Positions 1 through 64,000 of a stretch of DNA of 64,000 bases are shown here, one piece after another; the stretch's first letter is position 1, and the number at the start of each line of letters is the position of its first letter. The translations under genes were made by a program, and so were the position numbers. The stretch comes from Lentzea atacamensis (GTDB taxonomy: Bacteria > Actinomycetota > Actinomycetes > Mycobacteriales > Pseudonocardiaceae): assembly GCF_003269295.1 (NCBI RefSeq), contig NZ_QLTT01000009.1, forward strand, positions 329,853 to 393,852, in the 5' to 3' direction. The notes beneath the pieces are model-generated. The model saw only the letters and a list, made by a program, of their open reading frames with translations, was not told where the DNA came from and did no database searches.

Positions 1-795
1 GCACGTGGGCGTCGTCCCACGTCAGTCCGACTGCTACCAGGACCGCCCCACGACCCGTCTGACCGGCCTCGCGGTGCTGCGCGGTATGGGAGGCGTCGGC
101 AAGGTGCTCGGTCCGCAACGCTCTCCAGCCGCAACGACCTCGCGAGCCTGCGCAGGACCGCAGGCGATCCCCTCGGCTCCGTTCGAGAACTGGAAGAACT
201 CTTGACCGATCAGCGGGCGGCGCTCGGCGCCGACCACCCCGACACCCAGACCTCTCGGAACAGCCTGGCGGAAAGCCTCCTGGACGCGGGCGATCCGGCC
301 GGTGCCGTCCGCGAGTTCGAACGGCTCGCCGAGGACCAGGGCCGCCGGTACGGCGTACGGCACCCGGAAACGCTGACAACGCGGACCAACCTGGCCAGGA
401 CCAGGGCTCACGCGGGCGATTTCAAGCGAGCGATCACGGAGTTCAGGGCGCTCGTCGAGGACTACACCGACGTCGCGGGTGCGGACCACCCCCAGACCCT
501 CGACGCGCGGCTGAACCTGGCGAGGATGCTCGGCGCCGCATCGCAGTTCGCGAAGGCCATCCGCGCCTGCGAGCCGCTGCTGCGCGACCAGGTCCGCGTG
601 CTGGGCCCTGAGCACGCCGACACGGTGGAGACCTGGCAGCTGCTGGCCAACCTGCGCTACCGGACGGGCGACGTCGAAGGGGCGATCGAGGAGCAGGAAC
701 AGTTGCTGGCGGCACTGTCGCGCACCCTCATGCCCACCCACGACCGGATCACCAAGCTGAAGCGCGACATCGCGTTCTTGAAGAGATCCACCTGA
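1..795 (+). pseudogene. Broken NB-ARC/TPR gene (P-loop remnant joined to TPR tail), cut by window edge
   Basis: Two reading frames together look like one damaged gene. Frame 2 (bases 2-113) encodes GVVPRQSDCYQDR and then GMGGVGK (bases 83-103), the Walker A style of actinobacterial NB-ARC ATPases. Directly after this, where the rest of the ATPase should follow, comes VLGP, normally found at TPR repeat borders (VLGPDHP-T). From about base 115 frame 1 takes over with TLSSRNDLASLRR and repeated TPR units of about 42 residues to the stop at 793-795. The part from TTG 202 alone would be a 197-residue TPR protein. The likely history is a large internal deletion plus a small frame-changing loss near bases 111-118. 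STAND-type NB-ARC proteins act in signalling, conflict or regulation. I am sure of the TPR part and fairly sure of the P-loop remnant. Confidence 0.7.
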
Positions 796-870
796 GGTAC
801 GCCTCACACGACCGGGCCGCCACCCAGATTCGGGCTTGCAGGGCTGGTGAGGGTGGGGGACTCTTCTACA

Positions 871-1209
871 GTGAGTGAGGAAACGATCCAACTCGATCTC
901 AACGAAACCGGGGTGGCCGTCGACCTGCCCTTGCCGACGAACAACCGGGACGGCGTCCAGGGTGTTCCGTACCGGCCGGTCGAATTCCGTGACGATGACC
1001 TGCCCACCGCACTCGAGCGCGCGGCCGCGTGGTTGCGGCAGACGCAAGAGTGGCTGGGCGAGCCCGTGGACGTCATCGCAGTTCATCTCGACTACGACGA
1101 CACCCATGGCAACCCGTACTACGACCTCAAGCTGCTGTGCAACGACGAGGACCTCGCGGGCGTGCCGAAGGTCATGCGAGAACACGAAGGGGCCGCTACC
1201 GGTCAGTAG
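871..1209 (+). CDS. Hypothetical protein, 112 aa
   Basis: No family is recognised. The product is a soluble acidic protein beginning MSEETIQLDLNETGV. Its C-terminal half has a regular, probably alpha/beta composition (WLGEPVDVIAVHLDYDD). It has no signal peptide, membrane segment or cysteine pair. The GTG at 871 is chosen because a GGGGGA tract lies about 11 bases upstream. The GTG at 847 would add eight residues and is the alternative. Third-base G/C bias supports real coding. The acyltransferase gene begins 24 bases downstream on the same strand, so the two may be co-transcribed, but nothing in the sequence links their functions. Confidence 0.6.
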   Translation: MSEETIQLDLNETGVAVDLPLPTNNRDGVQGVPYRPVEFRDDDLPTALERAAAWLRQTQEWLGEPVDVIAVHLDYDDTHGNPYYDLKLLCNDEDLAGVPKVMREHEGAATGQ

Positions 1210-1233
1210 CTTTTCCGGCTACCGTTCGGAAGC

Positions 1234-1947
1234 ATGTCGGATCGCGTATATCCCCCGGTGATCGCCGCAGCCAAGCTCATGTTCAAGCTGCTGGACCTGC
1301 AGATCACCGTCGAAGGGGCGCACCACGTCCCGCGTACCGGAGGAGCGGTGCTGGCGTCCAACCACGTCAGCTACCTCGACTTCATCTTCGCGGGCTACGG
1401 CGCGCGTCCTTCGGGGCGCCTCACGCGGTTCATGGCGAAGCACGAGATCTTCGCCAACAAGATCGCAGGCCCGCTCATGCGCGGCATGCACCACATCCCC
1501 GTCGACCGGAGCGCGGGCCAGGCCTCCTTCCAGCAGGCCCTGTCCGCGCTCCGCACCGGCGAGGTCGTCGGGATCTTCCCCGAGGCCACCATCAGCCGGT
1601 CGTTCACGGTCAAGGACATCAAGTCCGGCGCCAACCGCCTGGCGCACGAGGCCGGAGTGCCGCTCGTCCCGATGGCGCTGTGGGGCACCCAGCGCCTGTG
1701 GACCAAGGGCCGGCCCAAGAACCTGACGCAACGGCACGTGCCGATCAAGATCCTCATCGGCGAGCCGTTCGAGCCCTCCCCCGGCGACTCCGGTGACGCG
1801 TTGCTGCGCAAGCGCATGCAGGACCTGCTGGACGTCGCGCAGGCGAGCTACCCCGTCGAGCCGGGCGCGTGGTGGGCGCCGGCACACCTGGGCGGCGGCG
1901 CACCGACGCCGGAAGAGGCGGCGCGACTCGACGCCAGCGGGCGCTGA
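1234..1947 (+). CDS. PlsC-family 1-acylglycerol-3-phosphate O-acyltransferase
   Basis: A 237-residue lysophospholipid acyltransferase of the PlsC (PF01553) family, which transfers an acyl chain to lysophosphatidate at the membrane face. The catalytic NHVSYLD (HX4D) box is near residue 43. A second motif FPEATISRS, equivalent to the usual FPEGTRS, is near residue 113, and residues VPLVPMALWG form the later conserved block. There are no clear transmembrane helices beyond a weakly hydrophobic N-terminus, which suggests peripheral association. The ATG at 1234 fits the family N-terminus. It converges on smc across a hairpin-rich gap. A second member of the family lies at 44003-44707. The true acyl acceptor cannot be read from the sequence. 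Confidence 0.88.
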   Translation: MSDRVYPPVIAAAKLMFKLLDLQITVEGAHHVPRTGGAVLASNHVSYLDFIFAGYGARPSGRLTRFMAKHEIFANKIAGPLMRGMHHIPVDRSAGQASFQQALSALRTGEVVGIFPEATISRSFTVKDIKSGANRLAHEAGVPLVPMALWGTQRLWTKGRPKNLTQRHVPIKILIGEPFEPSPGDSGDALLRKRMQDLLDVAQASYPVEPGAWWAPAHLGGGAPTPEEAARLDASGR

Positions 1948-2003
1948 CCTGCGGATACAAGGTTTTCACAAGCCTCGTCGGGCAGAGTGGTCTCTGCGCA
2001 CCC

Positions 2004-2115
2004 GAAGAGGTGAGGCTGAACTGGGGGACTTCACCTCTTCTGGCGCAAGGGCTGCGTCTGCCCGGTGATATGGGGGACCTCCCTCCCCTGAGAGGAAGGT
2101 CACCGAGCCAGACGC
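2004..2115. terminator. Hairpin cluster between convergent plsC and smc
   Basis: Two inverted repeats lie in the 235-base gap. GAAGAGGTGA (2004-2013) pairs perfectly with TCACCTCTTC (2031-2040). GCGTCTGCCCGGTGA (2054-2068) pairs with TCACCGAGCCAGACGC (2100-2115) with one irregular position, and its loop holds a further C-rich/G-rich pairing. Neither is followed by a clear T-run. The position between gene ends suggests bidirectional termination. Confidence 0.5.
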
Positions 2116-2182
2116 GGCCCGACGTGAGAGGCCGCGGCCGGGGTTGGTCTTAGCCCCCCAGGCACCGCTCCGGCCGCCCTCT

Positions 2183-5100
2183 TCACGCCTCGGCTTCCGC
2201 CGCCTCCGCAGCTTCCGGCACAGCAGCCTCAACGGGCTTGGCAGGCTCGTCGCCACGCGTGCGCAGCCGCTGCGAGATCACCTGCGAGATGCCGTCACCG
2301 CGCATCGAAACGCCGTAGAGGGCGTCCGCGATCTCCATGGTCGGCTTCTGGTGCGTGATGATCAGCAACTGCGATCGTTCCCGCAGCTGTTCGAACAGGC
2401 TGATCAGCCGGTGCAGGTTCGTGTCGTCCAGCGCCGCCTCGACCTCGTCCATCACGTAGAACGGCGAGGGGCGGGCACGGAAGATCGCGACCAGCATCGC
2501 GACCGCGGCCAGCGACTTCTCGCCACCGGACAGCAGCGACAGGCGCTTGACCTTCTTGCCGGGCGGGCGGGCCTCCAGCTCGATGCCGGTGGTCAGCATG
2601 TCCTCGGGCTCGGTCAGCACCAGGCGGCCCTCGCCGCCGGGGAACAGGACCTTGAAGACGATCTCGAACTCGCGCGCCACGTCCTCGTAGGCCGACGTGA
2701 AGACCTCCAGGATCTTGTCGTCGACCTCCTTCACGACCGTGAGCAGGTCACGGCGGGTGTCCTTGATGTCCTCCAGCTGCGTCGAGAGGAACTTGTAGCG
2801 CTCCTCGAGCGCGGCGAACTCCTCCAGCGCGAGCGGGTTGACCTTGCCGAGCAGCGACAGGTCGCGCTCGGCACGCTTGGCGCGGCGGGCCTGGGTGTCG
2901 CGGTCGTACGGCATCGGCTGCGGCTCGGAGACCTGCTCACCGCGTTCCTTCGCGGCCTGGTACTCGGCCATCTCGCCGGCTGACGGCGGCACAGGCTGGT
3001 CAGGGCCGTACTCGGCGATGAGGTCGTCGAGGCCGATACCGAAGTCCTCGGCGATCTTGGTCTCGAGCTGTTCGATGCGCAGGCGCTGCTCGGCGCGCAG
3101 GACCTCGTCGCGGTGCACGGCGTCGACGAGCTTCTCCAGCTCGCCGGACATCTCGCGCACCAGGTTGCGCACCTGGGTCAGCAGCAGCTCGTGCTGCGTG
3201 CGGCGTTCCTGGGCCTGGTCGCGCTCACGGGCGGCGCGGGCCAGCGAAATTTCGATGCGTTCCAGCGCCTGCTCGCCACCACGGACCACGGCCTTCGCGA
3301 CCTGGGCACCGCGCGCACGGTGCTGCGTGGCGCGGGCGTGGCGTTCGCGGGCCTCACGCTCGGCGCGCGCGGCACGGCGCAGACCGTCCGCTTTACCCTG
3401 CAACGCCCGTGCGCGCTCCTCGGCGGTGCGCTGCACCAGGCGGGCGTCCATCTCGGCCTGGCGGGCCTGGGCGAGCTCAGCGGCCAGCGCGTCGCGCTGG
3501 TCGGTGTCCGGCTCGTCGTCGAGGGTCTGCTCCTCCTCGGCCATCAGCAGCCGCTCTTCGAGCTCGCCCAGCTTCAGCAGGGCTTCCTCCCGCGACCGCT
3601 CGACCTTCGAGCGCTGCTCGGCGATGCGGTTGACCTCGGCCTCCGCCGACCGCACCGCCGCGGCCATCCGGTTCAGCCGCTCGCCGGAGCGCGCCTGGCG
3701 AACCTTGGCCTCCTGCATGGCCTCCTTGACCGCGTCGAGCACCTTGCGGCGGGCCTGCTGCTCGGCGCGGGCGCCTTCCAGCGCCGCCGAAGCGTGCTCC
3801 AGTGCGCGTTCCGCCGTCGCCAGCTGCTCCTGGGCCTCGTCGACGGCCGCCTGCACCTCGATGACGCTCTGGCCCTGGCCGCCGGAACCACCGACCGCCC
3901 AGTCCGTGCCGAAGAGGTCGCCGTCTCGGGTCACGGCGCGGACGTTCAGCCGGGCCGCGGTGTCCAGATCCTCGACGACCGCAAGGCGATCCAGCGCGCG
4001 GGTCAGTGCCGGACGCAACGCCTCGGGCGCGTGCACGACGTCGACGGCCCACCGCGCGCCGTGCGGGAGATGACCCCACTGCGACGTGTCCACAGTGGAC
4101 CCGTGGGAGCCGATCAGCACACCCGCGCGACCGGCGTCCTTCTCCTTCAACAGCTTCAGGGCATGCAACGCGCCTTCACCGGACGACACCGCGACGGCGT
4201 CCGCGATGGGGCCGAGCGCGGCGGCCATCGCCACCTCGTAGCCCGGTTCGACGGTCAACAGCGCCGCGACCGACCCCAGCAGGCCCGGCACGTCGGACGC
4301 GAGCAGCGCGCCGGCACCGTCCTTGCGGGTCAGGCCGAGCGAAAGCGCGTCGACACGGGCACGCCACGACGCGATGTCGCGTTCCGCGGTGCGTTCGGCC
4401 TTCACCAGCTCCTCGACGCGCTGCCTCGCCGCGTCGTCGGCCTGCACGGCCTGGCGGTGGCGCTCGTCGAGGTCGTGGTCGTCCTCGTCCTCGGTGCCGG
4501 TGATCTCGCGTGCCTCGGCCAGTTCCATCGACGCGAACTCGACGCGCTCGGTGGCCTCGGAGAGCGTGACGGAGAGGCGCTCGATCTCCTCGGCGGTGGC
4601 GTTCGTCTTGCTGCGCAACGCTTCCACCTGACCGGAGAGCCGCGCGAGGCCCTCCCGGCGGTCGGCGATCGCGCGGACGGCGGCCATGTGCGCCTTCTCC
4701 GCCTGGGAGACCATGCGCTCCAGCTCCGACCGCGTCTCGACGGCCTCGGCCAGCGCGATGCGCGCCTCGGTCACGCCCTCCTGGAGCTCCAGCTCCATCG
4801 CGGCGGTCTCCTCGGCCTCGCGCTCGAGGTCGTCGGGATCGCGGCCGCGCGACGGCGCGTCCAGCTCGGCGGACAGGTGCCGCGCTCGTTCCGCGGCGAG
4901 GCGCACGGTGCCGCGAAGACGCTCCTCCAGAGCGGACAGCCGGTACCAGGTGTCCTGCGCGGCCTGCAGCTTCGGCGTGTCGGCGGCGACGCGCTCCTCC
5001 AGCTCGTTCTGCTGGTACTGCGCGGCCTGCAACGACTTCTCGACCTCGGCGCGGCGCTCGCGGGCCTTCGCCTCGTCGTGTTCCTCCTGCGCGATGGCTT

Positions 5101-5815
5101 CCCGCTGCGTGACGAGGTCGTCGGCGAGCAGGCGGAGCTTGCTGTCCCGCAGCTCGGACTGCACGACCTGGGCGCGGCGGGCGATCTCGGCCTGCTTGCC
5201 CAGCGGCTTGAGCTGACGGCGGAGCTCAGCGGTGAGGTCGGTGAGGCGCGTCAGGTTCGCCTGCATCGCCTCCAGCTTGCGCAGCGCCTTTTCCTTGCGC
5301 TTGCGGTGCTTGAGGACACCGGCGGCCTCTTCGACGAACGCGCGCCGTTCCTCCGGTTTGGACTCGAGGATCGCGGCGAGCTGGCCCTGACCGACGATCA
5401 CGTGCATCTCGCGGCCGATGCCGGAGTCCGAGAGCAGTTCCTGGATGTCCATCAGGCGGCACGAGTTGCCGTTGATCTCGTACTCGGTGGCGCCCTCGCG
5501 GAACATGCGGCGCGTGATCGACACCTCGGTGTACTCGATCGGCAGGACGCCGTCGGAGTTGTCGATCGTGAGCGTCACCTCGGCGCGGCCGAGCGGCGCG
5601 CGGCCGGACGTGCCGGCGAAGATGACGTCCTCCATCTTGCCGCCGCGCAGGTCCTTGGCACCCTGCGTGCCCATCACCCAGCGCAGCGCGTCGAGCACGT
5701 TGGACTTGCCGGACCCGTTGGGGCCGACCACACAGGTGATGCCGGGCTCGAAGCGCAGCGTGGTAGCCGAGGCGAAGGACTTGAAGCCCTTCAGCGTCAG
5801 GCTCTTGAGATGCAC
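2183..5815 (-). CDS. smc: Chromosome segregation protein SMC
   Basis: Structural maintenance of chromosomes ATPase, the core of the ScpAB-SMC condensin. The GTG at 5815 gives 1210 residues, the usual bacterial size. Walker A GPNGSGKS is at residues 31-38. Two long coiled-coil arms flank a hinge around residues 500-650. The ABC signature LSGGE is near 1095 and Walker B YVMDEVEAALDD near 1120. A short Ala/Glu-rich tail (ending EAAEAAEAEA) extends past the head domain. A TTG six codons upstream (5833) is possible, but the family begins HLKSLTLKGFKSFA, so the GTG is preferred. It is the last gene of a leftward run acyP-sigma-antisigma-smc. The acyP-smc neighbourhood is as in mycobacteria, but ftsY, which follows smc there, is not present here. 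Confidence 0.96.
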   Translation of the reverse strand: MHLKSLTLKGFKSFASATTLRFEPGITCVVGPNGSGKSNVLDALRWVMGTQGAKDLRGGKMEDVIFAGTSGRAPLGRAEVTLTIDNSDGVLPIEYTEVSITRRMFREGATEYEINGNSCRLMDIQELLSDSGIGREMHVIVGQGQLAAILESKPEERRAFVEEAAGVLKHRKRKEKALRKLEAMQANLTRLTDLTAELRRQLKPLGKQAEIARRAQVVQSELRDSKLRLLADDLVTQREAIAQEEHDEAKARERRAEVEKSLQAAQYQQNELEERVAADTPKLQAAQDTWYRLSALEERLRGTVRLAAERARHLSAELDAPSRGRDPDDLEREAEETAAMELELQEGVTEARIALAEAVETRSELERMVSQAEKAHMAAVRAIADRREGLARLSGQVEALRSKTNATAEEIERLSVTLSEATERVEFASMELAEAREITGTEDEDDHDLDERHRQAVQADDAARQRVEELVKAERTAERDIASWRARVDALSLGLTRKDGAGALLASDVPGLLGSVAALLTVEPGYEVAMAAALGPIADAVAVSSGEGALHALKLLKEKDAGRAGVLIGSHGSTVDTSQWGHLPHGARWAVDVVHAPEALRPALTRALDRLAVVEDLDTAARLNVRAVTRDGDLFGTDWAVGGSGGQGQSVIEVQAAVDEAQEQLATAERALEHASAALEGARAEQQARRKVLDAVKEAMQEAKVRQARSGERLNRMAAAVRSAEAEVNRIAEQRSKVERSREEALLKLGELEERLLMAEEEQTLDDEPDTDQRDALAAELAQARQAEMDARLVQRTAEERARALQGKADGLRRAARAEREARERHARATQHRARGAQVAKAVVRGGEQALERIEISLARAARERDQAQERRTQHELLLTQVRNLVREMSGELEKLVDAVHRDEVLRAEQRLRIEQLETKIAEDFGIGLDDLIAEYGPDQPVPPSAGEMAEYQAAKERGEQVSEPQPMPYDRDTQARRAKRAERDLSLLGKVNPLALEEFAALEERYKFLSTQLEDIKDTRRDLLTVVKEVDDKILEVFTSAYEDVAREFEIVFKVLFPGGEGRLVLTEPEDMLTTGIELEARPPGKKVKRLSLLSGGEKSLAAVAMLVAIFRARPSPFYVMDEVEAALDDTNLHRLISLFEQLRERSQLLIITHQKPTMEIADALYGVSMRGDGISQVISQRLRTRGDEPAKPVEAAVPEAAEAAEAEA

Positions 5816-5875
5816 GCGGGGCAGAGTACCCAAACGCTTGCGGGTGATGCGGGACGCGGGCCGTGGCCTGCGTTT

Positions 5876-6463
5876 CTATGGACGGAGAGTAACCAGAGGC
5901 CCGCTCTCGTCCGACACTTCCAGGCGATCGATCCGATCGAGCCGGAACGACGTGGAACCGGGAATCCGCTCGTCAGGCGCGTGGTCCGAGCCCCACCAGC
6001 CACCGATCTCGCGCTGGCCGTCCCGGTCGAACACCATGACCTTGCAGCGCGCGCCCGGCCTCACGTTGTGGAGCGTGAACCACATCTCGGTGCCCCAGGA
6101 CTTGGTGACCATGGAGACGCTGGCGTTCACGCCCGTCGCCTGGTCCTGCGCGGCCCACGTCGGCGCAGACGGGGGCTTCAGGAACAACACGCCGCCGGCC
6201 AGCGCCAGCACCGCCAGGACGGCCGCGCAGAGGATCAGCACGCGACGGTGGTGGTTCGGTCTGGGCGGGGCGGGGATCTCGTCGAGGTTCTCGACGTCCG
6301 CCAGGCTCAGGCGGCCGAGCAGTCCCGGCAGCGGGGCGAGCCGCAGCATCTCGGCCTGGCAGGTGTCGCAGCTGCCGAGGTGCCGTTCGAACGCGGACCG
6401 TTCCTTGAGCTCGAGCGATCCGAAGAGGTAGGCGCCGACGTCGACGGTGTGCTGGCAGCTCAC
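5876..6463 (-). CDS. Zinc-binding anti-sigma factor (RslA-like), membrane-anchored
   Basis: A 195-residue anti-sigma factor. The N-terminal domain carries the ZAS motif HLGSCDTC (HX3CX2C, near residues 28-35), which typically binds zinc and holds the sigma factor. One transmembrane helix (VLILCAAVLAVLALAGGVLFL, about residues 75-95, given by position) is followed by an extracytoplasmic beta-rich domain with WFTLHNVRPGARCKV and WWGSDH, typical of RskA/RslA-type C-terminal sensors. The GTG start overlaps the sigma-factor stop by four bases (GTGA), indicating translational coupling. The arrangement and promoter resemble sigL-rslA of M. tuberculosis, where the anti-sigma factor is redox-sensitive. 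The signal here is unknown. Confidence 0.85.
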   Translation of the reverse strand: MSCQHTVDVGAYLFGSLELKERSAFERHLGSCDTCQAEMLRLAPLPGLLGRLSLADVENLDEIPAPPRPNHHRRVLILCAAVLAVLALAGGVLFLKPPSAPTWAAQDQATGVNASVSMVTKSWGTEMWFTLHNVRPGARCKVMVFDRDGQREIGGWWGSDHAPDERIPGSTSFRLDRIDRLEVSDESGPLVTLRP

Positions 6464-6966
6464 GCCTCGGTCACCCCTCTCTCCTCCAGTGCGTCGCGCA
6501 GCGCCCGCAGCGCGTAGAAGCAGCGCGACTTGACCGTGCCCGGCGGGATGCCGAGCGTCTTGGCGGCCTCCGCGACGGTGCGGCGGCGGTAGTAGAGCTC
6601 GATGACGACCGTCCGGTGCTCAGGCGTGAGCGCCCGCAGCGCCGACGCGATCTGCCACGTCTGCAGCACGTGTTCGACCTCGTCGCCGACCGGCGGCAGA
6701 TCCACCGGTTCGAGCGGCACCTCGGTCGCACGTGCGTTGCGCCGGCGATATCCGGAGATCACCAGGTTGCGGGCGACCGTGTAGAGCCACGGTGCCGCGT
6801 CGTCCGGGTTCAGCTCGTCGTAGTGCCGCCAGGCGCGGAGCAAGGTCTCCTGCACGACGTCCTCCGCCTGCTGGTAGTCGCCGTCGACCAGCCGCAGCAC
6901 GTAGTGCAGCAGCGGGCCTCTCCAGCGGTCGTACAGCTGGATGAGGACGTCTTCGGCGGAGTCCAC
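6460..6966 (-). CDS. ECF RNA polymerase sigma factor, SigL-like
   Basis: A 168-residue ECF sigma-70 factor. Region 2 includes DVVQETLLRAWRHYD and APWLYTVARNLVISGYRRR, and region 4 includes RALTPEHRTVVIELYYRR followed by the helix-turn-helix VAEAAKTLGIPPGTVKSR. It has no long C-terminal extension. The start is GTG at 6966. A TGAACC-N16-CGTA element just upstream matches the known SigL promoter type and would autoregulate the gene. The -10 element ends only about ten bases before the GTG, so the transcript would be leaderless or nearly so. It is coupled to the anti-sigma gene, and smc lies 60 bases beyond that on the same strand. The SigL assignment rests on promoter and partner type, not on a phylogeny. 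Confidence 0.85.
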   Translation of the reverse strand: MDSAEDVLIQLYDRWRGPLLHYVLRLVDGDYQQAEDVVQETLLRAWRHYDELNPDDAAPWLYTVARNLVISGYRRRNARATEVPLEPVDLPPVGDEVEHVLQTWQIASALRALTPEHRTVVIELYYRRRTVAEAAKTLGIPPGTVKSRCFYALRALRDALEERGVTEA

Positions 6967-6976
6967 GCTCCCTTAC

Positions 6977-7002
6977 TACGCCACTTCTTTCGGAAAGGTT
7001 CA
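6977..7002 (-). promoter_or_regulatory. Candidate SigL-type autoregulatory promoter
   Basis: Reading leftward, TGAACC (-35, bases 7002-6997) and CGTA (-10, bases 6980-6977) are separated by 16 bases. This is the described spacing and consensus class of mycobacterial SigL promoters. The -35 element overlaps the stop codon region of acyP. Transcription would begin within a few bases of the sigma GTG codon. Confidence 0.65.
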
Positions 7003-7272
7003 GCGCTCGGAGAACCCGGTCAGGTCACCCCTGGCCTCGGACCACTGCTCACCGACAGATTCGACGTGTCCGGGGGTTTCACCCGAACGGAGAGCCTTCA
7101 GCAGTTGTTCACACTTCTCGCGCGGACCCTCGGCAACGACCTCGACCCGTCCGTCAGGCCGGTTCGAAGCGCTGCCCACCAGGCCCAGCTCTAGCGCCCT
7201 GGCTCGCGTCCACCAGCGAAAACCGACACCCTGAACCCGTCCACGCACCCACGCGTTTAGTCGCACGTCCAC
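7000..7272 (-). CDS. acyP: Acylphosphatase
   Basis: A 90-residue acylphosphatase, hydrolysing the carboxyl-phosphate bond of acyl phosphates. The signature [13 protein letters not shown] is at about residues 11-23 with the catalytic Arg in GFR. The second motif [12 protein letters not shown], near residue 34, supplies the conserved Asn. Length and domain are standard for the family. Its position upstream of smc mirrors Rv2922A next to smc in M. tuberculosis, although here a sigma/anti-sigma pair has been inserted between them. The stop codon overlaps the -35 box of the sigma promoter. Confidence 0.92.
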
Positions 7273-7353
7273 CTCCGAATGGTTGCGTAGTCACCCAAGG
7301 TGACCGAAGAGGCACTCGGGGCTTATCACCCATTAGTGGTACGGTGCCGACCC

Positions 7354-8079
7354 GTGAGTGCCCGCAGCCTCTTACTCGGCCTGCTGATCGGCGCAACCGG
7401 CGTCGGCGGTCTCGCCGTCACCGGTACCTCCCCTCTCGGCCTCGGGTTCACGCCCGCCGCGCAGCAGGAGAGCACCGACGCAGCGAACCAGTTCGGTACC
7501 GGCAGCGCCGCCGCACCCAACAGACAGACGCCGGCCGGCAACCCCGGTGTAGGCGCCCCCGCTGAGTCCGCGCCGTCTCCCGCTCCCACCACTTCTTCGA
7601 CGACGGCGGCTCCCACTTCCTCTTCTACTTCGTCAGCGGCTCCCACCACCACGACAACGCCTCCCGAAGCACCGAAGCCGCCCGCCCAGCCACCGCAGCC
7701 GCCGTCCGGCCAGACACCGGAGCAGGCCGTCCTCAAGCTCGTGAACGACCAGCGCGCCGTGAAGGGCTGCAAAGCCCTCGTCATCGACGACCGCATCACG
7801 ACCGCAGCGCAGGCGCACAGCACGGACATGGCGAACAAGAACTACTTCTCGCACACGTCGCAGGACGGCAGGACCTTCGACCAGCGCATGAAGGACGCGA
7901 GCTACCCGAAGCCCGGCGGCGAGAACATCGCGATGGGCTATCCCACCCCCGCGGCGGTGATGGACGGCTGGATGAAGTCCCAGGGTCACCGGGAAAACAT
8001 CCTGAACTGTGAATTCGCGACCATGGGCGTCGGCCTCGACACCCGCGGGAACTACTGGACCCAGAACTTCGGCTTCTGA
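7354..8079 (+). CDS. Secreted CAP/SCP-domain protein with Pro/Ser/Thr linker
   Basis: A 241-residue exported protein. The N-terminus (SARSLLLGLLIGATGVGG) is a hydrophobic signal or anchor segment. Residues about 40-125 form a low-complexity linker rich in Ser, Thr, Ala and Pro. The C-terminal CAP domain (PF00188, about residues 128-241) contains LVNDQRAVKGCKAL, YFSHTSQDGRTFDQRM, GENIAMGY, HRENILNCEFATMGVGL and YWTQNFG, with the conserved His and Glu positions of bacterial SCP-like proteins. Two cysteines in the domain could form a disulfide. The GTG at 7354 is preferred because the upstream GTG at 7300 adds a polar stretch before the signal sequence. The function of bacterial CAP proteins is poorly known. 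Confidence 0.85.
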   Translation: MSARSLLLGLLIGATGVGGLAVTGTSPLGLGFTPAAQQESTDAANQFGTGSAAAPNRQTPAGNPGVGAPAESAPSPAPTTSSTTAAPTSSSTSSAAPTTTTTPPEAPKPPAQPPQPPSGQTPEQAVLKLVNDQRAVKGCKALVIDDRITTAAQAHSTDMANKNYFSHTSQDGRTFDQRMKDASYPKPGGENIAMGYPTPAAVMDGWMKSQGHRENILNCEFATMGVGLDTRGNYWTQNFGF

Positions 8080-8100
8080 CGCTTGAGCAGGGGAAACTTC

Positions 8101-8568
8101 GTGTACGAGAGCCCGGAACCGGACTCGCGCTCGCGCTTTCGCGGTGCACCTCAGATCATCCTCGCCGCGTCCGGCGTCGTACTGGCGACCGTCTTCGCAG
8201 CCGTGGCCTCGCTCGCGGCCGGCTCGGACAGCGCCTCCCAGACCCCGTCCACGCAGCCGCCGCGCAAGGAGGCCGTGCGCGACGCGCTGAGCATCGTGCC
8301 GACGTCCGCGCCCACGTCCTCGGTGGAGCCGACCTCGTCGACCTCCTCGGAGACCGCGACGTCGACCACCACGACGACGAAGAAGCCCACGCGCGTCACG
8401 ACCATCACGCGCCCCGACGGCACCACGACCACCGTGACGACCGAAGAGCCGCCGCCGGTCACCACGACGACCACGAAGCAGGATCCGGTCACGACGACAC
8501 CGCCGCCGGTCACGACGACGACCACCACGCCGCCGCCGGACCCGACAACAACGACTTCGCCCGCTTAG
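8101..8568 (+). CDS. Single-pass membrane protein with Thr-rich tail (paralogue 1)
   Basis: A 155-residue protein without a recognised enzymatic domain. A short charged cytoplasmic N-terminus (MYESPEPDSRSRFRG) precedes one transmembrane helix (IILAASGVVLATVFAAVASL, near residues 18-37). The rest is an extracytoplasmic tail that becomes almost entirely Thr, Pro and Ser with TTTTT runs, typical of cell-wall-spanning or O-mannosylated segments. The GTG at 8101 has AGGGGA seven bases upstream, while the TTG at 8083 lacks such a site. The next gene encodes a clear paralogue with the same start style and helix. Both follow the CAP gene, and all three share Ser/Thr/Pro-rich regions. Confidence 0.65.
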   Translation: MYESPEPDSRSRFRGAPQIILAASGVVLATVFAAVASLAAGSDSASQTPSTQPPRKEAVRDALSIVPTSAPTSSVEPTSSTSSETATSTTTTTKKPTRVTTITRPDGTTTTVTTEEPPPVTTTTTKQDPVTTTPPPVTTTTTTPPPDPTTTTSPA

Positions 8569-8696
8569 GGTTACGCCCGTCACCGCCCAGTGACGCAGAG
8601 CTACACGAAGGTGTGGCGTAGCTGAGGCTTTGGTGCGTTTCCGCCGATAACTCGAACGCAAGACCATCCGACCGGGTTTCCCACGAGGAGATGGGT

Positions 8697-9194
8697 GTGT
8701 TCGAGGAAGATCATCCGCAGTCACCAACCGAGCCCGCGCCGCAGAAGAAGCGCGTGGGCACGGCCGTCATGCTGGCTGCGGGCGGTGTGGTCGTGGCGAC
8801 CCTGTTCGCGACCGTCGCGTCCATGCTGGCCGCGAGCGGCCAGGAGGCGAACCCGGAACGCAGGTCCGCGGACGTCGTCGAGACCATCACCAGCGTGGCG
8901 CCTGACGGCAGCACCAGCACGGTCGTCGTCACCGTGCCCTCCAGCACCGCCGCCTCGTCGGCCAAGCCGGACCGCAAGCAGGCCGCGCGCCCGAACGAGC
9001 AGCCCAAGCCGGACGCTCCGGTGCAGCAACCGCAGGTGACGACCAACCCGGGCGAGCCGTCGCAGCCGCAGAGCAACCCGCCCACGTCGTGGACGGAGCC
9101 GACGACGTCTTCCACTTCTTCGACGTCGCAGACGACCGCGCCGCCGTCGTCGTCCGCGAGCTCCAGCTCGGCAGTGCCGGACCCGAAGCCCTAG
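8697..9194 (+). CDS. Single-pass membrane protein with Ser/Thr/Pro-rich tail (paralogue 2)
   Basis: A 165-residue paralogue of the preceding protein. It begins MFEEDHPQSPTEP, has basic residues QKKRVG and one helix (AVMLAAGGVVVATLFATVAS), then a tail rich in Pro, Ser, Thr and Gln. A short region ETITSVAPDGSTSTVVVTVP parallels VTTITRPDGTTTTVTTE of paralogue 1, so the homology extends past the helix. GTG 8697 is chosen over ATG 8691 because GAGGAG (8685-8690) lies six bases before it. It ends one base before the kdpE stop on the opposite strand. Function unknown. A secreted or wall-spanning role is inferred only from composition. Confidence 0.65.
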   Translation: MFEEDHPQSPTEPAPQKKRVGTAVMLAAGGVVVATLFATVASMLAASGQEANPERRSADVVETITSVAPDGSTSTVVVTVPSSTAASSAKPDRKQAARPNEQPKPDAPVQQPQVTTNPGEPSQPQSNPPTSWTEPTTSSTSSTSQTTAPPSSSASSSSAVPDPKP

Positions 9195-9195
9195 T

Positions 9196-9876
9196 TCAGA
9201 GCTCGAACCGGTAACCCATCCCGGGTTCGGTCAGCAGGTGCCGGGGCCGCGCGGGCTCCGGCTCCAGCTTGCGCCGCAGCTGCGCGAGGTAAACCCGCAG
9301 GTAGTGGGTCTCCTTCTCGTACGCAGGTCCCCACACGTCACGCAACAGCTGCTTCTGCGCGACGAGCTTCCCGGCGTTGCGCGCCAGCACCTCCAGCAGT
9401 CCCCATTCGGTGGGCGTGAGGTGCACCTCGACGTCGTCCTTCAACACCCGCTTGGCCGCCAGGTCGACGGTGAACGACGCGGTCTTCACGATCGGCTCGT
9501 CCTCGGGCCCCGCGACGGCCGAGCGGCGGACCGCGGCACGCAGGCGGGCCAGGAGCTCGTCCATGCCGAACGGCTTGGTCACGTAGTCGTCGGCGCCGGC
9601 GTCGAGGGCGTCGACCTTGTCGGTCGAGCCGCTGCGGGCGGAGAGCACGATGATCGGCAGGGTGGTCCAGCCGCGCAGGCCCGCGATGACGTCGGTGCCG
9701 TCCATGTCCGGCAAACCCAGGTCGAGGACGACGACGTCGGGCTTGCCGTCGGCGGCCAGGCGCAGGGCCGTGGCGCCGTCGGGGGCCGTGAGCACCTCGT
9801 AGCCGCGGGCCGTGAGGTTGATCCGCAGCGCGCGCACGATCTGCGGTTCGTCGTCGACCACCAGTACCTTCGTCAC
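9196..9876 (-). CDS. kdpE: Response regulator KdpE
   Basis: A 226-residue OmpR-family response regulator. The receiver domain (about 1-118) has the acidic pair in VLVVDDEP, phospho-acceptor Asp in VVVLDLGLPDMDG, Ser/Thr in IIVLSAR and Lys in YVTKPFG. The C-terminal winged helix includes HLTPTEWGLLEVLARNAGK and RHLLTEPGMGYRFEL, very close to KdpE. Its GTG start overlaps the kdpD stop by four bases (GTGA), so kdpD and kdpE are coupled. KdpDE normally activates kdpFABC for high-affinity potassium uptake, but no kdpFABC is present in this window on either side. Confidence 0.93.
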   Translation of the reverse strand: MTKVLVVDDEPQIVRALRINLTARGYEVLTAPDGATALRLAADGKPDVVVLDLGLPDMDGTDVIAGLRGWTTLPIIVLSARSGSTDKVDALDAGADDYVTKPFGMDELLARLRAAVRRSAVAGPEDEPIVKTASFTVDLAAKRVLKDDVEVHLTPTEWGLLEVLARNAGKLVAQKQLLRDVWGPAYEKETHYLRVYLAQLRRKLEPEPARPRHLLTEPGMGYRFEL

Positions 9877-12389
9877 GAAGCCCTCTCATCGACCGGGAGC
9901 GAGATCACCACGGTGAGGCCGCCGCCAGGCGTGTCCTCCATGCTGATCGTGCCTTCCATCGCCTCGGTGAAGCCCTTCGCCACGCTCAGACCGAGACCAA
10001 CGCCACCCGGCGTGCGGTCGCCGAGGCGCTGGAACGGGGCGAAGACCTGGTCGGCCGTGCCGCGGGGCAGGCCGCGGCCGTGGTCGACGACGCGCAGCTC
10101 CACCTCGGAACCGTGTGCCGACGCCCGGAGTGCCACGGCACCGGCGTAGCGCAGCGCGTTGCCCACGACGTTCGCGATGACCCGTTCGAGGAGCCCGACG
10201 TCGGCCCGCACGGGAGGCAGCGCCTCCGGGACGTCCACCTCGATGTCGCCGTTCAGGCCGCTCAACGCCCGTGCCACGGCCTCGTAGTAGCCGACGGCGC
10301 GGAACTGCGGCTCCACGGCTCCGGTCGCCAGCCGCGAGGAGTCGAGCAGGTTGTCGACGAGGCCGGTGAGCCGGTCCGCGGACTCCTCGACGGCCTCCAG
10401 CAGCTCGGCGGTGTCGGACTCGGACAGCTGGAGCTCCGGGTCGCGCAACGAGCCCACGGAGGCCTTGATCGAGGTCAGCGGTGTGCGGAGGTCGTGACCG
10501 ACAGCGCTCAGGAGCGCCGTGCGCAGCTCGGTCCGAGACGCCTGACGTTGAGCTTCCACAGCTTGCTCGGCCATGCGTTGTTGCCGTAGCGCCAGCAGCG
10601 CTTGGCCTGCGGCCGCCTCCAGCACACGGCGGTCGGACGCGGGCAACGACCGGCCGCGCAACGCCAGGTGCACGTCCGGGGTCACCGCGATGTCGACGTC
10701 AGCCTCCTCCGGCTCGTCGCACGGGTTCGCGCCAACGCACGCCACGCGCTGCCACTCGCCGTCGGCGCGCTCCAGCAGTGCGACGGAGATCAGGCCGAAG
10801 TTCTCCTTCACCTTCTCGAGGAGCCGCACGAGCGGATACGGGTTCGTGAGCACAGTGCGCGCGTACGACGCGAGAAGCGTGGCCTCGGTGCGTGCCCGAG
10901 CTGCTTGCGTCGCACGGCGGGCGGCGTAATCCACCACCAACGCGGTGGAGACACCGACGATGATCATCGCGAAGAAGGTGAGCACGTTCTGCTGCGCGTC
11001 GATGGTGAACGTGTGGACGGGCTCGGTGAAGAAGAAGTTCAGCAGCAACGCGCTGACCAGCGCGGTAGTGATCGCCGGGCCGAGTCCGCCGACGATGGCG
11101 ACGACGAGCGTGACCAGCAGGTAGGCGATGACGTTCGTGGAGAAGTTCAGGCTGCCCCGCATCGACGCGCCGGCCGCCGTGACCAGCGCGGGACCCGCGA
11201 TCGTGAGGAACCAGCCCCACGCGAGCCTGCCCGGCTTGAGCGGACTGCCCGCGAGCCGTGCGCGCCAGCCGCTGGTCGTGGCCGCGTGCGTGACCATGTG
11301 CACGTCGATCGCGCCGGACTCCTGCACCACGGTGGAGCCGATACCAGCGGAGAACACGCGCGCGAACCGTGAACGGCGTGATGTGCCGACCACGAGCTGC
11401 GTGGCGTTCACACCGCGTGAGAACTCCAGCAAGGCCGTGGGCACGTCATCGCCGACGACGGTGTGGAAGGTGGCGCCGACGTCCTCCGCGAGTTTGCGGT
11501 ACCTCGTCAGTGCGTGTGGGTCGGCTCCTGCGAGCCCATCACCGCGAAGGACGTGCACGACCAGAAGGTCGCCTCCCGCGCGCGTGGCGATGCGACGAGC
11601 GCGCCGGATCAGCGTCTCGCTCTCATCACCGCCGGTGATGGCGACGACGACACGTTCGCGCGTCTCCCATGTGTCGGTGATCTGCTGTTCGGCCCGGTAG
11701 CGCAGCAACGCGACGTCGACCTGGTCTGCGACCCACAACAACGCGAGCTCACGGAGTGCGGTGAGGTTGCCGACGCGGAAGTAGTTTCCGAGGGCGGCGT
11801 CGATCTTGGTGGCCGCGTAGACGTCGCCGTGGGCGAGCCTGCGGCGCAGTGCTTCCGGCGTGAGGTCGACGAGCTGCATCTGGCCGGCTTTGCGCACGAC
11901 CTCGTCCGGCACCGTTTCCCGCTGAGGAACGCCGGTTATGCGGTGCACGACGTCGTTGAGCGATTCCAGGTGCTGCACGTTGACGGTGGAGAGCACGTCA
12001 ATCCCGGCTTCGAGGAGTTCCTCGACGTCCTGCCACCTTTTTGCATTACGGGATCCCGGCGCGTTCGTGTGCGCGAGCTCGTCGACGACCGCGACCTCGG
12101 GCGCACGGGCCAGCACGGCGTCGACGTCCATCTCGGTCAGCTCGACACCACGGTGGGTGAAGCGCCTGCGCGGCACGATTTCCAGACCGTCGACCAGTTC
12201 AGCGGTCTTGGCACGGCCGTGGGTCTCCACAAATCCGATGACCACATCTGTGCCGCGTTCGCGGCGCCTGTGGGCCTCATCGAGCATCGAGAACGTCTTG
12301 CCGACACCGGGAGCGGCTCCGAAGAAGATGCGGAGCTCCCCACGCCTGGGTTTCGCACTCACCGGACCAGTCTGCTCCTGGCCCCGCAT
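9873..12389 (-). CDS. kdpD: Potassium sensor histidine kinase KdpD
   Basis: About 838 residues from ATG 12389. The N-terminal KdpD domain (about 13-220) has Walker A GAAPGVGKT (24-32) and the DELAHTNAPGSRN motif. A universal-stress-like domain follows (about 240-370). Four closely spaced transmembrane helices (DUF4118, about 390-500) precede a GAF-like region. The kinase core has H box AVGHDLRTPLTS with the phosphorylated His near residue 632, an N box NVVGNALRY, and G boxes DHGRGLP and GGVGLGLSV. The reading frame is open to ATG 12446, and GTG 12362 is a third option. None has an ideal ribosome-binding site. It is transcribed away from the divergent marR gene and coupled to kdpE. Confidence 0.93.
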   Translation of the reverse strand: MRGQEQTGPVSAKPRRGELRIFFGAAPGVGKTFSMLDEAHRRRERGTDVVIGFVETHGRAKTAELVDGLEIVPRRRFTHRGVELTEMDVDAVLARAPEVAVVDELAHTNAPGSRNAKRWQDVEELLEAGIDVLSTVNVQHLESLNDVVHRITGVPQRETVPDEVVRKAGQMQLVDLTPEALRRRLAHGDVYAATKIDAALGNYFRVGNLTALRELALLWVADQVDVALLRYRAEQQITDTWETRERVVVAITGGDESETLIRRARRIATRAGGDLLVVHVLRGDGLAGADPHALTRYRKLAEDVGATFHTVVGDDVPTALLEFSRGVNATQLVVGTSRRSRFARVFSAGIGSTVVQESGAIDVHMVTHAATTSGWRARLAGSPLKPGRLAWGWFLTIAGPALVTAAGASMRGSLNFSTNVIAYLLVTLVVAIVGGLGPAITTALVSALLLNFFFTEPVHTFTIDAQQNVLTFFAMIIVGVSTALVVDYAARRATQAARARTEATLLASYARTVLTNPYPLVRLLEKVKENFGLISVALLERADGEWQRVACVGANPCDEPEEADVDIAVTPDVHLALRGRSLPASDRRVLEAAAGQALLALRQQRMAEQAVEAQRQASRTELRTALLSAVGHDLRTPLTSIKASVGSLRDPELQLSESDTAELLEAVEESADRLTGLVDNLLDSSRLATGAVEPQFRAVGYYEAVARALSGLNGDIEVDVPEALPPVRADVGLLERVIANVVGNALRYAGAVALRASAHGSEVELRVVDHGRGLPRGTADQVFAPFQRLGDRTPGGVGLGLSVAKGFTEAMEGTISMEDTPGGGLTVVISLPVDERAS

Positions 12390-12531
12390 GGGCTGTTCGG
12401 GGGTACGCACTGCGCCGCCCGGCGACTCACGTGCTCCTTCCCACATCTTTGACCACAGATCTGTCTCGTTGAATCATGCTTCAGCACGGCGCCCGTTCGA
12501 GTGAGCCCCACTGCGCTTTTTACGCCGTTTA

Positions 12532-12553
12532 CCAGCACATTTAACTGTGCTGG
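12532..12553. repeat. Perfect inverted repeat in kdpD-marR divergent region
   Basis: CCAGCACA (12532-12539) and TGTGCTGG (12546-12553) form an 8-base perfect inverted repeat with a 6-base AT-rich centre. It lies between the divergent kdpD and marR genes, where a dimeric regulator could bind. It could equally be a weak hairpin. Confidence 0.4.
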
Positions 12554-12654
12554 ACGCGCGCCGTGACACCCCGCGTCACCACAACGGCCGAATGGGTTAT
12601 CGGCAGTTGGCGGATAGCGCGCAGAGCGTGAATGAGGGAAAGTGCCAGGGTTCG

Positions 12655-12670
12655 TGTCCGAATTCGGACA
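12655..12670. promoter_or_regulatory. Candidate MarR operator (16-base perfect palindrome)
   Basis: TGTCCGAATTCGGACA is a perfect 16-base palindrome. It ends 22 bases before the marR start codon, where binding by the encoded dimer would block transcription or initiation. MarR regulators usually bind such 16-20-base palindromes in their own promoters. Autoregulation is inferred. Confidence 0.6.
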
Positions 12671-12692
12671 ATCACATGCGCGCGGAGAAACG

Positions 12693-13133
12693 ATGCCCAC
12701 CACCGTCACCAACCACGAGGCACTTCAACTCGTGGTGGCCGTGCACCGGCTGGTGCGAAGTCTTCGGCAGGCCGCTCCGGCCCGTCGTTTGCAACCCACC
12801 CAGTTATTGGTGCTGTCAGAACTGAGCGCCCACGGCCCGATGCGGATCGGCGAGATCGCGGTGCGCGCGCTGTGTTCGCAGCCGACCGCGACAACCGTCG
12901 TGACCAGCCTCGAGTCCACCGGCCTCGTACGTCGCGAGCCCGACGCCGCCGACGGCAGAGCGACGATAGTCGTGCTGACCGAAGTCGGTCGCGAGACGAT
13001 CCTGTCGCTGGCTCACGGCGAGGCCGAGCTATTGAGTGAAAGAATGTCCGAACTTTCGCCGGAAGACAGAGAACTCCTGCGTTCGGCCATGCCGGTATTG
13101 CGCCACCTGGCGGAACCGCAGGAAAACAAGTAG
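12693..13133 (+). CDS. MarR-family transcriptional regulator
   Basis: A 146-residue winged-helix MarR protein. N-terminal and C-terminal helices for dimerisation flank the DNA-binding core: PTQLLVLSELSAHGPMRIGEIA, the recognition helix around CSQPTATTVVTSLESTGLV, and the wing RREPDAADGRATIVVLTEVGR with the typical D-x-R-G-like loop. The ATG at 12693 has GGAGAAA just upstream. The ORF extends to 12642 but without a binding site, and that region carries the palindrome. The gene is divergent from kdpD and convergent with the membrane-protein gene, separated from it by a perfect hairpin. No target gene besides itself is evident, although kdpDE control is possible. Confidence 0.88.
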   Translation: MPTTVTNHEALQLVVAVHRLVRSLRQAAPARRLQPTQLLVLSELSAHGPMRIGEIAVRALCSQPTATTVVTSLESTGLVRREPDAADGRATIVVLTEVGRETILSLAHGEAELLSERMSELSPEDRELLRSAMPVLRHLAEPQENK

Positions 13134-13163
13134 GAGCGGGACCCCCCGACGGGTCCCGCTCCT
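13132..13163. terminator. Bidirectional hairpin terminator after marR
   Basis: AGGAGCGGGACCC (13132-13144) pairs perfectly with GGGTCCCGCTCCT (13151-13163), a 13-base stem with a 6-base loop between two convergent genes. The stem begins within the marR stop codon region. Confidence 0.8.
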
Positions 13164-13168
13164 CGCCA

Positions 13169-14266
13169 TTACTTGCTGGGTGACACAGAAGTCGGTGCCA
13201 CCGAGTTCGAAGGTGCGCTTCCAGAACTCGACGGCGGTGCACTCTCCGTCGATGACGGAGCGACAACGCTCGGTGCCACCGTGTAACAGCTGCCGTTTTC
13301 GTAGTCGATCTTCGGCCGCGGATACCGGTTAGCCGGAATCATCGGCTGCGGGTCGTCTCCGTTGCAGCCGTAGTACTGCCGGGGCGCGTTGATGGGATTG
13401 CCGTCCTGGTCGTACAACAGCACGTTGGTGAGCAACTTGCCGTTCTCGTCGTACGCGTAGATGTTCTCGTAGCTCTGCATGGCCGGCGGCTGATACACCT
13501 GCCGCGACGAGCTGTACGCGAGGTTGTTCGCAGTCACGTCGATCACCTGGAACAGCAGCCCGATCGCCAGCGCGGACGCCGGCAGGCTGAACCACAGCCA
13601 CCGCCGGTCGACCTTGGCGCGCGGCCCAGCGAACACCGACAGCACGGCGATCCCGGCGATGAACAGGAACCCGAGGATGTCGCGGCTGGCGAGCAACACG
13701 GCCCCGAGCCCGAGCAGGCCGGCCCGCGCCAGCCACCACGCGGGCTGCAGCGACTTGAGGTAGGTCAGCGCCCGCTCCCCCGGCGTGCCTTCCTCCGGCG
13801 TCAGCCACTGCTGGATCTTGCGAGTCTCCGGCAGGTCCATGATCTCCTGCTGAGCCGGCCCGCGATCGTGCACCAGCGCCAGGCTGAGCACCAGGAGCAC
13901 CGCCGGCAGCAGGAGGATCGCCGACTGCCGCAGCACCGCCGTCCCCGCCAGCAACGTGACAGCCGTGGCGATCGCCAGCCCCCAAGCCGCCACCCGAGGC
14001 CTGGTGACCAGCTGCTTCTTGGTGGTGACCGGCAGCCGTTCGGTCCGCGGCGGGTACCCGGCGGCCTGCCGGAGCTCCTGCGCGTACTGCTCGGGCGATC
14101 CCAGCCGCTGCTCGAGGGTCTCGTTCTCCCCCAGTTCGGTGGACAGCTCGGCGACGTGCGCCTCGACGTCCTCCATGATCTCGGCGACCTCGTTGGGCGG
14201 CAGGTCGTCGAGGGCCGCACGCATCCCGGCCAGGTAGTACTCGACACCGAGCGCTTGCGTGTTCAT
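13169..14266 (-). CDS. Multi-pass membrane protein with HAAS-like N-terminus (PadR partner)
   Basis: A 365-residue protein. Residues 1-75 form a helical domain (YYLAGMRAALDDLPPNEVAEIMEDVEAHV, given by its first part YYLAGMRAALDDLPP) typical of HAAS/DUF1700 proteins, which usually sit beside PadR regulators. About six hydrophobic helices follow between residues 92 and 245. The C-terminal part is extracytoplasmic with YGCNGDDPQP, ENGSCYTV and a Ser/Pro-rich end. The ATG overlaps the PadR stop by four bases (ATGA), so the two are translationally coupled. The PadR protein probably controls this gene. The transported or sensed substrate is unknown. Confidence 0.75.
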   Translation of the reverse strand: MNTQALGVEYYLAGMRAALDDLPPNEVAEIMEDVEAHVAELSTELGENETLEQRLGSPEQYAQELRQAAGYPPRTERLPVTTKKQLVTRPRVAAWGLAIATAVTLLAGTAVLRQSAILLLPAVLLVLSLALVHDRGPAQQEIMDLPETRKIQQWLTPEEGTPGERALTYLKSLQPAWWLARAGLLGLGAVLLASRDILGFLFIAGIAVLSVFAGPRAKVDRRWLWFSLPASALAIGLLFQVIDVTANNLAYSSSRQVYQPPAMQSYENIYAYDENGKLLTNVLLYDQDGNPINAPRQYYGCNGDDPQPMIPANRYPRPKIDYENGSCYTVAPSVVAPSSTESAPPSSSGSAPSNSVAPTSVSPSK

Positions 14267-14589
14267 GCTGCGACCTCCTCAAGCAGGCCGTCCAGCGTGC
14301 TGGCGAACGACCTCCACGTCTCCCTCGACTCAGCCAGGCGCGCCCGCCCGGTCTCGTTGATGCTGTAGTACTTGCGGTGCGGCCCCTCTTCACTCGGCAC
14401 CACGTACGAGGTCAGCATCCCCGCGTTGTAGAGCCGTCGCAGCGTGCCGTACACCGACGCGTCCCCCACGTCGTTCAATCCCCCGGCGCGCAGTCTGCGC
14501 ACCACGTCGTACCCGTACCCGTCGTCCTTGCGCAGAACCGCAAGCACGGCCAGATCCAGCACCCCTTTGAGCAGCTGACTGGTGTCCAT
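14263..14589 (-). CDS. PadR-family transcriptional regulator
   Basis: A 108-residue winged-helix protein of the PadR family (PF03551). It opens DTSQLLKGVLDLAVLAVL, then DDGYGYDVVRRL and the wing/recognition region GDASVYGTLRRLYNAGMLTSYVV followed by GPHRKYYSINETGR, all classic PadR positions. The ATG at 14589 has GGAGG five bases upstream. It is the first gene of a two-gene operon with the membrane protein and overlaps it by four bases. PadR proteins generally repress their own operon in response to a small molecule. No operator could be assigned with confidence. Confidence 0.9.
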   Translation of the reverse strand: MDTSQLLKGVLDLAVLAVLRKDDGYGYDVVRRLRAGGLNDVGDASVYGTLRRLYNAGMLTSYVVPSEEGPHRKYYSINETGRARLAESRETWRSFASTLDGLLEEVAA

Positions 14590-14682
14590 GACCCCTCCGA
14601 CCCGCTGTTGCGCCGTGAACACTACTACGCATCGCACAGTACTGTCGAATGCGCTGTCGGTCGGTGTCGCGCCGTGCGGGGT

Positions 14683-15141
14683 GTGTTCATCTGCTGTCGC
14701 TGGTCGCCGTTCCACATCGGGCTGCAAGTGCAGTTCAGCGGACTGTTCGGTGGCTCGAACGTGTTCCTGGACGGCACCGGCGGCCATCTCGGCGGGCGCT
14801 ATCCGGACCGGCCGCGGCGCCGCCTCGGCCGGTCCGCGGTGGTGATCGGGGTGGTGCACGCCGGCTGTGTGCGGGACTTCGACGACGGCTTGGTGCGGGA
14901 CGTGCGCGACGGCAGAGGCGGGGTCTGCGAGGAGATCGAGGGCGCCTTCACCAAGGGCAGGACGATCATCCGGCTGCTGAACGGCACTCCGATGTCCACC
15001 GCGACGCCCGCCGCGACGGACCTGCCCCGTTCGATCAGGGGGTTCGCCCACCTGCAGGTCCACACCATTCAGGACGGCCACGGCTTCGGCGCGTTGCTCG
15101 ACGAGGTCGACGCTCCGGCGACCAGCGCCACCCGACCGAGT
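14683..15141 (+). pseudogene. Decayed TIR-domain gene
   Basis: Frame 1 has strong third-base G/C bias and encodes a sequence that follows the TIR-domain pattern of actinobacterial proteins: VFICCRWS (usually FISYR), SNVFLDG, RSAVVIGVVHAG (usually ..VVIGP.W), EEIEGAFTKGRTIIRLL, NGTPMSTATPAATDLP and FAHLQVH. Several diagnostic residues are altered, and the expected W-V-R-x-E-I segment reads GVCEEI. There is no good start codon or ribosome-binding site. The homology fades after GALLDEV, although the frame stays open to 15363. TIR domains act as NAD-consuming or signalling modules in bacterial defence. I read this as an inactive remnant. A diverged but functional protein cannot be excluded. Confidence 0.55.
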
Positions 15142-15376
15142 GAACGTTGTCCGGATTCAGCCGGACGGCCGTCTAGTAGGTGTCACAAAATCATGGTCAT
15201 CTTCGCCGCGCCAATGAGGAAGCGCGCGAGGGAGCAACGGGAGAAAGCCGCGAATATGCAGGTCAGGACCGCAGTAATGAGAGGACTGAAGCCGTCCAGC
15301 CGCAGATCACCGACATGTCCGCCACTCGACGTGGCCTGGCGATGGCGAGCGTGGAACCGGTGACCGCAGCCGCCCC

Positions 15377-15600
15377 GCACGAACGACCCGGCCGTGTGCC
15401 GCACACCGAACGATGAGGCGGTCGGCCACACCGCCCGAACGATGCGGAGGTCGGCTGCACACCCGAACGACGCGCCGTGCTGCAGCACCACCCGAACAGT
15501 GCGGCGGTGGGCCGCACTCACGTTCGCGATCACCGATGCTGCCGCACGACCCGAACAGTGCGGCGGGGGCCGCACTCACGTTCGCGATCACCGATGCGGT
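15377..15600. repeat. Degenerate 28-29-base tandem repeat with an embedded 50-base duplication
   Basis: A unit centred on CCGAACGATGCGGNGGTCGG recurs at 15379 (ACGAAC variant), 15406, 15435, 15463 and 15492, with steps of 27, 29, 28 and 29 bases. The last unit plus TCACGTTCGCGATCACCGAT is repeated as a 50-base copy (15490-15539) and a 49-base copy (15549-15597), period 59. Periods that are not multiples of three argue against coding. There are no spacers, so it is not a CRISPR array. The rest of the gap from 15142 to 15718 shows no gene I can support. Confidence 0.7.
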
Positions 15601-15718
15601 CGGCCCGCCCACCGTCGAAGCCGCGTTCCGGCAGCACCGGGGCACGCCACCAGGTCGCTGACGAGGTGCAGCCGCAGGTCCGCCCGCAGGTGCAACGCCT
15701 GCCGGACGCCCGCCGAGG

Positions 15719-16576
15719 TCAGAGCCGCGGCCGGGGCTGGCAGCGCGGGCACGAGTACGAGGACCGGTTCATGAACGGCTCGCGCACGATCGCCGCCCCG
15801 CACCGCTTGCACGGCCGGTTCTCCTGCCCGTAGGCGTTCAGCGACCGGTCGAAGTACCCGGACTGACCGTTGATGTTGACGTACAGGGCGTCGAAGGACG
15901 TGCCGCCCTGCCCGAGCGCCTCGCGCATCACGTCGGTCGCGTGGTCCAGCAGCTCGGCGGCCTTCGCCTTGGTCAGCTTGTCGGTCATGCGGGTGCCGTG
16001 CAGCCGGGCACGCCACAGGGCCTCGTCGGCGTAGATGTTGCCGATGCCGGAGACCAGGGTCTGGTCGAGGAGGGCGCGTTTGATCTCCGTGTGACGCAGG
16101 CGCAACGCGCGCACGGCAGCATCGCGGGAGAACAGCGGGTCCATCGGGTCGCGGGCGATGTGGGCGACCGAGTCGGGAACGAGGGTGCCGTCGACTTCCA
16201 CCAGTTCGGCCAGGGCGAGGCCGCCGAAGGTTCGTTGGTCGACAAAGCGCAGTTCCGGGCCGTTGTCAGCGAAGCGGAACCGTACGCGGAGGTGCTTCTC
16301 GTCCGGGGCCGTGGAGGGCTGGACGAGCATTTGGCCGCTCATGCCCAGGTGGGCCAGCATGGCGGCTTTGTCAGCCAGTTCTACCCAGAGGTACTTGCCG
16401 CGGCGCCTGGCAGCTGCCATTGGCTGGCCTGCCAGGCGCGCGCAGAAGTCCGCAGAGCCCAGGTCGTGCCGGCGGATCGCTCTCGGGTGGAGTACTTCCA
16501 CCGAAGAGATGATCCGGCCGACGACATGGGCTTCAAGGCCGAGGCGGACCACCTCGACCTCTGGGAGTTCGGGCAC
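15719..16576 (-). CDS. mutM: Formamidopyrimidine-DNA glycosylase (Fpg/MutM)
   Basis: A 285-residue bifunctional glycosylase/AP lyase that excises 8-oxoguanine and FapyG. The mature N-terminus [13 protein letters not shown] supplies catalytic Pro and Glu. The conserved lysine loop reads [12 protein letters not shown]. The helix-two-turn-helix lies around [20 protein letters not shown] (about 165-185). The C-terminal zinc finger is CKRCGAAI...SCPRCQP, with four cysteines. The GTG start at 16576 is one base after the stop of the upstream small gene, so it is part of an rpmF-rnc-small ORF-mutM unit. The position next to rnc is conserved in actinobacteria. Confidence 0.95.
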
Positions 16577-16577
16577 G

Positions 16578-16778
16578 TCAGGCTTCGGACTTGCCCTCGT
16601 CGACGGGCTGTGCCTCGATCACGGCAGCCTGCGGCTTGGTGGGCTTGAGCACCCACACGCCGGCACGGCTCGTGTCCCTGACCAGCACAAGTCCCTGGAT
16701 GCCTCCGTTGCGGGAGGTGTTCACCGGGCCGCGAGCGGAGCGGCTGCGGCGGTTCGTGCGGTACCTGGTCGCATACAT
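16578..16778 (-). CDS. Small basic protein between rnc and mutM
   Basis: A 66-residue protein, [17 protein letters not shown] at the start, with a central beta-like stretch [19 protein letters not shown]. Its strongly basic N-terminus suggests nucleic-acid or ribosome contact. It is tightly packed: it starts eight bases after the rnc stop, and its stop is one base before the mutM GTG, which supports a real coding gene in the same operon. I recognise no family and assign no function. Confidence 0.7.
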
Positions 16779-16786
16779 TGCGTGTC

Positions 16787-17590
16787 TCAGTCTTCCTCGG
16801 ATGGGAGGGTCCCTGGCGTCACCGAGGCGCCGTTCTGTCCGTTTGCGGATGCGGCCGACTCCTGCTCGGCCTTGACCCGCTCCGACAGAACATGATAAGC
16901 CGCTTCAGCGGCTTTCTGCTCGGCTTCCTTCTTGGTGCGCCCATCACCCTTGCCGTAGGGCTGGCCACCGACGAGCACCGTGGCGGTGAACTCCTTGCGG
17001 TGGTCCGGCCCCTGGTCGTCCACGCGGTACTCCGGGACGCCGAGACTGGCTTGAGCGGTGAGCTCCTGCAGGCTTGTCTTCCAGTCCAGTCCAGCACCGA
17101 GAAGCGGAGCTTTGGCCAAGAGTGGATCGAACAGCCGGTGAACGAACGTTCGTGCGGTATCGATACCGAACTGCAGGTACACCGCACCGATGACGGCTTC
17201 CAGGCCGTCGGCGAGGATGCTCGCCTTGTCCCTGCCGCCGGTCAGCTCTTCGCCGCGGCCGAGCAGCAGGTGTGCTCCCAAACCGCCTTCTCCCAGGTCA
17301 CGCGCTACGCCCGCGAGTGCGTGCATGTTCACCACGCTGGCGCGGAGCTTCGCGAGCTGTCCCTCGGGAAGATCGGGGTGAGTGCGGTAGAGGTGGTCGG
17401 TGACGACCAACCCGAGCACGGCGTCTCCCAGGAACTCGAGACGCTCGTTCGGCGGCAGACCGCCGTTCTCGTACGCGTAGGACCGGTGGGTGAGTGCAAG
17501 CCCGAGCAGCTCGGCGTCCAGGTGGACGCCGAGCGCTTCGGACAAAGTCGCGCGGTCGGCTTGCGGAGCGCGCGGCGGCTTTCCCCCCAC
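16787..17590 (-). CDS. rnc: Ribonuclease III
   Basis: A 267-residue double-strand-specific RNase for rRNA and mRNA processing. The catalytic domain carries [14 protein letters not shown] and the signature [13 protein letters not shown] (about 44-56), with the later acidic residues in [12 protein letters not shown]. The C-terminal double-stranded RNA-binding domain (about 170-240) ends [21 protein letters not shown] short Ser/Asn-rich tail follows. The GTG at 17590 matches the family start (VGGKPP...). The frame is open further upstream only through overlap with rpmF. The gene is 16 bases downstream of rpmF. Confidence 0.95.
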
Positions 17591-17606
17591 TACGTTGCCG
17601 AGGAGA

Positions 17607-17789
17607 TCAGGCCGGCTGAGCGACCTGGCGGCCAGCGTACTGACCACAGGCCGGGCAGGCGACGTGCTGCGGCTTCGGCTGGCGGCAAGCCTTGTTGGAG
17701 CACGCCACCAGGTGCACGGCAGACGTCTTCCACTGGGAACGGCGCGCACGGGTGTTCGAGCGCGACATCTTCCGCTTCGGGACGGCCAC
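17607..17789 (-). CDS. rpmF: 50S ribosomal protein L32
   Basis: A 60-residue L32 beginning [20 protein letters not shown], the invariant start of the family. The zinc ribbon has cysteines in ACSNKAC and ACPACGQY, so this is the Cys-containing form, with the first pair spaced CX4C. It lies two bases after the DUF177 stop and just before rnc, the usual DUF177-rpmF-rnc order. Confidence 0.96.
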
Positions 17790-17791
17790 GA

Positions 17792-18373
17792 CTACTTCTC
17801 CTCGTTGTTGTCATCGCTGAACCGCTCTTGCAACGCGGCCCAACGAGGGTCGATCGTCTCATGCCCGTGGTCGGGCCCGAGCTCCGCCCACCTGCCGCCA
17901 CACTCGGAGCAAAGCCCCTTGCAGTCCGGCTCGCAGAGCGGCGCCTGCGGCAGCGCGAGGACGATGGCGTCCCGCACCACAGGTTCGAGGTCGATCAGAT
18001 CGTTGACGATCCGGCTGACCTCGTCTTCGTCCGTGGTCTCGTCAGTGGTGCTGTCCGGCCACGCGTACAACTCCGTGATCCGGACCTCTACCTCGTCGGC
18101 GATCGGCTCGAGGCACCTCGAGCAGTCACCGGTGACCTTGGCATACGCGGTCCCCGACACGAGCACGCCCTCCACGACCGACTCGGTCAGGAGGTCGAGC
18201 TCCACCTCTCCGCCATCCGGCACCGCGATCACCCCGAGCAGCCCTACGCCTGCTGCGGGAACCGACCGGACGAAGGGTCGGCTAGACCCGGCGCGACGGC
18301 CGAGGTCCCTGGTGTCGATGACCCAGGGTCCTGATGCTGTGGGACGCGTGGACGCGTGACGATGCTCAGTCAT
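17792..18373 (-). CDS. DUF177 (YceD-family) protein
   Basis: A 193-residue YceD/DUF177 protein, commonly found directly before rpmF and linked to large-subunit rRNA accumulation in other organisms. It has [10 protein letters not shown] in the middle and a late [14 protein letters not shown], four cysteines that probably bind zinc. The ATG at 18373 (MTEHRHAS) is the first plausible start. No clear ribosome-binding site precedes it. The reading frame is open to 18466, but those codons do not look like the family. It is the first gene of the leftward DUF177-rpmF-rnc-mutM run. Confidence 0.88.
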
Positions 18374-18521
18374 GATCAGATTGGTTGCCGGCGGGGACCT
18401 ACCACGTCCAGCCGGTCCAGGGTACGGGACGACGGGCTCACGCGTGAAATCGGCAGGTGATCGCACCTGTCAGACGTAGCGCGAATCACACGTTCAGTCG
18501 TGCCGAACCCCGGCTGGTTCG

Positions 18522-19238
18522 TCAGGAACCGTAGTCGAACGGTGCGGCAGCCCCTGCGACGGCAGGCCCGCGCAGGTGCGAACGGCCCTTGCCGACCGAC
18601 CTGAGCGTGTGCGCAAGGAGGTCCTCGAAGTCCGCGAGCTTGCTGTCCACGTACGCGTCGCACTCCGAACGCAGCCGGATGGCCTCGCTCTGCGCCGCGT
18701 CGAGCACGCGCGCCGACTCGGCGTGCGCCGCCCGGACGACCTCCTGCTCGTTGACGAGCCTGGCCTGCTCGGCCCGGCCGTCCTCGGTGGCGCGCTCGTA
18801 GTTGGCACGGCCCGCCTGGATCATCCGCTCGGCCTCGCTGTGGGCACGACCCACCAGGTCGTCGTACTCCTGCCGGCCGGCGGCGACTGTGCGCTCCGCC
18901 TGGTCCTCCGCCTCGGCGATCATCCGCTCGGCACGGGCGCGGGCGTCGGACAGCATCGCCTCCGCCTCGGCCTGGGCCTCCGCGAGAATCCGCTCGGCGT
19001 CCGCTCGCGCCTTCGACACACCGGCCTCGGCCTCGTGCTTGGCCTTGCCGACGACCTCGTCGCGGTGGTCCAGCACGTCCTGCGCGTCGTCGAGCTCCGC
19101 GGGAATCGCGTCACGCACGTCGTCGAGCAGTTCGAGCACATCCCCGCGCGGCACGACGCAGCCCGAGGTCATCGGTACTCCGCGCGCTTCCTCGACGATC
19201 GTGACGAGCTCGTCGAGTGCCTCGAACACCCGGTACAC
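18522..19238 (-). CDS. sepIVA: SepIVA-like DivIVA-family septation protein
   Basis: A 238-residue protein that begins MYRVFEALDELVTIVEEARG and continues as an almost uninterrupted alpha-helical coiled coil with Ala/Glu/Arg heptads (residues about 60-200). It matches in type and location the M. tuberculosis Rv2927c protein SepIVA, which sits next to Rv2926c (DUF177) and rnc and is needed for septation. The GTG at 19238 has AGGGAG about seven bases upstream. The C-terminus ends in a short Gly/Ala-rich tail. It would act at the division site or in polar growth. The symbol is by synteny plus coiled-coil pattern. Confidence 0.8.
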   Translation of the reverse strand: MYRVFEALDELVTIVEEARGVPMTSGCVVPRGDVLELLDDVRDAIPAELDDAQDVLDHRDEVVGKAKHEAEAGVSKARADAERILAEAQAEAEAMLSDARARAERMIAEAEDQAERTVAAGRQEYDDLVGRAHSEAERMIQAGRANYERATEDGRAEQARLVNEQEVVRAAHAESARVLDAAQSEAIRLRSECDAYVDSKLADFEDLLAHTLRSVGKGRSHLRGPAVAGAAAPFDYGS

Positions 19239-19280
19239 GTCTCACTCCCTAACCCACCTGTTGCTCCCACTCACAAGTGT

Positions 19281-19319
19281 GCCCTGCGGATCTCCCCGAA
19301 AGAGGGAGATCGGCAGGGC
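19281..19319. other. Strong hairpin in sepIVA/GNAT divergent gap
   Basis: GCCCTGCGGATCTCCC (19281-19296) pairs with GGGAGATCGGCAGGGC (19304-19319), 15 of 16 bases, with a 7-base loop. It sits 16 bases before the GTG of the rightward acetyltransferase gene and 43 bases upstream of sepIVA. There is no T-run. It may be a regulatory leader structure or an operator. Confidence 0.5.
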
Positions 19320-19334
19320 GTGTCAGGATTTGGC

Positions 19335-19781
19335 GTGACCATCACGATCAGGCGGGCGACCGCCGCCGATGTCGACCCGATCGTGGCGATGCTGGCGGAC
19401 GATCCGCTGGGCGCCACGCGCGAGAAGCCGGGCGATCCGGCGTATCTCAAGGCCTTCGAGGTGATCGACGCCGACCCGCACCAGTTCCTCGCGGTGGCCG
19501 ACGCCGGCGGTGAGGTCGTCGGCACGCTCCAGCTCACGTTCACGTCCGGTCTGTCGCGCCTGGGCATGACCCGCGCGACCGTCGAGGCCGTCCGGGTGCG
19601 TTCCGACCAGCGCGGCAGCGGCCTCGGCGAACGCCTGGTGAGGTGGGCGATCGACGAGGCGCGCGCACGCGGCTGTGGTCTGGTGCAGCTGACGACGGAC
19701 GCGTCACGCGTGGACGCACACCGGTTCTACGAGCGGCTCGGGTTCACCGCGTCCCACGTGGGAATGAAGCTGTCGCTCTAG
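19335..19781 (+). CDS. GNAT-family N-acetyltransferase
   Basis: A 148-residue acetyl-CoA-dependent acetyltransferase. The N-terminus ITIRRATAADVDPIVAML is typical. The acetyl-CoA pyrophosphate-binding motif is VRSDQRGSGLGERLVRWAI (Q/R-x-x-G-x-G/A), and the C-terminal part RVDAHRFYERLGFTASHVGMK completes the fold. The GTG at 19335 is chosen as the nearest start. The stop overlaps the coaD stop by four bases in convergent orientation (CTAG). The substrate is unknown. Confidence 0.82.
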   Translation: MTITIRRATAADVDPIVAMLADDPLGATREKPGDPAYLKAFEVIDADPHQFLAVADAGGEVVGTLQLTFTSGLSRLGMTRATVEAVRVRSDQRGSGLGERLVRWAIDEARARGCGLVQLTTDASRVDAHRFYERLGFTASHVGMKLSL

Positions 19782-20260
19782 CGGGTTTCGGCGAGGCGCT
19801 GCTGCAGCCGCTGCTCGACGATCGCGGGCAGCAGCGTGGACACGTCGCCGCCGTACGTCGCCACTTCCTTGACCAGCGAGGACGCCAGGAACGAGTACTG
19901 CGGGCTGGCCTGCATGAACAGCGTGTCGACACCCGTGAGCTGGTGGTTCATCTGCGCCATCTGCAGCTCGTAGTCGTAGTCGCTGACCGCGCGCAGGCCC
20001 TTCACGATGGCCTTGATGTCGTTCTCGCGGCAGTAGTCGACCAGGAGGCCGTGCCAGGCGTCGACGCGCACGTTGTCCCACTGCTTGGTGACTTCGCGGA
20101 GCATGTCCTGGCGCTCTTCAACGCTGAACAAGGTGCGCTTGTTCTTGTTGATGAGCACGGCGACGACGACCTCGTCGAAGAGGTGCGCGGCTCTCCCGAT
20201 GATGTCCAGGTGGCCGTTCGTTACCGGGTCGTAGGAGCCGGGGTACACGGCACGCGTCAT
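19778..20260 (-). CDS. coaD: Phosphopantetheine adenylyltransferase
   Basis: A 160-residue enzyme for the fourth step of coenzyme A synthesis: ATP plus 4'-phosphopantetheine gives dephospho-CoA. The nucleotidyltransferase signature YPGSYDPVTNGHLDII contains the GH of the T/HxGH motif. KGLRAVSDYDYELQMA and the late SSLVKEVA, in place of the usual SSTLVKE, complete the active site. ATG 20260 (MTRAVYPG) is the family start. It lies 53 bases downstream of rsmD, the conserved rsmD-coaD order. Confidence 0.96.
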   Translation of the reverse strand: MTRAVYPGSYDPVTNGHLDIIGRAAHLFDEVVVAVLINKNKRTLFSVEERQDMLREVTKQWDNVRVDAWHGLLVDYCRENDIKAIVKGLRAVSDYDYELQMAQMNHQLTGVDTLFMQASPQYSFLASSLVKEVATYGGDVSTLLPAIVEQRLQQRLAETR

Positions 20261-20313
20261 GAGGCGGACGTTAGCACCCGATCGGACGCCTCCAGGCGTG
20301 TCCGTGGTTCTCA

Positions 20314-20868
20314 TCACCCATCAGCACGTAGCCGCCCCCAGTAGACCGCGGTGTCGCCGTACCGCTTGGCGCGCAAGGGTTCTACTCCGTCCGGCCACCC
20401 TGGTTCGGCGCTCTTCGAACCACGCTCCACGATGAGCACCGCGTCCTCGGCGAGCCGACCGGCGAGCCCGTGCAGGACCTTGGTGAGCTCCTCGTCCGTC
20501 ACCGCGTACGGCGGGTCGGCGAACACGACGTCGAACTTCTCGCCCTCGGCCGTGACGTACGCCTCGGCGCTGCGGTTCGCGATCGTGGTGTTGCCGAAGC
20601 CGAGGTCCTTGGCGTTGGCCTTGAGCACGTCGGCCGCCCGCCGGTCCGACTCCACGAAGGTCGCGTGCCCGGCACCGCGGGACAGGGCCTCGAAGCCGAG
20701 CGCGCCCGACCCCGCGTACAGGTCCAGCACGTTCGCTCCGTCGAGGTCCATCATCGACTCCAGCGAGCTGAAGAGGGCCTCACGCACCCGCTCGGACGTG
20801 GGCCTGGTGCCCTTGGGCGGCACCTTGAGCCTGCGGCCTCCCGCGGTCCCGGCAACGATTCGTGTCAC
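20314..20868 (-). CDS. rsmD: 16S rRNA (guanine966-N2)-methyltransferase RsmD
   Basis: A 184-residue SAM-dependent methyltransferase that modifies G966 of 16S rRNA. Motifs: TRIVAGTAGGRRL at the N-terminus, TSERVREALFSSL, the SAM loop VLDLYAGSGALGFEALSRG and the catalytic FADPPY (NPPY-like). GTG 20868 is the family start. The SDR gene ends four bases upstream, so co-transcription is likely. Confidence 0.93.
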   Translation of the reverse strand: MTRIVAGTAGGRRLKVPPKGTRPTSERVREALFSSLESMMDLDGANVLDLYAGSGALGFEALSRGAGHATFVESDRRAADVLKANAKDLGFGNTTIANRSAEAYVTAEGEKFDVVFADPPYAVTDEELTKVLHGLAGRLAEDAVLIVERGSKSAEPGWPDGVEPLRAKRYGDTAVYWGRLRADG

Positions 20869-20872
20869 CTGC

Positions 20873-21556
20873 TCATCGTCCCAGGTGGGCTCCGCCGTTC
20901 ACCGCCAGCACCTGCCCGGTGATGTGGCCCGCGTGCTCCGAGGCGAGGAACGCCACGAGCGCCGCCACGTCCTGCGGCGTGCCCGCGCGGCCGTTCTTGG
21001 TCTGCCCGATGAGCGTGTTCAACCGCTCCTCGGTCATCGAGTCGCCGAAGAACTCCGTGTCGACGATCAGTCCCGGCGAGACGACGTTGGCGGTGATTCC
21101 GCGCGGGCCGAGCTCGCCCGCGAGGTCCGCGGTCCACGCCTCGATCGCGGCCTTCGAGGCGCCGTAGCTGCCGCCGCCCCTGCGACCCGCGATGGAGCCG
21201 ATGTTGATCACGCGGCCGTTGTCGGCGAGCCTCGGCGCGAGTGCCTCGGTGACGAGCACCGCGCTGACGACGTTGGCCTCGTAGTTGGCGAGCCACCGCG
21301 ACTTGGTGTCGGCGTGGCTGATGACGCCGCCCGCGTTGTTGACCAGAACGTCCACCTTGGACGGAAGGCTGCCGAGCGCCTCGCTGACCGCGTCCGGGTC
21401 GGTGGCGTCGAACGCGGCGTGGCGGACATCCGGAACCTCGGCGAGCACTTCCGCGCGGCGGCCGGTGATCGTGACGTCCAGACCCTGTCCGGCAAGTGCG
21501 AGGGCGATGGCCCGGCCGATGCCGGTGCCACCGCCCGTGACTACTGCAGTGCGCAT
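20873..21556 (-). CDS. Short-chain dehydrogenase/reductase
   Basis: A 227-residue classical SDR. The NAD(P) motif TGGGTGIGRAIA is at about residues 7-18, NNAGG near 79, and catalytic Ser in INIGSIAGRRGGGS with YGASK (Tyr and Lys) near 142-146. VSPGLIVDTEFF and VNGGAHLGR close the fold. ATG 21556 has GGGGAGAAC immediately upstream. It sits between the metallo-hydrolase gene and rsmD on the same strand. The substrate cannot be predicted. FabG-like or sugar/alcohol dehydrogenase roles are possible. Confidence 0.85.
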   Translation of the reverse strand: MRTAVVTGGGTGIGRAIALALAGQGLDVTITGRRAEVLAEVPDVRHAAFDATDPDAVSEALGSLPSKVDVLVNNAGGVISHADTKSRWLANYEANVVSAVLVTEALAPRLADNGRVINIGSIAGRRGGGSYGASKAAIEAWTADLAGELGPRGITANVVSPGLIVDTEFFGDSMTEERLNTLIGQTKNGRAGTPQDVAALVAFLASEHAGHITGQVLAVNGGAHLGR

Positions 21557-21576
21557 GTTCTCCCCAACGAAAGTCA

Positions 21577-22650
21577 TCAGGAGAGAGCCTGCCACCACCC
21601 GTCAACCTCATTTGGCGCGTCGACGTCGACCCGCTCCCCCGGCCGCGGCACGGCGAGCTTCAGGCCGCGCGCCTTGGCTTCCCGCCACACGCGGTCGACC
21701 GGCTCGGTCCAGGAGTGCAGCGCGAGGTTGAACGTGGCCCAGTGCACCGGGATCAGCAGGCCGCCGCCGAGATCCTCGAACGCCTGCACCCCTTCCTCCG
21801 GCGTCATGTGGATGTCCGGCCAGGCGTCGTTGTACGCGCCGACCTGCATGAGCACCGCGTCGAACGGGCCGTGTGCCTCGCCGATCGTCTTGTAGCCGGG
21901 GAAGTACCCCGTGTCGCCGCTGTAGAACACCGAGCGAGACCCGCGAGCGATCACCCAGGACGCCCACAGCGTGACGTTTCGCTGCACGGAGCGGCCCGAG
22001 AAGTGTTGTGCCGCGGTGCAGGTGAGCGTGAAGCCGTCGACGGAGAACGACTCGTCCCAGTCCAGCTCGACGATCCGCTCCTCCGGAACGTCCCACCGCC
22101 GCAGGTGCGCGCCGAGGCCCAGCGGCACCACGAACACCGCGGACGAACCCGTGACCAGCGCCTGCACGGTTTCCATGTCGAGGTGGTCGTAGTGGTCGTG
22201 CGACACCACCACCGCGCTCAAGGCGGGCAAATCCGACAACTGGTGCGGAACCGGATGCAGACGGCGGGGGCCGAGGTGCGCGGAAGGCGAGACGCGGTCG
22301 CTCCACACGGGATCGACCAGCACCGCGGCGCCGTCGATCTCGATCAGCGCGGAAGCGTGGCCGTACCAGGTGATGTGCAGGCCAGAGGTCACCGGCGCGG
22401 CGGGACCGACGAGGGGCACGGCGGCGGACGGCTTGCGGTCCTCGCCGCCGAAGATGAAGTCGCGCAAGGAGAAGGAGTCGCGGTCCGGGACCGTGCTGAC
22501 CACCTTGTCGTTGTGGAACTTGCCGTCGCGGTAGCGCGGTGAGCGCGCCATCCGAGCCGGATCCGGCTTGCCGCCCAGCTGCTTCGGCACGTCCCGCAAC
22601 GCCCACGCCACGCCCGCCAGTCCGAGCAGGCCGGCCAACGCCTTCTTCAT
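21577..22650 (-). CDS. Metallo-beta-lactamase-fold hydrolase, NAPE-PLD/UlaG-like
   Basis: A 357-residue protein. An N-terminal hydrophobic segment (ALAGLLGLAGVAWALRDV) may anchor or export it. The metal-binding signature VSHDHYDHLD (HxHxDH-type) is near residue 165, preceded by ITWYGHASALIEIDGAAVLVDP, with YSGDTGY and later LIPVHWATF providing further ligands. This architecture is that of N-acyl-phosphatidylethanolamine phospholipase D-like or UlaG-like hydrolases. ATG 22650 (MKKALAGL) is favoured over an upstream open region. The SDR gene begins about 20 bases after its stop. Confidence 0.8.
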   Translation of the reverse strand: MKKALAGLLGLAGVAWALRDVPKQLGGKPDPARMARSPRYRDGKFHNDKVVSTVPDRDSFSLRDFIFGGEDRKPSAAVPLVGPAAPVTSGLHITWYGHASALIEIDGAAVLVDPVWSDRVSPSAHLGPRRLHPVPHQLSDLPALSAVVVSHDHYDHLDMETVQALVTGSSAVFVVPLGLGAHLRRWDVPEERIVELDWDESFSVDGFTLTCTAAQHFSGRSVQRNVTLWASWVIARGSRSVFYSGDTGYFPGYKTIGEAHGPFDAVLMQVGAYNDAWPDIHMTPEEGVQAFEDLGGGLLIPVHWATFNLALHSWTEPVDRVWREAKARGLKLAVPRPGERVDVDAPNEVDGWWQALS

Positions 22651-22729
22651 GTCACAACCCTTCCCCTGACCCCGTGCCCGGTGCAACGCAGGGAATGGTC
22701 GTGGAGTTCCGCACGGCGCGCAGAACGAC

Positions 22730-22757
22730 GCGGGGCCCGGCCGAAGCCGGGCCCCGC
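22730..22757 (-). terminator. Terminator hairpin after pyc
   Basis: GCGGGGCCCGGC (22730-22741) and GCCGGGCCCCGC (22746-22757) form a perfect 12-base stem with a CGAA tetraloop, four bases past the pyc stop. It separates pyc from the hydrolase gene. Confidence 0.85.
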
Positions 22758-22761
22758 ACGC

Positions 22762-25700
22762 TCACTCCAGCACGATCAGGAGGTCGCCGCCCTCGACCTG
22801 CTGGGCGCCGCGCAACGCCAGGCGCTGCACGCGTCCCGCCTTCGGGGCGGTGATCGCGGCCTCCATTTTCATGGCCTCGATCGTCGCGACGGTCTGGCCG
22901 GCCTCCACGCTGTCGCCCTCGGCCACCGCCGCCGTCACCACTCCCGCGAACGGGGCCGCGACGTGGTTCGGGTTGGCGCGGTCGGCCTTCTCCGCGGCCG
23001 GGATGTCGGCGGCCACGGAGCGGTCGCGGACCTGGATCGGGCGCAGCTGGCCGTTCAGGGTCGCCATGACCGTGCGGAGGCCGCGCGCGTCGGCCTCGGA
23101 GATCGCCTCCAGGCCGATCAGCAGCCGGACACCCGGCTCCAGGTCGACGGAGTACTCCTCACCCGGTCGCAGGCCGTAGAAGAAGTCCTTGGACCGCAAC
23201 ACCGACGTGTCGCCGTAGGCGTCGCGGTGGGCGCGGAACTCCTTCGTGGGCCCCGGGAAGAGCAGGCGGTTCAGCGTCGCGCGGCGGTCGTCGACGAGTC
23301 CCGCCTCGTCCTCCGGCGAGAGCTCCTCGATCGGCTTCGGTGCCGTCCGGCCGGCCAGAGCCTTGGTGCGGAACGGCTCCGGCCACCCGCCGGGCGGATC
23401 GCCCAGCTCGCCGTGCAGGAAGCCGATCACCGACGCCGGGATGTCGAACTTGCCGGGGTCGGCCTCGAAGTCCTCCGGGGACACGCCCGCGCCCACGAGG
23501 TGCAGTGCGAGGTCGCCGACGACCTTGGACGACGGCGTCACCTTCACAAGGTGGCCGAGCATGCGGTCGGCGGCCGCGTACATGGACTCGATCTCCTCGA
23601 ACTTCTCGCCCAGGCCCAGTGCGACGGCCTGGGTGCGCAGGTTCGAGAGCTGACCACCGGGGATCTCGTGGTGGTAGACGCGGCCGGTCGGGCCGGGGAT
23701 GCCGGACTCGAACGGCGCGTAGATCTTGCGCACGGCCTCCCAGTACGGCTCGAGGTCGCACACGTTCTGCAGGTCGAGGCCCGTGGCGTGCTCGGTGTGG
23801 TCGGTCAGCGCCACGATCGACGACAGCGGCGGCTGCGACGTCGTGCCCGCCATCGACGCGGTCGCGCCGTCGATCGCGTCCACACCGGCCTGGATCGCGG
23901 CCAGGTAGGTCGCCAGCTGGCCACCGGCCGTGTCGTGCGTGTGGAGGTGGACCGGGAGGTCGAACTCCTTGCGCAGAGCCGAGATCAGGCGAGCGGCGGC
24001 CGGGGCCCGCAGGAGCCCCGCCATGTCCTTCACCGCCAGGACGTGCGCACCCGCGCCGACGATCTGCTCGGCCAGCTTGAGGTAGTAGTCCAGTGTGTAC
24101 AGACGTTCGTCCGGGTTGGACAGGTCGCTCGTGTAGCAGAGGGCGACCTCGGCGACGGCCGTGCCGGTCTCGCGCACCGCCTCGATGGCCGGGCGCATCT
24201 GCTCGACGTCGTTCAGCGCGTCGAAGATCCGGAAGATGTCGATGCCGGTGTCCGTGGCCTCCTGCACGAACGCCTTGGTGACCGCCTCGGGGTACGGCGT
24301 GTAGCCGACCGTGTTGCGGCCGCGCAGCAGCATCTGCAGGTTGATGTTCGGCACGGCCTCGCGCAGTGCGGCCAGGCGCTCCCACGGGTCCTCGGCGAGG
24401 AACCGCAGCGCCACGTCGTAGGTCGCGCCGCCCCAGCACTCCAGGGACAGCAGCTCCGGCGTCATGCGCGCGACGTGCGGTGCGACGGCGAGCAGGTCCT
24501 TGGTGCGTACTCGGGTGGCGAGCAGCGACTGGTGCGCGTCGCGGAACGTCGTGTCCGTGACACCGACGGCCTTGCTCTCGCGCATCCAGCGCGCGAAGCC
24601 CTCGGGGCCCAGCTCCACGAGCCGCTGCTTCGACCCGGCCGGCGGTTCGGCGTTGAGGTCGATGATCGGCAGCTTCTCCCGCGGGTCCACCGCGGTCGGG
24701 CGGGTGCCGTTCGGGTGGTTGACCGTGACGTCCGCGAGGTAGGTCAGCAGGCGCGTGCCGCGGTCGGCCGAGTGGCGCGCGGTCAGCAGGTGGGGGCGCT
24801 TCTCGATGAACGACGTGGTGACGCGGCCCTCGTAGAAGTCCGGGTCGTCGAGCACCGCCTGCAGGAACGGGATGTTCGTGGAGACACCGCGGATGCGGAA
24901 CTCCGCGATCGCCCGGCGCGCACGGGCCACGGCGAGGGCGAAGTTGCGGCCGCGGCAGGTGAGCTTCACGAGCATCGAGTCGAAGTGGGCGCCGATGGCC
25001 ATGCCGGCGCCGGCCGTGCCGCCGTCGAGGCGGATGCCGGAACCACCCGGCGAGCGGTAGGCGCTGATCATGCCGGTGTCCGGGCGGAAGCCGTTGGCGG
25101 GGTCTTCCGTGGTGATGCGGCACTGCAGCGCCGCGCCGCGCAGCTGGACGGTGTCCTGGCTGAGCCCGAGGTCCTCCAGCGTCTCGCCGGACGCGATGCG
25201 CATCTGCGACTGCACCAGGTCGACGTCGGTCACCTCTTCGGTGACCGTGTGCTCGACCTGGATGCGCGGGTTCATCTCGATGAAGACGTAGTGGCCCTGC
25301 GGGTCGAGCAGGAACTCGACGGTGCCCGCGTTGCGGTAGCCGATGTGGCGGGCGAACTTCACCGCGTCGTTGCAGATGCGCTCGCGCAGCTCGGGGTCGA
25401 GGTTCGGCGCGGGAGCGATCTCGATGACCTTCTGGTGACGCCGCTGCACCGAGCAGTCGCGCTCGAACAGGTGGATCACGTTGCCCTGGCCGTCGGCGAG
25501 GATCTGCACCTCGATGTGGCGCGGCTCGACCACGGCCTGCTCGAGGAACACCGTCGGGTCGCCGAACGCCGACTCCGCCTCGCGCGACGCCGCTTCGAGC
25601 GCCTCACGCAGCGCGGCCGGGTCGTCGACCTTGCGCATGCCGCGGCCACCGCCACCGGCGACGGCCTTCACGAACACGGGGAAGCGCATCGACTTCGACG

Positions 25701-26139
25701 CTTCGAGCAGCACGCCGATGTCCGACGACGGCGCGCTCGACTCCAGCACCGGCAGCCCGGCCTCGCGGGCGGCGGCGATGGCACGCGCCTTGTTGCCCGT
25801 GAGCTCCAGCACCTCGGCGACGGGGCCGATGAACGTCAGGCCCGCCTCCCGGCACGCCATCGCGAGCTCGGGGTTCTCGGACAGGAAGCCGTAACCCGGG
25901 TAGATCGCGTCGGCGCCGGCCTTGCGGGCAGCCTTGATGATCTCGTCAACAGAGAGGTACGCGCGAACAGGATGACCGGGCTCGCCGATCTCGTACGACT
26001 CGTCCGCCTTCAACCGGTGCAGGGAGTTGCGGTCTTCGTGAGGGAAAACGGCGACCGTTCCCGCGCCCAGTTCGTAGGCGGCCCGGAACGCGCGAATCGC
26101 GATCTCGCCGCGGTTGGCGACAAGAACCTTGCGGAACAT
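22762..26139 (-). CDS. pyc: Pyruvate carboxylase
   Basis: A 1125-residue single-chain, biotin-dependent pyruvate carboxylase, replenishing oxaloacetate. Order of domains: biotin carboxylase (1-about 450; FRKVLVANRGEIAIRAFRAA, ATP-grasp loop AVAGGGGRGMRKV), carboxyltransferase (about 500-800; DTTFRDAHQSLLATRVRT, VAVKDMAGL and HTHDTAGGQLATYLAA), PYC-OADA linker, and the biotinyl domain at the end with IEAMKMEAAIT carrying the biotinylated Lys. Full family length with no disruption. ATG 26139 has GGAGGG six bases upstream. It ends in a strong hairpin terminator and its position next to rsmD/coaD matches Rv2967c. Confidence 0.97.
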   Translation of the reverse strand: MFRKVLVANRGEIAIRAFRAAYELGAGTVAVFPHEDRNSLHRLKADESYEIGEPGHPVRAYLSVDEIIKAARKAGADAIYPGYGFLSENPELAMACREAGLTFIGPVAEVLELTGNKARAIAAAREAGLPVLESSAPSSDIGVLLEASKSMRFPVFVKAVAGGGGRGMRKVDDPAALREALEAASREAESAFGDPTVFLEQAVVEPRHIEVQILADGQGNVIHLFERDCSVQRRHQKVIEIAPAPNLDPELRERICNDAVKFARHIGYRNAGTVEFLLDPQGHYVFIEMNPRIQVEHTVTEEVTDVDLVQSQMRIASGETLEDLGLSQDTVQLRGAALQCRITTEDPANGFRPDTGMISAYRSPGGSGIRLDGGTAGAGMAIGAHFDSMLVKLTCRGRNFALAVARARRAIAEFRIRGVSTNIPFLQAVLDDPDFYEGRVTTSFIEKRPHLLTARHSADRGTRLLTYLADVTVNHPNGTRPTAVDPREKLPIIDLNAEPPAGSKQRLVELGPEGFARWMRESKAVGVTDTTFRDAHQSLLATRVRTKDLLAVAPHVARMTPELLSLECWGGATYDVALRFLAEDPWERLAALREAVPNINLQMLLRGRNTVGYTPYPEAVTKAFVQEATDTGIDIFRIFDALNDVEQMRPAIEAVRETGTAVAEVALCYTSDLSNPDERLYTLDYYLKLAEQIVGAGAHVLAVKDMAGLLRAPAAARLISALRKEFDLPVHLHTHDTAGGQLATYLAAIQAGVDAIDGATASMAGTTSQPPLSSIVALTDHTEHATGLDLQNVCDLEPYWEAVRKIYAPFESGIPGPTGRVYHHEIPGGQLSNLRTQAVALGLGEKFEEIESMYAAADRMLGHLVKVTPSSKVVGDLALHLVGAGVSPEDFEADPGKFDIPASVIGFLHGELGDPPGGWPEPFRTKALAGRTAPKPIEELSPEDEAGLVDDRRATLNRLLFPGPTKEFRAHRDAYGDTSVLRSKDFFYGLRPGEEYSVDLEPGVRLLIGLEAISEADARGLRTVMATLNGQLRPIQVRDRSVAADIPAAEKADRANPNHVAAPFAGVVTAAVAEGDSVEAGQTVATIEAMKMEAAITAPKAGRVQRLALRGAQQVEGGDLLIVLE

Positions 26140-26286
26140 CCGTAGCCCTCCCGGATTTGCTCGTCGGTCAGTTCGGGCACGTTACCGTGCGACTCTTGCC
26201 TGTTGGGAGGACTGTCTCACGTGATGGGTGTCATCCTGATCGGTCTTGCCCGTGAGGATTCTCGCGGTTTGGGAGCTAGGTTGATA

Positions 26287-26320
26287 CCCACCACCCGGTC
26301 AGACTCCGCCCGGTAGTGGG
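26287..26320. repeat. Imperfect hairpin upstream of the DivIVA-like gene
   Basis: CCCACCACCCGG (26287-26298) and CCGGTAGTGGG (26310-26320) pair with one bulged base. It lies 52 bases before the coiled-coil gene, in the divergent region with pyc, and could be a leader hairpin or an operator. Confidence 0.35.
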
Positions 26321-26372
26321 TTTAACCAGATCGAGTGACGATCTTGGTAACTATCTCGGTAGGGTGAGCCAT

Positions 26373-27710
26373 ATGGCCGGGGCTGATGGAGCCGGGCAGC
26401 CTACTGCCCGCACACCGCATTTCGACGTTGTCCTTCGTGGTTACAACCAGCGACAGGTGAACGAACGAGTCACCCGCTTGGAGTTCGACCTCAAGAACTC
26501 GAACCGCTCCCGTGACGCGGCCGCCGCCCAGGTGGGGGAGCTCACGAAGCTCCTGAACGCGACGCGTGCCGAGCTCGACAAGACCAAGATGCAGCTGTCG
26601 AACCTCGCCAACAGCCCCGTCAGCGCGTCGAACGTCACCGAGCGTGTTCGCGTGATGATGAGCCTGGCCGAGGAAGAGATCGCGGACATCCGCAAGGACG
26701 CCCTCGACAAGGCCGCCGCCACGCGCGGCGAGGCCGAGAAGTGGGCGGCGGAGCAGCGCGAGAAGCACAACCGCCTGCTCGCCGAGACCGAGGCCCGCCG
26801 CAAGCAGCTGGAGGTCGGCCACCAGCAGCGCACGGCTGAGCTCGAACAGCAGTTCGCCTCCCGCAGGTCCGAGCTGGAGGCCGAGCACGAGGCGTTGCGC
26901 GCGAAGCTGACCGCCGAGCACGAGGCCCTGGTCGCCGAGGTGCGCGCGGAAGGCGAGCGCGTGGCCGCCGAGTTCGAGAAGAAGTCGGCCGACCTGGACA
27001 CCCGCCGCGTGGAGCTCGACCAGAAGTACAAGGCCTACCACGACGAGCTGGACAAGGAGTACGACGGCCTCAAGGCGACGCTGACCGCCGAGCACAAGAA
27101 GGTGCTGGCGGACGCGAAGGCCGAGGCCGAGCGGATCGCCGCCGAGTCCGAGGCCACGCGGGTCGAGGCGCTGCGGAAGCTCGACGAAGCGCTGAAGGCC
27201 AAGCAGGCCGAGGCCGAGAAGGCGATCGCCGAGCTCGAGGCGGAGTCGCAGGCGTTGGCCGAGAAGATCACCTCCGAAGCGTCCGCGCAGGCAACCGCCC
27301 TGGTCAGCGCGGCGGAGGAGAAGGCCGAGACGGTCGTGCGCGAGGCCTCCGGCAAGGCCGAGTCGACGCTGGCCGAAGCCACGCAGAAGGCCGAGACGGT
27401 CGTGCGTGAGGCCGACGAGAAGGCCACCACGCTGGTCCGCGACGCCGAAGCAAAGACCTCCGCCCTGGTCCGTGAGGCCGAGGAGAGGTCAGCGGCCGCG
27501 GTGGCCGAGGCCGACCAGCGCGCTGCCGCCGCGGCCGAGAAGGAAGCGGCACTGCGTTCGGCGCACGACAACCTCGCCACGCAGTTCCACGCCGCGCAGG
27601 CAGCGGTCGAGGCGGCGATGTCGGTGCTGAAGCCGCTGGACTCCGAGGGCTCCAACGACTCGGACGACTCGGACGACGGCGAGACCCAGCAGCTGCCGAA
27701 GCCGCGATAG
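26373..27710 (+). CDS. Long coiled-coil DivIVA-like cytoskeletal protein
   Basis: A 445-residue protein. Residues about 12-40 resemble a DivIVA lipid-binding N-terminus (HFDVVLRGYNQRQVNERV). From there to about residue 430 it is a continuous coiled coil of Ala/Glu/Lys heptads, including repeats such as AETVVREA and ATTLVRDAEAKTSALVREAE. The tail is acidic and Ser/Asp-rich, ending QLPKPR. ATG 26373 follows AGGGTGA. It resembles actinobacterial proteins of the Wag31/Scy/FilP class, involved in polar growth or cytoskeletal scaffolds, but is not Wag31 itself, which lies in the ftsZ region in relatives. It is divergent from pyc. Confidence 0.7.
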   Translation: MAGADGAGQPTARTPHFDVVLRGYNQRQVNERVTRLEFDLKNSNRSRDAAAAQVGELTKLLNATRAELDKTKMQLSNLANSPVSASNVTERVRVMMSLAEEEIADIRKDALDKAAATRGEAEKWAAEQREKHNRLLAETEARRKQLEVGHQQRTAELEQQFASRRSELEAEHEALRAKLTAEHEALVAEVRAEGERVAAEFEKKSADLDTRRVELDQKYKAYHDELDKEYDGLKATLTAEHKKVLADAKAEAERIAAESEATRVEALRKLDEALKAKQAEAEKAIAELEAESQALAEKITSEASAQATALVSAAEEKAETVVREASGKAESTLAEATQKAETVVREADEKATTLVRDAEAKTSALVREAEERSAAAVAEADQRAAAAAEKEAALRSAHDNLATQFHAAQAAVEAAMSVLKPLDSEGSNDSDDSDDGETQQLPKPR

Positions 27711-27711
27711 G

Positions 27712-28140
27712 TCAGCCGGGGAACGGTGGCCGGCTGCTCGTGCCCCAGCTGGTGAAGCACTTGCCGTTCGGCGCGTAGTCGCTCGCGAACCCGATGAGCG
27801 ACTTTCCGTCGAGCGACGCGACATCGGCGGGGTGGAAGTTCAGGCAGACGGGCTGCTTGGCCCGCGCGCACTCGGACAGGTACCACCACGTCTCGCCGGC
27901 GTCGTCGCTGCGCCAGATGCGGCCCTTCACCGTCTCTTCCCGCAGGCCGACCGAGCCGGCCCACAGCTTGTGCTCGCAGGCATGTCCCGACCTGGCGCGG
28001 GAGCTCGTAGAGATGGCCGCGGCAGAGCACCATGGTGCTGGCCGGGTCGGTGAACTCGCTGATCTTCTTGAACTTCTTGCCGGATTTGGGGCGCGCAGGT
28101 GGAAGGTACGGCTCGGGGCGGGTGTTGCTGGCGCAGCGCG
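27712..28140 (-). pseudogene. Frameshifted Asp-box (BNR/sialidase-like repeat) protein fragment
   Basis: Two frames on the minus strand read as one protein. The upstream frame gives NTRPEPYLPPARPKSGKKF, KKISEFTDPASTMVLCRGH and LYELPRQ (28140-27992). The continuation CEHKLWAGSVGLREETV and WRSDDAGETWWYLSECARAK, with an Asp-box SxDxGxTW, is in another frame to the stop at 27712. The shift lies near 27980-28000. No ATG, GTG or TTG with a ribosome-binding site precedes the first part, and a stop codon closes that frame at 28241-28243. Four cysteines suggest an originally secreted protein. A shorter intact version from 27930 (72 aa) is conceivable but lacks a good start. Confidence 0.5.
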
Positions 28141-28273
28141 AAAGACTGGTGTGGCGGTGGGGATCGCGGTGATCGGGTGGCGCGGTCCGGCAATCTGGTC
28201 CAGCAGCGTGGTTCGGCAGCGCGACCCAGCAGCGCGACGTTCACCGGTGCCCAGCCGCGCGGCACACGCGCGG

Positions 28274-30430
28274 CTACGTCTTCTCCAGGAAGTCCGCCCT
28301 CTCCTCCGTCAGCAACGTCGCCACCATGCCCGCCAGGCCGGGGTGCTTCTCCAGGTCCGGGTCCTCGTCCACGACGTGCTGGGCCGCCAGGCGGGCCTCC
28401 GCGATGATGTCCTCGTCGCGCAGCAGGGAGAGCATCTTCAGGGCTGAGCGGCGGCCCGACTGCGCGGCGCCGAGGATGTCGCCCTCGCGGCGGAGCTCGA
28501 GGTCCAGCTGGGCCAGTTCGAAGCCGTCCAGAGTGGACTCGACGGCGCGGAGGCGTTCCATCGTCGCGGTCATCTCGGGCATCTCGGTCACCAGCAGGCA
28601 GAGGCCGGGGGCGCTGCCTCGGCCCACTCGGCCGCGCAGCTGGTGGAGCTGTGAGACGCCGAAGCGGTCGGCGTCCATGATGGCCATGACGGTGGCGTTC
28701 GGGACGTTCACACCCACCTCGATGACGGTGGTGGCGACCAGGACCTGGACCTGGTTGGCCGCGAAGGCTCGCATCACGGCGTCCTTCTCGTCCGGGGGCA
28801 TGCGGCCGTGCAGGATTTCCACGCGCAGGCCGCGCAACGGGCCCTGCGCCAGCATGTTCGCCACGTCGATCACGGAGAGGGCCGGGCGCTTGTCCTCGTC
28901 GTCGGACTTCGCGGGCTCCTCGTCGCCGATGCGCGGGCAGACGAAGTAGGCCTGGTGGCCTGCGGCCACCTCCTCGCGGACGCGGGCGAAGGCGCGGTCC
29001 AGCCACGCGGGCTTTTCTCGGACGGGGACGACCGAGGTTTTGATGGGTGAGCGGCCGCCTGGGAGCTCGCGCAGTGCCGACACTTCGAGGTCGCCGTAGA
29101 CGGTCATGGCCACCGTGCGCGGGATCGGGGTCGCGGTCATCACCAGGACGTGCGGGTTCTCCACGGAGCCGCGGGCGCGCAGGGCGTCGCGTTGTTCCAC
29201 GCCGAAGCGGTGTTGTTCGTCGACGACGACCAGGCCCAGCGAGTGGAACTCCACCTTGTCCTGGATGATCGCGTGCGTGCCGACGACGATGCCCGCCTCG
29301 CCGGTCACGATGTCCAGCAGGGCCTGGCGGCGCTGCGCCGTGTTCATCGAGCCGGTCAGCAACGTGACGCGCGTGGCGACGTCGGCGCCGCCCAGCTGGC
29401 CGGCCTGGGCCAGGTCGCCGAGCATCTCCTGCAGCGAGCGGGCGTGTTGTGCCGCAAGGACTTCCGTCGGGGCGAGCATCGCCGACTGACGGCCCGCGTC
29501 GACGGCCTGCAGCATCGCTCGCAGCGCGACCATGGTCTTGCCGCTACCGACTTCTCCTTGCAGGAGGCGGTTCATCGGCACCGTGGCTTCGAGGTCTGCT
29601 GCGATCTGCTCGCCCACCTCCACCTGGCCCGCCGTCAGCTTGAACGGCAGGCGCGCGTCGAACGCGTCCAGGATGCCGCCGGAACGACGTGCGCACGACG
29701 GCGCCGGACGAGCTGTGGAGGCCTTGCGGCGCTGCGCCAGGGCCAGCTGCACGGCAAGAGCCTCGTCCCACTTCAGGCGTTGCTGCGCCACGGAGATCTG
29801 CGCCCAGCTCTCCGGGCGGTGGATCGCCCGCAGCGCCTCCTCCAGCCCGATCAGGCCGTGCTCCTCGCGGAACGCGAGCGGCAGCGGGTCCTCGGGCACG
29901 CCGTCCCAGATCTCCAGCAGCTGCTTCACGCAGTTCGCGATGTTCCAGGTGTTGATGTGCTGCGAGGCCGGGTAGACGGGCAGGAACGCCTGCAGGAACT
30001 CGGAGCCGTCCGACTCGGGGGTGAGGATCTCGAACGCCGGGTGCACCAGCTGCAGGTTCTGGCGGTAACGGCCGACCTTGCCCGCGAACAGGGCCCTGGT
30101 GCCGGGCAGGAGCTCCTGCTCGGCCACGAAGGCCACCTTGCCGAAGAACACCAGGTGCAGTTCGGAGGTGCCGTCCGTGATCACCGCCTCGGTCATGTGG
30201 CCGTGCCTGGCCTTCATGCGGCGCTTGGTGCACTTGCGGACCTCGGCCTGCACCGTGACGTGCTCGTCGATTTCCAGCGACCTGATGTCGGTCAGCTGCC
30301 CGCGCTCGTCGTAGCGGCGCGGGTAGTGGCGCAGCAGGTCACCGACCGTCGTGAGGCCGAGGCCGGTCTCCAGTGCGTCGGCGGTCTTCTTGCCGAGCAG
30401 CGGCTGCAGCTTGTCGTCGAAGGAGATCAT
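28274..30430 (-). CDS. recG: ATP-dependent DNA helicase RecG
   Basis: A 718-residue branch-migration helicase that reverses stalled forks and processes Holliday junctions. Wedge/OB domain in the first third (VTVQAEVRKCTKRRMKARHG...HLVFFGKV, given in parts). Walker A QGEVGSGKTMVAL, motif II VVDEQHRFGVEQRDAL, motif III VMTATPIPRT, and the helicase C motifs HGRMPPDEKD, VLVATTVIEVGVNVPNA and LHQLRGRVGRG are all intact. ATG 30430 (MISFDDKL) starts 14 bases after the DAK-family stop, so the two are co-transcribed as in Rv2973c/Rv2974c. The open frame above this start overlaps the upstream gene. Confidence 0.96.
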   Translation of the reverse strand: MISFDDKLQPLLGKKTADALETGLGLTTVGDLLRHYPRRYDERGQLTDIRSLEIDEHVTVQAEVRKCTKRRMKARHGHMTEAVITDGTSELHLVFFGKVAFVAEQELLPGTRALFAGKVGRYRQNLQLVHPAFEILTPESDGSEFLQAFLPVYPASQHINTWNIANCVKQLLEIWDGVPEDPLPLAFREEHGLIGLEEALRAIHRPESWAQISVAQQRLKWDEALAVQLALAQRRKASTARPAPSCARRSGGILDAFDARLPFKLTAGQVEVGEQIAADLEATVPMNRLLQGEVGSGKTMVALRAMLQAVDAGRQSAMLAPTEVLAAQHARSLQEMLGDLAQAGQLGGADVATRVTLLTGSMNTAQRRQALLDIVTGEAGIVVGTHAIIQDKVEFHSLGLVVVDEQHRFGVEQRDALRARGSVENPHVLVMTATPIPRTVAMTVYGDLEVSALRELPGGRSPIKTSVVPVREKPAWLDRAFARVREEVAAGHQAYFVCPRIGDEEPAKSDDEDKRPALSVIDVANMLAQGPLRGLRVEILHGRMPPDEKDAVMRAFAANQVQVLVATTVIEVGVNVPNATVMAIMDADRFGVSQLHQLRGRVGRGSAPGLCLLVTEMPEMTATMERLRAVESTLDGFELAQLDLELRREGDILGAAQSGRRSALKMLSLLRDEDIIAEARLAAQHVVDEDPDLEKHPGLAGMVATLLTEERADFLEKT

Positions 30431-30444
30431 CGCGTCCCATTGAA

Positions 30445-32055
30445 CTACTCGACACCGACAAAGATGACCGCGTCGGGCTGGCCGCCCGGATAAGCGGTCA
30501 CCTCGACCTCCGGATGGGTCACCCGCAGGTGGTCCTCCAGCACGTCGGCCAGGCCGTCCGGGGCATCGGCGCCCAGGATCACCGTCACCAGTTCGCCGCC
30601 GCCGTTCAGCATGCGGTCGACCAGGCGGCAGGAGAGATCCAGCAACGACTCCGGCGTGGCCGGGCCGGGCTCGATCAGCACGACCTCGCCGTCCAGCATG
30701 CCCAGCACATCGCCCGGCTGGCAGCGGCCCACCCACGTGATGGCCTCGTCGGCGGCGATCGACAGCTCGCCGCGGCGGGTGGCGGCAGCGGCCTCGGCCA
30801 TGGCGACGACGTCGTCGCCGGCGCGGCGGGACGCGTCGTGCACGGCCAGCGCGGAGAGGGCCTGCACGGGCGAGAACGTCGGCACCACCACCACGTCCTG
30901 CCCTGCGGCCTGTGCGTACGCCACGGCTTCGTCGAGAACCTCGACGAGGTCCGGATCACCCGGCAGAACCGCGACGTGACGCGCGCGCGTCGACACGATG
31001 GCCGACAACAGGTCCGTGGGCGTCGCCGAAGCAGAGGCCAGATCGAACACCGTGGCGCCTTCCGCCCGGAACAGGTCCACGGCGCCGCTCACCACCACCA
31101 CGATCGCCCGGTCGCGCACGAACCGTGAAGCCTGCGCCGCGATCTGGTCGGCGAACCGCGCCACCGTGATGCGGTGCGGACGCCCGGCGCGCACACCCGC
31201 CTCGACGGCCGCGCCGATGTCGTTGCAGTGCACGTGCACGGTCCACAGAGAAGCGCCGTCGCCCACGACCGACACGCAGTCGCCGAGCAGGTTCAACGAC
31301 GCGCGCAGCTCCGCGACGGCCTCCTCCGAGGTGCCGTCGAGCAGGTACATGACCTCGTACTCGAACTCCGATGAGCCGCTCTCGCGCTCGGTCGTCAGCG
31401 ACTCGGGCGTGCGCGGCACCAGCGGTGCGTCCGTCGGCGTTTCCACGGTCTGACCGGTGATCACCGCGGCCAGTGTGTCCAACAACACAACGAGACCGCG
31501 TCCGCCTGCGTCGACCACCCCGGCCTTGGCCAGCACCGCGAGCTGACGCGGTGTGTCGGCCAACGCGACGGCACCCGCGCGCGACGCCGCCATCACCACC
31601 TCGTCGAGGTCGTCCGACGGGCAGTCGCGAGCGGCCTCCGCGGCGGCGTGCAGCACTGTCAGGACCGTGCCGGGAACCGGATTGGACACAGCGGCGGTGG
31701 CCAGCTCGTCAGCCCGGTGCAGCGCCTTGCGCAGTGCGGATCCCGTGACGACGGACACCTCCTGCACTGACTCCGCCAGGCCCCTGAGCACCTGGGACAG
31801 GATCACGCCGGAGTTGCCGCGGGCCCCGGCCAGCGCGCCGCGGGCCAGCGCGGACAGCGCGTCACCCACCGTGGCGATGGGCGAGCGCAGCAGCGCGTCG
31901 AGCGCCGACTGCATCGTGTGCAGCAGGTTGGTGCCTGTGTCACCATCCGGCACGGGAAAGACGTTGATCTGGTCGATCGACTCCCGGTTGGCGTCCAGCG
32001 ACCGCACGCACGCGTCCGCCCACCTGCGCACCGCGACCGCATCCATGACCTGCAT
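30445..32055 (-). CDS. DAK2/FakA-family kinase-like protein
   Basis: A 536-residue protein of the DhaL-DAK2 family. The N-terminal ATP-binding DhaL domain has [18 protein letters not shown] (about residues 26-43), [16 protein letters not shown] and [12 protein letters not shown]. The C-terminal half is the DAK phosphatase/DegV-like partner domain with [20 protein letters not shown] and [15 protein letters not shown]. FakA proteins phosphorylate fatty acids held by a FakB partner. Whether that applies here is unknown. ATG 32055 or ATG 32046 may start it, and neither has a strong ribosome-binding site. Position before recG is the conserved actinobacterial arrangement. Confidence 0.85.
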
Positions 32056-32202
32056 GGCGGCGAGAGTATCCACCCGGTTTGGTCGCTGGTGAGGCCACCG
32101 GCTACCCTGATTGGGTTGCCGTGCCCGGTTGAGGCTTGTGCACGCTTGCGCGCCCACCGGGACGCGAGACACCCGCTTGAGGAACCTGAAGGAGTGGCTG
32201 AC

Positions 32203-32394
32203 GTGGCTGCCGTGTGCGACGTCTGTGGCAAGGGGCCGGGCTTCGGCCATTCGGTTTCGCACTCCCAGCGGAAGACGAACCGCCGCTGGAACCCGAACAT
32301 CCAGTCTGTGCGCGCGAAGGTCTCGGCCTCGCAGCGCCAGCGCATCAACGTGTGCACCTCGTGCCTCAAGGCCGGCAAGGTCGTGCGCGGCTGA
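32203..32394 (+). CDS. rpmB: 50S ribosomal protein L28, zinc-binding form
   Basis: A 63-residue L28 with the zinc-type cysteines CDVC near the N-terminus and CTSC near the C-terminus (the C+ form), and the family pattern [22 protein letters not shown] 32203 has AAGGAG eight bases upstream. GTG 32194 is in frame but would overlap that site. It is divergent from the DAK-family gene, and ends in a perfect hairpin terminator. Zinc-type L28 is often paired elsewhere with a zinc-free copy under Zur control, which is not seen in this window. Confidence 0.95.
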
Positions 32395-32409
32395 TAACGC
32401 CACAGCTCG

Positions 32410-33586
32410 TTAGTTCGAGAGGAGCCCGGCTTCGGCCGGGCTCCTCTCGCGTTTCAGGGCCCGGTGCACGAACATCAGGCAGGCCGCACCGCTGAGCAAC
32501 GCCCCGGTACCGCTCAGCGCAAACACCGCTCGCGGCCCCATGACCAGCAACAACCCGCCTGCGGCAGCCGTTCTGAGCAGGTTCGCGCCCATCACCGGCG
32601 ACGAGACCGCGGCGAAGGCCCGCCCGCGCATCTCCTCAGGTGTGCGCAACCGCACGATCGCGTTCGCCGTCACGTTGTCGACGCCGTTCGAGACACCGCC
32701 GATGAACCAGCCGATCCCCGCGGCCACCACGTACGGGAACGCGGCGGGGATCAGGACCGCGATCCCGGTGGTGATGCCGGTGATGGCGAGTGCGTGAGCC
32801 GCCTGCGAAACCGTCCCGAGCCGCGCGGCCAGCCGGTTGCCGACGAGAATGCCGACCATCCAGCACGCCTGCATCGCGCCCAGCAGGAACTCGTCGCCGT
32901 GCAGCACGAACCGCACGAACGCGGGGGTCGGCCACGTTGATCACCACGACGGCACCGACGAAGAACGCCAGCCCGAGGATCGCCGCGAACAGCACGGGAT
33001 CCCGCCGGACGTGCCGGATCCCCGCGAGCGCGCTCGGCCGCTGCTCGTGCTCGCCGGAAGGTCTGCGGTCCGACCGCACGAACGCCAGCAACACCGCGTA
33101 GACACCGAAGGTGGCGCCGTCGATGAGCAGCGCGGCGGGATGCCCGAAGATCCCGGCGAGCAGCGCGCCACCGGTCACGCCCGCGATGTTGCCGACGCTG
33201 CGCGCGGTGCCCAGCCACGCATAACCACGCGTGGCTTCTTCTTCGCCCGCGATGTGCGGCACCAGAGCGGCGATCGCGGGCATGGCGATGGCACGACCGC
33301 AGCCGGAGAGGAACACGAGCGCCAGCACGAAGGCGGGCTGGCCCATCAACGGTGCGATGGCCGCGATCGCGATGCCCTGGAACAGCAACGCGATGGTCAG
33401 CAGTCTGCGGTTGGGCAGCCGGTCGACGAGCACACCCGCGAGCGGCGCACCGAGCACGAGCGGCAGCAGTTCGGCGACCAGGATCGCGGCGACCAGCAAC
33501 GGGCTGATCGCCGTGGCCCAGAACAGCAGCACGAGCAGCGACAACGAGCTGCCGAACTCGGAGACGGCCGCTCCCGCGGCCGTCAA
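32410..33586 (-). pseudogene. MFS transporter, frameshifted
   Basis: Two frames together make one major facilitator protein of about 390 residues. The upstream frame begins around TTG 33586 with GAAVSEFGSSLSLLVLL, shows the MFS loop LAGVLVDRLPNRRLL, and runs to VVVINVADP. The C-terminal frame then continues RFVLHGDEFLLGAMQACWM to the stop at 32410. The break coincides with a run of five G (32923-32927, C on the coding strand). Removing one base restores VADPAFVRFVLHG. It may be a real frameshift or a read error. Efflux of small molecules is the usual role of this subgroup. The start is weak: no ATG or GTG is in frame between the ung stop and the first helix. Confidence 0.75.
32416..32449. terminator. 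Perfect bidirectional terminator between rpmB and MFS gene
   Basis: CGAGAGGAGCCCGGC (32416-32430) pairs perfectly with GCCGGGCTCCTCTCG (32435-32449), a 15-base stem with a TTCG tetraloop. It begins 22 bases after the rpmB stop, and its sequence also encodes the last residues of the convergent MFS reading frame. Confidence 0.9.
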
Positions 33587-33612
33587 CGTCAGATCACGTC
33601 TCGCGTGCGGAA

Positions 33613-34287
33613 CTACGGAAGCTTCCAGTCGACCGGCTCCGCGCCCTGCTTCTCCAGCAGTTCGTTGGCGCGGCTGAACGGCTTCGAGCCGAAGAACCCG
33701 GCGTGCGCGGACAGCGGCGACGGGTGCGCGGACTCGATGCAGGGCAACGGCTCGAGCAACGGACGCAGGTTGCGCGCGTTGCGGCCCCACAGAATCGAGA
33801 CCAGCGGTGCGTCGCGAGAGGCGAGCGCCTTGATCGCCTGCTCCGTCACGGCCTCCCAGCCCTTGCCCTGGTGGGAGTTCGCCTTGCCGGGCTGCACGGT
33901 CAGCGCCCTGTTGAGCAGCAGCACGCCGCGCTCGGACCACGGGGTCAGGTCGCCGTTGGACGGCAGCGGATGACCGAGGTCCTCCGCATATTCCTTGTAG
34001 ATGTTGACCAGCGACTTCGGGATCGGCCGCACGTCGGGGGCTACGGAGAACGACAGGCCGACCGCGTGGCCGGGCGTCGGGTACGGGTCCTGGCCGACGA
34101 TCAGCACCTTCACCTGGTGGAACGGCTGCTTGAACGCGCGCAGCACGTTGTCGCCCGCGGGGAGGTAGGTGCGGCCGGCGGCGACCTCCGCGCGCAGGAA
34201 CTCACCCATGGCGGCGATCTGATCAGCAACGGGGGCGAGAGCTTCAGCCCAGCCGGCTTCGACGATTTCGTTGAGGGGACGAGCCAC
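33613..34287 (-). CDS. ung: Uracil-DNA glycosylase
   Basis: A 224-residue family 1 uracil-DNA glycosylase that removes uracil from DNA. The water-activating motif [17 protein letters not shown] (Asp of GQDPY) is near residue 70, and the leucine-loop motif [13 protein letters not shown] near 195. [15 protein letters not shown] and [11 protein letters not shown] are also conserved. GTG 34287 (VARPLNEIV) is the likely start, with AGGG nine bases upstream. It lies 20 bases after the gamma-carbonic-anhydrase-like stop, in a leftward run thiL-GNAT-LbH-ung. Confidence 0.95.
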
Positions 34288-34307
34288 GGCTGTGAACCCT
34301 ATCTCAC

Positions 34308-34829
34308 TCAATCCAGACGACGGAGCTTCTCCCGGTACAGCGCGATGTTCTGCACATATTTCTCGACGATGAATGCCCACGCCTGTTCTGGCACAACAAA
34401 TCCAGCACGCTCGCGGGCAGGAACTCCCAGCACCATCGTGCGTTCACGAACATGGCCGTCGAACGAGACCACCGCGCCGGCACCGACGATCGCGCCCTTT
34501 TCCACGATGGAACCGTTGAGCACCACGGAACCTGACGCGATCAGGCAGTCGTCGGCGACCGTCGCGCCCTCGATGTGCACGTTGTGGCCGATGACGCACG
34601 ACGAACCGATGTGCACCGGGTGGACCTCGGTGCAGTGGATCACGGTGCCGTCCTGGATCGACGTGCGCTCGTCCACGACGATGCGGCCGTAGTCGCCGCG
34701 CAGCACGGCTTGAGGCCACACCGACGAATGCGCGCCGATGCGCACGTCGCCGATCACAGTCGCATCCGGGTGCACGTACGCGTCCGGGTGGATCTGCGGC
34801 GTGTACTCCCCCAACGCATAGATGGCCAT
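34308..34829 (-). CDS. Gamma-carbonic-anhydrase-like hexapeptide-repeat protein
   Basis: A 173-residue left-handed beta-helix protein of the gamma-class carbonic anhydrase/PaaY family. Hexapeptide turns run through residues about 10-130 ([32 protein letters not shown]). The metal-site region [29 protein letters not shown] contains the expected histidines. [11 protein letters not shown] marks the last turn before a C-terminal helix. ATG 34829 is clear. It is ten bases from the GNAT gene. Carbonic anhydrase activity is inferred from the family, and many members have other or unknown roles. Confidence 0.82.
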
Positions 34830-34839
34830 GCGCCCGAAC

Positions 34840-35295
34840 CTACAACGGCTTCCCGAAGCAACGACTCTCCGGGTGGTCGCGGTACACGCCGAAGTTGTCG
34901 ATCCGCACGTAACCGCTGGTGGTGTACAGGCTGATCGCCTCGGGCTGGCGCAGGCCGGTTTCCAGCACCATCCGCCGAAGGCCCGCCTCGCGCGCGGTTT
35001 CCTCCAGGTTGGCGAGCACGAGGCGGGAGTAGCCCTTCCCGCGCACGGAGTCGACGACGTACATCCGCTTGATCTCGGCGGCACCTTCGAGCTCGTCGTT
35101 GATCCGCCAGCCACCGCACGCGACGGGAACGCCGTCGAGGTAGCCGATCACGAAGTAGCCGAGGGGTGCGGCGAACTGCGCCGGGTCGACCGGTGTGACG
35201 TCCACGTCGCCGTACCGGTCGACGTAGACCTGCTGCAGGTCGGCGATCATCTTGACCGAATCTGGATGGTCATACGCGCGCGTGCATAGTTCCAC
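34840..35295 (-). CDS. GNAT-family N-acetyltransferase
   Basis: A 151-residue acetyltransferase. The acetyl-CoA site reads RMYVVDSVRGKGYSRLVLANLE (V-x-x-x-x-R-G-x-G), and the C-terminal motif EAISLYTTSGYVRIDNFG is typical. VACGGWRINDELEGAAEIK precedes it. It lies ten bases after the thiL stop and ten bases before the beta-helix gene, so it is within the same operon. The substrate is unknown. Confidence 0.82.
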   Translation of the reverse strand: MELCTRAYDHPDSVKMIADLQQVYVDRYGDVDVTPVDPAQFAAPLGYFVIGYLDGVPVACGGWRINDELEGAAEIKRMYVVDSVRGKGYSRLVLANLEETAREAGLRRMVLETGLRQPEAISLYTTSGYVRIDNFGVYRDHPESRCFGKPL

Positions 35296-35305
35296 ATCGA
35301 CCAGT

Positions 35306-36274
35306 TTACGCGCGCCAGTGCTCCCAGCCAGGCGGTTTTTCGTAAACCCTGCCGTCGACGGTCACGCCCTCGCCCGCACGGACCGTGCCGATCGTCGTCC
35401 AGCCCTCCGGCACCGCCTTGGGTCCGGGGAACGTCGCCGCGAGGGCGTGATCCTCGCCTCCGGTCAGCGCCCAGTGCCGTGCGTCACCGCCGAGCGCCGA
35501 GGCGACGTCGAGCAGCCGCGGGTGCAACGGCAGCAGCTCGGTGCGGATGTCGATCGCCACGCCCGACGAGTCCGCGATGTGGCCGAGGTCCTGCAGCAGG
35601 CCGTCCGAGACGTCGATCATCGACGTGGCCCCCGCCTCCGCGGCCTTCGGACCCTCCTCGTACGGCGGCTCCGGCGTGCGCTGGGCGTTGACTATCCCGA
35701 CCGGCGAACGGAAGCCGCGACTCAGCACGGCCAGCCCGGCGGCGGCCCAGCCGAGCCGTCCGGCCACCGCGACGACGTCACCGACGAGCGCGCCGGACCG
35801 CGTGATCGGCTCCAGCCCGTTCATGTCGCCCATCGCGGTGATCGAGATCACCAGCGTGGCGGAGCTGACCATGTCGCCGCCGACGATGCCCGCGCCGGCC
35901 TGCGCCGCCTCCTGCCAGAGGCCCGACATGATCCCCTCGACGACCGACGCGGGGGTGTCCGCGGGGCAGGCGAACCCGACGAGCAGAGCGGACGGCAACG
36001 CACCCATCGCCACGACGTCGGCGAGGTTCACCGCGGCCGCTTTTCGGCCCACCTGCTCGGGACTGGACCAGTCGAGTCTGAAGTGGACACCCTCGACCAG
36101 CACGTCCATCGACGCGACGACGCGCCCGTCCGGGACGGCGACCACTGCCGCGTCGTCACCGGGACCGAGGATCGTCGTCTCGGGTTGCGCCCGACCGGTC
36201 GTCACCCGGTGGATGAGATTGAACTCACCCACTTCGGCGACCGTCTCCGCGTCGCGCGGCGGCTCCGGACGCAA
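35306..36274 (-). CDS. thiL: Thiamine-monophosphate kinase
   Basis: A 322-residue ThiL, which phosphorylates thiamine monophosphate to the active diphosphate. The metal- and ATP-binding loop LGPGDDAAVVAVPDGR is near residue 30. MDVLVEGVHFRLDW, NLADVVAMGALPSALLVG, GGDMVSSATLVISI, GLLQDLGHIADSSGV and the final WTTIGTV box follow. TTG 36274 is chosen because GGGAGG lies five bases upstream and the family begins near this point. The frame is open to 36475 only by overlap with the divergent gene region. It matches the Rv2977c position, beside ung. Confidence 0.93.
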   Translation of the reverse strand: MRPEPPRDAETVAEVGEFNLIHRVTTGRAQPETTILGPGDDAAVVAVPDGRVVASMDVLVEGVHFRLDWSSPEQVGRKAAAVNLADVVAMGALPSALLVGFACPADTPASVVEGIMSGLWQEAAQAGAGIVGGDMVSSATLVISITAMGDMNGLEPITRSGALVGDVVAVAGRLGWAAAGLAVLSRGFRSPVGIVNAQRTPEPPYEEGPKAAEAGATSMIDVSDGLLQDLGHIADSSGVAIDIRTELLPLHPRLLDVASALGGDARHWALTGGEDHALAATFPGPKAVPEGWTTIGTVRAGEGVTVDGRVYEKPPGWEHWRA

Positions 36275-36371
36275 AGTTGCCTCCCAATCTGAGCATTCGG
36301 AACCCCAACTGGGGTACGTTGCGTGACACGTTCCTACCTCGACCCAACCTGTCGCGACGAAGGGGCACGCC

Positions 36372-36605
36372 GTGGTGCATGCATACATCCTCATCCAGAC
36401 CGAGGTCGGCAAGGCCGCTGCAGTCGCCTCCGAGATCTCCGGGATCGCCGGGGTAGCCACCGCAGAGGACGTCACCGGTCCTTACGACGTCATCGTCCGC
36501 GCCGAAGCGGACACCGTCGACCAGCTCGGCCAGCTCGTGGTCGCGCGCATCCAGAACGTCGAAGGCATCACCCGGACGCTGACCTGCCCGGTGGTGCATC
36601 TCTAG
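36372..36605 (+). CDS. Stand-alone Lrp/AsnC ligand-binding (RAM) domain protein
   Basis: A 77-residue protein that is only the regulator-of-amino-acid-metabolism domain (PF01037): HAYILIQTEVGKAAAVASEI, VTGPYDVIVRAEADTVDQLGQLV and GITRTLTCPVVHL. It has no DNA-binding helix-turn-helix. GTG 36372 is preceded by GAAGGGG. Such small RAM proteins form oligomers that bind amino acids and may modulate partners. It is divergent from thiL and 19 bases before the DUF3515 gene, the same order as in other actinobacteria. Confidence 0.88.
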   Translation: MVHAYILIQTEVGKAAAVASEISGIAGVATAEDVTGPYDVIVRAEADTVDQLGQLVVARIQNVEGITRTLTCPVVHL

Positions 36606-36624
36606 CTCGTGCTGTCATAGCCGG

Positions 36625-37191
36625 GTGACTCAGCAGGAATCCACGTCGGCGCTGTCCCGGCCGTTGCTCGCGGCGGTCGGGCTCGCCGTGCTGCTCGCCA
36701 TCGGTGTCGCCACGCTCGGTCTGGTGCTGGGCACGGGAAACCAGTCGGAGGACGTCCCCGGTCGCACGGGTCCCCTCGCGCTGGTCTCGATCGACGCACC
36801 GGACGCGGCCTCGCAGCCGTGCACGTCGCTGATCGAGAAGCTGCCGGTGGGGCTGCCGTCCGGGAAGGACATGCTGCCGCGCCGGGAGATCGCCTCGCCC
36901 GCGCCGCCCGCCGCGGTCGCGTGGGGTGACGCCAAACACGATCCGGTGGTGCTGCGGTGCGGCCTGCCCCGGCCCTCCGAACTCACGGCGACCTCGCAGC
37001 TGCGGGTGATCTCGGACGTGCAGTGGCTGCAGCTGCCCGGTTCCGGCAGCTCGACGTGGGTGATCGTGGACCGCGGTGTGTACGTCGCGCTGACGGTGCC
37101 CGACGACGCGGGCACCGGTGCGCTCCAGGACGTTTCCACGACGGTCCGCGACCTGCTGCCGAAGCAGCCGGTCAAGACCGAGGCGCGGTGA
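36625..37191 (+). CDS. DUF3515-family membrane-anchored protein
   Basis: A 188-residue protein with an N-terminal transmembrane segment (LLAAVGLAVLLAIGVATLGLV, positions about 14-34) and an extracytoplasmic domain containing CTSLIEKLPVGLP, VLRCGLPRP and WVIVDRGVYVALTVPDDAG. The two conserved cysteines probably form a disulfide. It corresponds in place and pattern to DUF3515 (M. tuberculosis Rv2980), of unknown function, always near ddl and thiL. GTG 36625. Its stop codon lies inside the long hairpin that separates it from ddl. Confidence 0.85.
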   Translation: MTQQESTSALSRPLLAAVGLAVLLAIGVATLGLVLGTGNQSEDVPGRTGPLALVSIDAPDAASQPCTSLIEKLPVGLPSGKDMLPRREIASPAPPAAVAWGDAKHDPVVLRCGLPRPSELTATSQLRVISDVQWLQLPGSGSSTWVIVDRGVYVALTVPDDAGTGALQDVSTTVRDLLPKQPVKTEAR

Positions 37192-37228
37192 CCACCAGCC
37201 TTTGCGGTGAAGGCTGGTGGTCACCGCG
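37184..37228. terminator. Perfect 19-base-stem terminator between DUF3515 gene and ddl
   Basis: Bases 37184-37202 pair without mismatch with 37210-37228 (core GGTGACCACCAGCCTT with AAGGCTGGTGGTCACC) around a 7-base loop. The stem includes the DUF3515 stop codon and ends eight bases from the ddl stop. Confidence 0.9.
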
Positions 37229-37235
37229 CTTGGCC

Positions 37236-38288
37236 CTAACGCAGGCCTGAACCGCGCGCGATCGCCGTCTCGATCAGCGTGGTCAGCAACGTGGTGTAGT
37301 CCACGCCCGTCGCCGCCCACGCCTTGGGGTACATGGAGATCGGTGTGAAGCCCGGCATCGTGTTGAGCTCGTTGATGATCAGCTCGTTCTGCTCGGTGAG
37401 GAAGAAGTCCACCCGGGACAGACCCTGGCAGTCGAGCGCCTTGAACGCCGTGACGGCCATCTCGCGCAGCTGCGCGGTGATGTCGTCGTCGAGCTTCGCC
37501 GGGATGTCGGCCTCGTAGGAGTCGTCGACGTACTTGGCGTTGAAGTCGTACCACTCGACGCCCTCGCCGACCGGCCGCAGCTCGGCGGGCAGCGACGCCT
37601 CGACGCGGCCGTCCGGGTACTCGAGCACGGCGCACTCGATCTCGCGCACGTTGGGGACGGCGGCCTCGACGATTACCTTGGGGTCGTGCTGGCGCGCCTC
37701 GAAGATCGCGGCGTCGAGGTCGGCCCAGTCGCTGATCTTGGAGATGCCGACGGACGAGCCGGCGCGCGACGGCTTCACGAACACCGGCAGGCCGAGGTGC
37801 TCGCGCTCGTCGAGGGTCAGCGTGGTGGCGGCGCGGTCGAGCGCGACGAACCTGCCGACCGGCAGGCCCTCCGCCTGGAGGATCTTCTTGGCGAAGATCT
37901 TGTCCATGGCGGCGGCGCTGGCGAACACGCCCGGCCCGACGTACGGGAGGCCGCCCAGCTCGAGCAGACCCTGGATGGTGCCGTCCTCACCCCACGCGCC
38001 GTGCAGCAGCGGGAAGACCACGTCGACGTCCTTGAGAGCCTGGCCCGGCTCGATCGCGACGACGTCGGTGCGGTTGCGCAGTGTCGGGAGGTTGCCCGTG
38101 CCCGCCTCGAGCGCGGTCGGGTCCGTGCCGAGCGCCCACTGACCCTGCGGCGTGATGCCGACCGGCACCACCTCGAAGCGATCGGCGTCCAGGAAGGGCA
38201 GGACGCTCTTGGCGGACTGGCAGGAGACCTCGTGCTCGGAGCTGCGGCCGCCGAACACCACGGCCACCCTCGTCTTGCGCTGCGTCAT
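37236..38288 (-). CDS. ddl: D-alanine--D-alanine ligase
   Basis: A 350-residue ATP-grasp ligase that makes the D-Ala-D-Ala dipeptide for peptidoglycan. The N-terminal VAVVFGGRSSEHEVSCQSA is diagnostic, with PLLHGAWGEDGTIQGLLE near residue 95, VFVKPSRAGSSVGISK near 170, and DCQGLSRVDFFLTEQNELIINELNTMPGFT, given here by its ends DCQGLSRVDFF and NELNTMPGFT, for ATP/Mg binding. ATG 38288. It is a single gene between hairpin and the divergent acetyltransferase, next to gpsA further on as in mycobacteria. Confidence 0.96.
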   Translation of the reverse strand: MTQRKTRVAVVFGGRSSEHEVSCQSAKSVLPFLDADRFEVVPVGITPQGQWALGTDPTALEAGTGNLPTLRNRTDVVAIEPGQALKDVDVVFPLLHGAWGEDGTIQGLLELGGLPYVGPGVFASAAAMDKIFAKKILQAEGLPVGRFVALDRAATTLTLDEREHLGLPVFVKPSRAGSSVGISKISDWADLDAAIFEARQHDPKVIVEAAVPNVREIECAVLEYPDGRVEASLPAELRPVGEGVEWYDFNAKYVDDSYEADIPAKLDDDITAQLREMAVTAFKALDCQGLSRVDFFLTEQNELIINELNTMPGFTPISMYPKAWAATGVDYTTLLTTLIETAIARGSGLR

Positions 38289-38348
38289 GGGGCCCGACCC
38301 TACCCGTTTGGGCGATTGTGCCTACTCGCCAGTTCTAACCTGGACGAC

Positions 38349-39305
38349 GTGCTGAAGATCAAACCACTCGACCTGGACGAGGCCGCCGGACTCCGCGGTT
38401 ACGCGGACGTGCGGATCGCGGCCCAGGCCGTCGACCATCCCGGCGAACCCGCGTCGAGCAGGGACCGGATCATCGCGTCGCTGCGGGAGGCCAGTCCCGA
38501 CTTCAGCGAGTTCGTCAGGCTCGTCGCACTGCGTGATGGCGAGGTCGTGGGCATCGCGGCGGTGGGACTGCGGACGCGGCTGGCGGTCGGCTCGATCACG
38601 GTGCACCCGCGGTACCGCAGGCAGGGCATCGGCACCGCGCTGCTGGACGCGTTGCTGCCCGAGTTGCGCGCGGGTGGCCGGGAAGCGCTGGAGAACCGGG
38701 TCGTGACCAAGGGCAGCGCGGGCGAGCACTGGGCGCTCGCGCGCGGGTTCCACGTGACCGCGTCCCGAGTCGTGCAGCGGCTGACCGTCGCGGACGTCGA
38801 GCCCGAATCCTGGGAGCTGTCCGCACCCGTCGGCTACCGGGTGGAGCGGTGGATCGGCGCGACGCCAGAGCACCTGCTGGTGTCGGTGGCCTCGACGCGG
38901 CGGGCGATTCACGACGCGCCCGACACGGCTCGCGATCCGGAATGGACGCCGGAACTGGTTCGTGCCGCGGAGGCGGAGGACCTGGCGGCCGGCGTCGAGC
39001 ACCGCGTCGTCGTCGCGGTCGAGGAGGCCACGGGTCTCGTCGTGGCGTTCACCGACGTGCAGCTGTATCCGGACGACTTCGAGCACACGGTCTGGCACGA
39101 CACGGTGGTCGCACCCCGGCATCGCGCGCGAGGGCTCGCCCGGTTCGTCAAGGCGCACATGCTGCGATGGCTGCTCACCGACCGGCCGGAGCTCGAACGC
39201 ATCGACACCGGAACGGCGGCGGCCAACTTCCCCATGATCCGCGTGAACGAGCGGCTCGGGTTCGTCACGGCCCGCGAGGTCGTCGTGGTCAGCCGTTCCG
39301 TCTGA
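38349..39305 (+). CDS. Tandem-GNAT acetyltransferase
   Basis: A 318-residue protein with two GNAT modules. The first (about 1-150) has SITVHPRYRRQGIGTALLDALL as its acetyl-CoA site, the second (about 165-318) has DTVVAPRHRARGLARFVKAHML and NFPMIRVNERLGFV. Double-GNAT proteins of this kind include MshD (mycothiol synthase), but the sequence is not clearly MshD, so no symbol is given. GTG 38349. The last 17 bases overlap the end of the convergent MocR gene. Confidence 0.78.
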   Translation: MLKIKPLDLDEAAGLRGYADVRIAAQAVDHPGEPASSRDRIIASLREASPDFSEFVRLVALRDGEVVGIAAVGLRTRLAVGSITVHPRYRRQGIGTALLDALLPELRAGGREALENRVVTKGSAGEHWALARGFHVTASRVVQRLTVADVEPESWELSAPVGYRVERWIGATPEHLLVSVASTRRAIHDAPDTARDPEWTPELVRAAEAEDLAAGVEHRVVVAVEEATGLVVAFTDVQLYPDDFEHTVWHDTVVAPRHRARGLARFVKAHMLRWLLTDRPELERIDTGTAAANFPMIRVNERLGFVTAREVVVVSRSV

Positions 39306-40659
39306 GCAGCTCGGTCAGCACCGGCAACGCGGACACGAGCTGCTCCCGCGAACACGCGCTGTACCCGATGGCGAGCCCGTGGAACTTGGCCCGGTTCACG
39401 TAGTGCCTGGCCAGGCCGTCCACCTTCAGCCCGCGTTCGAGGGCGAGCCGCATGATCTCCCGCTCCTCCTCCAGGCTGGGCAGCAGCACGACGACGTGCG
39501 CGCCCGCGTCGTCACCGATCATCGTGATGCCCGCGGCTGCGAACGTGTCGACGATCAACGCTCGACGCTCGGACAGTTCGCGACGCAGCTTGCGCAGGTG
39601 CCGGCCGAGGTCGCCGGTGCGGGCCAGCTCCACGACGACCCGTTGCCCCGCGGCGGCCGGGCTGGTGCCGGTCAGGTCGCGGTGTTCGAGGATCGTCGTG
39701 GCGATGTGCTCGGGAGCGACCATCCAGCCCGCACCCAGCGTCGGGGTGAGGATCTTGCTCGTGGTGCCGAGGTGGACGACGACGTCCGGGGCCAAAGCCG
39801 CGAGTGACGGCAGCGGTGCCACGTCGTAGCGGAGCTCGCCGTCGTAGTCGTCCTCGATGACCAGCCAGCCGTCCCTCCTCGCTCGCTCGACCAGCGCGAC
39901 CCGCCGCCCGGCCGACATGCGCCCGCCGAGCGGGTACTGGTGGGCGGGCGAGCAGTAGACGGCCTTCACGCCGGGCGGAACCGCCTCGGGGAGCAGTCCT
40001 TCCGCGTCGACGGCGGCCTGGACGACCTTCAGGCCGGCGGCGCGGAAGACGCCCACCGCACGCTGGTAACCCGGCTCCTCGACGGCCACGGCATCACCGC
40101 GCCGCAGCACGGACACCGCGATCTCGGTCAGCACCGCCGTGGTGCCGCCCGTCGCGAGCACGGGGTCGGCGTTGACGGCGAGCCCGCGGTGGCGCAGCAG
40201 GTGTTCGGCGATCGCCTCGCGGTACTCGGGCAGGCCCGCGCGTTCGGGACGGGACAGCGGCGGTGCGTCGGCCGCGGCGCGCCACGCCCTGCGCCAGGCC
40301 GCGCGGTCGAGGCCACCTGCCCACGGTGCCCCGGTGCCGAGGTCGACGAAGTCGGTGATGGCGGGGACGACAGCCTTGCGCGAACGTTTGCGCAACGGGC
40401 CGGGCGGGGTCGTCGTGACGTAGGTGCCAGAACCGTGACGGCCCGCGATCCAGCCTTCGGCGTGCAGCTGCTCGTAGGCGGCGGCGGTCACCGTGCGGGA
40501 CACACCGAGCGAGTCGGCCAACGCGCGCGTGGACGGGAGACGATCGCCCGCACGCAGCCGTCCTTCCGACGCCGCGGAGCGCAGGGCGTCGGCGAGCTGG
40601 ACGGCGAGTGGTTCGGCCGACTCGCGGTCCAACGCGACGGGCAGCGCGGTCTCAGCCAA
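39289..40659 (-). CDS. MocR/PdxR-type regulator (GntR HTH fused to aminotransferase)
   Basis: A 456-residue fusion. Residues 1-75 form the GntR winged helix (PLAVQLADALRSAASEGRLRAGDRLPSTR, reading ALADSLGVSRTVTAAAYEQL). The rest is a type I aminotransferase fold binding pyridoxal phosphate: VLATGGTTAVLTEIA, PEYREAIAEHLLRHRG and the Lys box HLGTTSKILTPTLGAGWMV. TTG 40659 has GGGAAGG five bases upstream. It is divergent from an FMN-binding protein gene, the standard MocR arrangement in which the regulator controls its neighbour, with an inverted repeat between them. PdxR proteins often sense PLP, but the effector here is not proven. Confidence 0.9.
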   Translation of the reverse strand: MAETALPVALDRESAEPLAVQLADALRSAASEGRLRAGDRLPSTRALADSLGVSRTVTAAAYEQLHAEGWIAGRHGSGTYVTTTPPGPLRKRSRKAVVPAITDFVDLGTGAPWAGGLDRAAWRRAWRAAADAPPLSRPERAGLPEYREAIAEHLLRHRGLAVNADPVLATGGTTAVLTEIAVSVLRRGDAVAVEEPGYQRAVGVFRAAGLKVVQAAVDAEGLLPEAVPPGVKAVYCSPAHQYPLGGRMSAGRRVALVERARRDGWLVIEDDYDGELRYDVAPLPSLAALAPDVVVHLGTTSKILTPTLGAGWMVAPEHIATTILEHRDLTGTSPAAAGQRVVVELARTGDLGRHLRKLRRELSERRALIVDTFAAAGITMIGDDAGAHVVVLLPSLEEEREIMRLALERGLKVDGLARHYVNRAKFHGLAIGYSACSREQLVSALPVLTELLRRNG

Positions 40660-40679
40660 AGTGGCCTTCCCAAATTGAT

Positions 40680-40710
40680 CAGAACTGGCGCTTCAATGAT
40701 GCCACTTCTG
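40680..40710. promoter_or_regulatory. Candidate MocR operator
   Basis: CAGAACTGGC (40680-40689) and GCCACTTCTG (40701-40710) form an inverted repeat with one mismatch and an 11-base spacer, exactly in the 67-base divergent region between the MocR gene and the FMN-protein gene. Binding by a dimer would control both. Confidence 0.5.
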
Positions 40711-40726
40711 TCGTCAGAGTGGGAGC

Positions 40727-41371
40727 ATGTCCACTGAGCTGCAGCTCTCCCCCACCCCGCGCAGCACCGTCATCCGCGGCAAGAAGCGAGCCGTCCAAGA
40801 CCGCCAGGTGCTCTACGACATCCTCGACGCGGGCCTGGTCTGCCATCTGGCCGTGGAGGTCGACGGGGCTCCGTTCCTCATCCCCACCGCGTACGGGAGG
40901 GACGGCAACCGCATCTTCCTGCACGGGTCGACGGGCTCACGGTCCATCAGGAGCATGCTGGAAGGCAAGCAGGTTTGCGTCGCGGTCACGCTCGTGGACG
41001 GCGTCGTCTACTCACGGTCGGTGTTCCACCACTCGATGAACTACCGGTCGGCGATCATCCACGGCACCGCGAAGATCGCCGAGGACCCCGAACACGCGCT
41101 GAAGGTGATCGTCGAGCACGTCACGCCCGGCAGCTGGGACTACGCCAGGCAGCCCTCCAAGAAGGAGCTGGCGCAGACGGCCGCGCTGGAGATCGACCTC
41201 ACCGAGGCGAGCGTGAAGGTGCGCGACGGCGGACCCGGCGAGGAGCCCTCCGACCTGGAGGCGAACCTCGTGTGGGCCGGGCACATGCCGCTCGTCCAGT
41301 CGTGGGGCACCCCGGTTCCGCACGAGACGGACAAGCCGGTGCCACCGCACGTCAGCGGACGGGTCCGTTGA
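40727..41371 (+). CDS. FMN-binding split-barrel protein (pyridoxamine 5'-phosphate oxidase-like)
   Basis: A 214-residue protein of the split-beta-barrel FMN-binding superfamily (NimA/PNPOx-like). The core is VLYDILDAGLVCHLAVEVDG, FLIPTAYGRDGNRIFLHGS, with VCVAVTLVDGVVYSRSVFHHS and MNYRSAIIHGTAKI. ATG 40727 is eight bases after GGGAG. It is divergent from the MocR regulator and is therefore the best candidate for its target. Its end overlaps the convergent cysteine dioxygenase gene by 20 bases. Its substrate (nitro-compound, pyridoxal vitamer, or other) is unknown. Confidence 0.8.
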   Translation: MSTELQLSPTPRSTVIRGKKRAVQDRQVLYDILDAGLVCHLAVEVDGAPFLIPTAYGRDGNRIFLHGSTGSRSIRSMLEGKQVCVAVTLVDGVVYSRSVFHHSMNYRSAIIHGTAKIAEDPEHALKVIVEHVTPGSWDYARQPSKKELAQTAALEIDLTEASVKVRDGGPGEEPSDLEANLVWAGHMPLVQSWGTPVPHETDKPVPPHVSGRVR

Positions 41372-41810
41372 CCGGGTCGTAGCGGTACGGGGTCATGGCG
41401 CGGGTGCCGTGACGGTAGACGTGGATCGACACGGCCGGGTCCACACCGTCGTTGCGCACCTGGTGCACGTAGCCGGGTCCCCACACGCGCGACTGACCGG
41501 CGTGAAGGGAGTGCACGACCTGGATGCGGGTCGTCACCACCTCGGTCAGCAGGCCGCTGACCACGGTGAACGCGCCGGAGGTCGTGGCGTGGTCGTGCAG
41601 CGAGGCCGTCTGACCGGGGAGCCAGCTCATCAGCCAGATCTCCTGGTCGTCGGTCTTGTCGACCAGCGCCGAGAAACGCTCTTCCGGGTCGTACCGGAGC
41701 AGGTGCTTCCAGCGGTCGCGGTCGGCCGCCCACGCCAGCGCCACCCGCACGGGGTGCAGCAACGCGGAGTTTTCAGGCAGAACGAGGCTGTTCTCAGGAA
41801 CGGCGAACAT
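41352..41810 (-). CDS. Cysteine dioxygenase-like cupin enzyme
   Basis: A 152-residue cupin of the type I cysteine dioxygenase family, oxidising cysteine to cysteine sulfinate with Fe(II) and oxygen. The iron ligands are in LHDHATTSGAFTVVSG (HxH) and GYVHQVRNDG (late His). ATG 41810 (MFAVPENSL) is preferred over the longer frame to 41879. It is on the same strand as cystathionine gamma-lyase but separated from it by a strong hairpin. Together with that lyase it would form a cysteine-turnover pair. Other thiol dioxygenase substrates (for example cysteamine or 3-mercaptopropionate) are possible. Confidence 0.8.
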   Translation of the reverse strand: MFAVPENSLVLPENSALLHPVRVALAWAADRDRWKHLLRYDPEERFSALVDKTDDQEIWLMSWLPGQTASLHDHATTSGAFTVVSGLLTEVVTTRIQVVHSLHAGQSRVWGPGYVHQVRNDGVDPAVSIHVYRHGTRAMTPYRYDPVNGPVR

Positions 41811-41897
41811 CGGGAGAAAGTCCTTACCAGGCGAGCGCGAAAGAGGACGCGGGACTATCGCCAGGTACAACAGCAACATGCGTTGAAGGACATGACG

Positions 41898-41925
41898 CAG
41901 AGGGTCCCGGAACCGGGACCCTCTG
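41898..41925 (-). terminator. Hairpin terminator after the cystathionine gamma-lyase gene
   Basis: CAGAGGGTCCCGG (41898-41910) pairs perfectly with CCGGGACCCTCTG (41913-41925), a 13-base stem with a minimal loop, immediately after the stop of the lyase gene on the minus strand. It should reduce read-through into the cysteine dioxygenase gene. Confidence 0.85.
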
Positions 41926-42993
41926 TCAATCCAGGCCCAGAGCTTGGGACACGTCCTTCACCAGATCGTGGGTGTCCTCACAGCCGGCCGAGAACCGCAC
42001 CAGTCCCTCCGGGACCGGATCACCCCACTGCGCGCGCCGGTCCGCACTGGAGTGCAGGCCACCGAACGACGTCGCCGCCGACACGAGCCGTGACTTGCGG
42101 AGGAACGCCTCCACCGCCTCCTCGGACTCCAGCTCGAACGTCAGCACGCCGTTGAACCGCCGCATCTGCTGCGCCGCGAGCAGGTGTGCCGGATCCGCCG
42201 GGTCGCCTGGCCAGCGCAACCCGGCGACCCGGCCCGAGAGCAACTCGTACAGCGCGGCGGCGTTCTTGGCCTGCCGTTCCAGCCGCAGATCCAGAGTCCC
42301 GAGGCCGCGCAGCGCCAGCCAAGTCTCAAAGGGACCGGGGATCGCGCCGTTCAACGCCCGCGCGTTGCGGAACGACGTGGCCAGGTCCGGGGAAGCCGCC
42401 GTCAGGTGTCCGAAGAGGACGTCGCTGTGCCCGGCGACGGCCTTGGTGTCGGACGACACCACGATGTCGGCGCCGAGTTCCAATGGCCGCTGTCCCAACG
42501 GTGTCGCGGTCGTGTTGTCCACAGCCACGAGCGCACCCGCCGCATGCGCCGCCTCGGCCAGCGTCGCGATGTCACACACGTCCAGGCCGGGATTCGACGG
42601 CGTCTCCAGCAACACCAGCCGCACGCCGTCGAAGGACGGGTACGGCCCGGCCGTGGGCACCTCGACGAGGTTGATGTCCATTTCGGACGCGAACCGCCGC
42701 GCCACGAAATACCCGTCGGACGGCAGCATCAGGGTGTCCCCTGTGGACAGCAGGGTCCGCAGCAGGGTCGAGATCGCCGCCATCCCCGACGGGAAGATGA
42801 CGCACTCGCCGCCCTCCAGCGATCCCAGCGCGGACTCCAGAGCGCGCCAGGTCGGATTGCTGCTCCGGCCGTAGGTGTCCTGCCCGCCGAGGTGGTACAC
42901 CGAGGCGAACACCGGCTGCGCGCCGAACGGCTCACCCGGCCCGCCCGAAACCGAGTGCACCACTCGGGTGCCGTCACCATAGGAATTGTTCAC
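41926..42993 (-). CDS. Cystathionine gamma-lyase/synthase-family PLP enzyme
   Basis: A 355-residue Cys/Met-metabolism PLP enzyme (PF01053). [11 protein letters not shown] at the start, [20 protein letters not shown] near residue 42, [47 protein letters not shown] with the PLP Lys in [11 protein letters not shown], and [17 protein letters not shown]. Family members make or break cystathionine. The cysteine dioxygenase downstream favours a gamma-lyase role, but this is inference. ATG 42993 overlaps the gpsA stop by four bases. Confidence 0.85.
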
Positions 42994-44000
42994 TGGCGTT
43001 CGTGTTTCCGATCGCGTCCAAGCAGCGCCGCCCCCAGATCGCGCGCGCTGAGCCCGTCATGACACACCATGTGTACGCCTTCGGTGATCGGCATGTCGAC
43101 GTCATTGGCCCGTGCCAGTTCACGAATCGATGAACATGACTTCACACCTTCGGCGACCTGACCGTGCGCGGCCTCCTGCGCCTGCTCCAGAGTCTCGCCC
43201 TTGCCCAACCGCTCGCCGAAGGTCCGGTTGCGCGACAACGGCGACGCGCACGTGGCCACCAGGTCGCCCAGCCCGGCCAGACCGGCGAACGTCAGCGGGT
43301 CCGCGCCCAGCGCCGCGCCCAGCCGTGCGGTCTCCGCCAGGCCACGCGTGATGATCGACGCCATCGTGTTGTCGCCGTAACCGAGACCGGCCGCCATGCC
43401 GCACGCCAGCGCGATGACGTTCTTGCACGCCCCGCCCAGCTCGCAGCCGACCACGTCGGTGTTGGTGTACGGGCGGAAGTACGAGTTCGAGCACGCGTGC
43501 TGCAGGTCGACCGCGCGGTCGTGGTCCGTGCAGGCGATGACGGTCGCGGTCGGCTGCCCGACGGCGATCTCCTTGGCCAGGTTGGGCCCCGACACCACGG
43601 CCACCTGCGACTCGTCGACGCCGGCGACCTCGCGGATCACCTCGCTCATCCGCTTCAGCGTGCCGAGCTCGACGCCCTTGGACAGCGACACCAGGGTCGC
43701 GTCCGCCGGCAGCAGCTCCTTCCACGCCGACAGGTTCACCCGCAACGTCTGCGACGGCACGGCGAGCACCACGGCGTCGGCACCGTCCAGCGCCTTCGCC
43801 GGGTCGGAGGTCGCCTCCAGGTTGGCCGGCAACGAGATGCCGGGCAGGTAGTCGGCGTTCACGCGGGTCTCGGTGATCGCCGACGCGACCTCCTGCCGCC
43901 GCGCCCACAGCACGACCTCGGGGCCGGAGTCCGCGATGACCTTCGCGAACGTCGTGCCCCACGAACCGGCGCCGAGCACCGCAACGCGTTCGATCCCCAT
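42990..44000 (-). CDS. gpsA: Glycerol-3-phosphate dehydrogenase [NAD(P)+]
   Basis: A 336-residue NAD(P)-dependent enzyme that makes sn-glycerol 3-phosphate from dihydroxyacetone phosphate for phospholipids. The Rossmann motif [16 protein letters not shown] is at residues about 6-21. Further motifs [47 protein letters not shown] and [15 protein letters not shown] hold the catalytic Lys and substrate site. ATG 44000. The stop overlaps the cystathionine-lyase gene start. The acyltransferase gene ends two bases upstream, so glycerolipid genes are clustered. Confidence 0.96.
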
Positions 44001-44002
44001 GC

Positions 44003-44707
44003 TCAGGCCTTCCTCGGTCCGTAGAAGCCCTCGGGCGCCTGCTCCTGGCGAACCTCGGCGAGCTGGTTCTTCACGTGGCTCATCAGCAGATCGGTGACCT
44101 CGCGCAGCAACGGCAGGGTCTCCTCCTCGCCGCGGTAGGCGGACAGGTCGACCGGTTCACCGACGAAGTGCGTGATCGTCTTGCGCGGGAACGGCCGGAA
44201 CTTCTTCTGGTAGTGGTTGTAGAGGTCCAGCGTGCCCCAGCGGGCGACCGGGATGACCGGGCCGTCGTGCTGCAGCGCGAGCCGTGCCACGCCGGTGCGG
44301 GAGTTCGCGGGCCAGCCGTCGGGGTCCCTGGTGATCGTGCCCTCCGGGTAGATCACCACGACCTGCCCGGTCGCCAGCGCCTTGTGCGCCTCGCGCAGGC
44401 TCTGCTGCGCGTCCGAGGTGCCGCGGTAGACCGGGATCTGCTTCGCGCCCCTCAGGATCGAGCCCATGATCGGCACGTTCCACAGGCTGTGCTTCGCGAG
44501 GAAGTGCGGCACGCGGTCGTTCTTGTGCACGAACACCGCGTCGTAGCACGGGTCGAGGTGCGAGATGTGGTTCATCACGAGCAGCGCCGACCCTTGGCGC
44601 GGGATGCGGTCGCTGTGCAGGATCCGGTGCCTGCCCAGCACGAACGACATGGGGTAGAGGATCGCCGCGGCGACCCCGACCCAGAAGCCGCCCTTCTCCT
44701 TGGCCAC
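44003..44707 (-). CDS. PlsC-family 1-acylglycerol-3-phosphate acyltransferase
   Basis: A 234-residue PlsC-family acyltransferase. Catalytic box [15 protein letters not shown] (HX4D) is near residue 46. [23 protein letters not shown] gives the second motif, and [14 protein letters not shown] the third. A single hydrophobic N-terminal segment ([16 protein letters not shown]) may anchor it to the membrane. Its gpsA neighbour supplies the glycerol phosphate backbone and the pair is spaced by two bases. Its paralogue at 1234-1947 has a different N-terminus. Which one makes lysophosphatidate or phosphatidate is not clear. Confidence 0.88.
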
Positions 44708-44770
44708 GTGAACCTCTCCTCACTCCCGGAACCTGCGCCCATGAGCACAGTAGTGCCCCGACCACAATCC

Positions 44771-44896
44771 TCACCCCTCGCTTCCGGCGTCCGGCAGGGC
44801 ACCTCGCGGCGTCGACCCCCGGTCCCCATATGTCCAATATGGGGAGCGGTGTCGACGCCACGATGCACCCGTCTGACCGGCGAAATCGAGGGGTGA
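44771..44896. repeat. 126-base imperfect palindrome upstream of cofC
   Basis: Between the divergent acyltransferase and cofC genes, bases 44771-44831 are the imperfect inverse of 44837-44896. The ends TCACCCCTCG and CGAGGGGTGA match perfectly, as do GGCGTCGAC (44808-44816) and GTCGACGCC (44851-44859), and CCCCATAT (44824-44831) with ATATGGGG (44837-44844) around GTCCA. Roughly three quarters of positions pair, more if G-T pairs are allowed. It could be a long RNA hairpin, a compound operator or a small mobile inverted-repeat element. Confidence 0.6.
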
Positions 44897-44928
44897 AGGT
44901 TAGTGGTCGACGCACCCGTCGCCGGATC

Positions 44929-45567
44929 GTGGACCATGACGGGGTGCGGGATGAAGTTGACCTCGTGGTGCCGGTCAAAACGCTCGACCGGGCCAAGACC
45001 AGGCTGACCAGCGCCACCGGCGGAGATCCGGTGTCGCACGCGGCGCTGGCGCTCGCGCTCGCCATGGACACGGTGAGCGCCGCTCTGGCCACGCCCGGTG
45101 TCCGCCGCGTGGTCACCGTCACATCGGACCCAGCTGTCGCCGCCGAGATGGCCGCGCTGGGTGTCGAGGCGATACCGGAACCCGCCGAGCCCGGACTCAA
45201 CGAGGCGCTGATGCACGGCGCCCGCGCGCTCCGGTCCAACCGCGTCGGCGCGCTGCAGGCCGACCTGCCCGCGCTCAAGCCCGGCGAGCTCCAGGCCGCG
45301 CTCGAAGCCGCGGCCGGGCGGCGCGCTTTCGTCCCGGACCGGCAGGGCACCGGAACCACGTTGCTGCTCGCGGCACCCGGCGGCGAGCTCGACCCGAGGT
45401 TCGGCGTCGGCTCGGCGGGGCACCACCGGATTTCCGGCGCGATCGCGCTGTTCGGACCGTGGCCGTCGCTGCGCTGTGACGTGGACACAGAAGAGGATCT
45501 GCGCCTGGCGCTGACGCTCGGTCTCGGTGTGCACACCGCGAACGCCTTGCCCGCCTGGACAACCTGA
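44929..45567 (+). CDS. cofC: 2-phospho-L-lactate (or phosphoenolpyruvate) guanylyltransferase
   Basis: A 212-residue CofC/FbiD enzyme, activating phospholactate or phosphoenolpyruvate with GTP for coenzyme F420 synthesis. DEVDLVVPVKTLDRAKTRL is the N-terminal signature, with VVTVTSDPAVAAEMAALG, NRVGALQADLPALKPGEL and FGVGSAGHHRISGA further along. GTG 44929 or GTG 44944 may be the start. The latter gives a protein beginning VRDEVDL. It is the only F420 gene in the window, placed at the same location as Rv2983 (between gpsA and ppk). A large palindrome precedes it. Confidence 0.9.
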   Translation: MDHDGVRDEVDLVVPVKTLDRAKTRLTSATGGDPVSHAALALALAMDTVSAALATPGVRRVVTVTSDPAVAAEMAALGVEAIPEPAEPGLNEALMHGARALRSNRVGALQADLPALKPGELQAALEAAAGRRAFVPDRQGTGTTLLLAAPGGELDPRFGVGSAGHHRISGAIALFGPWPSLRCDVDTEEDLRLALTLGLGVHTANALPAWTT

Positions 45568-45619
45568 GCCGTCCTCACGCGTCTTCCGGGTCGCTGGATG
45601 ATCACGACTTGGGAGACTG

Positions 45620-46594
45620 ATGCGAGCGCTCATCGCGCTGGCGGCGATCACGGCCATCGCGGGCTGTGTCGCCGCCGTACCGATCGACCGGCCGTCCGGC
45701 TACACCGCGCCGAACAAGCTCGACTCGTGCCGCGTGGACCTTCCCCAGGACTGGAAGGACGAACTCTCACGCAACACAACGGTGGCCGGTTCCCACGAGA
45801 AGGTCACCATCGTCGCCGCCAACGCGAACGCCGACGTGACGCTCGTGAAGACCACGCGCAACAGGACCACCGAACTCGTGTTGCGCGACCGCGAGAAGCG
45901 CCAGCAGGTCATGGCGGTGCAGGACGACGCACAACTCCACGGCGTCGAGTTCGACGGCCGCTGGGTGACGTTCTCCACGACCCCGAGCCCGTCCGACCGC
46001 ACCACGACCACCTACGCGTGGGACTCGCGCAACGACGGCGCGCCCGTGCGGATCGGCGGCAGCGGTGCCGTGGTGCACAACGGGAAGGCCGCCTGGGCCG
46101 ACAGCAAAGGCGTGCACCTGTACGACCTCGCGAAGAAGAAGGACAGGATCGTCGGGCAGGGCGAGGAGCCGCTGTTCCTCGGCGACGCGGTCATGTGGCT
46201 GCAGGACGGGAAGTTCCGCGCCGAGGTGGCGTTACCGGAACAGCTCCGCGACGCGCGGCCGAGCGGGAGCGCGGCGTCCGACGGCCGCACGGTGGTGTGG
46301 GCGCAGGGCGACGCGCTGCACGGCTGGCGTGAGGGCTGGACCGAACCGCGCGAGCTCGCCGGGATCAGGACCGCGCCCAAAACCGAAGGCATCCTCTTCC
46401 CGCGGGTCAGCGGCGACTTCGTGTCGTGGCAGTCGGAGTCGTCGTACGTCACGGACATCCGCAGCGGCGCGACCATGCACACGACCGACGGCGCCTATTG
46501 GCTGGAAGTGCACGGCGGTGCTTTGACGCAGCAAGGATGGCGCGGCGTGGCGGCCGCTCCCCTGTCGTCGCTTTCACCGTTGCCCCGCTGTTGA
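45620..46594 (+). CDS. Putative lipoprotein with beta-propeller-like domain
   Basis: A 324-residue secreted lipoprotein. The signal peptide is MRALIALAAITAIAGC with lipobox IAGC, giving a lipid-modified Cys at residue 16. The mature domain lacks recognisable catalytic motifs and contains regularly spaced strands (GRWVTFSTTP, AWADSKGVHLYDL, FLGDAVMWLQDG, TVVWAQGDALHGW, DFVSWQSESSYVTDI) that suggest a propeller or TolB-like fold. ATG 45620 has GGGAG four to five bases upstream. A perfect hairpin follows it. Function unknown. Confidence 0.75.
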   Translation: MRALIALAAITAIAGCVAAVPIDRPSGYTAPNKLDSCRVDLPQDWKDELSRNTTVAGSHEKVTIVAANANADVTLVKTTRNRTTELVLRDREKRQQVMAVQDDAQLHGVEFDGRWVTFSTTPSPSDRTTTTYAWDSRNDGAPVRIGGSGAVVHNGKAAWADSKGVHLYDLAKKKDRIVGQGEEPLFLGDAVMWLQDGKFRAEVALPEQLRDARPSGSAASDGRTVVWAQGDALHGWREGWTEPRELAGIRTAPKTEGILFPRVSGDFVSWQSESSYVTDIRSGATMHTTDGAYWLEVHGGALTQQGWRGVAAAPLSSLSPLPRC

Positions 46595-46603
46595 AGCAGT
46601 GAC

Positions 46604-46625
46604 GAACAACACGAAAGTGTTGTTC
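46604..46625 (+). terminator. Hairpin after the lipoprotein gene
   Basis: GAACAACAC (46604-46612) pairs perfectly with GTGTTGTTC (46617-46625) with a GAAA tetraloop, nine bases after the lipoprotein stop codon. A stable tetraloop hairpin with no T-run. Confidence 0.75.
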
Positions 46626-46731
46626 AGGGCAACGCAACGGGGAACCCCTGCACCTTTACATCCGTATCCCCTGATGCAAACGGCGTACCCCCCGATGCCG
46701 TTCCCCGACGCATGCCCAGAGGTGTACCTGC

Positions 46732-47898
46732 ATGAATTCGTTGACGCACGCCGACTACCTGGCGTTGCGCCGCTTTCCCGCTCTTGACGGCCTGCGGGCC
46801 ATTGCCGCGGTGCTGGTGGTGTTCTTCCACTACGGGGGCCCGGACTGGCTGCAGGGCTGGGCGGGAGTCCAGATGTTCTTCGTTCTCAGCGGATTCCTCA
46901 TCATGACGCTGATGCTGCGTGAGGAACGCGGCACAGGACGGATTTCGCTCAAGGAGTTCTACCTGCGCCGGGCGTTCCGGATTCTGCCGGTCTACTTCGT
47001 GATCCTGCTGGTCACCGCCGCCGGTTCGGCGATCGCGGGCACGTTCCTCAGCAACGGGATCGGGCCGGCGCTCAAGTACTTCCTCACCTTCACCAACGAG
47101 TTCGCCGGCGCCAGCCCGTACGGGCAGTCCTGGTCTCTGGGCATCGAGCAGAAGTTCTACGTGGTCTGGCCGCTGGTGGCGATCGCGCTGGGCACCGTCG
47201 TGCTCAGGCGCCGCGCCGGCGCCGCCCTCCTCGGCATGCTGCTCGCGCTCGTGATCGTCAGCTTCACCGTCTCGCACAGCAACCCCGGCTGGCCGCTGCA
47301 CTACTTCTCGATCCTGACCGGCGTCCTGCTCGCCATCGCGCTGCACAGCCCGCGCGGGTTCGCGTTGCTGCGCCCCCTCACGAACCCGGTCGCGCAGGTG
47401 ATCGTCTCGATCGGATTCGTCGGCGTGCACCTGAGCGTGAAGCCGATCGCCGCGTTCCTCGACGGGACCAACGGGATTCCCGGCCACGTCCTGGTCATCC
47501 CGGTGTACGCGCTCGCGACGGCGGTGCTGCTCACCGCGCTTGCCGCGCCTGGGCCGGCGACGACGTTCCTCTCCACGAAGCCGATGCAGTTCGTGGGTGA
47601 GCGCTCGTACTCGCTCTACCTCGTGCAGACGATCGCCGCGACGGTCATCGCGTTCTTCTGGCCCGCCCTGTCCGGTATCGGACAGTCCGTGGTGGTCACC
47701 GCGCTGGGGCTGGCGCTGGCGAGTGTCCTGTACACGACCGTGGAGATCCCGATGATCAACCTCGGTCGTCGCGTGATCACCCGCCAGCGCGCGGCGGCCA
47801 CCGTCAAGGCGGCCGTGGTTCAGCAGGGTGCGCCGCAGCCTCCCACGCCGCAGTCCGAGTCGTTGCGGTTGGCGACCATCGGGCAGGCCCAGCCGTAG
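46732..47898 (+). CDS. Membrane acyltransferase, OafA/acyltransferase-3 family
   Basis: A 388-residue multi-pass protein of the acyltransferase-3 family (PF01757), which O-acylates sugars or antibiotics at the membrane. It opens FPALDGLRAIAAVLVVFFHYGG with the conserved RAxA and H of the family, then GVQMFFVLSGFLIMTLML with EFYLRRAFRILPVYF, and about ten hydrophobic helices. SWSLGIEQKFYVVWPL carries the typical WSL.E motif. The C-terminal tail is Gln/Pro-rich. ATG 46732 has AGAGGTG seven bases upstream. Its last 79 bases overlap the convergent LVIVD gene. The substrate is unknown. Confidence 0.87.
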   Translation: MNSLTHADYLALRRFPALDGLRAIAAVLVVFFHYGGPDWLQGWAGVQMFFVLSGFLIMTLMLREERGTGRISLKEFYLRRAFRILPVYFVILLVTAAGSAIAGTFLSNGIGPALKYFLTFTNEFAGASPYGQSWSLGIEQKFYVVWPLVAIALGTVVLRRRAGAALLGMLLALVIVSFTVSHSNPGWPLHYFSILTGVLLAIALHSPRGFALLRPLTNPVAQVIVSIGFVGVHLSVKPIAAFLDGTNGIPGHVLVIPVYALATAVLLTALAAPGPATTFLSTKPMQFVGERSYSLYLVQTIAATVIAFFWPALSGIGQSVVVTALGLALASVLYTTVEIPMINLGRRVITRQRAAATVKAAVVQQGAPQPPTPQSESLRLATIGQAQP

Positions 47899-49352
47899 AA
47901 CGGGTTCGGGGCGAGCGGCACGGGTTCCCGGTCGCTCTCCCTGGCCAGTTCCCTGGCGTGGTGCGCGGTGAGCGTCACGTTCGTGCCGCTCGCCTGGGCG
48001 TCGTAGGCGCCCTTCTCCAGCTCCAGGATCTCGACACCGCGCGAGATGTCGGCGACGAACACGGTGTTGCGGTGCCAGTACGGCGCCCACGACGTCGCGG
48101 TGTCCGGCCGCCAGTAGCCGATCTGGATCGGCTTGGCGGGGTTGGAGATGTCGAGGAACCGGGTGCCCTGGTTGTACCAGGAGTAGGCCACGATCCTCTT
48201 CTGCACGTCGAAGTAGTGCGCGGAGCACGTGACGTTGCCGGGGATGGTGCCCTCCTGGTCGTCCGGGCTCCAGATGCCGACGGTCCTCATCTCCTTGGGC
48301 CGCTCACCCCAGCCCTCACCGTTGTGCGTGCCCTGCAGCGAGGAGATGACGAACCGGCCCTCGGTCTTGCACGTGGGCGAACCGAACGCCTCCTCGGTGT
48401 GCAGCAGCAGCGAGCCGGCCGGGTTCTCCCGCGTGGGCTGCGGGCCGTCGCCGAGCGTGCGGCCGGCCGGGCGGAACGAGTTGTGCGTGAACGAGGTCGG
48501 CATGTCGGCCTTCGGGACGCCGCCGCCCGCGTAGGCGACCGGGTCCCACGCCTTCGCCTCGCGGTACTTGCCGCTCAACGGGTCGCGGTGCCAGCCCTGC
48601 GTGTAGTAGCCGCGCGTGCCGTCGTCGCCCGCGACCCACGCGATGCCCTGGGCGTCGACCTGGACGTCGTGCGTGATCTTGCCTTCGCCCGCCTTGCCGC
48701 GGACGTCGACGGAGACGGGGAGCTCCTTCGGGGTCTTCGGATCGCGGATGTCGGTGACGAAGATCCGGCCGGTCCTGGCGTCCGACCGGTCGAGCCCCGC
48801 CGTCCAGAGGAACTGACAGTCGTTGATGCAGGTGCTGGTGTGACCGGTGTTCTGCCGGTGGAAGCTGAGGATCTTGAGGTCGGCCGGGTCCACAGCGGAC
48901 ACGATGTAGTTGCCGGTCGGGCGGTCGCCCGGCAGCGCCCGGCCGAACGAGTTGACCTCGCGTGCCAGGAACGCGAGCTTGCGCTTGGGGTCGACGTTGA
49001 TGTCCTCGTTCTCCCAGAAGCGCTTCGCCGGGTCGTCCCCCGGCAGCGCCATCTCCTGCTTGGTGAGGTGGTCGAGGAGCTTCGGCTGGTCCAGATCGGT
49101 CACGTCGAACGTCTTCAGCCCGGTCTCCATGCTGACGAACGCCACGTCGCGAGGCCCGTACTGGGCGAACGCGATCGAGATGGCCCGTTCGGTGCCGGGG
49201 AGTGACGCCTTCAGGCGGACGTTCTTCGCCGCCGCCTGCAGGCGTGGTTTGTCCACCTTCGGAGTCCTGGGTTCGGCCGAGGCAGCCGAGGCCAGTCCTG
49301 CCGTGGTGAAGGCCAACAGGGTCACCGCAGTCAATGTGGCAATAACCTTCAT
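47820..49352 (-). CDS. Secreted LVIVD/beta-propeller-like protein
   Basis: A 510-residue exported protein. Signal peptide MKVIATLTAVTLLAFTTAGLASAAS. The mature part contains propeller-like repeats: GLKTFDVTDLDQPKLLDH, RIFVTDIRDPKTPKELPV, TRFLDISNPAKPIQIGYW and VFVADISRGVEILEL, all of the LVIVD type. Six to eight cysteines (CINDCQFL, CKTEGRF, CSAHYF and the end CGVGGCGAPC) may form disulfides. ATG 49352. The C-terminal region overlaps the acyltransferase gene by 79 bases. Extracellular, possibly surface-binding. No enzyme activity is implied by the sequence. Confidence 0.8.
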   Translation of the reverse strand: MKVIATLTAVTLLAFTTAGLASAASAEPRTPKVDKPRLQAAAKNVRLKASLPGTERAISIAFAQYGPRDVAFVSMETGLKTFDVTDLDQPKLLDHLTKQEMALPGDDPAKRFWENEDINVDPKRKLAFLAREVNSFGRALPGDRPTGNYIVSAVDPADLKILSFHRQNTGHTSTCINDCQFLWTAGLDRSDARTGRIFVTDIRDPKTPKELPVSVDVRGKAGEGKITHDVQVDAQGIAWVAGDDGTRGYYTQGWHRDPLSGKYREAKAWDPVAYAGGGVPKADMPTSFTHNSFRPAGRTLGDGPQPTRENPAGSLLLHTEEAFGSPTCKTEGRFVISSLQGTHNGEGWGERPKEMRTVGIWSPDDQEGTIPGNVTCSAHYFDVQKRIVAYSWYNQGTRFLDISNPAKPIQIGYWRPDTATSWAPYWHRNTVFVADISRGVEILELEKGAYDAQASGTNVTLTAHHARELARESDREPVPLAPNPFYGWACPMVANRNDSDCGVGGCGAPC

Positions 49353-49414
49353 GGTTCGACACTGGCAGCGCCTCGAACGAGACGGTCAGGTCCGAACGTC
49401 TAGGCTTCTGGGCC

Positions 49415-49606
49415 GTGCAGGCGACCGTGTCTACGTTTAACAGTGACGGTTCTGCCGTCGTCCTGCGCGATGACGGCGTTCTGGTCGATGTGAGCGCTGC
49501 CGCGGTCACCGCGGGTGGCTGGCGAATGCTGCGTCCGGGGCAGCGGGTGACCCTCGAACGTAGTCCCGACGGGGCGATCGTCGCCCTTCGCATGCCTGTC
49601 CTGTGA
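49415..49606 (+). CDS. Small cold-shock-like (OB-fold) protein
   Basis: A 63-residue protein with the beta pattern of a cold-shock/OB-fold domain: MQATVSTFNSDGSAVVLRDDG, VLVDVSAAAVTAGGWRMLRPGQ, RVTLERSPDG. It lacks the aromatic RNP motifs of true CspA proteins, so it is only distantly related. GTG 49415. It stands upstream of ppk, 59 bases before it, a location where small cold-shock-like ORFs occur in related actinobacteria as far as I recall. Function unknown. Confidence 0.6.
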   Translation: MQATVSTFNSDGSAVVLRDDGVLVDVSAAAVTAGGWRMLRPGQRVTLERSPDGAIVALRMPVL

Positions 49607-49665
49607 CGAGGAGTTCACCAGTCAGACGTTCTCGACAGGGGCGCTCGCGGCAATAGTGCGGAACA

Positions 49666-51957
49666 ATGCGGGGCGTGAGCACGGAGAACAACGACGGCAA
49701 GGCGACACCCTCCCGGCGCCGCTCGGCGCGAGCCAAGGCGACGCCCCCGCCCGCGGCGACTCCGCGCCGGCAGCCTCGCGCGGCGACCAGGCGGGCCTCC
49801 AACCCGCCGCGGACGAAGACCCAGCCGAACCAGCCGGTCGCGACGCCGGTACGGGGTGTCCCGTCGGCGCCGCCCGCGGTGACGTCCAGCACCCTGCCCA
49901 CCGACCTGCCGGACGACCGGTACTTCAACCGTGAACTGTCCTGGTTGGACTTCAACTCCCGCGTGCTCGCGCTGGCGGAGGACTCCTCGCAGCCGCTGCT
50001 GGAGCGCGCGAAGTTCCTCGCGATCTTCGCCTCGAACCTGGACGAGTTCTACATGGTCAGGGTCGCGGGCCTGAAGCGGCGGGCGGAGACCGGTCTCACG
50101 GTGCGCAGCGCGGACGGGCTCACGCCGCTCGAGCAGCTCGTGGCGATCTCCAAGCGCTCACAGGAACTCGTCGAGCAGCACGCCCGCGCGTTCCTCGACC
50201 ACATCCGGCCGGGGCTGGAAGAGCACCGGATCAGCATCGTGACGTGGGGCGACCTCACCGACTACGACCGGCTGCGCCTCTCCAACTACTTCAGCGAGCA
50301 GGTTTTCCCGGTCCTCACGCCGCTCGCGGTCGACCCGGCGCACCCGTTCCCCTACATCTCCGGGCTGTCGCTGAACCTCGCGGTGACCGTGCGCGACCCC
50401 GAGGGTGGCGGCGAGCGGTTCGCCCGTGTGAAGGTGCCGGACAACGTGCCGCGCCTCGTGCGCGTGGAGGGGGACCGTTCGTCGTCCTCCGCGACCTTCC
50501 TGCCGCTGGAGGAGCTCATCGCCGCGCACCTGGGCGAGCTGTTCACCGGCATGGAGGTCATCGAGTGCCACGCGTTCCGCGTGACGCGCAACGCGGACCT
50601 GGAGGTCGAGGAGGACCGCGACGAGGACCTGTTGCAGGCGCTGGAACGCGAGCTCGCCCGGCGCCGGTTCGGCCCGCCGGTGCGTCTCGAGGTCGCCGAC
50701 GACATGACCGAGCACATGCTCGAGCTGCTCCTGCGGGAGATGGACGTCGACCCGCACGACGTCGTCACCGTGCCCGGCCTGCTCGACCTGTCGTGCCTGT
50801 GGCAGCTCTACGGCATCGACCGCAAGACGTTGAAGGACCCGGCGTTCGTGCCGGCGACGCACCCAGCGTTCGGTGAGCGCGAGACGCCGAAGAGCGTTTT
50901 CGCGACGCTGCGCGAGGGCGACGTCCTCGTGCACCACCCGTACGACTCGTTCTCGACGTCGGTGCAGCGCTTCATCGAACAGGCCGCCGCCGACCCGCAC
51001 GTGCTGGCCATCAAGCAGACCCTGTACCGCACCTCGGGTGACTCGCCCATCGTGGACGCGCTGATCGACGCGGCCGAGGCGGGCAAGCAGGTCGTGGCGC
51101 TGGTGGAGATCAAGGCGCGCTTCGACGAGCAGGCGAACATCAAGTGGGCGCGCACGCTGGAGAAGGCGGGCGTGCACGTCGTCTACGGCCTGGTGGGCCT
51201 CAAGACGCACTGCAAGACCTCGTTGGTGGTGCGCCAGGAGGGGTCGACGATCCGCCGCTACTGCCACATCGGCACCGGCAACTACAACCCGAAGACGGCC
51301 CGGTTGTACGAGGACGTCGGCATCCTGACGGCCGAGCCGACGATCGGCGCGGACCTCACGGACCTGTTCAACGTGCTGACCGGCTACGCGCGCCAGGACG
51401 AGTACCGCGCGTTGATGGTGGCGCCCTACGGCGTTCGCAAGGGCATCGTCGAGCGGATCAACCTCGAGATCGAGCACGCGCAGGCCGGCAGGCCCTCCGG
51501 TGTGCGCATCAAGGTGAACTCGCTCGTGGACGAGCAGGTCATCGACGCGCTGTACCGCGCTTCCCAGGCAGGTGTGCCCGTCGACGTGGTCGTGCGCGGC
51601 ATCTGCGGCCTGAAGCCGGGGGTGAAGGGGATGTCGGAGAACATCCGGGTGCGCTCGATCCTCGGCCGGTTCCTGGAGCACTCGCGCATCTTCCACTTCG
51701 TCGGCTGCGACGAGTACTGGATCGGCAGCGCGGACATGATGCACCGCAACCTCGACCGCCGCGTCGAGGTCGCCGTGCGGGTCATCAACCCGCGCCTGAC
51801 CTCACAGCTGGAAGCCGTGTTCACCTCGGCGCTGGACCCGCAGACGCGCTGCTGGGTGCTGCGTTCCGACGGAGAATGGGAAGCGTCGCCGTCGGACGGA
51901 TCCTCCGTTCGCGACCATCAGATGGAACTGCTGCACAAGCACGGAGCTCTTGGGTGA
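49666..51957 (+). CDS. ppk: Polyphosphate kinase 1
   Basis: A 763-residue PPK1 that reversibly makes polyphosphate from ATP. A long Pro/Arg/Thr-rich N-terminal extension (about 75 residues, not seen in the core fold) precedes [59 protein letters not shown] and the autophosphorylated His in [21 protein letters not shown] are intact, as is the second [19 protein letters not shown] 49666 is given. GTG 49675 (VSTENNDG) is an alternative. The stop overlaps the Nudix gene start by four bases, indicating a ppk-mutT operon as in Rv2984-Rv2985. Confidence 0.95.
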
Positions 51958-52874
51958 TCAAAGCTGCTGGGGCGGTGCTCTGGCGCGATGCCGACGGTGA
52001 CGTCGAAGTCGCGGTCGTGCACCGTCACCGTTATGACGACTGGTCGTTGCCGAAGGGAAAGCTGGACCGGGGTGAGACGGTCCCTGCCTGCGCGGTGCGC
52101 GAGGTCTTCGAGGAGACCGGCTATTCGTGCGTCCTCGGCCGTCACCTGAAGCAGGTGTCGTATTCGGTGAAGTCGGTGCCGAAGACCGTCGACTACTACG
52201 CCGCCGAGGCCGTTTCGGGTTCTTTCGCCGCCAATGACGAGGTGGACTCGCTCAAATGGCTGCCGGTGGCCGACGCTTCAGCGTTGCTGACCTACGAGCC
52301 GGATCGCGAGGTGCTGGCGGAGTTCACCCGTCTGCCCGCCGATCTGTTGCTGGTGTTGCTGGTGCGGCACGCGAAGGCGGGAAAGCGGTCCGAGTGGGAC
52401 GATGACGACGACCTGAGGCCGCTCTCAGACGCCGGCTGGCGGCAGGCGACGGCGCTCCGCTCTTTGCTGCCCGTGTGGTCACCCACGCGCGTCCACACAG
52501 CTCCCAGGGTGCGTTGCGTGGACACCGTTCGGGCCGTGGCCGAGGATCTCTCGGTCGAGATGGTCGAGGAGCCGCGGCTGTCCGAGGAGGGCTACTGGCC
52601 CGACCCGGAGGCGGGTCTCGTGCGGCTGCTGGAGATCGCCGCCGACGAGGGCAGGGCCGTCGTGTCCTCACAGGGTGGCGTCATCCCGTCCGTGGTGCGG
52701 ACGCTGGCCGAACTGGGCGGGCTGCGGCTCGACGAGATCCCGTGCAAGAAGGGCAGCGTGTGGGTGCTGGCCTTCACCAGGCCGTTCGGCGCCTGGTCCA
52801 CTTCGGACTCGCCTTCGCGCTGGCCAACGCTGGTGTCGGCGCACTACCTGGCCTCGGCACTACCCCGCCCCTGA
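51954..52874 (+). CDS. mutT1: MutT1-like Nudix hydrolase fused to histidine phosphatase
   Basis: A 306-residue two-domain protein. The Nudix domain (about 1-140) has the box [23 protein letters not shown] (GX5EX7REUXEEXGU), and the C-terminal histidine phosphatase domain starts at [17 protein letters not shown] (RHG-like) with [16 protein letters not shown]. The combination is that of mycobacterial MutT1 (Rv2985), which hydrolyses 8-oxo-dGTP/GTP and diadenosine polyphosphates. GTG 51954 overlaps the ppk stop (GTGA). The symbol is given because domain order, size and neighbour all match. Confidence 0.88.
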
Positions 52875-53040
52875 CCGCTCTGAAGAACCTTTTCACGCCG
52901 CCGTCTTCCCCGCCCCCGAAAGTTCGCCTCAGGCAACGAGTTGGGCGTGGGAGGCGGCGGTTTCGCTTGTGCGGGACCCGTTCGCAGGCGTGAATGCGTT
53001 ATTTCTATTGGCGCCCAGGTGACAGCGGCCGAAACACACG

Positions 53041-53070
53041 AAGGCCCCGGTGTGCGCACACCGAGGCCTT
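53041..53070. terminator. Terminator between mutT and hup
   Basis: AAGGCCCCGGTGTGC (53041-53055) pairs with GCACACCGAGGCCTT (53056-53070), 14 of 15 bases, as a near-perfect palindrome in the gap between the convergent mutT and hup genes. The rest of the 245-base gap shows no gene. Confidence 0.75.
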
Positions 53071-53119
53071 CCGCGTGTTGTACCGAAGTGACGCAGCCTC
53101 CTCTAAGAGGAGGCCCGTC

Positions 53120-53761
53120 TCACTTCTTCTTGGCAGCCGTCTTGCGAGCCGCGGGCGCCTTGGCGGCCGTGGTCTTCGCAGCGGGCTTCGCCGCAGCCGT
53201 GGTCTTGGCAGCGGGCTTCTTGGCAGCGGTCGCCTTCGCGGCCGGCTTCGCAGCGGCCTTCGTCGCGGTCGCCTTCGCGGGCGCCTTGGCAGCCGTGGTC
53301 TTGGCGGCAGCCGTGGTGGTGCGACGGGTCGCGGGCGCCTTGGTGGCGGCCGCGGCCGTGCGAGTGCGCGTCGTGGTGGCGCGCGTGGTCGTGGCCTTGG
53401 TCGCCGGAGCCTTGGCAGCCGCGGGCTTCGCGGCGGCGGCGGCGGGCTTCGCAGCCGGCTTGGCGGCAACGGCCTTCGGCAGCTTCTTCGCACCGCTGAT
53501 GACGTCCTTGAACGTCGAGCCGGGGCGGAACGCGGGCACGTTGGTCTTCTTGACCTTCACGGTCTCGCCCGTGCGCGGGTTGCGCGCGGTGCGAGCCGCA
53601 CGGGCACGCTTCTCGAAGACGCCGAAGCCCGTGATGTTGACCTTCTCGCCCTTGTTGACGCTGCGGACGATCACGTCCACGAGGCCGTCAACAGCAGCGC
53701 CAGCGGTCTTCTTGTCTCCCAGGCGCTCGGCGAGCGCCTCGATGAGCTGGGCCTTATTCAC
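53120..53761 (-). CDS. hup: HU-family DNA-binding protein with long Lys/Ala tail
   Basis: A 213-residue histone-like protein. The HU core (1-about 92) reads [61 protein letters not shown]. The C-terminal 115 residues are made of Ala, Lys, Thr and Pro with [10 protein letters not shown] and TTRTR repeats, the histone-H1-like tail of actinobacterial HU proteins (HupB). It compacts the nucleoid. GTG 53761 has GGAGGG about eight bases upstream. It matches the location of Rv2986c beside leuD. Confidence 0.95.
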
Positions 53762-53848
53762 CGTCAGTCCCTCCCAGGACGCTCACGGCCCTAAGAGACG
53801 GGCCGACTAGAACGCAACGGTAGGCCCAAAACGCGAGAAATACCAATC

Positions 53849-53878
53849 GCCACGCCAGATTTTTCGTTGTGGCGTGGC
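53849..53878. other. Inverted repeat upstream of hup
   Basis: GCCACGCCA (53849-53857) and TGGCGTGGC (53870-53878) form a 9-base perfect inverted repeat with a 12-base AT-rich loop, 88 bases before the hup start. It may be a promoter-associated operator or an extra stop signal for leuCD. Confidence 0.4.
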
Positions 53879-53907
53879 TAATTGCGCCCCTTCGAGGGAC
53901 AGGAGGC

Positions 53908-53941
53908 GCCGGATTCGCCCCTCTGGAGGGGAGAATCCGGC
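53908..53941 (-). terminator. Terminator after leuD
   Basis: GCCGGATTC (53908-53916) pairs with GAATCCGGC (53933-53941), and inside it CCCCTC pairs with GAGGGG, giving a 15-base-pair stem with one internal mismatch and a very tight loop. It begins seven bases after the leuD stop on the minus strand. No T-run follows. Confidence 0.8.
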
Positions 53942-53947
53942 CCCCTC

Positions 53948-54550
53948 TCAGACCGCCTGAAGCGGATCCGTTGTGGGCAACCAAGTCTGGCGATCGCCCT
54001 CGAATGCGCTGATCTCGGCCTCGTGGCGGAGCGTCAAAGCGATGTCGTCGAGGCCTTCCAACAGGCGCCAGCGGGTGTAGTCGTCGATCTCGAACGGGGC
54101 AACCAAGTCCTTGGCGCGGACGGTCTTGTCGGTGAGGTCCACGGTGACCGGCGTGCCGGGCTCCGACTCGAGCAGCTTCCAGAGCAGCTCGACATCGGAC
54201 TGGCTGCACTGCGCCGCCACGAGGCCCTGCTTGCCCGAGTTGCCCCGGAAGATGTCGGCGAACCGGGACGACACGACCACGCGGAAGCCGTAGTCCATCA
54301 ACGCCCAGACGGCGTGTTCCCGAGAGGACCCGGTGCCGAAGTCGGGGCCCGCCACGAGGACGCTGCCCGCCTTGAACGGCTCCTGGTTGAGGACGAAGTG
54401 CTCGTCACCGCGCCAGGCGGCGAAGAGCCCGTCCTCGAACCCGCTGCGGGTCACGCGCTTGAGGTAGACGGCCGGGATGATCTGGTCGGTGTCCACGTTG
54501 GACCTGCGCAGCGGCACGCCGACGCCCGTGTGGGTGGTGAAGGCTTCCAT
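53948..54550 (-). CDS. leuD: 3-isopropylmalate dehydratase small subunit
   Basis: A 200-residue small subunit of isopropylmalate isomerase, step two of leucine synthesis. The swivel-domain motifs are [41 protein letters not shown] and the C-terminal [23 protein letters not shown] 54550 starts two bases after the leuC stop, so leuCD form one operon. It ends in a hairpin terminator. Confidence 0.96.
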
Positions 54551-54552
54551 GG

Positions 54553-55959
54553 TCAGTTCTCCAGGTCTGCGGGGGCGGAGAGGGTGCCGCGCACGGCCGT
54601 GGCGGCCGCCACGAGGGGCGAGACGAGATGCGTCCTGCCGCCCTTGCCCTGCCTGCCCTCGAAGTTGCGGTTCGAGGTCGACGCGCTGCGCTCGCCGGGG
54701 GCGAGCTGATCCGGGTTCATGCCAAGGCACATCGAGCAGCCCGCCTGGCGCCACTCGGCGCCCGCGTCGAGGAAGACCTTGTCCAGCCCCTCTTCCTCGG
54801 CCTGCTTGCGCACCCGCATCGAACCGGGGACGACCAGCATCCGTACTCCCGAAGCGACGTGCTTGCCCTTGAGCACGTCCGCGGCGGCCCGCAGGTCCTC
54901 GATGCGGCCGTTCGTGCACGAGCCGAGGAAGACGGTGTCCACGCGGATGTCGCGCAGCGGCGTGCCCGGCTCCAGGCCCATGTACGACAGCGCCTTCTCG
55001 GCGGCCACGCGCTCGTTCTCGTCCGCGATCTGCTCGGGGTCGGGGATGCTCGCGCCCAGCGGCAGGCCCTGCCCGGGGTTCGTGCCCCACGTGACGAACG
55101 GCGTCAGCTCGTCGGCGTCGATGTGAACTTCCGCATCGAAAGTCGCGTCGTCGTCAGTGCGCAGCGTCTTCCAGTAGGCGACGGCCGCGTCCCAGTCCGC
55201 GCCGGACGGTGCGTGCGGACGACCCTTGATGTAGTCGAAAGTCGTCTCGTCCGGTGCGATCATGCCGGCGCGCGCGCCCGCCTCGATCGACATGTTGCAG
55301 ACCGTCATGCGCGCTTCCATCGAGAGGTTCTCGATGGCGCGGCCGCGGTACTCGAGCACATAGCCCTGCCCGCCGCCGGTTCCGATCTTCGCGATGACCG
55401 CGAGAATGATGTCCTTGGCCGTGACGCCGGGCTGGAGAGCACCGTCGACGTTGATGGCCATCGTCTTGAACGGACGCAACGGCAACGTCTGCGTCGCCAT
55501 CACGTGTTCCACCTCGGACGTGCCGATGCCGAACGCCAGCGCGCCGAACGCACCGTGCGTGGACGTGTGGCTGTCGCCGCACACAACGGTCATGCCGGGC
55601 TGCGTGAGGCCGAGCTGCGGGCCCACCACGTGGACGATGCCCTGCTCCAGGTCGCCCATCGGGTGCAGCCGCACGCCGAACTCCGCGCAGTTGCGGCGAA
55701 GCGTCTCGACCTGCAGGCGCGAAACTGGGTCCGCGATCGGCTTGTCGATGTCGACGGTCGGGACGTTGTGGTCCTCGGTGGCGATCGTCAGGTCGGGCCT
55801 GCGCAGCTTGCGGTTGGCGAGGCGCAGCCCGTCGAACGCCTGGGGGCTGGTGACTTCGTGCAGCAGATGGAGGTCGATGTAGAGGAGGTCCGGCTCCGCA
55901 CCACTGCCGTGGCGCACAACGTGTGCCTCCCACACCTTCTCCGCGAGCGTGCGGCTCAT
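54553..55959 (-). CDS. leuC: 3-isopropylmalate dehydratase large subunit
   Basis: A 468-residue aconitase-type subunit carrying the 4Fe-4S cluster. Cysteine ligands are in [14 protein letters not shown] and [56 protein letters not shown] and [23 protein letters not shown] mark the active site and substrate region. ATG 55959 ([15 protein letters not shown]) has TAGGAG nine bases upstream and is the family start. It is divergent from the IclR regulator, which probably controls it. Confidence 0.96.
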
Positions 55960-55980
55960 CGCGACATCTCCTACATCCTG

Positions 55981-56052
55981 GTCCCACATCATGGACGTGC
56001 CGACAGATCTGGACTTCTCACTGTCTGGGAAGTTAGTATCGGCTTGTGGGAC
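55981..56052. promoter_or_regulatory. Candidate paired regulator sites between leuC and iclR
   Basis: GTCCCACA (55981-55988) and TGTGGGAC (56045-56052) are perfect inverse copies 56 bases apart, bracketing the leuC/iclR divergent promoter region. The second overlaps the iclR start codon. Their spacing would suit a looped or cooperative regulator. Other partial palindromes (CAGATCTG at 56004) lie between them. No binding protein is proven. Confidence 0.4.
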
Positions 56053-56747
56053 AGCATAGCGGGATCGGCGTGCTGGACAAGGCAGTGGCCGTCTTGAACG
56101 CCGTAGCAAAAGATCCATGTGGCCTGGCCGAGTTGTGCAATCGCACCGGCCTGCCGCGAGCGACCGCGCACCGCCTGGCCGTGGGCCTCGAGGTGCACCG
56201 GTTGCTGCGCCGCGGCTCCGACGGCCGCTGGCGTCCTGGCGCGGCACTGGCAGAACTGGCGGGCGGGGCAACGGACCCGTTGCTCGACGCCGCCTCCTCC
56301 GTGCTGCCACGCCTGCGCGACATCACCGGCGAGAGCGTCCAGCTCTACCGCCGCGACGGCATGCAGCGCGTCTGCGTCTCGGCCGCCGAGCCTCCCTCCG
56401 GCTTGCGCGACACCGTCCCCATCGGCGCCCGCCTCCCGATGACCGCCGGCTCCGGCGCCAAGGTCCTGGCCGCCTGGTCGGACCCTGGCACCCAGCGCGC
56501 CGTTCTCGCCGACGCCGTTTACGGCGAACGCACTCTCCTGGAAGTCCGCCGCCGAGGCTGGGCACAAAGCGTGGCCGAACGCGAACCAGGCGTGGCCTCG
56601 GTCTCAGCCCCAGTGCGAGACTCCTCCGGCACCGTGGTGGCAGCCGTCTCCGTAAGCGGCCCCATCGACCGAATGGGCCGACGTCCTGGCGCCCGCTGGG
56701 CAGCCGACCTCCTAGCAGCAGCCGAGGCCCTCCAAAGCCGCCTCTAA
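56046..56747 (+). CDS. IclR-family transcriptional regulator of leuCD (LtbR/NdgR type)
   Basis: A 233-residue IclR regulator. N-terminal helix-turn-helix [39 protein letters not shown], summarised as [18 protein letters not shown], is followed by the effector domain with [41 protein letters not shown] and [22 protein letters not shown]. It is divergent from leuC, as NdgR in Streptomyces and LtbR in Corynebacterium, which control leucine biosynthesis. GTG 56046. After the stop, a gene-free region runs to the tRNA terminator. Confidence 0.9.
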
Positions 56748-57355
56748 AGCACCAACGCCAAGCGGCCGTCCTCCCCACAGGGAAGGGCGGCCGCACGCGT
56801 AACCACCCAACGACACGCCGCAACTCCCCCACGACACGCGGTACAACCCCGGATGCCCGCCAGAGCACGCCAAGGCGCACAGCGATGGCGATGGCGGCCA
56901 CAACCGGCCGGCGAAGGACGCACAAGGCACAGCGACACCGCGACACAACCGCCGCGGCCACAACGGGGCAGGGCCGGAACGAAGCCCGCAAGCGCCCAAC
57001 GATTCGACGCGCGAACGTCAGCACAGCCCCCGTGAGGTCCATCGGATCGTGAGCCGCGCGAACGCCACCGCAAGCCCTGCGAGGCGATCGGATTGTGATC
57101 CCCACGCAAACCCGGGATACCCCGGTCACAGTTAGCCGCCTCACCCGGCAGGTATCCCACCAACATTCCCAGGCGGGCGAAACGAAGCCCAAAGAATTGG
57201 CATCCACCATTCCAAGGTGATCCCAGTCTCACCCAGGGATTCCGGCGAGCGAAGCGAAGCCCCCACTCCCACGATGTTCAACCTACGGGGGTCCGGGGGG
57301 CGAAGCCCTCCCGGCTGGGGGTCTGGGGGCTCGGCCCCCAGAAGACAAATGCGAA
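56748..57355. other. Gene-free C-rich region
   Basis: About 600 bases between iclR and the tRNA terminator contain no convincing gene. Long open frames on both strands follow simple ACGACAC/GCCACAAC-like repeats and lack start signals. Two similar motifs, ATTCCCAGGCGGGCGAAACG (57167) and ATTCCGGCGAGCGAAGCGAA (57239), occur near the end. A hairpin CTGGGGGC (57323-57330) with GCCCCCAG (57334-57341) lies close to the tRNA end. Confidence 0.6.
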
Positions 57356-57390
57356 AGAGGCCCGTCGACGTTTTCCGTCGACAGGCCTCT
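57356..57390 (-). terminator. Terminator of the tRNA transcript
   Basis: Bases 57356-57370 (AGAGGCC then CGTCGACG) pair with 57376-57390 (CGTCGAC then GGCCTCT) with one mismatch and a five-base loop. On the minus strand it is directly downstream of tRNA-Glu and is followed by a short T-run (TTT). Confidence 0.8.
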
Positions 57391-57400
57391 CCCACCTCTG

Positions 57401-57473
57401 TAGCCCCGAAGGGATTCGAACCCTCGCTACCGCCTTGAGAGGGCGGCGTCCTAGGCCGCTAGACGACGGGGCC
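57401..57473 (-). tRNA. tRNA-Glu (anticodon CTC)
   Basis: The minus strand folds as a 73-base cloverleaf. Acceptor stem GGCCCCG pairs with CGGGGCT (with a G-T first pair), discriminator A. The anticodon arm GCCGCCCTCTCAAGGCGG shows CTC at the centre of the loop. The T arm is GAGGGTTCGAATCCCTT. No CCA is encoded. The position after leuCD/iclR matches other actinobacteria. Confidence 0.93.
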
Positions 57474-57601
57474 CTAGAACTTCCTGCTGGTTTTGAACCT
57501 TATCAGATCACTCTGTCCGGTCCAAATCCGGCTATTCAGTTCTTCTTCTTGCTTTGTTACCGGCTCCGGAAGCTTACCCGAGGGCAGTTCTTCCGCAGCA
57601 G

Positions 57602-57673
57602 CTGGGGTACCAGGACTCGAACCTAGACTAACTGAACCAGAATCAGTCGTGCTGCCAATTACACCATACCCCA
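57602..57673 (-). tRNA. tRNA-Gln (anticodon CTG)
   Basis: The minus strand gives a 72-base cloverleaf. Acceptor stem TGGGGTA pairs with TACCCCA, discriminator G. The anticodon arm ACTGATTCTGGTTCAGT has CTG in the loop. T arm CTAGGTTCGAGTCCTGG. It is upstream of tRNA-Glu on the same strand, 128 bases apart, and the pair probably shares one transcript. No CCA is encoded. Confidence 0.93.
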
Positions 57674-57770
57674 TTGGCTTTCACGATCGACTTCGGTTCC
57701 CCGTGGAGTTCCGAGCCCCTCGTTGCTGCCGGGAGAAATACTAGACCACGTGGCCACCAGAAGTGAAATC

Positions 57771-57806
57771 GGCCCCCACCTGCAGGCAAACGAGCAGGTG
57801 AGGGCC
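57771..57806 (-). terminator. Terminator after the HAD hydrolase gene
   Basis: GGCCCCCACCTGC (57771-57783) pairs with GCAGGTGAGGGCC (57794-57806), 12 of 13 bases, with a ten-base loop. It begins 26 bases after the hydrolase stop on the minus strand and precedes the tRNA genes. Confidence 0.75.
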
Positions 57807-57832
57807 GGTCTCAGGGCTGTTCCGCCGAGAGG

Positions 57833-58570
57833 TCAGGCGGTGGCGGCGGAGAGCTCGCACACGAGGAGCTCCGGAAGTTCCGCCAGCGACGTGATCGAGG
57901 ACAGGCCGGCGGGCAACGTGCCGCCGGTCGGACCTGTCCGGTTGATCCAAACGCCGTGCATCCCGGCGTCACGGGCACCGATGGCGTCGGCGTGCAGGCG
58001 GTCTCCCACGTGAACCGTGTCGCCGGGCGGGACGCCCAGGGCCAGGCACGCCGTGTGGAAGATCACGCGGTCCGGCTTGGCGCAGCCCACCTCACCCGCG
58101 ATCAGGACGGCGTCGAAGTAGGCCGAGAGTCCGAGCTGGGCGATCTTCACGCGCTGGTGACGGCCAGAGGCGTTGCTGATCGCGGCGATCGGAAGGCCCG
58201 TGGCGCGCAGCCAGTCGAGCATCGGGATCACGTCCGGGAAAAGACACCACCCCGCGGAGAGGACCTCCTGGCGGAACAGCTCACGGCGGGTGGCTTCCTC
58301 CAGCGTCAGCTCTTCGCCGAGAGCGGCGAAGAAGGCCTGGGTGCGGATGTTGCGCATCGACTCGTACTGGAGTTCACCAGCCAACTGGCGGGACACGTGG
58401 TCGTCGGTGATTCGCTGCCACAACGACCAGGCGTCGGCGTTACCGACCATCGAGGCCAACGCGGCGCGCGATGAAGTGCTGTAGTCGACAAGTGTGTCGT
58501 CGACATCCAGGCAGACAGCGCGGATCTCGCCGGTTCTCTTACGCGTGAAAGTCGGGGACGCAGTTGTCAC
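57833..58570 (-). CDS. HAD-superfamily hydrolase
   Basis: A 245-residue haloacid dehalogenase-like phosphatase. Motif I is AVCLDVDDTLVDYS (DxDxT, both Asp present), motif II AAISNASGRH (Ser), the conserved Lys in EVGCAKPDRVIF and motif IV in VHVGDRLHADAIGARDAGMHGVW. An all-helical cap inserts after motif I (LWQRITDDHVSRQLAG...). It has the family length of subclass I phosphatases. GTG 58570. It is a single gene, with a terminator before the tRNAs. The substrate is unknown. Confidence 0.85.
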   Translation of the reverse strand: MTTASPTFTRKRTGEIRAVCLDVDDTLVDYSTSSRAALASMVGNADAWSLWQRITDDHVSRQLAGELQYESMRNIRTQAFFAALGEELTLEEATRRELFRQEVLSAGWCLFPDVIPMLDWLRATGLPIAAISNASGRHQRVKIAQLGLSAYFDAVLIAGEVGCAKPDRVIFHTACLALGVPPGDTVHVGDRLHADAIGARDAGMHGVWINRTGPTGGTLPAGLSSITSLAELPELLVCELSAATA

Positions 58571-58879
58571 CCCGTGAGGCTAGGTGTGAGTGGGCCTCGT
58601 CCGATTCGGCTAACGAGGTGATTCCTATAGGTCCTTGCACGATCAAGAAGACCTTGAGGCTCCGAACGAACTAGTCAGACTCGTCCGGGCGCCAAAAGCA
58701 ATCACCCGGTCGAGTGTTGTTGGGCAACCGTGCAGTTGCCCGAACGGGCCGTTCCGCGAACGCGACACCATAGCCCGTACAAGGACATTTCGCACAAGCC
58801 GCAACCGTTTTGGGGCCTGGGTTCCCAGACTGTCCACAGTGGAGCCAGGCGGAGCGAGCCGCGTCACCCCCGAACCAGC
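58571..58879. other. Intergenic region between HAD hydrolase and monooxygenase
   Basis: This part of the 375-base divergent gap contains no gene. It holds the HAD promoter side and a G-C pairing GGGCAAC (58716-58722) with GTTGCCC (58734-58740 by reading) that may be a small hairpin or operator. The monooxygenase promoter candidate follows at 58880. Confidence 0.4.
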
Positions 58880-58908
58880 TTGACGCACCCGGCGATCAAG
58901 AGCATGCT
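58880..58908 (+). promoter_or_regulatory. Candidate promoter of the flavin monooxygenase gene
   Basis: TTGACG (58880-58885) and CATGCT (58903-58908) are spaced by 17 bases, a reasonable primary-sigma promoter, 37 bases before the start codon. A short inverted repeat TTCAAC/GTTGAA (58916-58921 and 58926-58931) just downstream could be an operator. Confidence 0.45.
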
Positions 58909-58945
58909 GGGTTTATTCAACAGCAGTTGAAAAGAGGGGATCGAC

Positions 58946-60202
58946 ATGGAGAGGACCACCTGCCTCGTCGTCGGAGGCGGACCTGCGGGAATGGTGCTGG
59001 GGCTGCTGCTGGCGCGCGGTGGCGTGGAGGTCACGGTGCTGGAGAAGCACGCCGACTTCCTGCGCGACTTCCGCGGCGACACGGTGCACGCGTCGACGCT
59101 CACGCTCATGGACGAACTGGGGCTGGGGCCCGCGTTCGAGCAGGTGCCGCACCAGGACGTGGACAAGATCGAGGCGCTGCTCGACGGCGGCGCCAAGGCC
59201 ACGATCGCCGACCTGTCGCGGCTTCCCGGCCCGAACAAGCGCATCGCGATGGTGCCGCAGTGGGACTTCCTGGACCTGCTGGCGGACGCGGGCAAGCTCG
59301 AGCCGTCGTTCACGTTGAGGATGAACACCGAGGTCACCGGGATCACCAAGCAGGGCAACAGGGTCACGGGCGTGACCTACCGCGACCGCGTCGACGGGCA
59401 CGAGGGCGAGATCGCCGCGGACCTCGTCGTCGCGGCGGACGGGCGTGGCTCGATCCTGCGCGCTGCGGTCGACCTGCCGGTCTACCGCTTCGGCGCGCCG
59501 ATGGACGTGTGGTGGTTCCGCTTGCCGCGCAACGAGAGCGACCCCGTCAAGGGTGGCGCCGGGCGGTTCAGCGCCGGCAGCGGCATGGTGCTCATCCCGC
59601 GCGGCGAGTACTTCCAGTGCGCCTTCCTGATCCGCAAGGGCACGGACCGGCAGCTGCGCGCGGAAGGCGTGGAGAAGTTCCGCGAGCGCGTGGTCACGCT
59701 CATCCCGTGGCTCGCCGACCGCGTGCACCACATCGAGTCGATCGACGACGCGAAGCTGCTCGACGTGAAACTGGACCGGTTGCGGCGCTGGCACGTCGAC
59801 GGCCTGTTGTGCATCGGTGACGCGGCGCACGCGATGTCGCCGGTCGGCGGGGTGGGGATCAACCTGGCCGTGCAGGACGCGGTCGCCACCGCCAGGCTGC
59901 TCGCGAGGCCGTTGCGCCAGGGCAGGGTGACGAGCGAGACGCTCGCGAAGGTGCGCAGGCGGCGCCTGTTCCCGACGATGGTGATCCAGACGATGCAGCG
60001 GGTGATCCACCGGCTGTTCCTCGGCCGCAAGCTCAACAGCGCCGAGACGGTCTCGTCGACCGGCATGCCGTTCATGCTCGAGGCCGCCCAGCGGTTGCCG
60101 TTCCTGCAGGCGGTACCGGCCTACGTGATCGCGATCGGCCCTCGCCCGGAGCACGCGCCGGAGTTCGCACGCAGGAAGCCGCAGACGATCGCCAGGTCGT
60201 GA
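58946..60202 (+). CDS. FAD-dependent aromatic hydroxylase/monooxygenase
   Basis: A 418-residue flavoprotein of the p-hydroxybenzoate hydroxylase class. GxGxxG FAD motif CLVVGGGPAGMVLGLLLARG (residues about 6-25), the DG motif VVAADGRGSILR near 160, and the GD motif LCIGDAAHAMSPVGGVGINLAVQDA near 288 are intact. It uses NADPH and oxygen to hydroxylate an aromatic or polyketide ring. ATG 58946 has AGGGG seven bases upstream. The LuxR regulator gene ends five bases after it on the opposite strand. No biosynthetic cluster is visible, so the substrate is open. Confidence 0.87.
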   Translation: MERTTCLVVGGGPAGMVLGLLLARGGVEVTVLEKHADFLRDFRGDTVHASTLTLMDELGLGPAFEQVPHQDVDKIEALLDGGAKATIADLSRLPGPNKRIAMVPQWDFLDLLADAGKLEPSFTLRMNTEVTGITKQGNRVTGVTYRDRVDGHEGEIAADLVVAADGRGSILRAAVDLPVYRFGAPMDVWWFRLPRNESDPVKGGAGRFSAGSGMVLIPRGEYFQCAFLIRKGTDRQLRAEGVEKFRERVVTLIPWLADRVHHIESIDDAKLLDVKLDRLRRWHVDGLLCIGDAAHAMSPVGGVGINLAVQDAVATARLLARPLRQGRVTSETLAKVRRRRLFPTMVIQTMQRVIHRLFLGRKLNSAETVSSTGMPFMLEAAQRLPFLQAVPAYVIAIGPRPEHAPEFARRKPQTIARS

Positions 60203-60207
60203 CCGTT

Positions 60208-60867
60208 CTAAGTCGCCACGAAAGCCTCGGAGGACTCGCCGAGCACCATCGCCACGGCGTGGGCCCGGTCCCGGGCACCCAGCTTGCGCAGGATCGCCTT
60301 CACGTGGGTCTTCACGGTGTCGTTGCTGATGAAGAGCCGCTGGGCGATGCGGGCGTTGTCCATGCCCTTCGCCATCTCGGCCAGCACGTCGAACTCGCGG
60401 GCCGACAGCTGGGCGAGCGAGGCGGGCGGAGGCATCCGCGCCGGCAGGCGGGCCAGCGATCCCACCCGCGCGTCGATCGTGGCGGGAGCGCCCCGCACCG
60501 CGGCCGCGATCAGGGGTAACAGCTCGGCCACTGGCGAGGTTTTCAGCAGGTAGGCCACGGCGCCGGCGTCCAGCGCCGCGCGGGCCCAGCTCGGACTGTC
60601 CGCATTGGACAGCACGACGACACGGGCGCTCGGCCGGTACTGCGCCGTGTCCCGCACGGTGCGCAGCGGCCCGGCGCCCGGCACGTCGAAGTCCGTGACG
60701 ACCAGGTCCACCAGGACGCTGCGCAAACAACGCGCGGCATCAGCCACGGTGTGGGCGATGCCCACAACGCGGAAGCAGTGCGTGCGATGCAGCGAGATGC
60801 GCAGCCCCTCGGTGATGAGCTGCGAACCGTCGACGAGCAACACACGGGTGGACGCCAGGTCCGTCAT
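60208..60867 (-). CDS. NarL/FixJ-type (LuxR) response regulator, atypical receiver
   Basis: A 219-residue regulator. The receiver domain begins TRVLLVDGSQLITEGL, where the usual second acidic residue (DD/DE) is replaced by Gly. The phospho-acceptor Asp in LVVTDFDVPG, Ser in VVLSNAD and Lys in AYLLKTS remain. The C-terminal LuxR HTH reads LSAREFDVLAEMAKGMDNARIAQRLFISNDTVKTHVKAILRKLG, given as LSAREFDVLAEMAKGMDNA and ISNDTVKTHVKAILRKLG. ATG 60867. No histidine kinase adjoins it, so it is an orphan regulator that may be insensitive to phosphorylation. It is convergent with the monooxygenase gene. Confidence 0.85.
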   Translation of the reverse strand: MTDLASTRVLLVDGSQLITEGLRISLHRTHCFRVVGIAHTVADAARCLRSVLVDLVVTDFDVPGAGPLRTVRDTAQYRPSARVVVLSNADSPSWARAALDAGAVAYLLKTSPVAELLPLIAAAVRGAPATIDARVGSLARLPARMPPPASLAQLSAREFDVLAEMAKGMDNARIAQRLFISNDTVKTHVKAILRKLGARDRAHAVAMVLGESSEAFVAT

Positions 60868-60934
60868 GACACCGGGAAGTTACTAGCGGGTACCCGGGTG
60901 CGTAAGCTGCCGAGCGCCGGATTGCTCCGTACGG

Positions 60935-61693
60935 CTACCTATTTGCGACCGGATTGGTGAGCGTGCCAAGGCCGTCCACAGTCACGGAGACCGTCTGTCC
61001 GGCCCTCATCGGTCCGACGCCGGCCGGCGTCCCGGTGAGGATCACGTCGCCGGGAAGCAGCGTCATGATCCCGGAGACGTACGCGATGAGCGACGGAATG
61101 TCGTGCACCATCAACGAAGTACGCCCGTCCTGCTTGACCTCCCCGTCGAGCTCGGTGACGACGCGGACGTCGGAGGGGTCGAACTCGGTCTCGATGAACG
61201 GACCCATCGGGCAGAACGTGTCAAAACCCTTGGCACGCGTGAACTGCACGTCCTTCTTCTGCAGGTCGCGCGCGGTGACATCGTTGGCGATGGTGTAGCC
61301 CATCACCACGCTCATCGCCTTGGCCTTCGAGACCTCGCGGCACGGCTGGCCGATGATGACCGCCAGCTCGCCCTCGAAGTCCACGCGCTCGGACGCGGCC
61401 GGGATCTTGATCTCGACGTTCGGCCCGACGACCGACGTGTTGGGCTTCAGGAAGACCAGCGGTTCCGCGGGGACCTCGTTGCCGAGCTCCGCCGCGTGGT
61501 CCGCGTAGTTGCGGCCGATGCCGATGATCTTGGTCGGCAGGATCGGCGCCAGCAGCCTGACGTCGGCCAAGGGCCACTTGCGGCCGGTGAACGTGGGCGT
61601 GCCGAAGGGGTGTTCGGCGATCTCTGCGGCTTCCTCGCCGTGAACGGCGACGAAAGCAACGCCTTGAGGATGAGCGATTCGGGCAATGCGCAC
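60935..61693 (-). CDS. Fumarylacetoacetate hydrolase-family protein
   Basis: A 252-residue FAH-family enzyme. N-terminal small domain [19 protein letters not shown], then the core with [29 protein letters not shown], the metal-binding [18 protein letters not shown] (E-x-E), [17 protein letters not shown] and [12 protein letters not shown] at the end. Members cleave C-C bonds or hydrate 2-keto acids in aromatic catabolism. GTG 61693 has AAGG eight bases upstream. It lies 80 bases downstream of the cimA stop, on the same strand, past a hairpin. It corresponds by place to Rv2993c in mycobacteria. Confidence 0.87.
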
Positions 61694-61724
61694 GTATACA
61701 ACCTTAGACGGTGTCCCTGCAGAC

Positions 61725-61746
61725 GCCCCGGCGCTTCCTCCGGGGC
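61725..61746 (-). terminator. Hairpin after cimA
   Basis: GCCCCGG (61725-61731) pairs with CCGGGGC (61740-61746) with an eight-base loop, between the cimA stop and the FAH gene. Short and without T-run, so only a possible terminator. Confidence 0.45.
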
Positions 61747-61773
61747 AACACACACTCTGTACTGGTTACCCGT

Positions 61774-63360
61774 TCAAAGCGCTGCTCGCATCGACTTGTG
61801 CACCAGTGCGTCACAGAGGGCGAGCCAGCTCGCCTCGACGATGTTGCCGTGCACCCCCACGGTGGTCCACTCGCGCTCGCCGTCCGTGGACTCGACCAGC
61901 ACGCGCGTCACCGCGTCCGTACCGGGGTGCTCGGTGAGGATGCGCACCTTGTAGTCGGCCAGCTCCACGCTGTCCAACCAGGACAGGTGCGGCAGCAACG
62001 CCTTGCGCAGCGCCGCGTCCAGCGCGTGCACGGGACCGTTGCCCTCGGCGGTGGCGATGACCCGCTCCCCCGCCACGTGCACCTTGACCGTGGCCTCGGA
62101 CACGATCTCGCCGTCCGAGCGGTGGTCCAGCACGACCCGGTAGGACTCGAGCGTGAAGGGAGGAGTGTCCAGTTCGGACAGCTCTGAGCGCAGCAGCAGC
62201 TCCATCGAGGCGTCGGCGGCCTCGAACGACCAGCCCTTCGCCTCCAGCTCCTTCACGCGCTTCAACGCGCTGCCGACTTCGGTTGACCGGCCGGTCAGGT
62301 CGAGCCCGAACTCACGTCCCTTGAGCTCGATGCTCGCCCGACCGGCCATCTCGGTGACCAGCACCCGCATGTCGTTGCCGACGCGGTCCGGAACGATGTG
62401 GTTGTACAGCTCCGGATCCACCTTGATCGCGCTCGCGTGCAGACCCGCCTTGTGAGCGAATGCTGACGACCCGACATAAGCCTGGTGGGTGTCGGGTGCG
62501 ATGTTCGCGATCTCGGCCAACGCATGGGAGACGCGGGTGAGCTCGGCCAGCGCCCCGGTCGGGAGCACCTCCATGCCGAGCTTGGTCACGAGGTTTCCCA
62601 CGACGGCGAACAGGTCGGCGTTGCCTGCTCGCTCGCCATAACCGTTGGCGGTGCACTGAACGTGCGTCGCGCCCGCCTGAACGGCCGCGATGGTGTTCGC
62701 CACGGCGCAGGACGTGTCGTCCTGGCAGTGGATTCCGACTCGGAAGCCGGTCTTCTTGACGACCTCGGCCACCGTCTCGGCGAGCCCCAACGGCAGCTGA
62801 CCGCCGTTCGTGTCGCACAGCACGACGACGTCGGCGCCACCCTCCACAGCGGACTCAAGCACCCTGAGGCTGGTGTCCGGCGAGAACGCGTAGCCGTCGA
62901 AGAAGTGCTCGGCGTCGAGGAAGACTCGCCTGCCGTGTTCCTTGAGGTGCTTGACGGTGTCGCGCACCATCCTCAGGTTCTCGTCGGTGTCCGTGCGCAG
63001 CGCCCGCTCGATGTGCCTGAGGTCCGATTTGGCCACCAACGTGACCACCGGGGCCTGGGAGTCGAGAAGTGCCTTGACCTGGGGGTCTTCCTCGACCTTG
63101 ACCCCTGCCTTGCGGGTCGCTCCGAACGCGACCAGCTTGGCGTGCTTGAGCTCCAGGTCACCGGCCGCCGCGCGGGCGAAGAACTCGGTGTCCTTGGGCA
63201 GAGCGCCGGGCCAGCCGCCCTCGATGAAACCGACGCCGAGCGAGTCCAGCAGCCGTGCGACAGCGAGCTTGTCCGTGACGGAGTACGAAATTCCCTCACG
63301 TTGGGCGCCATCGCGCAGCGTCGTGTCGTAGACGTGGAACTCGTCGGTCGGGCCGGCCAT
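61774..63360 (-). CDS. cimA: (R)-citramalate synthase
   Basis: A 528-residue enzyme condensing pyruvate and acetyl-CoA to citramalate, giving 2-ketobutyrate for isoleucine without threonine. The HMG-CoA lyase-like TIM barrel (about 1-280) has VYDTTLRDGAQREGISYS, GFIEGGWPGALPKD and GIHCQDDTSCAVANTIAAV. NGYGERAGNADLFAV and FAHKAGLHASAIKVDPELYNHI are typical of the leuA/cimA family, and the C-terminal regulatory (LeuA dimer) domain lies at about 400-528. ATG 63360 is chosen because GAGGAG sits nine bases before it, while the closer ATG 63369 abuts it. It is preceded by a leader peptide and terminator. Confidence 0.92.
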   Translation of the reverse strand: MAGPTDEFHVYDTTLRDGAQREGISYSVTDKLAVARLLDSLGVGFIEGGWPGALPKDTEFFARAAAGDLELKHAKLVAFGATRKAGVKVEEDPQVKALLDSQAPVVTLVAKSDLRHIERALRTDTDENLRMVRDTVKHLKEHGRRVFLDAEHFFDGYAFSPDTSLRVLESAVEGGADVVVLCDTNGGQLPLGLAETVAEVVKKTGFRVGIHCQDDTSCAVANTIAAVQAGATHVQCTANGYGERAGNADLFAVVGNLVTKLGMEVLPTGALAELTRVSHALAEIANIAPDTHQAYVGSSAFAHKAGLHASAIKVDPELYNHIVPDRVGNDMRVLVTEMAGRASIELKGREFGLDLTGRSTEVGSALKRVKELEAKGWSFEAADASMELLLRSELSELDTPPFTLESYRVVLDHRSDGEIVSEATVKVHVAGERVIATAEGNGPVHALDAALRKALLPHLSWLDSVELADYKVRILTEHPGTDAVTRVLVESTDGEREWTTVGVHGNIVEASWLALCDALVHKSMRAAL

Positions 63361-63386
63361 CGGGGTCATCTCCTCATCCGGACAAA

Positions 63387-63418
63387 CAAAAAGACCCCCC
63401 GCGGGATGCGAGAGGTCT
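63387..63418 (-). terminator. Attenuator terminator in the cimA leader
   Basis: As RNA on the minus strand, AGACCUCUCGC (63418-63408) pairs with GCGGGGGGUCU (63402-63392) with two G-U pairs and a five-base loop AUCCC, followed by UUUUUG (63391-63386). It is a classic Rho-independent terminator between the leader peptide and cimA. Its position 27 bases before the cimA start makes it suited to attenuation. Confidence 0.85.
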
Positions 63419-63456
63419 GCGCGTCGGGTGCCAAGGGGCGGCACTACCCGACGCGC
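63419..63456 (-). promoter_or_regulatory. Pause hairpin of the cimA attenuator
   Basis: GCGCGTCGGG (63456-63447 as RNA) pairs perfectly with CCCGACGCGC (63428-63419), with an inner UGCC/GGCA pairing. The 5' arm overlaps the last codons of the leader peptide (RVG and stop), so ribosome position on the leader controls whether it can form. This is the expected geometry of a 1:2 pause structure. Confidence 0.75.
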
Positions 63457-63488
63457 TCGTCGATAATGATGGCGAGGTGCTGAGCCAT
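63444..63488 (-). CDS. cimA attenuation leader peptide (14 aa, Ile-rich)
   Basis: A short frame encodes MAQHLAIIIDERVG and then TAG. Three consecutive Ile codons (ATC ATT ATC) plus one Leu and one Val match the end products of the branched-chain pathways, and its end overlaps the 5' arm of a hairpin that precedes the cimA terminator. The RVG-stop end recalls actinobacterial ilv leader peptides. No strong ribosome-binding site precedes ATG 63488, so initiation may be leaderless or weak. Too short for standard gene finding. Confidence 0.7.
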   Translation of the reverse strand: MAQHLAIIIDERVG

Positions 63489-63560
63489 GTAGCGGATGCT
63501 GCCACAGCTCAGCACGACGTACCAAGCGCCGGGAGGAAATCTCCCACTATCTGGTCACGC

Positions 63561-64000
63561 TCACGCCTGCGACAGGTACTTCGCGAAGGCCTCGATCGAG
63601 GCCGGGTTGCGCGGGCCTTCGACCAGCGCGGCGTACGGAAGTGCGAAGAAGCGCTTGTTCTTGATCGCCGGTGAGTTCGCGAGCGGAGCGAAGCCCTCCA
63701 GGAACGCCTGCTTCTGCGCGGGCGTGTTCGCCTCACCGTCCGCGTAGTCCACGATCAGCACGACGTCCGGGTCGCGCTGCACGACGGTCTCCCAGTTGAC
63801 CGTGGTCCAGCTGTCGTCGAGGTCGCCGAAGATGTTGTCGCCGCCCGCCTTGCCGATGACGTCCTGCGGCGCGGCGTTCTTGCCGGACGTGAACGGCTGG
63901 TCCTGGCCGCTGTCGTAGAGGAACACCTTCGGGCGCGGCTTGCCGGCCATCAGCTTGCCCGCGTTCTCGATCTGCTGCTGGTAGCCCTTGATGAGCTCCT
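63561..64000 (-). CDS. Iron-siderophore-type substrate-binding protein (3' part)
   Basis: The C-terminal at least 146 residues of a periplasmic-binding protein of the FecB/FepB class (PF01497). The sequence includes KPRPKVFLYDSGQDQPFTSG, VIGKAGGDNIFGDL, VNWETVVQRDPDVVLIVDY and NKRFFALPYAALVEGPRN, typical of ABC-type iron or cobalamin importers. The frame remains open through the window end, with residues ELIKGYQQQIENAGKL ahead of the Met at 63950, so the gene starts outside. It ends 73 bases upstream of the cimA leader, on the same strand. Confidence 0.85.
   Translation of the reverse strand, partial: ELIKGYQQQIENAGKLMAGKPRPKVFLYDSGQDQPFTSGKNAAPQDVIGKAGGDNIFGDLDDSWTTVNWETVVQRDPDVVLIVDYADGEANTPAQKQAFLEGFAPLANSPAIKNKRFFALPYAALVEGPRNPASIEAFAKYLSQA

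Follow-up and report, generated by a model that had tools for sequence, protein, structure and literature searches.

Upstream of the citramalate synthase gene cimA of Lentzea atacamensis lies an element that, judged from its sequence and that of its relatives, is very likely an isoleucine-specific, ribosome-mediated transcription attenuator of that gene. By sequence analysis the whole element occupies positions 63488 to 63388 of the minus strand in the window, the 64-kb stretch of the 9.3-Mb genome (G000) analysed here. Citramalate synthase provides a threonine-independent entry into isoleucine synthesis, and if the assignment is right, this enzyme would be under direct Ile-tRNA control in many actinobacteria. 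What appears to be new is the placement before cimA of an isoleucine-only leader of a known branched-chain amino acid (BCAA) attenuator kind. As regards a possible biosynthetic threonine deaminase beside cimA, the best TIGR01127 match in the same genome scored 286 bits, under the 379-bit cut-off, with several matches below it; of 14 control genomes, no more than 5 have a match over this threshold.

The putatively regulated gene, cimA (61774..63360, minus strand), matches TIGR00977 with 613.1 bits against a cut-off of 450 and is 97% identical to cimA of Lentzea terrae (L031); its start codon was picked by Shine-Dalgarno spacing, a GAGGAG read by eye at 63370..63375 (minus strand) lying 9 nt before the chosen ATG. 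The leader frame encodes MAQHLAIIIDERVG in 14 codons (63444..63488, minus strand; ATG 63488-63486, stop TAG 63446-63444) and, just as the initial annotation had reported, contains three adjacent isoleucine codons, ATC ATT ATC at 63470-63462; these candidate sensor codons (minus strand) end 5 nt before the first of two hairpins. That annotation had also placed the last leader codons in a perfect 10-base stem. The pairing of hairpin 1 is indeed perfect, over 11 bp rather than 10, between a 5′ arm GCGCGTCGGGT (63446..63456), which takes in the last leader codons together with the stop codon's T, and a 3′ arm ACCCGACGCGC (63419..63429), both on the minus strand and both defined by folding and covariation. 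At 0 nt from hairpin 1 follows the intrinsic terminator, defined by terminator search and covariation on the same strand, with a 5′ arm AGACCTCTCGC (63408..63418) and a 3′ arm GCGGGGGGTCT (63402-63392) that continues into a U-run to 63388 (together 63388..63402). The 11-pair stem and U-run that had been noticed just before cimA are thus found at 63418-63388, the U-run beginning 32 nt upstream of the gene. The leader had further been called complete, and a leader frame and two hairpins, the second a terminator, are in place; the word nevertheless overstates the case, because 0 nt separate hairpin 1 from the terminator and an antiterminator partner is not apparent.

Folding of 63380-63495, a region that ends before the Shine-Dalgarno sequence, gave -53.9 kcal/mol against -37.97 +/- 3.47 for shuffled sequences (z = -4.59), and 0 of 200 shuffles were as low. 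Between 63200 and 63800, both strands included, three terminator-like sites were observed, two of them in the cimA leader, against 0.2 expected. An extended -10-like motif, TGTGGCAGCAT (63496..63506, minus strand; comparative regular expression), ends 7 nt before the leader ATG, and a weak -35-like hexamer called by eye, TTGGTA (63520..63525, minus strand), stands 18 nt from the -10-like hexamer and is retained in most genus sequences compared. A consensus scan of 63200-63800 returned no sigma-70 promoter-like sites, the proposed -10 being a weaker, comparative call. In an Rfam scan of the whole window, two tRNA genes (RF00005; 57401-57473 and 57602-57673, minus strand) were the only matches above threshold, with no family at the leader site and no T-box model, of the kind known for ileS, among the matches there. 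Four sub-threshold matches at this site, led by ar14 (24.0 bits, E 0.01, cut-off 58.8), were put down to chance. The leucine-codon run of the LEU element of leuA is absent as well, MAQHLAIIIDERVG having one Leu.

For comparison, cimA served as the query against 40 relatives, a collection of 84,980 species (best 80 loci) and 298 genomes of the order. Within the genus, 24 of 24 genomes carry the element. A strict pattern of two or more isoleucine codons followed by a stable hairpin and a T-run occurs upstream of 85 of 137 cimA loci (including the best 80 from the 84,980-species collection), among them all 24 loci of the genus (L001-L024) and all 27 further loci of the family (L111-L137), two sets chosen by cimA alone, the second comprising the top-scoring cimA matches in the order sample. 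Among the carriers are Kutzneria, Amycolatopsis, Saccharothrix, Pseudonocardia, Nonomuraea, Acrocarpospora, Planotetraspora, Pedococcus, Cellulomonas, Cellulosimicrobium, Demequina and Motilibacter, and nocardioids too. From 56 of the 85 pattern loci an alignment (A1) was made, and from it a covariance model (R1); isoleucine conservation in the 85-locus set and in A1 is partly by construction, because the pattern demands two such codons. When 30 of the 52 pattern-negative loci were searched with R1, the element was found before cimA in three more (L026, L041 and L055). In L027 and L029 cimA appears by eye to follow directly on the apparent end of leuB, with no leader.

In the order sample R1 matches 224 of 298 genomes and cimA is found in 222, the two sets not being identical. 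Within the window's own family (f1) the same 50 genomes of this sample have cimA (E <= 1e-150) and an R1 match, and among those listed, G211, G268, G276 and G288 have no cimA at that threshold and no leader match. Position was compared in 70 genomes, namely all 50 of f1 and 20 others with places listed for both, and in 70 of 70 the match is found on the strand of cimA, 22-148 nt ahead of it. No R1 match was obtained for at least six cimA-bearing genomes of the order (G041, G042, G058, G064, G074 and G098), and in two f8 genomes that have no cimA the match precedes ilvB (L206, identified by profile, and L208, by likeness). In a phylum-wide draw under strict filters R1 matches 54 of 396 genomes, not all at cimA; of the 30 loci L138-L167, 19 carry cimA at >50% identity. 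Searched with R1 at E up to 10, the Lentzea atacamensis genome yielded only the cimA site (150 of 16818 candidates scored). A second cimA-like gene, 52-53% identical, occurs in two genomes of the genus (G004:C51:30553-32118 and G016:C9:242565-244130). On this comparative evidence the element is linked to cimA and not to the gene upstream.

Both stems covary. In A1, 96.0% of cells are paired and 11 of 21 pairs show double changes; on each of five measures 0 of 500 shuffles were as good, and control helices slid along the alignment were 40-59% paired. Judged by conservation and covariation, the element is beyond chance. The hairpins abut in 47 of the 56 aligned sequences, and in 5 of the 56 hairpin 1 extends 1-2 bp into the terminator. 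The last two sensor positions are isoleucine in 56 of 56 and 55 of 56 of this set, chosen as it was by a pattern asking for two isoleucine codons, while their third bases vary (ATT 48, ATC 8 at one; ATC 31, ATT 24, AGC 1 at the other). ATT makes up 4.8% of isoleucine codons in the 85 cimA genes and 79 of 161 codons in the isoleucine runs of 61 distinct leaders, a tenfold enrichment that, like the pair counts, treats related sequences as independent; in 53 of the 61 it stands at the last-but-one isoleucine position, and these rare codons suggest a tuning device. The last isoleucine codon lies 5 nt from hairpin 1 in 60 of 61 leaders. The stop codon is mobile, being found five codons after the isoleucine run in 39 of 61 and one codon after it in 17 of 61, where its G opens hairpin 1; two Kutzneria strains differ at this early-stop site, with CAG in L032 and TAG in L033. 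In 74 of the 85 loci a regular expression picks out a -10-like motif 4-10 nt ahead of a start codon in frame, at least five of these matches (L045, L046, L047, L103 and L115) looking like chance. Its proximity to the leader ATG suggests a transcription start at or near the start codon, and the cimA leader is probably a leaderless transcript. The comparisons made show conservation of the frame, the isoleucine codons, both stems, the spacing and the association with cimA, and across families the isoleucine codons, stems, 5-nt spacing and -10-like motif recur with cimA.

Sister leaders with the same order of parts were matched by R1 before ilvB, leuS, leuA and leuB. Those of ilvB have codons such as CTC GTA CTT ATT (gene identity by profile in L155, a fragment just under the cut-off, and L206, and by N-terminal likeness in the others), those of leuS have CTG CTC CTT (a profile match for the truncated frame of L220, likeness for L219), that of leuA has CTG CTT CTC (L153, profile over the cut-off), and those of leuB have codons such as GTA ATC ATC ATC (L160 and L089 over the cut-off; L080, L084 and L088 by likeness). 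In four actinobacterial metagenome-assembled genomes found among the 30 pattern-negative loci searched with R1 (L080, L084, L088 and L089), the Val/Ile leader precedes the leuB-like frame and cimA lies further downstream. A leader of the same layout, MSLGLIIIDGAG, with ATC ATT ATC, is found at L209:1501-1594 in front of an amino-acid dehydrogenase-like gene, whose best profile is ScyB at 345 bits, under the cut-off of 600. The ilvB gene of the Lentzea atacamensis genome itself (L223, G000:C11 upstream of 320200) is preceded by a leader, MQRTLVLVLLRRVDA, whose two hairpins directly adjoin, and a -10-like GATAAC stands a short way ahead of its ATG; this leader was missed by R1. Sensor codons therefore track the gene, isoleucine for cimA, leucine for leuA and leuS and a mixture for ilvB, an internal control that provides the strongest support for amino-acid sensing. 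The proposal in the initial annotation that cimA is controlled by Ile-tRNA charging accordingly gains support, at the level of sequence, from conservation across families together with the Leu and Val codons of the sister elements, which would amount to a series of codon swaps (Ile, Leu, Val) made by nature within a single RNA layout.

Some members of this wider set deserve separate mention. The leuS leaders with LLLT codons lie near 1501-1600 of L219 and L220, and L220, which belongs to the window's own family, places such leaders beyond the Streptomyces species named in 2005. In the ilvB-like leader at L208:1501-1622, hairpin 1 can be extended by eye through GGGTT:AACCC into the terminator 5′ arm, an overlap of a type absent from the cimA leaders. 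At L161:1501-1587 an R1 match has the leader codons GTC GTC GTG CTC GTC ATC GTC; the downstream frame as taken gave no NCBIfam family match.

In the mechanism proposed, transcription would start at the leader ATG, as the -10-like motif suggests, and a ribosome would translate the 14-codon leader. With enough Ile-tRNA it would reach the stop codon, located in the 5′ arm of the first hairpin, and transcription would end at the terminator before cimA; with Ile-tRNA scarce it would stall at the isoleucine codons and polymerase would read through into cimA. This direction of control, with starvation leading to read-through, is inferred from tested ilvB leaders. In the preferred form of the switch, hairpin 1, labelled a pause hairpin in the initial annotation, would be the antiterminator, forming while the ribosome stalls upstream and masked when it stands at the stop codon; lying flush with the terminator, it would hinder completion of the terminator stem. 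Within the attenuator explanation, the case for hairpin 1 itself as a ribosome-gated antiterminator is roughly evenly balanced, and how a flush hairpin would oppose the terminator is conjecture. If ribosome reach is assumed to be 9 or 12 nt, then with either value a ribosome that has arrived at the stop codon hides the 10-nt 5′ arm completely in 61 of 61 leaders, and one at the first isoleucine codon covers 0-1 (reach 9) or 0-4 (reach 12) of the ten arm bases. At the last isoleucine codon the cover amounts, in 60 of 61 leaders, to 4 of the 10 bases for a reach of 9 nt and to 7 for a reach of 12 nt, and this partial cover blurs both this switch and the trp-type alternative considered below.

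A conserved antiterminator pairing was not found by constrained folding, ensemble pairing and mutual information (both run on 56 sequences), pair counts or duplex energies. For 26 of the 85 loci that fit the pattern, folds were made in which the stretch that a ribosome would occupy at the last isoleucine codon was masked; the terminator persists in 26 of 26, and in all folds of the analysis hairpin 1 can coexist with the terminator. Nine alternative pairings were compared with shuffles by duplex energy and none was comparable to the two known helices (mean z -4.27 and -3.84), the strongest being that of the leader codons with the hairpin 1 3′ arm (mean z -0.84, 46% below -1). Pairing of the hairpin 1 loop with the terminator 3′ arm, known from ilvB-II, averages -8.7 kcal/mol and hardly beats shuffled loops (mean z -0.36).

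These results bear on a trp-type switch, which shares the general explanation and the parts list and assigns the roles differently: hairpin 1 would be an anti-antiterminator, a stalled ribosome would mask its 5′ arm, and the freed 3′ arm would pair with the terminator 5′ arm. GCG:CGC pairing of these two arms reaches a mean probability of 0.52-0.54 in arm-masked RNA before the terminator 3′ arm is made, and arm-masked structures average -9.8 kcal/mol (-22.1 to -0.4), which would allow a transient competitor; however, the pairing covaries no better than shuffles do (its paired percentage is reached by 99 of 500 and its covariation score by 80 of 500), it fails to displace the terminator in folds, and with the ribosome stalled at the first isoleucine codon 6-10 of the 10 arm nucleotides stay free. 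The 2:3 antiterminator helix of a trp-type attenuator (1:2, 2:3, 3:4) is represented here by just this weak, non-covarying pairing. A switch of this type is rather unlikely, and in the modelled geometry the ribosome fits hairpin 1 as a gated antiterminator better than as an anti-antiterminator. Two further explanations would dispense with the leader peptide. That the hairpins are a plain terminator of the upstream gene and the short frame incidental receives some colour from that gene, an ABC substrate-binding protein gene on the same strand that ends at 63561, but upstream neighbours vary among lineages while the leader and stems stay with cimA: they include genes for an isopropylmalate-dehydrogenase family protein (L034), a periplasmic binding protein (L042), an opposite-strand O-methyltransferase (L045), a class IV aminotransferase (L063, L110) and an HNH protein (L069), as well as an AbiEi-like and a PAS protein (upstream frames of 16 loci, eight with at least one Pfam family, seven with none and L039 unscanned). 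As it would also leave the isoleucine codons, the rare ATT, the 5-nt spacing and the -10-like motif unexplained, this account is hardly credible.

A structured RNA with a small molecule or a protein as its ligand, and no need of translation, would be in keeping with the GCGC of hairpin 1 and the terminator 5′ arm, which are kept more strictly than pairing requires. It is nonetheless improbable, given an open frame in which isoleucine is kept while third bases are free, codon identity that follows the gene in the sister elements, and no Rfam family that reaches threshold at the leader site. The attenuator explanation, for its part, has to be set against a report, cited in PMC1262725, that codon changes in the Streptomyces coelicolor ilvB leader were without regulatory effect, and the codon-sensing reading therefore calls for caution.

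With the ribosome-mediated attenuator retained as the preferred explanation, a broader reading of the Actinomycetota data may be put forward tentatively, one that we ourselves regard as somewhat doubtful. One modular attenuator chassis, built from a leaderless frame whose sensor codons stop 5 nt short of a GCGC hairpin, itself flush with a terminator, would serve cimA, ilvB, leuS, leuA and leuB and be retuned by codon swap, with no base-pairing antiterminator; the flush hairpin would block terminator completion in the polymerase exit channel and be gated by the ribosome at the stop codon. The question that is sharpened here is how such leaders avert termination with no visible antiterminator helix.

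The initial annotation treated cimA as a gene not known to be under attenuation control, and no description of such control was found in the open-access literature, searched by title and the start of the abstract (subscription journals being mostly uncovered); 'citramalate synthase' combined with 'attenuator' and 'leader peptide', or with 'transcription attenuation', gave nothing there. One paper, PMC12857756, has a single occurrence each of 'cima' and 'leader peptide'. In its Ile-rich short frame, the hairpin overlapping the end of that frame and the terminator before the gene, the cimA leader has the traits of BCAA attenuators of the ilvB-II and ilvB1 kind. Going by the portions of the published accounts drawn on here, it resembles the Corynebacterium ilvB-II/ilvBNC attenuator, a similar two-hairpin layout in which a BCAA leader frame overlaps the first hairpin and the second is the terminator (PMC10272879; PMC11857589); that attenuator likewise precedes a BCAA gene, and in C. 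glutamicum the transcript start adjoins the leader start codon. The Corynebacterium system differs in controlling ilvBNC through mixed Leu/Val/Ile codons, whereas the cimA leader uses isoleucine only, and its published antiterminators overlap or pair into the terminator, mutations in C. glutamicum supporting a terminator and an antiterminator that overlap by three bases (PMC11857589), whereas none was found in the cimA leader.

The Mycobacterium tuberculosis ilvB1 attenuator is also a two-hairpin BCAA leader, at another gene and with LVVI codons. According to the sections of that report used here, replacement of LVVI by AAAA at the bench abolished induction, whereas the cimA leader is known from sequence; the model put forward there has a ribosome that reaches the stop codon prevent the antiterminator and let the terminator form, and has stalling lead to the antiterminator (PMC13236596). 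Among actinobacterial leaders, Seliverstov et al. (2005), as represented by the excerpt available, list those of trp, trpS, leuS, ilvB, cys, leuA and ileS, and cimA is not among the genes named in it; the ilvB and leuS leaders with terminators are two kinds that R1 finds as well, and the leuA LEU element is described as a pseudoknot involving the ribosome-binding site (PMC1262725). For Streptomyces lividans, eight leaders are named in the available part of the account, none for citramalate synthase, and 'cima' has 0 occurrences in the text of PMC8079986. In that same part the S. lividans ilvL peptide, MRTRILVLGKRVG, ends in RVG, like the cimA leader, and the S. lividans leaders are transcribed leaderless, as is proposed for the leader of cimA (PMC8079986).
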